Below are positions 1 through 14,254 of a stretch of 14,254 bases of DNA, one piece after another. Source of the DNA: Acinetobacter sp. (GTDB lineage: Bacteria > Pseudomonadota > Gammaproteobacteria > Pseudomonadales > Moraxellaceae); contig JAUNHS010000030.1 of NCBI GenBank assembly GCA_030523805.1, positions 1 to 14,254 on the forward strand, given 5' to 3'. How positions within the stretch are numbered: the first letter of the stretch is position 1; each line of letters begins with the position of its first letter. A model generated the notes under the pieces. That model had not been told where the DNA came from and made no database searches. It was given only the letters and a program-made list of their open reading frames with translations. The position numbers and the translations under genes are program-made.

Positions 1-164
1 TGAATGAGAGTGTTGCATTAACAAACCAAATCCGTCGTATGACGAGTGAAGCGTTGAAATTGCCACACATTGAAGTTCCTGCGAATTTGAATGCTCCAAC
101 TGCACCTAAAGCGGTTGAAGCACCAAAAGCGAAAAACTTAAATGTGGAACAGCAAGCAATGTAA
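1..164 (+). CDS. 3' end of an unidentified protein gene with an Ala/Pro/Lys-rich tail
   Basis: The frame starting at base 3 is open to a TAA at 162-164, giving 53 C-terminal residues; the start lies outside the window. The visible part begins NESVALTNQIRRMTSEALKL and looks helical and amphipathic. It is followed by a low-complexity stretch rich in Ala, Pro and Lys (APTAPKAVEAPKAK) and ends NVEQQAM. A helical body plus an Ala/Lys/Pro tail is reminiscent of phasin-type granule proteins, but too little is present to assign a family and I do not. A strong hairpin with a T-run 15 bases after the stop (179-213) supports this being the true end of a plus-strand transcription unit. The gene converges on accC. 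Confidence 0.7.
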   Translation, partial: NESVALTNQIRRMTSEALKLPHIEVPANLNAPTAPKAVEAPKAKNLNVEQQAM

Positions 165-178
165 TGTTGCCTTGATGT

Positions 179-213
179 AAAAATAGCCAGAGAGTAATCT
201 TTGGCTATTTTTT
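179..213 (+). terminator. Intrinsic terminator of the truncated upstream gene
   Basis: The arms AAAAATAGCCA (179-189) and TGGCTATTTTT (202-212) are perfectly complementary. The helix continues inward through GAGA/TCTT (190-193 with 198-201, one G-U pair) to a GTAA tetraloop of the GNRA type. It ends in a run of Ts on the plus strand, and the leading A-run could let it work for the opposite strand as well. Confidence 0.85.
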
Positions 214-240
214 ATGTTTATTGATAACATAGCGATAAAC

Positions 241-272
241 AAAAAACGGATAACAATTGTTATCCGTTTTTT
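241..272. terminator. Perfect 32-nt palindromic terminator after accC
   Basis: Two 16-base arms, AAAAAACGGATAACAA (241-256) and its exact complement (257-272), abut with no spacer. Read on the minus strand it lies 10 bases after the accC stop and ends in T6, so it should terminate the aroQ-accB-accC message. The symmetry means it can also back up the plus-strand terminator at 179-213. Confidence 0.85.
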
Positions 273-282
273 ATTTTGCTGA

Positions 283-1626
283 TTAATGTTGTTTCAACAA
301 ATGCTTCTCTAAATAGTGAATATCCATCGCTTGTTGGCAGAATTGCTCATCTTGCAAAATAATCTGCTGATGCAATGGAATATTGGTCTTAATTCCAGTC
401 AAAACCATTTCATCTAACGCCTGACGCATACGAGCAATTGCTATTTCACGATTTTCACCATGTGCAATCAATTTTGCAATCATTGAGTCATAATATGGCG
501 GAATGCTATAGCCTTGATAAATATGACTATCTAGGCGAATACCTGCACCACCTGCAGCATAAAATTGCTCAATTTTCCCTGGCGATGGTAAAAATGTGGT
601 TGGATCTTCTGCATTGATACGACATTCAATCGCATGACCACGCACTTGAATATCGTCCTGTTGCAAATTCAAGCCCAAACCTGATGCCACCAAAATTTGC
701 TGTTGGATAATATCTACGCCTGTAACCATTTCGGTAACGGGGTGTTCTACTTGCACACGAGTATTCATTTCAATGAAGAAAAATTCGCCATCTTCATATA
801 AAAATTCAAATGTACCAGCACCACGATATTTCATGATTTTACACGCATTAACACACGCTTCTAAAATATCAGCACGAGCTTTTTCAGGTAAATTTGGTGC
901 AGGAGCTTCTTCCAACACTTTTTGATGACGACGCTGTAATGAGCAATCTCGGTCGTACAAATGCACTGCATGACCTTCGCCATCACCCAATACTTGCACT
1001 TCTACATGGCGTGGTTTTTGCAAAAAGCGTTCCATATACACAGTCGCATCGCCAAACCACATCTCTGCATCACGCATCGCTGCTTGTACAGATTCTACCA
1101 GTTGCTCTTCACTTTCCACGATACGCATACCACGACCGCCACCGCCTGCCGCTGCTTTAACAATCAATGGATAACCGATTTTTTTCGCTTCTTGAATGGC
1201 ATTGTCAGGTGTAACTGCATAATCCACACCTGGGACAGTCGGCACGCCTGCTTTTTTCATGGCAATAATCGCAGATACTTTATTGCCCATTGTACGAATG
1301 GTTTCAGGACGTGGGCCAATAAATGCAATACCTGCCGCTTCAACCGCTTCAGCAAATTCAGCATTTTCCGACAAAAAGCCATAGCCAGGGTGAATACCAT
1401 CAGCCCCTGTCAATTCAGCAGCAGTAATGATATTAGCAATATTTAAATAACTGCCACTGCTTGCTCCTGCACCAATGCACACAGCTTCATCTACAAAGCG
1501 TAAGTGCATTAAATCTTTATCTGCTTGAGAATATACGCCAACGGTTTTAATCCCTAGCGTTTTGCACGCACGGGTAATGCGTAACGCAATTTCACCCCGA
1601 TTGGCAATGAGTACCTTTTTTAACAT
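283..1626 (-). CDS. accC: Biotin carboxylase subunit of acetyl-CoA carboxylase
   Basis: This cytoplasmic ATP-grasp enzyme carboxylates the biotin on AccB using ATP and bicarbonate, the first half-reaction of malonyl-CoA synthesis. The 447 residues match the usual length (E. coli 449). The N-terminal biotin-carboxylase fold starts [18 protein letters not shown]-binding Lys116 and Lys157 precede the glycine-rich loop AGGGGRGM (160-167). [11 protein letters not shown] (226-236) and [12 protein letters not shown] (284-295) carry the conserved Lys236, metal-binding Glu286/Asn288 and catalytic Arg290/Glu294, with Arg336 in ECRINAEDP. All key residues sit two positions before their E. coli equivalents. 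AGGAG lies 8 bases before the ATG, which confirms the start. It follows accB with an 18-bp gap, so the two subunits are surely co-transcribed. Confidence 0.98.
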
Positions 1627-1644
1627 GAGCCATACTCCTGTAAA

Positions 1645-2088
1645 TTAGGCACGCAAACGGAATAATGGCTGACCAAATTGTACTACATCGCCATTATTCA
1701 CTAAAATTTCTTCAATCACACCATCTTGTGTTGCTTCAATTGGGTTCATGATTTTCATTGCTTCAACGATACAGAGCGTTTGCCCAGCTTTTACGCTTTG
1801 ACCGACTTTAACAAACGGAGCTTCATCAGGACTTGGCGCAGCATAAAATACACCAACCATTGGCGATGTTTCTACTTTGCCTGCTGCGGTAGGTGCTGTG
1901 CTAGCCGCTGGAGCAGTTGGAGCTGCTGCCACAGGTGCAGCATTGGCTACAGGAGCAGCAGCATAAATCGCTTGCTGTGGTGCTTGACGTGTTAAAGCGA
2001 TAGATTGATCGCCTTCTTTCACTTCAATAGCGTGTAAATCTGATTCAATCATTAAATCAATCAATTTTTTAATCTTGCGAATATCCAT
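1645..2088 (-). CDS. accB: Biotin carboxyl carrier protein of acetyl-CoA carboxylase
   Basis: AccB carries the covalently bound biotin that shuttles the carboxyl group from AccC to the carboxyltransferase AccA/AccD. The protein is 147 residues when started at MDIRKIKKLIDLM, the conserved family N-terminus; the frame is open further upstream (to 2163), but that part is not family-like and would overlap aroQ. AGGA lies 8 bases before this ATG. An Ala/Pro linker (about 40-70) joins the N-terminal segment to the biotinyl domain (about 74-147). That domain has the 'thumb' FYAAPSPDEAPF (81-92) and the biotinylation motif EAMKIMN with acceptor Lys112. The residue after the lysine is Ile rather than the more common Met, which is conservative. 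It lies between aroQ and accC in one minus-strand operon. Confidence 0.97.
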   Translation of the reverse strand: MDIRKIKKLIDLMIESDLHAIEVKEGDQSIALTRQAPQQAIYAAAPVANAAPVAAAPTAPAASTAPTAAGKVETSPMVGVFYAAPSPDEAPFVKVGQSVKAGQTLCIVEAMKIMNPIEATQDGVIEEILVNNGDVVQFGQPLFRLRA

Positions 2089-2128
2089 AGTGTACATCCT
2101 ATAAATGAGAGAAAGGGATAAGGGAAAC

Positions 2129-2581
2129 CTAGCGAGTAGGCGTTTGAAATTGTTGCAAAGCAAAATCTAAAGCGGCACGATAACCAAAAGCACCTAAACC
2201 ACAAATCACGCCAATGGCTTTATCTGACAAATAAGAGTGATGACGGAAACTTTCTCGTGCGTGTACATTAGATAAATGAATTTCAATAAATGGAATATCT
2301 ACACCAAGCAAAGCATCTCGTAAAGCAACCGACGTATGCGTAAGTGCAGCAGGATTGATGAGAATACATTGCACACCATCTAAACGTGCTTGATGAATAC
2401 GATCAACCAAAGCACCTTCCCAATTACTTTGAAAAGTGTCTAATTGCACATCGTGCTGTTCAGCATGGGCGATGAGAGACTGATGAATATCATCTAAAGT
2501 TAAAGCACCATAAATTTCTGGCTCTCGCAAGCCGAGCAAATTTAGATTTGGTCCTTGTAACAATAAAAATTTTGCTTTCAT
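2129..2581 (-). CDS. aroQ: Type II 3-dehydroquinate dehydratase
   Basis: This enzyme converts 3-dehydroquinate to 3-dehydroshikimate, the third step of the shikimate pathway, as a cytosolic dodecamer. The 150 residues from [17 protein letters not shown] are the normal length. Visible signatures are [16 protein letters not shown] with catalytic Tyr24, [13 protein letters not shown] (51-63), INPAAL (75-80) with Asn76, the catalytic His102 in EIHLSN, and Arg109/Arg113 in ARESFRHH. A longer frame to 2611 would start at TTG and adds residues absent from the family, so the ATG at 2581 is preferred, although only a weak GAG is seen before it. It is the first gene of aroQ-accB-accC, a linkage common in gammaproteobacteria. 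Confidence 0.97.
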
Positions 2582-2632
2582 GTACAACTCATTCAAATCA
2601 AAACTGTGCAAAACTTTTGATAGATACTCGCA

Positions 2633-2662
2633 AAAATAGCGAATTTACATTTCATTTCACAA
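2633..2662 (-). promoter_or_regulatory. Possible promoter of the aroQ-accB-accC operon
   Basis: On the minus strand, TTGTGA (2662-2657) is separated by 18 bases from TATTTT (2638-2633), each matching four of six consensus positions. Transcription would start near 2626, about 45 bases before the aroQ ATG. No better pair was seen in the gap. Confidence 0.35.
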
Positions 2663-2730
2663 CAGCATAGTAAAAAGTGGTAGAGAAGTTGTTAGTTAAA
2701 GATGAGACACAAATTCTCCAATTCTGTGCA

Positions 2731-2753
2731 TATAATGAAATTTTTGCTATAAA
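2731..2753 (+). promoter_or_regulatory. Possible rluA promoter with two -10-like boxes
   Basis: A perfect TATAAT is at 2731-2736 and a second box, TATAAA at 2748-2753, is preceded by TG at 2745-2746 (extended -10 form). Neither has a good -35. A third TATAAT is at 2907-2912, only 46 bases before the rluA ATG, also without a clear -35. Which box is used cannot be decided by eye. Confidence 0.4.
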
Positions 2754-2769
2754 ATCGCAATGTTCAAAA

Positions 2770-2788
2770 GTTACAATATTTATGTAAC
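2770..2788. repeat. Inverted repeat GTTACA-N7-TGTAAC upstream of rluA
   Basis: Perfect 6-bp arms flank an AT-only 7-base spacer, just downstream of the extended -10 box at 2745-2753. The form suits a dimeric repressor operator or a weak hairpin at the start of a long leader. No regulator can be named. Confidence 0.45.
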
Positions 2789-2832
2789 ATTTGTAAATTT
2801 TAAAGTTCCAAAGTCAGAAAAAATTCGCCACG

Positions 2833-2869
2833 ATATTTTGCTCAAATCTATCTGCATACAGCAAAATAT
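2833..2869. repeat. Inverted repeat ATATTTTGCT-N17-AGCAAAATAT upstream of rluA
   Basis: Two perfect 10-bp arms (2833-2842 and 2860-2869) are separated by 17 bases. A further 7-bp pair, AGCAATA (2874-2880) with TATTGCT (2934-2940), surrounds the TATAAT at 2907-2912. No T-run follows, so this is not a standard terminator. Confidence 0.5.
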
Positions 2870-2957
2870 AGGGAGCAATAGAAGAGCATTTTATAGCAGT
2901 TCACGTTATAATAGGCGACTTATTTTTATGCCTTATTGCTCAACTGCTGAGAAATTC

Positions 2958-3614
2958 ATGCCTGATTTTATCTACACACCACCGCAGCACCCTTTAGAAT
3001 ATCTTTATGAAGATGATGATTTAATCGCCATCAATAAACCTGCAGGTTTGCTCTCGGTCATGGGGCGTTTGCCTGAACATCAAGATAGTGCGTATTTACG
3101 CATTTTACAACGCATTCCATTGGCAAAAGTCATTCATCGCCTAGATATGGCGACATCGGGCATTTTGCTATTTGCCAAGCACCGTGAAGTGGAAGTGATG
3201 ATGAGTAAAATTTTTCAAGCTCGTCAAGTGAAAAAATATTACACCGCATGGGTGGAAGGGCAGTTACAAGGGCAGGGCATGGTAGATGTGCCATTGATTG
3301 CCGATTGGGAACATAGACCACGCCAAAAAGTTGATTATGACGTTGGTAAGCCAGCACAAACGCTGTACCAAGCTGAACGCTATGATGAACAATTGGATTG
3401 TAGTCGTGTTTTATTAGAACCCATTACAGGGCGTTCGCACCAATTAAGAGTACACATGGCACATTTGGGACACCCCATTACAGGCGATAAATTATACCAC
3501 CCACAGCCTAATAAAAGCCCGTTGGGGCGTTTGGCTTTGCACGCAACCAAGCTACAATTTTTACACCCAACCCAGCAAGTATGGATTGAAATTGTGAGTG
3601 AAGCACCGTTTTAA
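2958..3614 (+). CDS. rluA: RluA-type pseudouridine synthase (23S rRNA/tRNA)
   Basis: RluA isomerises uridine to pseudouridine at position 746 of 23S rRNA and position 32 of several tRNAs. The catalytic motif HRLDMATSG gives nucleophile Asp63. Flanking motifs are INKPAGLLSVMGRLPEH (25-41), KKYYTAWVEG (92-101), DWEHRPRQKVDY (116-127), KPAQT (131-135) and the C-terminal PITGRSHQLRVHMAHLGHPITGD (155-177). These follow E. coli RluA closely and more closely than RluC/RluD; no S4 domain is present. From MPDFIYTPP the protein is 218 residues, matching E. coli RluA (219). The frame is open back to 2760, and an ATG at 2928 would add 10 residues, but this upstream part is not family-like. A weak TGAG precedes the chosen ATG. 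Confidence 0.93.
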   Translation: MPDFIYTPPQHPLEYLYEDDDLIAINKPAGLLSVMGRLPEHQDSAYLRILQRIPLAKVIHRLDMATSGILLFAKHREVEVMMSKIFQARQVKKYYTAWVEGQLQGQGMVDVPLIADWEHRPRQKVDYDVGKPAQTLYQAERYDEQLDCSRVLLEPITGRSHQLRVHMAHLGHPITGDKLYHPQPNKSPLGRLALHATKLQFLHPTQQVWIEIVSEAPF

Positions 3615-3647
3615 TTGTACATTATTGTGTGATGATTTTTTAATCAT

Positions 3648-3674
3648 AAAAAACGCATTCCAAAGAATGCGTTT
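3648..3674 (-). terminator. Terminator between convergent rluA and the UPF0149 gene
   Basis: Arms AAACGCATTC (3651-3660) and GAATGCGTTT (3665-3674) enclose a CAAA loop. On the minus strand the hairpin is followed by an unbroken T6, a good terminator for the UPF0149 message. On the plus strand only TTT follows, so it is weaker for rluA. Confidence 0.8.
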
Positions 3675-3692
3675 AAATCATACAGGAGAGAT

Positions 3693-4220
3693 TTACTCGG
3701 CAGGTGCGTGATAAAGTAAATAAATTTCACTTAAATTGTCTGGAATTTCTTCGGCTAATTCGTCCATTAATTGACCATTACGGCGGAAACTTTCCATTTG
3801 TGGATCTTCTTCATCAATGCCACTAAAGACCATCATTGGTAAAGTCAATTCAATTAGACTTTCTTCTACTTCGTCCAAAAACCATGCATCTTCATTTAAA
3901 AATAACGCATCAACAAAGCCTACAGACCAATCGCCCAAGCTAGAATCTACATCAGCTTCTTCAATTTCAAATGGAAACTCTACACTTTCTTCATTTGAAA
4001 GCGTGTATTGAATATGCTCTAGCCATAATTTCACTTGCTGAATAATGTCTGCAGGTACTTTATTTTGCTGTTGGTCAAACAATTCTTTTAGCCAAGACTC
4101 AAATTTTGGGCCGACAGCGACAGCACATAAAAAACCATGTGTGGCAGCAAAATCTAAACCATATTCATTTTGTTCGCCATCTAAATAATCGGCTAACAAA
4201 TCAAGATTAAGTTGGCTCAT
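3693..4220 (-). CDS. UPF0149 (YecA/YgfB) family protein
   Basis: The protein has 175 residues and is strongly acidic. The family hallmark is the N-terminal 'ATHGFLCAVAVGP' segment (about 26-38, compare the E/THGLL pattern of YecA/YgfB). It continues with a mid-protein WSVGFVDALFLNEDAWF (about 98-114) that matches the W..GF..G pattern of the family. The C-terminal SEC-C zinc motif of E. coli YecA is absent, so this is a short, zinc-less member. The molecular function is not established; family members are soluble helical proteins. A weak AAAGG lies 11 bases before the ATG. The 66-bp gap to the upstream acidic-protein gene contains no obvious promoter, so the two may share a transcript. Confidence 0.85.
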   Translation of the reverse strand: MSQLNLDLLADYLDGEQNEYGLDFAATHGFLCAVAVGPKFESWLKELFDQQQNKVPADIIQQVKLWLEHIQYTLSNEESVEFPFEIEEADVDSSLGDWSVGFVDALFLNEDAWFLDEVEESLIELTLPMMVFSGIDEEDPQMESFRRNGQLMDELAEEIPDNLSEIYLLYHAPAE

Positions 4221-4286
4221 ATACGTTCAAACCTTTAAAATGAAAAATGCTATTGTAGAGTGAAATGGCAATTTAGACAATGCGAG

Positions 4287-4502
4287 TTAAGCATCGTCAT
4301 CATCAAAATCATCGTCTAAGTCGTCAAAATCGTAATCTAAATCTTTCAATTCACGTTCTAAACGACGTTGAGCTAATAAATCATCAATTAAGCGACGTTT
4401 TTCTAACGATTCTTTAGATGATAATTTTGCCGCATTTTCATCAAAATTAATGGCATCATCATCGCCATAATTGTCATCAAGTTCAAAATCTGTGGTAGAC
4501 AT
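4287..4502 (-). CDS. Small acidic protein, resembles the PA3496 family
   Basis: This 71-residue protein has an acidic N-terminus (DFELDDNYGDDDAINFDEN), a basic amphipathic middle helix (SSKESLEKRRLIDDLLAQRRLEREL, about 28-52) and an almost pure Asp/Phe/Leu tail (DYDFDDLDDDFDDDDA). An acidic-basic-acidic plan around an 'RR.I.D.L..RRLE.EL' helix is what I recall of the PA3496-type 'putative envelope integrity' proteins, whose function is only tentatively described. No signal peptide is visible. The frame also offers an ATG at 4514, but GGAG six bases before the ATG at 4502 overlaps that codon and fixes the start at 4502. It lies divergent from rpoD and upstream of the UPF0149 gene. Confidence 0.75.
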   Translation of the reverse strand: MSTTDFELDDNYGDDDAINFDENAAKLSSKESLEKRRLIDDLLAQRRLERELKDLDYDFDDLDDDFDDDDA

Positions 4503-4564
4503 GGGCAGCTCCATTGAGTCAAATGACTGAGAGAATAGGTAAATGTCGGTAGAATATTTAGGCT

Positions 4565-4593
4565 TATTTATCTATTTTTGAATATAAAGTCAA
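4565..4593 (-). promoter_or_regulatory. Promoter for the small acidic protein gene
   Basis: On the minus strand TTGACT (4593-4588) matches five of six -35 positions. A -10 follows as GATAAA (4572-4567, 15-base spacer) or TAAATA (4570-4565, 17-base spacer). Transcription would start near 4558, about 55 bases before the ATG. Confidence 0.5.
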
Positions 4594-4737
4594 GGATTAT
4601 GCGGCTTGTTTGGCTAAAAATTGTTTGATTGTGCCAATATTGTATTTTTATGACGATTTTTATCATGACTGTTGGCAAATTTGCACAAAAATATCGTCGT
4701 TCATTATTATTCACTACTATATATCATTTGGGCAACG

Positions 4738-4746
4738 TGGTATAAT
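4738..4746 (+). promoter_or_regulatory. Extended -10 promoter of rpoD
   Basis: TGGTATAAT is a perfect extended -10 element (TG-N-TATAAT). The -35 region is poor, as is usual for this class. The predicted start near 4753 gives an untranslated leader of about 87 bases before the rpoD ATG. Confidence 0.7.
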
Positions 4747-4839
4747 ATAGGATTAATTATAAAAAATAGATGGTCATCTCTGATTGTTCGTCTAAATTTT
4801 ATGTCTGTGTAATTTTATGAGAGAAAAGAGCGTTTCATC

Positions 4840-6735
4840 ATGAGTGAATTTGAATCTCAAACATCGCAAGTGGCGGCACTGATTAGCCGTGGGCGAGAGC
4901 AGGGATATTTAACCTATGCTGAGATTAACGATCATCTTCCTGACTCAATTACGGAAAGTGAGCAGATTGAAGATATTATTCAAATGTTACAAGATGTGGG
5001 GATTCCTGTACATGAGCGGGCGCCTGAATCTGATGATGCAATGTTTGACGATACGCCAGATGCTGGCGATGATGTTGCTGCTGAAGAAGCCGCTGCGGTA
5101 TTGGCATCGGTAGAAAATGAACCAGGGCGTACCACCGACCCAGTGCGTATGTATATGCGTGAAATGGGAACGGTTGAGCTTTTAACCCGAGATGGTGAAA
5201 TTAGCATTGCCAAGCGTATAGAAGAAGGCACAAGAGATGTTTTAAATTCTATTGCTTATTGGCCAAGTGCAGTAGATGTTGTATTACAAGAATATGAAGT
5301 ATTTTTAACAGGTGAACGTCGTTTAGCTGATATTTTTTCTGGTTATTTAGATCCAGAATCTGATGATGATATTCCAGATTTATCGGAAGAAGATACTGAA
5401 GTCGCTTTAGACGAAGAAGAAGCGAAAAAAACATCATTGGCTGATGATTTGAGCGATGATGAAGAAGATGATGCTGATGCAGGCGAAAATGCTCCTGATC
5501 CTGAAGATGCAGATTCTGGCCCTGACCCTGAATTGGCAAAAGTACGTTTTGCTGAGCTGGAAGCGACGTGGAATAATACCAAAGCCATCATTGAAGCCAA
5601 TGGTCGTCAAAGTCAAGTTGCCAAAGAAGCGTTGGATCATTTGGCAACAGTATTTATGATGTTTAAATTCACGCCACGTGTATTTGACATGATTGCTACC
5701 ATGATTCGCAGTACGCATGATGATATTCGTGCGAATGAGCGTGAAATTATGCGTTATGTAGTACGTCGTGGGCGTATGGATCGTAATTTATTCCGTACTA
5801 CTTTCCCAGGGCAAGAGTCAAATGTTGCATGGTTAGATGAGCAATTAACGAAAGTGCCTGCAGAAACTGTTCCGTATTTAGAAAAAGTGCGTGCAGATGT
5901 GGCAGCGTACCAGCAAAGAATTGCCGAAATTGAGCAAGGTTTGGGCTTGAGCGTTACGGAAATTAAAGATATTTCTAAACGTATGGCTGTGGGCGAAGCC
6001 AAAGCACATCGTGCCAAAAAAGAAATGGTAGAAGCTAACTTGCGTTTGGTGATTTCTATTGCGAAAAAATATACCAACCGTGGTTTGCAATTTCTTGATT
6101 TAATTCAAGAAGGTAATATTGGTTTGATGAAAGCGGTAGATAAATTTGAATATCGCCGTGGTTATAAATTCTCCACTTATGCAACATGGTGGATTCGCCA
6201 AGCCATTACACGTTCTATTGCCGATCAAGCACGCACCATTCGTATTCCTGTGCATATGATTGAAACGATTAATAAAATTAACCGTGTATCTCGTCAATTA
6301 TTGCAAGAAATGGGGCGTGAAGCGACACCTGAAGAGCTGGGCGAACGTTTGGATATGGACGAAGCCAAAGTGCGTAAAGTGTTGAAAATTGCCAAAGAAC
6401 CAATTTCTATGGAAACGCCTATTGGTGATGATGAAGATAGCCACTTGGGTGATTTTATTGAAGACCAAAACATTGTATCGCCAGTAGATGCAGCGACATC
6501 GCAAGGTTTAAGAGAAGCGACACGAGAAGTGTTGGAAAACTTAACTGAGCGTGAAGCAAAAGTATTGAAAATGCGTTTTGGTATTGATATGAACACTGAC
6601 CATACTTTAGAAGAAGTGGGTCGTCAGTTTGATGTGACTCGTGAGCGTATTCGTCAAATTGAAGCCAAAGCCTTGCGTAAATTACGCCATCCATCACGTT
6701 CAGAGCATTTACGTTCATTCTTAGAAAGTGATTGA
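4840..6735 (+). CDS. rpoD: Primary RNA polymerase sigma factor (sigma-70, RpoD)
   Basis: RpoD directs core RNA polymerase to housekeeping promoters. The 631 residues show all regions: 1.1 (about 1-75, [21 protein letters not shown]), 1.2 (about 97-130, [20 protein letters not shown]), and an acidic non-conserved region rich in Asp/Glu (about 171-230). Region 2 spans about 397-470 ([40 protein letters not shown] for -10 recognition and melting). Region 3 runs from about 471 to 550, and region 4 from about 565 to 631, with the helix-turn-helix [30 protein letters not shown] reading the -35. Length and insert fit a gammaproteobacterial group 1 sigma. The start follows a purine-rich GAGAGAAAAGAG. 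Unlike the rpsU-dnaG-rpoD arrangement of enterics, it has its own promoter and terminator. Confidence 0.99.
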
Positions 6736-6753
6736 TTACTGTGGATTTAACCC

Positions 6754-6780
6754 AAAATGCCTACGCTGTAGGCATTTTTT
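6754..6780 (+). terminator. Terminator after rpoD
   Basis: Arms AAAATGCCTAC (6754-6764) and GTAGGCATTTT (6768-6778) form a perfect 11-bp stem with a GCT loop, followed by T6. It lies 18 bases after the rpoD stop. Confidence 0.92.
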
Positions 6781-6818
6781 ATCATTCGCATAAACCATAA
6801 AAATTGAGAGAAATAAAG

Positions 6819-7106
6819 ATGTTAGACCGTACACCATCTCGTGAGTTAAGAGAAGATTTGTGGGTATTTCCGATGGATTATCCAATTAAATTGATTGGTT
6901 TGGCTGGGGCAGAATTGCGTCAAGCTGTGGTAGAAATTTTGCGTAAGCATTTTCCTGATTTTGATGACAGCACTTTAACAGTACAAGCATCACGCACTGG
7001 GAAATATGATTCTATTACAGCAAAATTATATTTTACAGAGTTGGAGCAAGTGCATGCTTTATATGCTGATTTGGCAGCGTGTCCGCTCATTAAAACAGCA
7101 TTATAA
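6819..7106 (+). CDS. YbeD/DUF493 family protein
   Basis: This 95-residue protein starts MLDRTPSRELREDLWVFPMD after GAGAG eight bases upstream; an in-frame TTG at 6804 would overlap that site. DUF493 (UPF0250) members are small ACT-like alpha/beta proteins. Visible family features are the 'FPMDYPIKLIGLAG' strand-turn (17-30), the long helix ELRQAVVEILRKHFPDFD, and the 'SRTGKYDSITAKLYFTELEQVHALYADLA' segment, matching the SSKGNYHSVSITI..T..EQVE.LY..L of E. coli YbeD. In enterics ybeD lies directly before lipB, as it does here, which supports the call; a role linked to lipoate metabolism is suspected but unproven. No separate promoter was seen in the short gap after the rpoD terminator, so some read-through is possible. 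Confidence 0.9.
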   Translation: MLDRTPSRELREDLWVFPMDYPIKLIGLAGAELRQAVVEILRKHFPDFDDSTLTVQASRTGKYDSITAKLYFTELEQVHALYADLAACPLIKTAL

Positions 7107-7130
7107 GATTGCGATGGAATGGATTATTTT

Positions 7131-7165
7131 AAAAATAGAGCCTGATTTATCAAGGCTTTATTTTT
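7131..7165 (+). terminator. Terminator after the DUF493 gene
   Basis: Arms AAAAATAGAGCCT (7131-7143) and AGGCTTTATTTTT (7153-7165) pair over 13 bp with one G-U, around a 9-base loop, and end in T5. It separates the DUF493 gene from lipB despite their conserved order. Confidence 0.85.
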
Positions 7166-7190
7166 ATCTATGATTTTATGATGATGTCTA

Positions 7191-7218
7191 TTGTGCATAC
7201 TAAAAGATATGCTACACT
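7191..7218 (+). promoter_or_regulatory. Probable promoter of the lipB operon
   Basis: TTGTGC (7191-7196) and TACACT (7213-7218) are 16 bases apart, and TG at 7210-7211 makes an extended -10. Transcription would start near 7225, about 33 bases before the lipB ATG. Confidence 0.55.
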
Positions 7219-7257
7219 AGATGGATTGAAGATTGGTTTAAAGCACGTGGGGAAATG

Positions 7258-7905
7258 ATGTTAAAGATTAAAAAAATTAAGCATAATCAAGAATATACAC
7301 CTGTATTTGAGCGTATGAAGCAAATCACAATGCAGCGAGATGAGCAGAGTGATGATGAATTGTGGTTATTGCAACATCATGATGTTTTAACGCAAGGTTT
7401 GGCAGGTAAGGCAGAGCATATTTTATTGCCAACGGATTTGCCTGTGGTGCAAAGCGACCGTGGTGGGCAGGTAACATGGCATGGCAAAGGGCAATTGGTC
7501 GCCTATTTTTTATTTGATTTAAATCGTTTGGGTTGGAATGTACGTCAGCTGGTGGATTTTGCAGAGCAGATGATGATTTGGCTCTTGGCACAATATGATA
7601 TTCAAGCCTATAGCAAAAAAGATGCCCCAGGTGTGTATGTAGATGAACGTAAAATTGGTTCATTAGGGTTTAAAATTCGTCGTGGGCGAAGTTATCACGG
7701 TTTTTCATTGAATATAGATTGTGATTTGGCAGGTTTTCAAACCATTAATCCATGTGGTTATGCAGGTTTGGAAATGGTACGCTTGTGTGATTTGGTGCAA
7801 CGAACGCCAAGTTTTGATGAATTGGCAGATTTGTGCCAGCAATACATACAACAGCGTCAAATTTTTTCGCAAATTGATATGTTAGAATGTGATCATATCG
7901 TATAA
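7258..7905 (+). CDS. lipB: Octanoyl-[acyl carrier protein]:protein octanoyltransferase
   Basis: LipB moves octanoyl groups from acyl carrier protein to the lipoyl domains of 2-oxoacid dehydrogenases and the glycine cleavage H protein, forming a thioester intermediate. The 215 residues include [16 protein letters not shown] (41-56), [16 protein letters not shown] (66-81), [22 protein letters not shown] (122-143) and [14 protein letters not shown] (160-173). The catalytic pair is Cys166 and Lys132, equivalent to E. coli Cys169 and Lys135. The usual HGPGQ turn reads HGKGQ here. The ATG at 7258 sits 4 bases after GGGGA; the ATG at 7255 is too close to it. The gene follows DUF493, as ybeD-lipB in enterics, but lipA is not next to it. 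Confidence 0.96.
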
Positions 7906-7932
7906 GCATGATGTGGTGGAGTGGTAGAACAA

Positions 7933-8469
7933 ATGTTAAAACAGCTAAAACCAAAATTAAGTTATTTTTACGTTAAAGCCTTATTGGATATTGTTGGGCG
8001 TAGTTTAGTCTCGGCAAGTCAGGTAGATGCTAAAATCCAAAAGGAAATTGCTAAATTTCCTGTAGGTTATTGTTTTTCAATGAATGTTTTTTCTAGCGAT
8101 TTGGCTTTTTATGCTCAAGTTACGGAGCAGCAACAATTACGCTTATTATCCGCTCGTGAAGCACAGCAACAAGGCGTGGATTTGGAAATTCAATTTAAGC
8201 ATTTAAATCACGCATTTTTAGTTTTATCATTCCAAGAAAGTACTGCAAAAGCCTTTGCTAACGACCGTATGATTGTGAATGGCGATTTGGCGTATGCCGT
8301 GAAATTGGTGCGTTGTTTAAATCAGCTAGAAAGCATTATTTTACCAAAAGTGCTGGCAACCTTGGCAGTGAAAGAATATCCAAACAGTTTGCAAGTAAAA
8401 GAAAAATTGCTTTTGGCAGGACGAATTTATGGTCAAGTGGTGAAGTCTTATTTACCCTTGAAAAAGTAA
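7933..8469 (+). CDS. SCP2 sterol-carrier-type lipid-binding domain protein (UbiT-like)
   Basis: The 178-residue protein has an N-terminal helical segment (about 1-42) and a central SCP2-like fold. Visible are a strand pattern GYCFSMNVFSSDLAFYAQV (45-63), a variable turn, VDLEIQFKHLNHAFLVLSF (82-100), and the characteristic helix-strand AFANDRMIVNGDLAYAVKLVRCLNQLE (107-133). The same order of elements occurs in E. coli UbiT/YhbT, an accessory ubiquinone-pathway factor; identity to UbiT itself is not claimed. SCP2 domains bind long hydrophobic chains. GGAG at 7918-7921 supports the ATG at 7933 rather than the overlapping GTG at 7921. It begins 27 bp after lipB and ends 37 bp before the dehydrogenase gene, so it is probably in an operon with both. 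Confidence 0.75.
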   Translation: MLKQLKPKLSYFYVKALLDIVGRSLVSASQVDAKIQKEIAKFPVGYCFSMNVFSSDLAFYAQVTEQQQLRLLSAREAQQQGVDLEIQFKHLNHAFLVLSFQESTAKAFANDRMIVNGDLAYAVKLVRCLNQLESIILPKVLATLAVKEYPNSLQVKEKLLLAGRIYGQVVKSYLPLKK

Positions 8470-8506
8470 ACTTTTCAACAGTATACGAACAAAGAAGGAA
8501 ATGATG

Positions 8507-9691
8507 ATGTCTGCATATTATGAATTTTTTTGCCCAGTAAAGATTGTCGCAGGTCATGCTGCACTAGAAAATATTCCGTTTGAATTAAAGATTTTAGGTG
8601 CGAAGCGTCCATTAATTATTAGCGATCAAGGCGTGAAGCAAAATGGTTTGCTTAATCCGATTCAGCAAGTATTTGATGGGACGGAAGTAGAAATTGCAGG
8701 GATTTTTGACCATGTGCCTGCTGATTCTAGTGTAGATGTGGTGAGTGAAGTCGCAAAATATTATCGCCATCAGCAGTGCGATGCGATTTTGGCCGTGGGC
8801 GGCGGCTCGGTGATTGATACGGCAAAAGCAGTGAACATTTTGGTGTCTGAAGGGGGCGATGATGTTTTGCAATATGTTGGAGCTCATCATTTAACACGTC
8901 CACTCAAGCCATTATTTGTCATTCCAACCACGGCAGGCACAGGCTCTGAAGTAACGATGGTGGCGGTGATTTCGCACCCACAAAAACAGCAAAAAGTGTC
9001 TTTTGCATCGTATTATCTGATGCCGAATGTGGCTATTTTAGACCCACGCATGACGCTGACTTTACCAGCAAAAATTACTGCAATGACGGCTATGGACGCA
9101 CTGACGCACGCCATAGAAGCCTATACAGGGTTGGCACATAATGCGATGAGTGATGCCTATGCCACCGCTGCGATTGAAAAAATTAGCCAGTCTTTATTTG
9201 TGGTATTAGAACAACCTGACCATAAAGATGCACGCCTTGAATTGGCACAAGCATCTACCATGGCAGGGATTGCATTTTCTAATTCTATGGTGGCATTGGT
9301 GCATTCCTTGGGTCATGCTTTAGGGGCAGTGGCACATTTACCACATGGTTTGTGCATGAATTTATTCTTGCCTTATGTGTTGCGTTATAATTTAGAACAT
9401 GACCGTGAGCGATTGGCGAAATTATTATTGCCTTTGGCTGGAGCAGATGTTTTTGCAGCGACCCCAGCACAGCAGCGTGCTGAAAAAGTGATTGATACTA
9501 TTTTAAAAATGCGAGATCAATTACATCAGCTCACGCAATTACCACGCACATTGCAAGAAACAGGGCAAGTTTCGCCAGAGCAGTTTGATGAAATTGCTGA
9601 GAAAGCGTTAAATGATGGTTCTATTATTTTTAATCATCGTGAAGCGAGTTTTGAGCAATTAAAACAAATTTTACATGATGCTTGGCAATAA
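8507..9691 (+). CDS. Iron-containing (group III) alcohol dehydrogenase
   Basis: A cytoplasmic NAD(P)-dependent dehydrogenase of 394 residues, close to FucO/EutG/AdhB-type enzymes. The dinucleotide-binding site is AVGGGSVIDTAKA (96-108), followed by IPTTAGTGSEVT (139-150), the first family signature. The four metal ligands are visible: Asp197 and His201 in DALTHAIEAY, His266 in HSLGHALGA and His280 in HLPHGLCMN; their spacing equals that of FucO (Asp196, His200, His263, His277). The substrate cannot be told from sequence. Three ATGs run in a row at 8501, 8504 and 8507; AGGA at 8496-8499 is best placed for the third. It lies 12 bp before the DIP1984 gene, so the two are almost certainly co-transcribed. 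Confidence 0.93.
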   Translation: MSAYYEFFCPVKIVAGHAALENIPFELKILGAKRPLIISDQGVKQNGLLNPIQQVFDGTEVEIAGIFDHVPADSSVDVVSEVAKYYRHQQCDAILAVGGGSVIDTAKAVNILVSEGGDDVLQYVGAHHLTRPLKPLFVIPTTAGTGSEVTMVAVISHPQKQQKVSFASYYLMPNVAILDPRMTLTLPAKITAMTAMDALTHAIEAYTGLAHNAMSDAYATAAIEKISQSLFVVLEQPDHKDARLELAQASTMAGIAFSNSMVALVHSLGHALGAVAHLPHGLCMNLFLPYVLRYNLEHDRERLAKLLLPLAGADVFAATPAQQRAEKVIDTILKMRDQLHQLTQLPRTLQETGQVSPEQFDEIAEKALNDGSIIFNHREASFEQLKQILHDAWQ

Positions 9692-9703
9692 AGGAAGTGT
9701 ACA

Positions 9704-10165
9704 ATGATTTTAGCTGAAGCCTTATTATTACGCAGCGATTTGCAAAAGCAATTGGCATCACTGAAGCAGCGAATTAATAGTAATATGCTGGTGCAAGAAG
9801 GTGATGAACCAAATGAACACCCACAGGATTTAATCATTCACGCAATGCAACTGAATAAGCAATTACATCAGTTAATTTTGCAAATTCATCGCACCAATGC
9901 TGTGGCAAAATTACAAGATGGACGTTCATTGTTAAGCGTATTATTGCAACGAGATGAATGGATTGAGCACCATAAAATTTTAACGCAAGCCATTCAATAT
10001 GCCAATAAAGAGCCAGAGCGTTATAGCAGTCGTGAAATTAAATGGCAAAAAGTCATGAAAGTGGCACATTTGCAAAAGCAAGCAGATAAAATAAGTGCCG
10101 AAATTCGTGATTTAAATATGCTTATTCAAGAGCATAATTGGAAAATCCAGTTGCTTGAAGCGTAG
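9704..10165 (+). CDS. DIP1984 family protein (function unknown)
   Basis: This 153-residue, mostly helical protein matches the DIP1984 family, sometimes labelled 'septicolysin' in databases without evidence of lytic activity in most members. Features are the start MILAEALLLRSDLQKQL, the QEGDEPNEHPQDL segment (31-43), the signature HRTNAVAKLQDGRSLL (62-77), RYSSREIKW (106-114) and the terminal LNMLIQEHNWKIQLLEA, all in family order. Heptad-like hydrophobic spacing suggests coiled coils at both ends. There is no signal peptide or membrane segment, so a cytoplasmic location is likely. AGGA eight bases before the ATG supports the start. It is the last gene of the lipB run and is followed 39 bases later by a strong terminator. 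Confidence 0.88.
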   Translation: MILAEALLLRSDLQKQLASLKQRINSNMLVQEGDEPNEHPQDLIIHAMQLNKQLHQLILQIHRTNAVAKLQDGRSLLSVLLQRDEWIEHHKILTQAIQYANKEPERYSSREIKWQKVMKVAHLQKQADKISAEIRDLNMLIQEHNWKIQLLEA

Positions 10166-10204
10166 TTATTGATGTGATAATTGACGACACATCAGTTGTA
10201 ATAT

Positions 10205-10229
10205 AAAAAGGGCAAATCGCCCTTTTTTT
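10205..10229. terminator. Terminator after the DIP1984 gene
   Basis: Arms AAAAAGGGC (10205-10213) and GCCCTTTTT (10219-10227) enclose a 5-base loop and are followed by further Ts (to 10229). The A-run on the left makes it usable from the minus strand too, where it would be the first clear stop for transcripts coming from yciO. Confidence 0.9.
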
Positions 10230-10244
10230 GTGCGATGAATAAGC

Positions 10245-10273
10245 TGGAAAAATTCACACGGCTTGATTATAAT
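10245..10273 (+). promoter_or_regulatory. Promoter of the small RNA gene
   Basis: A perfect TATAAT (10268-10273) lies 7 bases before the first base of the RNA's 5' closing arm (10281). TGGAAA at 10245-10250 matches four of six -35 positions with a 17-base spacer. The fit between the promoter-predicted start and the start of the closing helix is the main support for plus-strand transcription. Confidence 0.7.
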
Positions 10274-10280
10274 TGAACGG

Positions 10281-10496
10281 CAGAAACACATGAAGCGAGT
10301 GCTAGACCTGAGTTTACGGTACGTTAGGTTGAAAATATAACGAACCGCTGAATGACATTGCACGAGAGCCAGCAGTATGACTTTTGCACTTTTTAGGCTC
10401 AGCACATGGCATATTTTATAGCGTGAGCATATCACGGTACATTTTATAAGGTTTAAAACCAGCACAACCAAGTACTGATCATGTGTTTCTGTTTTT
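10281..10496 (+). ncRNA. ssrS: Structured small RNA of about 211 nt, 6S RNA (SsrS) candidate
   Basis: The two ends, CAGAAACACATGA (10281-10293) and TCATGTGTTTCTG (10479-10491), form a perfect 13-bp helix, followed by T5 (10492-10496). A TATAAT sits 7 bases upstream. Inside, GTGCT (10299-10303) pairs with AGCAC (10461-10465). An apical arm forms from CGCT (10346-10349) with AGCG (10420-10423), ATG-CAT-GC (10352-10361) with GC-ATG-CAT (10402-10412), and GAGCC (10366-10370) with GGCTC (10396-10400). A closing stem, a wide AT-rich centre and an apical stem are the plan of 6S RNA, which mimics an open promoter and binds sigma-70 polymerase. The 5' block AAGCGAG...AG..CCTGAG resembles E. coli 6S (AAGCGGG..AG...CCTGAG) at a similar position. 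No protein frame fits. The RNA gene is well supported; the 6S name is tentative, and the usual zapA/fau neighbours are absent. Confidence 0.65.
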
Positions 10497-10510
10497 GCTT
10501 GACTATTTAA

Positions 10511-11125
10511 TTACTCAAAAGCACTGACATCGCTGATACCATAGCGGACAATATGTGCATGATCATCAGACAAATCTACAATACTGGCAGCCGTTGGCAA
10601 GCCATAGCTACTATCTAAAAATACATCTACTAATTTTTCTAATTGAAATGCAATCTCTTCAGGGTCGGATAAAATTTCATCGCTATCGGCCAATTGTAAG
10701 GTGCTAATCAGCATTGGTTCGCCAAGTTGTTCAAGCAACATTTGGCACAGTGGATAATCACTGATACGAAGAGCAATTGTTTTTTGCTTGCTCACTAAAT
10801 GCTTCGGCACAGCTTTGGTGGCTGGTAAAATGAATTGCGTTGCATTGGGTAAATGCGATTTAATGGCACGAAAAGCATGATTTTCTACAGTCGCATAGTG
10901 TGAAAGTTGCGATACATCTTGGCATAATAAGGTGTGTTGATATTTATCGTTTGCCCCACGCAAACGCATAATCCGTTCTACTGCAGTTTTATTGTTCATT
11001 TGGCAGCACAGCACATAACAAGCATCTGTCGCCATAATTGCAATTTGCCCATCTTTTAATGCAGTCGCAGCTTGTTGTATGAGACGGGGTTGTGGATTTT
11101 CAGGGTGAACGTGTAAGCGTAACAT
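10511..11125 (-). CDS. yciO: YciO-type protein of the Sua5/YrdC family
   Basis: The 204-residue protein has the YrdC fold that in TsaC/Sua5 makes threonylcarbamoyl-AMP for the t6A modification of tRNA. It follows E. coli YciO throughout: start LHVHPENPQPRLIQQA, ATDACYVLCC (32-41), RIMRLRGANDKYQHTLLCQDVSQLS (51-75), TQFILPATKAVPKHL (96-110), GEPMLISTLQ (135-144), SDPEEIAFQLEKLVD (153-167) and the DLSDD...VRYGISDV ending. The SANxSG motif of true TsaC is replaced by STLQLADS, so it is probably a YciO paralogue rather than the main t6A enzyme; YciO's physiological role is not settled. AGGAG seven bases before the ATG confirms the start. It follows epmC with a 38-bp gap and has no clear terminator of its own before the small RNA gene. 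Confidence 0.9.
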   Translation of the reverse strand: MLRLHVHPENPQPRLIQQAATALKDGQIAIMATDACYVLCCQMNNKTAVERIMRLRGANDKYQHTLLCQDVSQLSHYATVENHAFRAIKSHLPNATQFILPATKAVPKHLVSKQKTIALRISDYPLCQMLLEQLGEPMLISTLQLADSDEILSDPEEIAFQLEKLVDVFLDSSYGLPTAASIVDLSDDHAHIVRYGISDVSAFE

Positions 11126-11163
11126 AATGATACTCCTAATAAAAAAATGAAATAGACGAATAT

Positions 11164-11817
11164 TTAATCCAATTCAGTACGTTGAAATTCTTGTACAGTT
11201 AAAGGGCGACCTTGCCGTACGCTATGACAAATCGCTGTAATAAACACTTGAGCATCTCTCGGTAAGCGTTGTTCACCTGTAAAATAGCGTTGCACTTGCT
11301 CAAAAACATGGTCTTTAAATTGCTGACTATCGCCAGCTTCGCCAGTTAAATTATCTACAGATACACGAAATTTACGCCCAAAGGCTTTCATAAACAGCCA
11401 TTCAATGGCTTGAGGTTTGATTTCAACTTGTTCAAACAAACGTTGTTGCTCTTGGTTGCGTCCATCTGGTGCATACCAATAGCCCAAATCGGGTAATAAT
11501 CTGCGTTGTTCACCAGCAATCGTCCAATGGCTAATTTCGTGCATGGCACTATTAAAAAAGCCATGAGCAAATTGAATGCGTGCAGGATTGCCATCTTGTG
11601 CAGGAAAATATTCAGGTTCATCATCACCTTTGTAAAGCACCACATGATGATGTGCAAACCATTGATTAAAATGATGAATCAGCCAATCTACTTGTTGCGA
11701 TTCGCTATGATTTTCTTGCCAAGCTGTACTTGCTTGGAGTTGTGCTTTTTGTTCAGGATTGATACAATCCATAGGAAGTATCGCAGTGGGCGAAAGTGCT
11801 TGAAAAGAGCCAGCCAT
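11164..11817 (-). CDS. epmC: Elongation factor P hydroxylase (EpmC/YfcM)
   Basis: EpmC adds a hydroxyl group to the beta-lysylated lysine of elongation factor P, the last step after EpmB and EpmA. The 217-residue protein aligns with YfcM from about residue 43: VVLYKGDDEPEYFP (59-72), IQFAHGFFNSAMHEISHWTIAGEQRR (81-106) with the metal-binding HEISH (His93, Glu94, His97), LGYWYAPDGRNQEQQ (111-125), VEIKPQAIEWLF (131-142) and VSVDNLTGE (152-160). The first 40 or so residues extend beyond the E. coli protein (182 residues). An internal ATG at 11772 would shorten it by 15 residues but has no ribosome-binding site, while TGGA lies eight bases before the ATG at 11817. It is divergent from yceD and leads an epmC-yciO pair. 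Confidence 0.93.
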   Translation of the reverse strand: MAGSFQALSPTAILPMDCINPEQKAQLQASTAWQENHSESQQVDWLIHHFNQWFAHHHVVLYKGDDEPEYFPAQDGNPARIQFAHGFFNSAMHEISHWTIAGEQRRLLPDLGYWYAPDGRNQEQQRLFEQVEIKPQAIEWLFMKAFGRKFRVSVDNLTGEAGDSQQFKDHVFEQVQRYFTGEQRLPRDAQVFITAICHSVRQGRPLTVQEFQRTELD

Positions 11818-11840
11818 GAAATGAATCCACTAATGAAATA

Positions 11841-11855
11841 GATACAAATTGTATC
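11841..11855. repeat. 7-1-7 palindrome GATACAA-A-TTGTATC between epmC and yceD
   Basis: A perfect 7-bp inverted repeat with a single central base lies in the 68-bp divergent gap. On the minus strand it contains TACAAT (11853-11848), a five-of-six -10 candidate for epmC. It could be an operator, or part of overlapping promoters. Confidence 0.5.
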
Positions 11856-11885
11856 GCAAAATCATCACAAAATTAAGAGTAAAAC

Positions 11886-12440
11886 ATGACAGCAAATTAT
11901 TTTCCAGCACAAGTAGATCCGTTTAAACTTGCCGAGCAAGGTTTTCAATGGTCAGGTCAATTACCGTTAAGCCGTTTTCAGCGTTTGGCGAGTGATGCTT
12001 TGGGCGATAAAGACCAGCAAGTCATTCAATTTGAATGTAAATTATCTATGGACGCTTTCCATCGTTTTGTATGGTTAGATGCGACTATTCATCATGCTGA
12101 AGTAGCATTAGATTGCCAACGTTGTTTAAATCCTGTACAGTTGGATTTGGCAACTGATGTGCATTTAGCTATTTTAAATGATGAAAATATGGTAGATCGT
12201 TTAGAAGATGAAGTAGATTTTGTGGTACTTGGCGAAAATGATTCATCACACAAAGGCGATTATTTAAACCACGCTCAAGTAGATATTTTGGCATTGATTG
12301 AAGATGAATTATTGCTTTTAATTCCTTTTTCGCCAAAGCACGATGATTGCGAGCATCAATACCAACCGACAGAAATTGAAGTGGTAGAAGAAAAGCGTGA
12401 AAATCCGTTTGAAATTTTAGCCAGCTTAAAAAAGAGTTAA
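11886..12440 (+). CDS. yceD: YceD/DUF177 large-subunit rRNA accumulation protein
   Basis: YceD is needed for normal accumulation of 23S rRNA and is conserved next to rpmF. The 184-residue protein shows the DUF177 core: LSMDAFHRFVWLDATIHHAEVALDCQRCLNPVQLDL (53-88) with the CxxC pair Cys77/Cys80, then the acidic EDEVDFVVLGEND (107-119). The conserved VDILALIEDELLLLIPFSPKHDDC (132-155) carries Cys155. Residues 163-184 form an acidic-then-basic tail ending NPFEILASLKKS. AAGAG seven bases before the ATG supports the start. It lies 100 bp before rpmF; that gap contains a separate promoter, so L32 is probably made both from the joint message and from its own. No other function is likely given the motif and the neighbour. 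Confidence 0.94.
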   Translation: MTANYFPAQVDPFKLAEQGFQWSGQLPLSRFQRLASDALGDKDQQVIQFECKLSMDAFHRFVWLDATIHHAEVALDCQRCLNPVQLDLATDVHLAILNDENMVDRLEDEVDFVVLGENDSSHKGDYLNHAQVDILALIEDELLLLIPFSPKHDDCEHQYQPTEIEVVEEKRENPFEILASLKKS

Positions 12441-12478
12441 GAAAAACATACAAAAGGCTTTTTTATTGCATAGAAATG

Positions 12479-12487
12479 TGCTATAAT
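12479..12487 (+). promoter_or_regulatory. Extended -10 promoter of rpmF
   Basis: TGCTATAAT is a perfect TG-N-TATAAT element. The -35 position holds only a T-run. Transcription would start near 12494, giving a leader of about 47 bases to the rpmF ATG. Confidence 0.7.
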
Positions 12488-12540
12488 GCCGATAATGTCG
12501 TTCTAATTATCTTTTTAAGATTTTGTTTTAAGGAGCCGTC

Positions 12541-12723
12541 ATGGCAGTTCAACAAAACCGAAAAAGCCGTTCACGCCGTGATATGCGTCGTTCTCATGAT
12601 GCATTAACTGCTGCGACTTTGACTGTAGATCAAGCGACTGGTGAAACACATCGTCGTCACCATGTGACTAAAGATGGTTTCTATCGTGGTCGTCAATTAT
12701 TTGCTACTGCAAGTGCAGAATAA
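12541..12723 (+). CDS. rpmF: 50S ribosomal protein L32
   Basis: L32 is a small basic protein of the large ribosomal subunit near the peptide exit region. The 60 residues start [22 protein letters not shown] and continue through [27 protein letters not shown], matching the E. coli protein nearly position for position. There are no cysteines, so this is the zinc-independent form. A strong AGGAG five bases before the ATG is the best ribosome-binding site in the window, as expected for a ribosomal gene. The plsX-fabH genes that commonly follow rpmF in gammaproteobacteria are absent; a terminator closes the unit 27 bases after the stop. Confidence 0.98.
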
Positions 12724-12750
12724 TTGTTGAAATTTCACTAGAAAATTTCT

Positions 12751-12782
12751 AAAAAAGAGAGCTGATAAAGGCTCTCTTTTTT
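12751..12782 (+). terminator. Terminator after rpmF
   Basis: Perfect 12-bp arms, AAAAAAGAGAGC (12751-12762) and GCTCTCTTTTTT (12771-12782), enclose an 8-base loop and end in T6. The A-run makes it potentially bidirectional. Confidence 0.92.
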
Positions 12783-12822
12783 ATTGTCTATCTTTTATTT
12801 AAGTTTTCATCATTAGTTCAAT

Positions 12823-12852
12823 AAAAAAGCAATATCTTGTGATATTGCTTTT
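12823..12852 (-). terminator. Terminator after rsfS
   Basis: Arms AAAAGCAATATC (12825-12836) and GATATTGCTTTT (12841-12852) form a perfect 12-bp stem with a 4-base loop. On the minus strand the stem is followed by further Ts. It lies 27 bases after the rsfS stop. Confidence 0.9.
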
Positions 12853-12879
12853 CATTTGATGAGAATGATTGAAAGTTAT

Positions 12880-13242
12880 TTATTCGGCAGCAGGAATTTG
12901 CCATAAACTTTCTAAATCATAGAATTTGCGAGCAGTCGGTAACATGACATGAACAATGACATTACTCAAATCGACTAAAATCCATTCTGCATCACGTTCG
13001 CCTTCCATACCTAATGGGCGAAAGCCTGCTTTTTTGGCTTCGTCTGCAACATTATCGGCAAGGGCTTTAACGTGGCGAGTAGATGTACCACTGGCGATAA
13101 GAATGGTATCAGTAACATTGCTGATATGGCGTACATCAATTTGTACAATATCTTTGGCTTTTAAATCGGTTAATGCTTGATACGCCACATCAATACACGC
13201 TTGTACATCGTGATTTTGGGGCGTTGATAAGTCCGTACTCAT
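12880..13242 (-). CDS. rsfS: Ribosomal silencing factor RsfS (YbeB/Iojap)
   Basis: RsfS binds ribosomal protein L14 on free large subunits and blocks joining with the small subunit, saving energy in poor growth conditions. The 120 residues carry the complete Iojap domain: AYQALTDLKAKDIVQIDV (20-37), ISNVTDTILIASGTSTRHVKALADNV (40-65), GFRPLGMEGERDAEWILVDLSNVIVHVM (73-100) and the ending RKFYDLESLW (105-114). The N-terminus is about 12 residues longer than in E. coli, from an ATG at 13242 with only a distant AGG before it. In enterics rsfS is near nadD and rlmH; here it stands alone between its own terminator and a divergent gene. Confidence 0.96.
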   Translation of the reverse strand: MSTDLSTPQNHDVQACIDVAYQALTDLKAKDIVQIDVRHISNVTDTILIASGTSTRHVKALADNVADEAKKAGFRPLGMEGERDAEWILVDLSNVIVHVMLPTARKFYDLESLWQIPAAE

Positions 13243-13347
13243 AGTGTCGGTGAAGACCTGTAAATTAATTTGAATAGAATAATATACCGTGTTTGCTATG
13301 AAATTTCAAATTTTTCTGCATTAAAATGGCTGTGAAATCGTAGGTAC

Positions 13348-13356
13348 TGTGATAAT
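13348..13356 (+). promoter_or_regulatory. Possible extended -10 promoter of the DUF2520 gene
   Basis: TGTGATAAT fits the extended -10 form with one mismatch (GATAAT). No good -35 is seen. The start would be near 13363, about 70 bases before the ATG, with an inverted repeat (13392-13410) in the leader. Confidence 0.4.
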
Positions 13357-13391
13357 ATGAATGTTTTCAATCTGTTAGATTGTGATAGTAA

Positions 13392-13410
13392 ATGATTATA
13401 AAATAATCAT
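13392..13410. repeat. Inverted repeat ATGATTAT-AAA-ATAATCAT before the DUF2520 gene
   Basis: Perfect 8-bp arms with a 3-base spacer lie 24 bases before the ATG at 13435, in the predicted leader. It may be an operator or a weak AT hairpin. No T-run follows, so it is not a terminator. Confidence 0.45.
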
Positions 13411-13434
13411 CGTAAATTATAGTGCAGGTAGATG

Positions 13435-14250
13435 ATGACAAAAATCACTGATTTTACACAGGTTTTACGCATTAGCATGGTAGGCAGTGGGCAAGTAGCA
13501 ACACATTTGGCATTGCAATTACACCATTTAGGGCATGATATTGTGCAGATTGTTGGGCGTAATGTAGATAAAGCACAACAGCTTGCCACTCAAGTGTCGG
13601 CAACAGCGATTGTGGATTATGCTTTATTTTGTCCACAGGTGGATTTGATTTTTATTGCGGTGCAAGATGCTGCGATTGAACAGGTTGCTCAGCAGTTACA
13701 ACCTTATTTGCACGAACATCATATTTTATTGCATACATCAGGAAGTACCGATTTACAAAAAATACAGCAATATCATACCAATGCAGTTGTATTTTATCCA
13801 TTACAAACTTTTAGCGTTGGGCGTGAAATTGCGTGGCACAATGTGCCTTTATTATTGGAATTTGCCAATAAGGAGCAACAGCAAAGTGTGTGTCATTTGG
13901 CTGCACAAATCAGTCAGCGATGTTATGAATATTCATCACAGCAACGGTTAAGTTTGCATTTGGCTGCGGTGGTGGCGTGTAATTTTAGTAATTTTTGCTA
14001 TGATTTAGCTTATCAATTTATGCGACAACAGCAGGTGGATTTTCAGCTTTTAACGCCATTAATTTTGGAAACTGCTCAAAAAGCAACCTTATATCCACCA
14101 CACCAAGTGCAAACAGGACCAGCACGTCGGCAAGATCAATCCATTTTAGCTCAGCATCAGCAATTATTGGCACAGTTGCAACAGCAGGATTTGGCACAGG
14201 TGTATGCCTTAATGAGTGATTTAATTCAAAAAAGGCATACGGTGGTTTAA
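13435..14250 (+). CDS. Rossmann-fold and DUF2520 domain protein
   Basis: The 271-residue protein has an N-terminal NAD(P)-binding fold: ISMVGSGQVATHLALQL (13-29, GxGxxA type), the strand end VGRN (40-43) and LIFIAVQDAAIEQVAQQL (71-88). The helical C-terminal DUF2520 domain has HTSGS (100-104), FYPLQTFS (120-127), RLSLHLAAVVACNFSNFCYDLA (171-192) and the conserved QTGPARRQD (226-234). The layout resembles pyrroline-5-carboxylate reductase and similar NADP-dependent enzymes, but the reaction is not established and I assign none. The C-terminus is rich in glutamine. Two ATGs adjoin at 13432 and 13435; AGG at 13426-13428 is better spaced for 13435. It is divergent from rsfS; its downstream neighbour lies outside the window. 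Confidence 0.92.
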   Translation: MTKITDFTQVLRISMVGSGQVATHLALQLHHLGHDIVQIVGRNVDKAQQLATQVSATAIVDYALFCPQVDLIFIAVQDAAIEQVAQQLQPYLHEHHILLHTSGSTDLQKIQQYHTNAVVFYPLQTFSVGREIAWHNVPLLLEFANKEQQQSVCHLAAQISQRCYEYSSQQRLSLHLAAVVACNFSNFCYDLAYQFMRQQQVDFQLLTPLILETAQKATLYPPHQVQTGPARRQDQSILAQHQQLLAQLQQQDLAQVYALMSDLIQKRHTVV

Positions 14251-14254
14251 TTTT

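Follow-up and report, generated by a model that had tools for sequence, protein, structure and literature searches.

An RNA gene downstream of DIP1984

The window analysed here, a stretch of 14,254 nucleotides, belongs to an Acinetobacter sp. genome (G000) of 1.85 Mb in 220 contigs that is 90% complete. On the forward strand, a gene encoding a DIP1984-family protein (DUF6847; 9704..10165; NF038048 with E = 2.7e-47, PF20935 with E = 1.1e-44), the proposed RNA partner, is followed by a structured noncoding RNA gene (10279..10493), with a yciO-like gene on the other side. The refined covariance model R2 matches the RNA at 10281-10490 (108.3 bits, E = 6.9e-25), the window being one of its 37 training rows. 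The preliminary description had placed an unannotated RNA gene in this gap, and conservation and covariation in relatives support the gene as a class of its own.

Between both genes, the DIP1984 transcript probably ends at an intrinsic terminator (10205..10231, forward strand), an inverted repeat with arms at 10205-10213 and 10219-10227 followed by a T-run; it is absent from the output of the terminator-pattern scan. The TATAAT pointed out earlier is part of a promoter-like site TGGAAA-17-TATAAT (10245..10273, forward strand) with 10 of 12 consensus matches. By itself this site is weak evidence, because the scanned 1.5 kb contains 10 such sites versus 5.1 ± 2.5 in shuffles. At the other end of the RNA, the expected T-run is present as T5 (10492-10496), where the pattern scan lists no classical terminator. 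An iron-containing alcohol dehydrogenase gene (window 8501-9691) stops 12 nt ahead of DIP1984, and the two genes possibly share a transcript. We note that yciO was rejected as a meaningful neighbour: the best yciO match is found in G157, yet a different gene lies beyond yciO there, and neither DIP1984 nor the RNA was matched in G157. The neighbour that counts for the RNA is the upstream DIP1984 gene.

The two ends of the RNA are joined by helix P1, the perfect 13-bp pairing already described, between 10281..10293 and 10479..10491 (inverted-repeat search and sequence), directly followed by T5; two more G.U pairs are possible on its outer side. Inwards the helix runs on beyond a conserved internal loop—AGCG (10294..10297; GGCG in most members) opposite GA (10477-10478)—into P2, which consists of AGTGC (10298..10302) and GTACT (10472-10476). 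The interior contains a pseudoknot that is invisible to a minimum free energy fold. Its stem S1 pairs GACCT (10305..10309) with AGGTT (10326-10330), its stem S2 pairs CGGTACGTT (10317..10325) with AACGAACCG (10339-10347) with one mismatch, and its A-rich loop is GAAAATAT (10331..10338). P5, the apical stem of the earlier account, pairs GAGCC (10366..10370) with GGCTC (10396-10400) and is followed by the conserved AGCAC (10401-10405). CACAACC (10463..10469) is the counterpart of a conserved CAYTACC ahead of the 3' arm of P2. All of these elements are read on the forward strand. The anatomy of the class is P1, GGCG/GA loop, P2, pseudoknot with S1 (GAyCC/GGrTT) and S2, P5-AGCAC, CAYTACC and the 3' arm of P2; some members carry an extra hairpin between P5-AGCAC and CAYTACC. 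The fold of the window RNA has a minimum free energy of −62.4 kcal/mol (z = −3.22), and none of 200 shuffles was equally stable.

Compensating changes in relatives reveal strong covariation. The underlying alignment of 37 sequences (A5, also the basis of R2) excludes near-duplicates and, with the exception of L106, RNAs from outside the Moraxellaceae. Its covariation score of 0.490 (0.220 ± 0.010 in shuffles) was reached in 0 of 500 shuffles; 30 of 35 pairs are changed on both sides (20.2 in shuffles), double-change cells number 228 (69 in shuffles), and 91.6% of cells are paired in the proposed structure versus 33–39% on sliding, whereby shuffles ignore relatedness, slides retain it, and the same sequences had yielded the structure. 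In P1, covariation is found at 10 of 10 pairs. MAFFT misplaced the P5 of the window by four columns in A5. The outer half of S2 is aligned differently between groups and was excluded from the counts; the edge of S2 at columns 67/81 is not general, because this pair stays open in 29 sequences.

The preliminary description had proposed the RNA as a candidate divergent 6S RNA. Both share a length of about 200 nt, a long closing helix and a promoter-like site, and presumably the 5' block resembles that of E. coli 6S. However, the 6S model (RF00013) has no match in the window at E ≤ 10, and a true, full-length 6S RNA (model positions 1-187, 109.7 bits, E = 2.2e-23) is located on another contig of the genome (G000:C78:4766-4952). 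The 6S name is therefore refuted, on the very grounds that the preliminary description had set for this, and we give this identity practically no credence. R2 likewise has no match at the 6S locus (L001) at E ≤ 10. RNase P is found on a contig other than those of the window and of 6S. With all Rfam models, the window yields 22 weak matches at E ≤ 10, none of which overlaps 10281-10491, and Rfam 15 has no match to the new RNA in 10 loci at E ≤ 1 or in 14 loci at gathering score. In eight rtc loci the new RNA is unmatched at E ≤ 0.01, with YrlA RNAs present as separate RNAs. The YrlA model (RF02553) specifically has no match to the new RNA in the window (E ≤ 10), in the 10 loci (E ≤ 1), in the 14 loci (gathering score) or in the eight rtc loci (E ≤ 0.01). 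ARAGORN reports neither tRNA nor tmRNA in the window, and Rfam neither of them at the RNA. A miniature mobile element was considered owing to the terminal repeat; the single copy in the genome speaks against it.

Relatives of the RNA and their linkage to DIP1984

Relatives of the RNA are detected by covariance models only. DNA searches returned the window's own copy alone from 59 genomes of the genus, no relative from plasmids and phages, and from 347 other genomes of the family many matches with E ≤ 1, all of them short (best E = 0.00115 over 26 bases). Model R1, constructed from the window sequence alone, matches in 10 other genomes of 348 (E ≤ 0.05), and each of the 10 follows a same-strand DIP1984 match at a distance of 22–172 nt. 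The linkage is unbiased, since R1 was built without knowledge of DIP1984. In the same 348 genomes, the NF038048 profile matches in 136, in 133 of them above cut-off.

R2 was refined from the 37 sequences, hence its training rows match by construction. At E ≤ 0.001 it detects the RNA in 80 of 175 genus genomes, 79 with and one without DIP1984. Among the DIP1984 matches listed, the RNA is present in 79 of 79 genomes with DIP1984 versus 1 of 96 others (Fisher p = 6e-50, a value that ignores relatedness and includes rows that trained R2). Within the genus, 90 of 91 R2 matches are directly downstream of DIP1984, and all 81 DIP1984 genes entered from the matches listed are accompanied by the RNA, nine of them by two copies; the genus count omits four divergent DIP1984 paralogues (G097:C2, G005:C210 and the second genes of G113 and G140). 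The exception (G013; L122:1531-1701) is an RNA whose 5' half has decayed, and the 3.5 kb examined around it contain no DIP1984. In G180 (L060) the DIP1984 match spans only profile positions 1-109 in one frame, and the RNA is apparently intact.

The 30 best-scoring DIP1984 loci (L067-L096) all have the RNA downstream. After removal of the duplicates L078, L084 and L095, it starts 1–97 nt past the stop codon in the remaining 27 loci, seven of which carry two tandem copies. A scanner for the end motif, devised after the motif had been seen, is positive in 45 of 50 distinct 3' flanks of DIP1984. It never responds in the controls, namely 50 upstream flanks, 50 reverse complements, 111 windows farther downstream and 2500 shuffles. 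The five flanks that it misses (L005, L069, L073, L075, L089) show motif variants by eye; L112, whose protein match begins at residue 31, was not included for that reason. A chance origin of the end helix had been judged very unlikely in the preliminary description; the repeat is real, and the flank scans together with the covariation are better evidence than the chance estimate.

The RNA is presumably transcribed. In 8 of 47 distinct flanks a TATAAT or TATGAT is located 16 nt ahead of the internal loop, and no rtc gene was seen beside these eight; the corresponding distance in the window is 20 nt, counted from the end of the TATAAT. Certain rtc loci (L080, L081 and L100 among them) have a hairpin in place of these hexamers, which suggests that the RNA may be released there by processing.

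The surmise that the RNA might be a lineage-specific class holds for the class and fails for the lineage, as the RNA follows DIP1984 into other phyla. The end motif is found 3' of DIP1984 in a Moraxella MAG (L003) and in a genome from another family of the same class (L106, G426). For Bacteroidota, it is found in Bacteroidales (L004; scanner-positive, P2 = AACCGG/CCGGTT, R2 with E = 0.11) and in Prevotella (L005; loop GTGTG/GA, recognised by eye). Further instances are Picosynechococcus sp. PCC 7003 (L097, Cyanobacteriota; R2 with E = 6.9e-8), Enterococcus (L098 and L101, Bacillota; the former scanner-positive), Mycolicibacterium (L112, Actinomycetota; by eye, R2 with E = 0.0085) and a contig of a viral collection (L103; R2 with E = 2.8e-4). 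R2 misses L098, L101 and L005 at E ≤ 10, so the RNAs at these loci rest on the motif and its pairing, and the RNA of L004 likewise rests on the motif. Another carrier is Psychrobacter sp. YP14 (L113). Among 229 sampled Pseudomonadota genomes, DIP1984 is above cut-off in three, namely the window's own, another Moraxellaceae and G426, with sub-cut-off NF038048 matches in large proteins of other Pseudomonadota disregarded. None of 14 control genomes has a DIP1984 match. A DIP1984 match is contained in 372 plasmid records, 344 of which are from Acinetobacter. Exact-pattern searches of viral contigs gave 20 stretches, 19 of which were tested and have no R2 match at E ≤ 1 (L139, the same contig as L103, was excluded). 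On L103, 13 tRNA genes (5-2812) are found directly upstream of the DIP1984-RNA pair.

RNA-repair operons and the DIP1984 protein

Among the DIP1984 matches listed, 48 of the 79 genus genomes with DIP1984 have RtcB within 3 kb of it (median gap 511 bp) and 31 do not. Of the 51 genomes whose RtcB match measures about 1122–1131 nt, 48 have DIP1984 as its neighbour, the match in G101 being in two pieces. The distance count comprises the matches of this length and the G101 pieces; other RtcB positions were checked by eye, and none is closer than 3 kb. In 18 rtc stretches (16 distinct loci), chosen for RtcB or RtcA already seen near DIP1984, RtcB always precedes DIP1984, all on one strand, and RtcA follows on the 3' side in all except L082, where the stretch ends too early (L123 counted for the L076 locus). 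In A. baumannii p2VB280821, rtcR comes first, on the opposite strand, and is followed by RNase Z, rtcB, a small protein, DIP1984, the RNA and rtcA. The same order is found in 'Acinetobacter phage MD-2021a' (L115), a record that besides its rtc operon also holds pepD and aroA and therefore looks like a bacterial chromosome filed as a phage. At one locus the gene of a 217-aa protein (L100:3340-3990) separates rtcB from DIP1984; Pfam gives no match for this protein at E ≤ 0.01, and PADLOC a single weak one.

In the window's genome, at its completeness of 90%, neither RtcB nor RtcA was found, and the DIP1984-RNA pair stands alone, the RNA having its own promoter-like site. This, together with the 31 genomes that have no RtcB nearby, implies that the pair can act without these enzymes or with repair enzymes encoded elsewhere.

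Some of these operons also contain the Ro60 homologue Rsr and its Y RNA. A Ro60/TROVE match is present in 10 of 137 genus genomes, nine of them over cut-off, and the window's genome is not among them. Nine of the ten matches (eight over cut-off) are situated at an rtc-DIP1984 locus; the tenth, in G157, is in a genome without DIP1984. The single Rsr examined has TROVE and vWA_Ro60 domains. All nine loci with Rsr near DIP1984 have the order Rsr, YrlA (1–3 copies), RtcB, DIP1984, new RNA (1–2 copies), and their YrlA RNAs match RF02553 with 46–62 bits, below the gathering score of 69, at E ≤ 3.3e-7. Copy numbers rise together (L153-L161): five loci have one YrlA and one new RNA, four loci have two to three YrlA and two new RNAs.

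DIP1984 is predicted with high confidence to consist of four helices (pLDDT 93.5). A Foldseek search of the PDB at E ≤ 0.001 gives two matches, both to chains of 3kdq, which is itself functionally uncharacterised, so the fold yields no hint of RNA binding. At E ≤ 0.01 neither PADLOC nor PHROGs matches DIP1984. Two of the four divergent paralogues (L125:1875-2324 and L123:4512-4964) are altered in the otherwise conserved VQEGDEP and RYS motifs, and R2 has no match downstream of either. From the linkage, and from the absence of the RNA beside these two paralogues, we infer that DIP1984 binds the RNA.

A proposed ribonucleoprotein and its alternatives

The class, its covarying structure with a pseudoknot, its linkage to DIP1984 and, in many relatives, its RtcB/RtcA operon context are established. 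We consider it probable that 10279-10493 encodes a structured RNA of about 210 nt, of an apparently undescribed class, which has DIP1984 as its dedicated partner and forms with it a ribonucleoprotein of RNA repair. The helical DIP1984 would bind the RNA, most likely at its conserved base of P1, GGCG/GA loop, P2 and CAYTACC. The ribonucleoprotein may then assist when broken RNAs, probably tRNAs, are repaired, sorted or protected, a role parallel to that proposed for the pair of Rsr and Y RNA. In the account of PMC7790460, tRNA fragments switch on the rtc operon of Salmonella, which is implicated in repairing tRNA and whose Rsr and Y RNAs might aid tRNA decay or shield tRNAs from a nuclease. A more far-reaching version, which we put forward tentatively and with somewhat less than even confidence, holds that the ribonucleoprotein is a second, independently evolved device of the Ro60-Y RNA kind that is found across phyla. 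It would bind broken or misfolded tRNAs and pass them to RtcB and RtcA, and on plasmids and phages it would act as a counter-defence against tRNA-cleaving nucleases.

The proposed way of working resembles that of Rsr and Y RNA. Both pairs consist of a protein gene with at least one structured RNA gene behind it and occur in RtcB operons (rsr-yrlBA-rtcBA in the case of Rsr; in many relatives, but not in the window's genome, in the case of DIP1984), and both are present in the same nine loci. In contrast to Rsr with its TROVE and vWA domains, DIP1984 matches DUF6847, and unlike YrlA, the new RNA contains a pseudoknot and has no match to the YrlA model. The DIP1984-RNA pair also differs in its occurrence without rtc genes, on plasmids and beside the tRNA cluster of a viral contig. 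One could also take the new RNA for a further Y RNA that Rsr binds instead of DIP1984, a notion that could draw on the shared nine operons and on the joint rise in copy numbers. Rsr is not the constant companion, however: all 79 genomes with DIP1984 have the RNA behind it, against a TROVE match in only 10 of 137 genus genomes, and in the window the RNA adjoins DIP1984 rather than an Rsr/TROVE gene, beside which Y RNAs are encoded. Genuine YrlA RNAs are moreover present separately, and we regard an extra Y RNA as very unlikely.

Type III toxin-antitoxin RNAs (ToxI and kin) are pseudoknotted, encoded next to their own protein and often plasmid-borne, traits that the new RNA shares. If DIP1984 were a toxin restrained by the pseudoknotted RNA, its frequency in plasmid records and the tandem copies at 9 of the 81 listed DIP1984 genes would be accounted for. 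However, in ToxIN-type systems the RNA is a short array of repeats upstream of a ToxN-like nuclease gene, whereas the new RNA is about 200 nt long and downstream of its gene. The PDB search turns up no nuclease related to the predicted helical bundle of DIP1984, DIP1984 lacks a PADLOC match, and the location within rtc operons also argues against a toxin, so that this reading appears improbable to us. About equally unlikely is a cis-acting 3' element that merely regulates or stabilises the DIP1984 mRNA. It would explain why the RNA is always on the strand of DIP1984 and usually at most 60 nt from the gene, yet in the window the probable terminator and the promoter-like site intervene, eight of the 47 flanks have their own TATAAT or TATGAT, two tandem copies occur, and the RNA is longer and more conserved than a plain 3' end.

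We rate the RNA-DIP1984 pair as new, because no family of known function includes either the RNA or the protein. The DIP1984 protein of the window is of the same DUF6847 family as PDB 3kdq, which is listed as of unknown function. In the titles, beginnings of abstracts and passages of open-access literature covered, we recognised no description of such an RNA and found no RNA adjoining DIP1984. In the passages covered, p2AB5075 is mentioned in neither of two A. baumannii sRNA papers, and rtcA/rtcB is absent from one of them. The RNA adds a pseudoknotted class and offers a clue to a widespread family of proteins that have no known function and at times bear the label of a cytolysin. The label 'septicolysin' is attached to DIP1984 in some Acinetobacter plasmid records (H12, H27, H70 and others) and in papers, and a plasmid review treats the protein as septicolysin, a putative cytolysin (PMC5559437). 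The steady company of an RNA, and often of RNA-repair genes, argues against this label, and a cytolysin role is not supported by the family and context of DIP1984. Next to Rsr and Y RNA, DIP1984 and its RNA would be the second protein-RNA pair of RNA-repair operons, which makes the role of noncoding RNA in these operons directly testable. The pairs on plasmids and behind the 13 tRNA genes of the viral-collection contig suggest that tRNA damage and repair may serve as weapons there.
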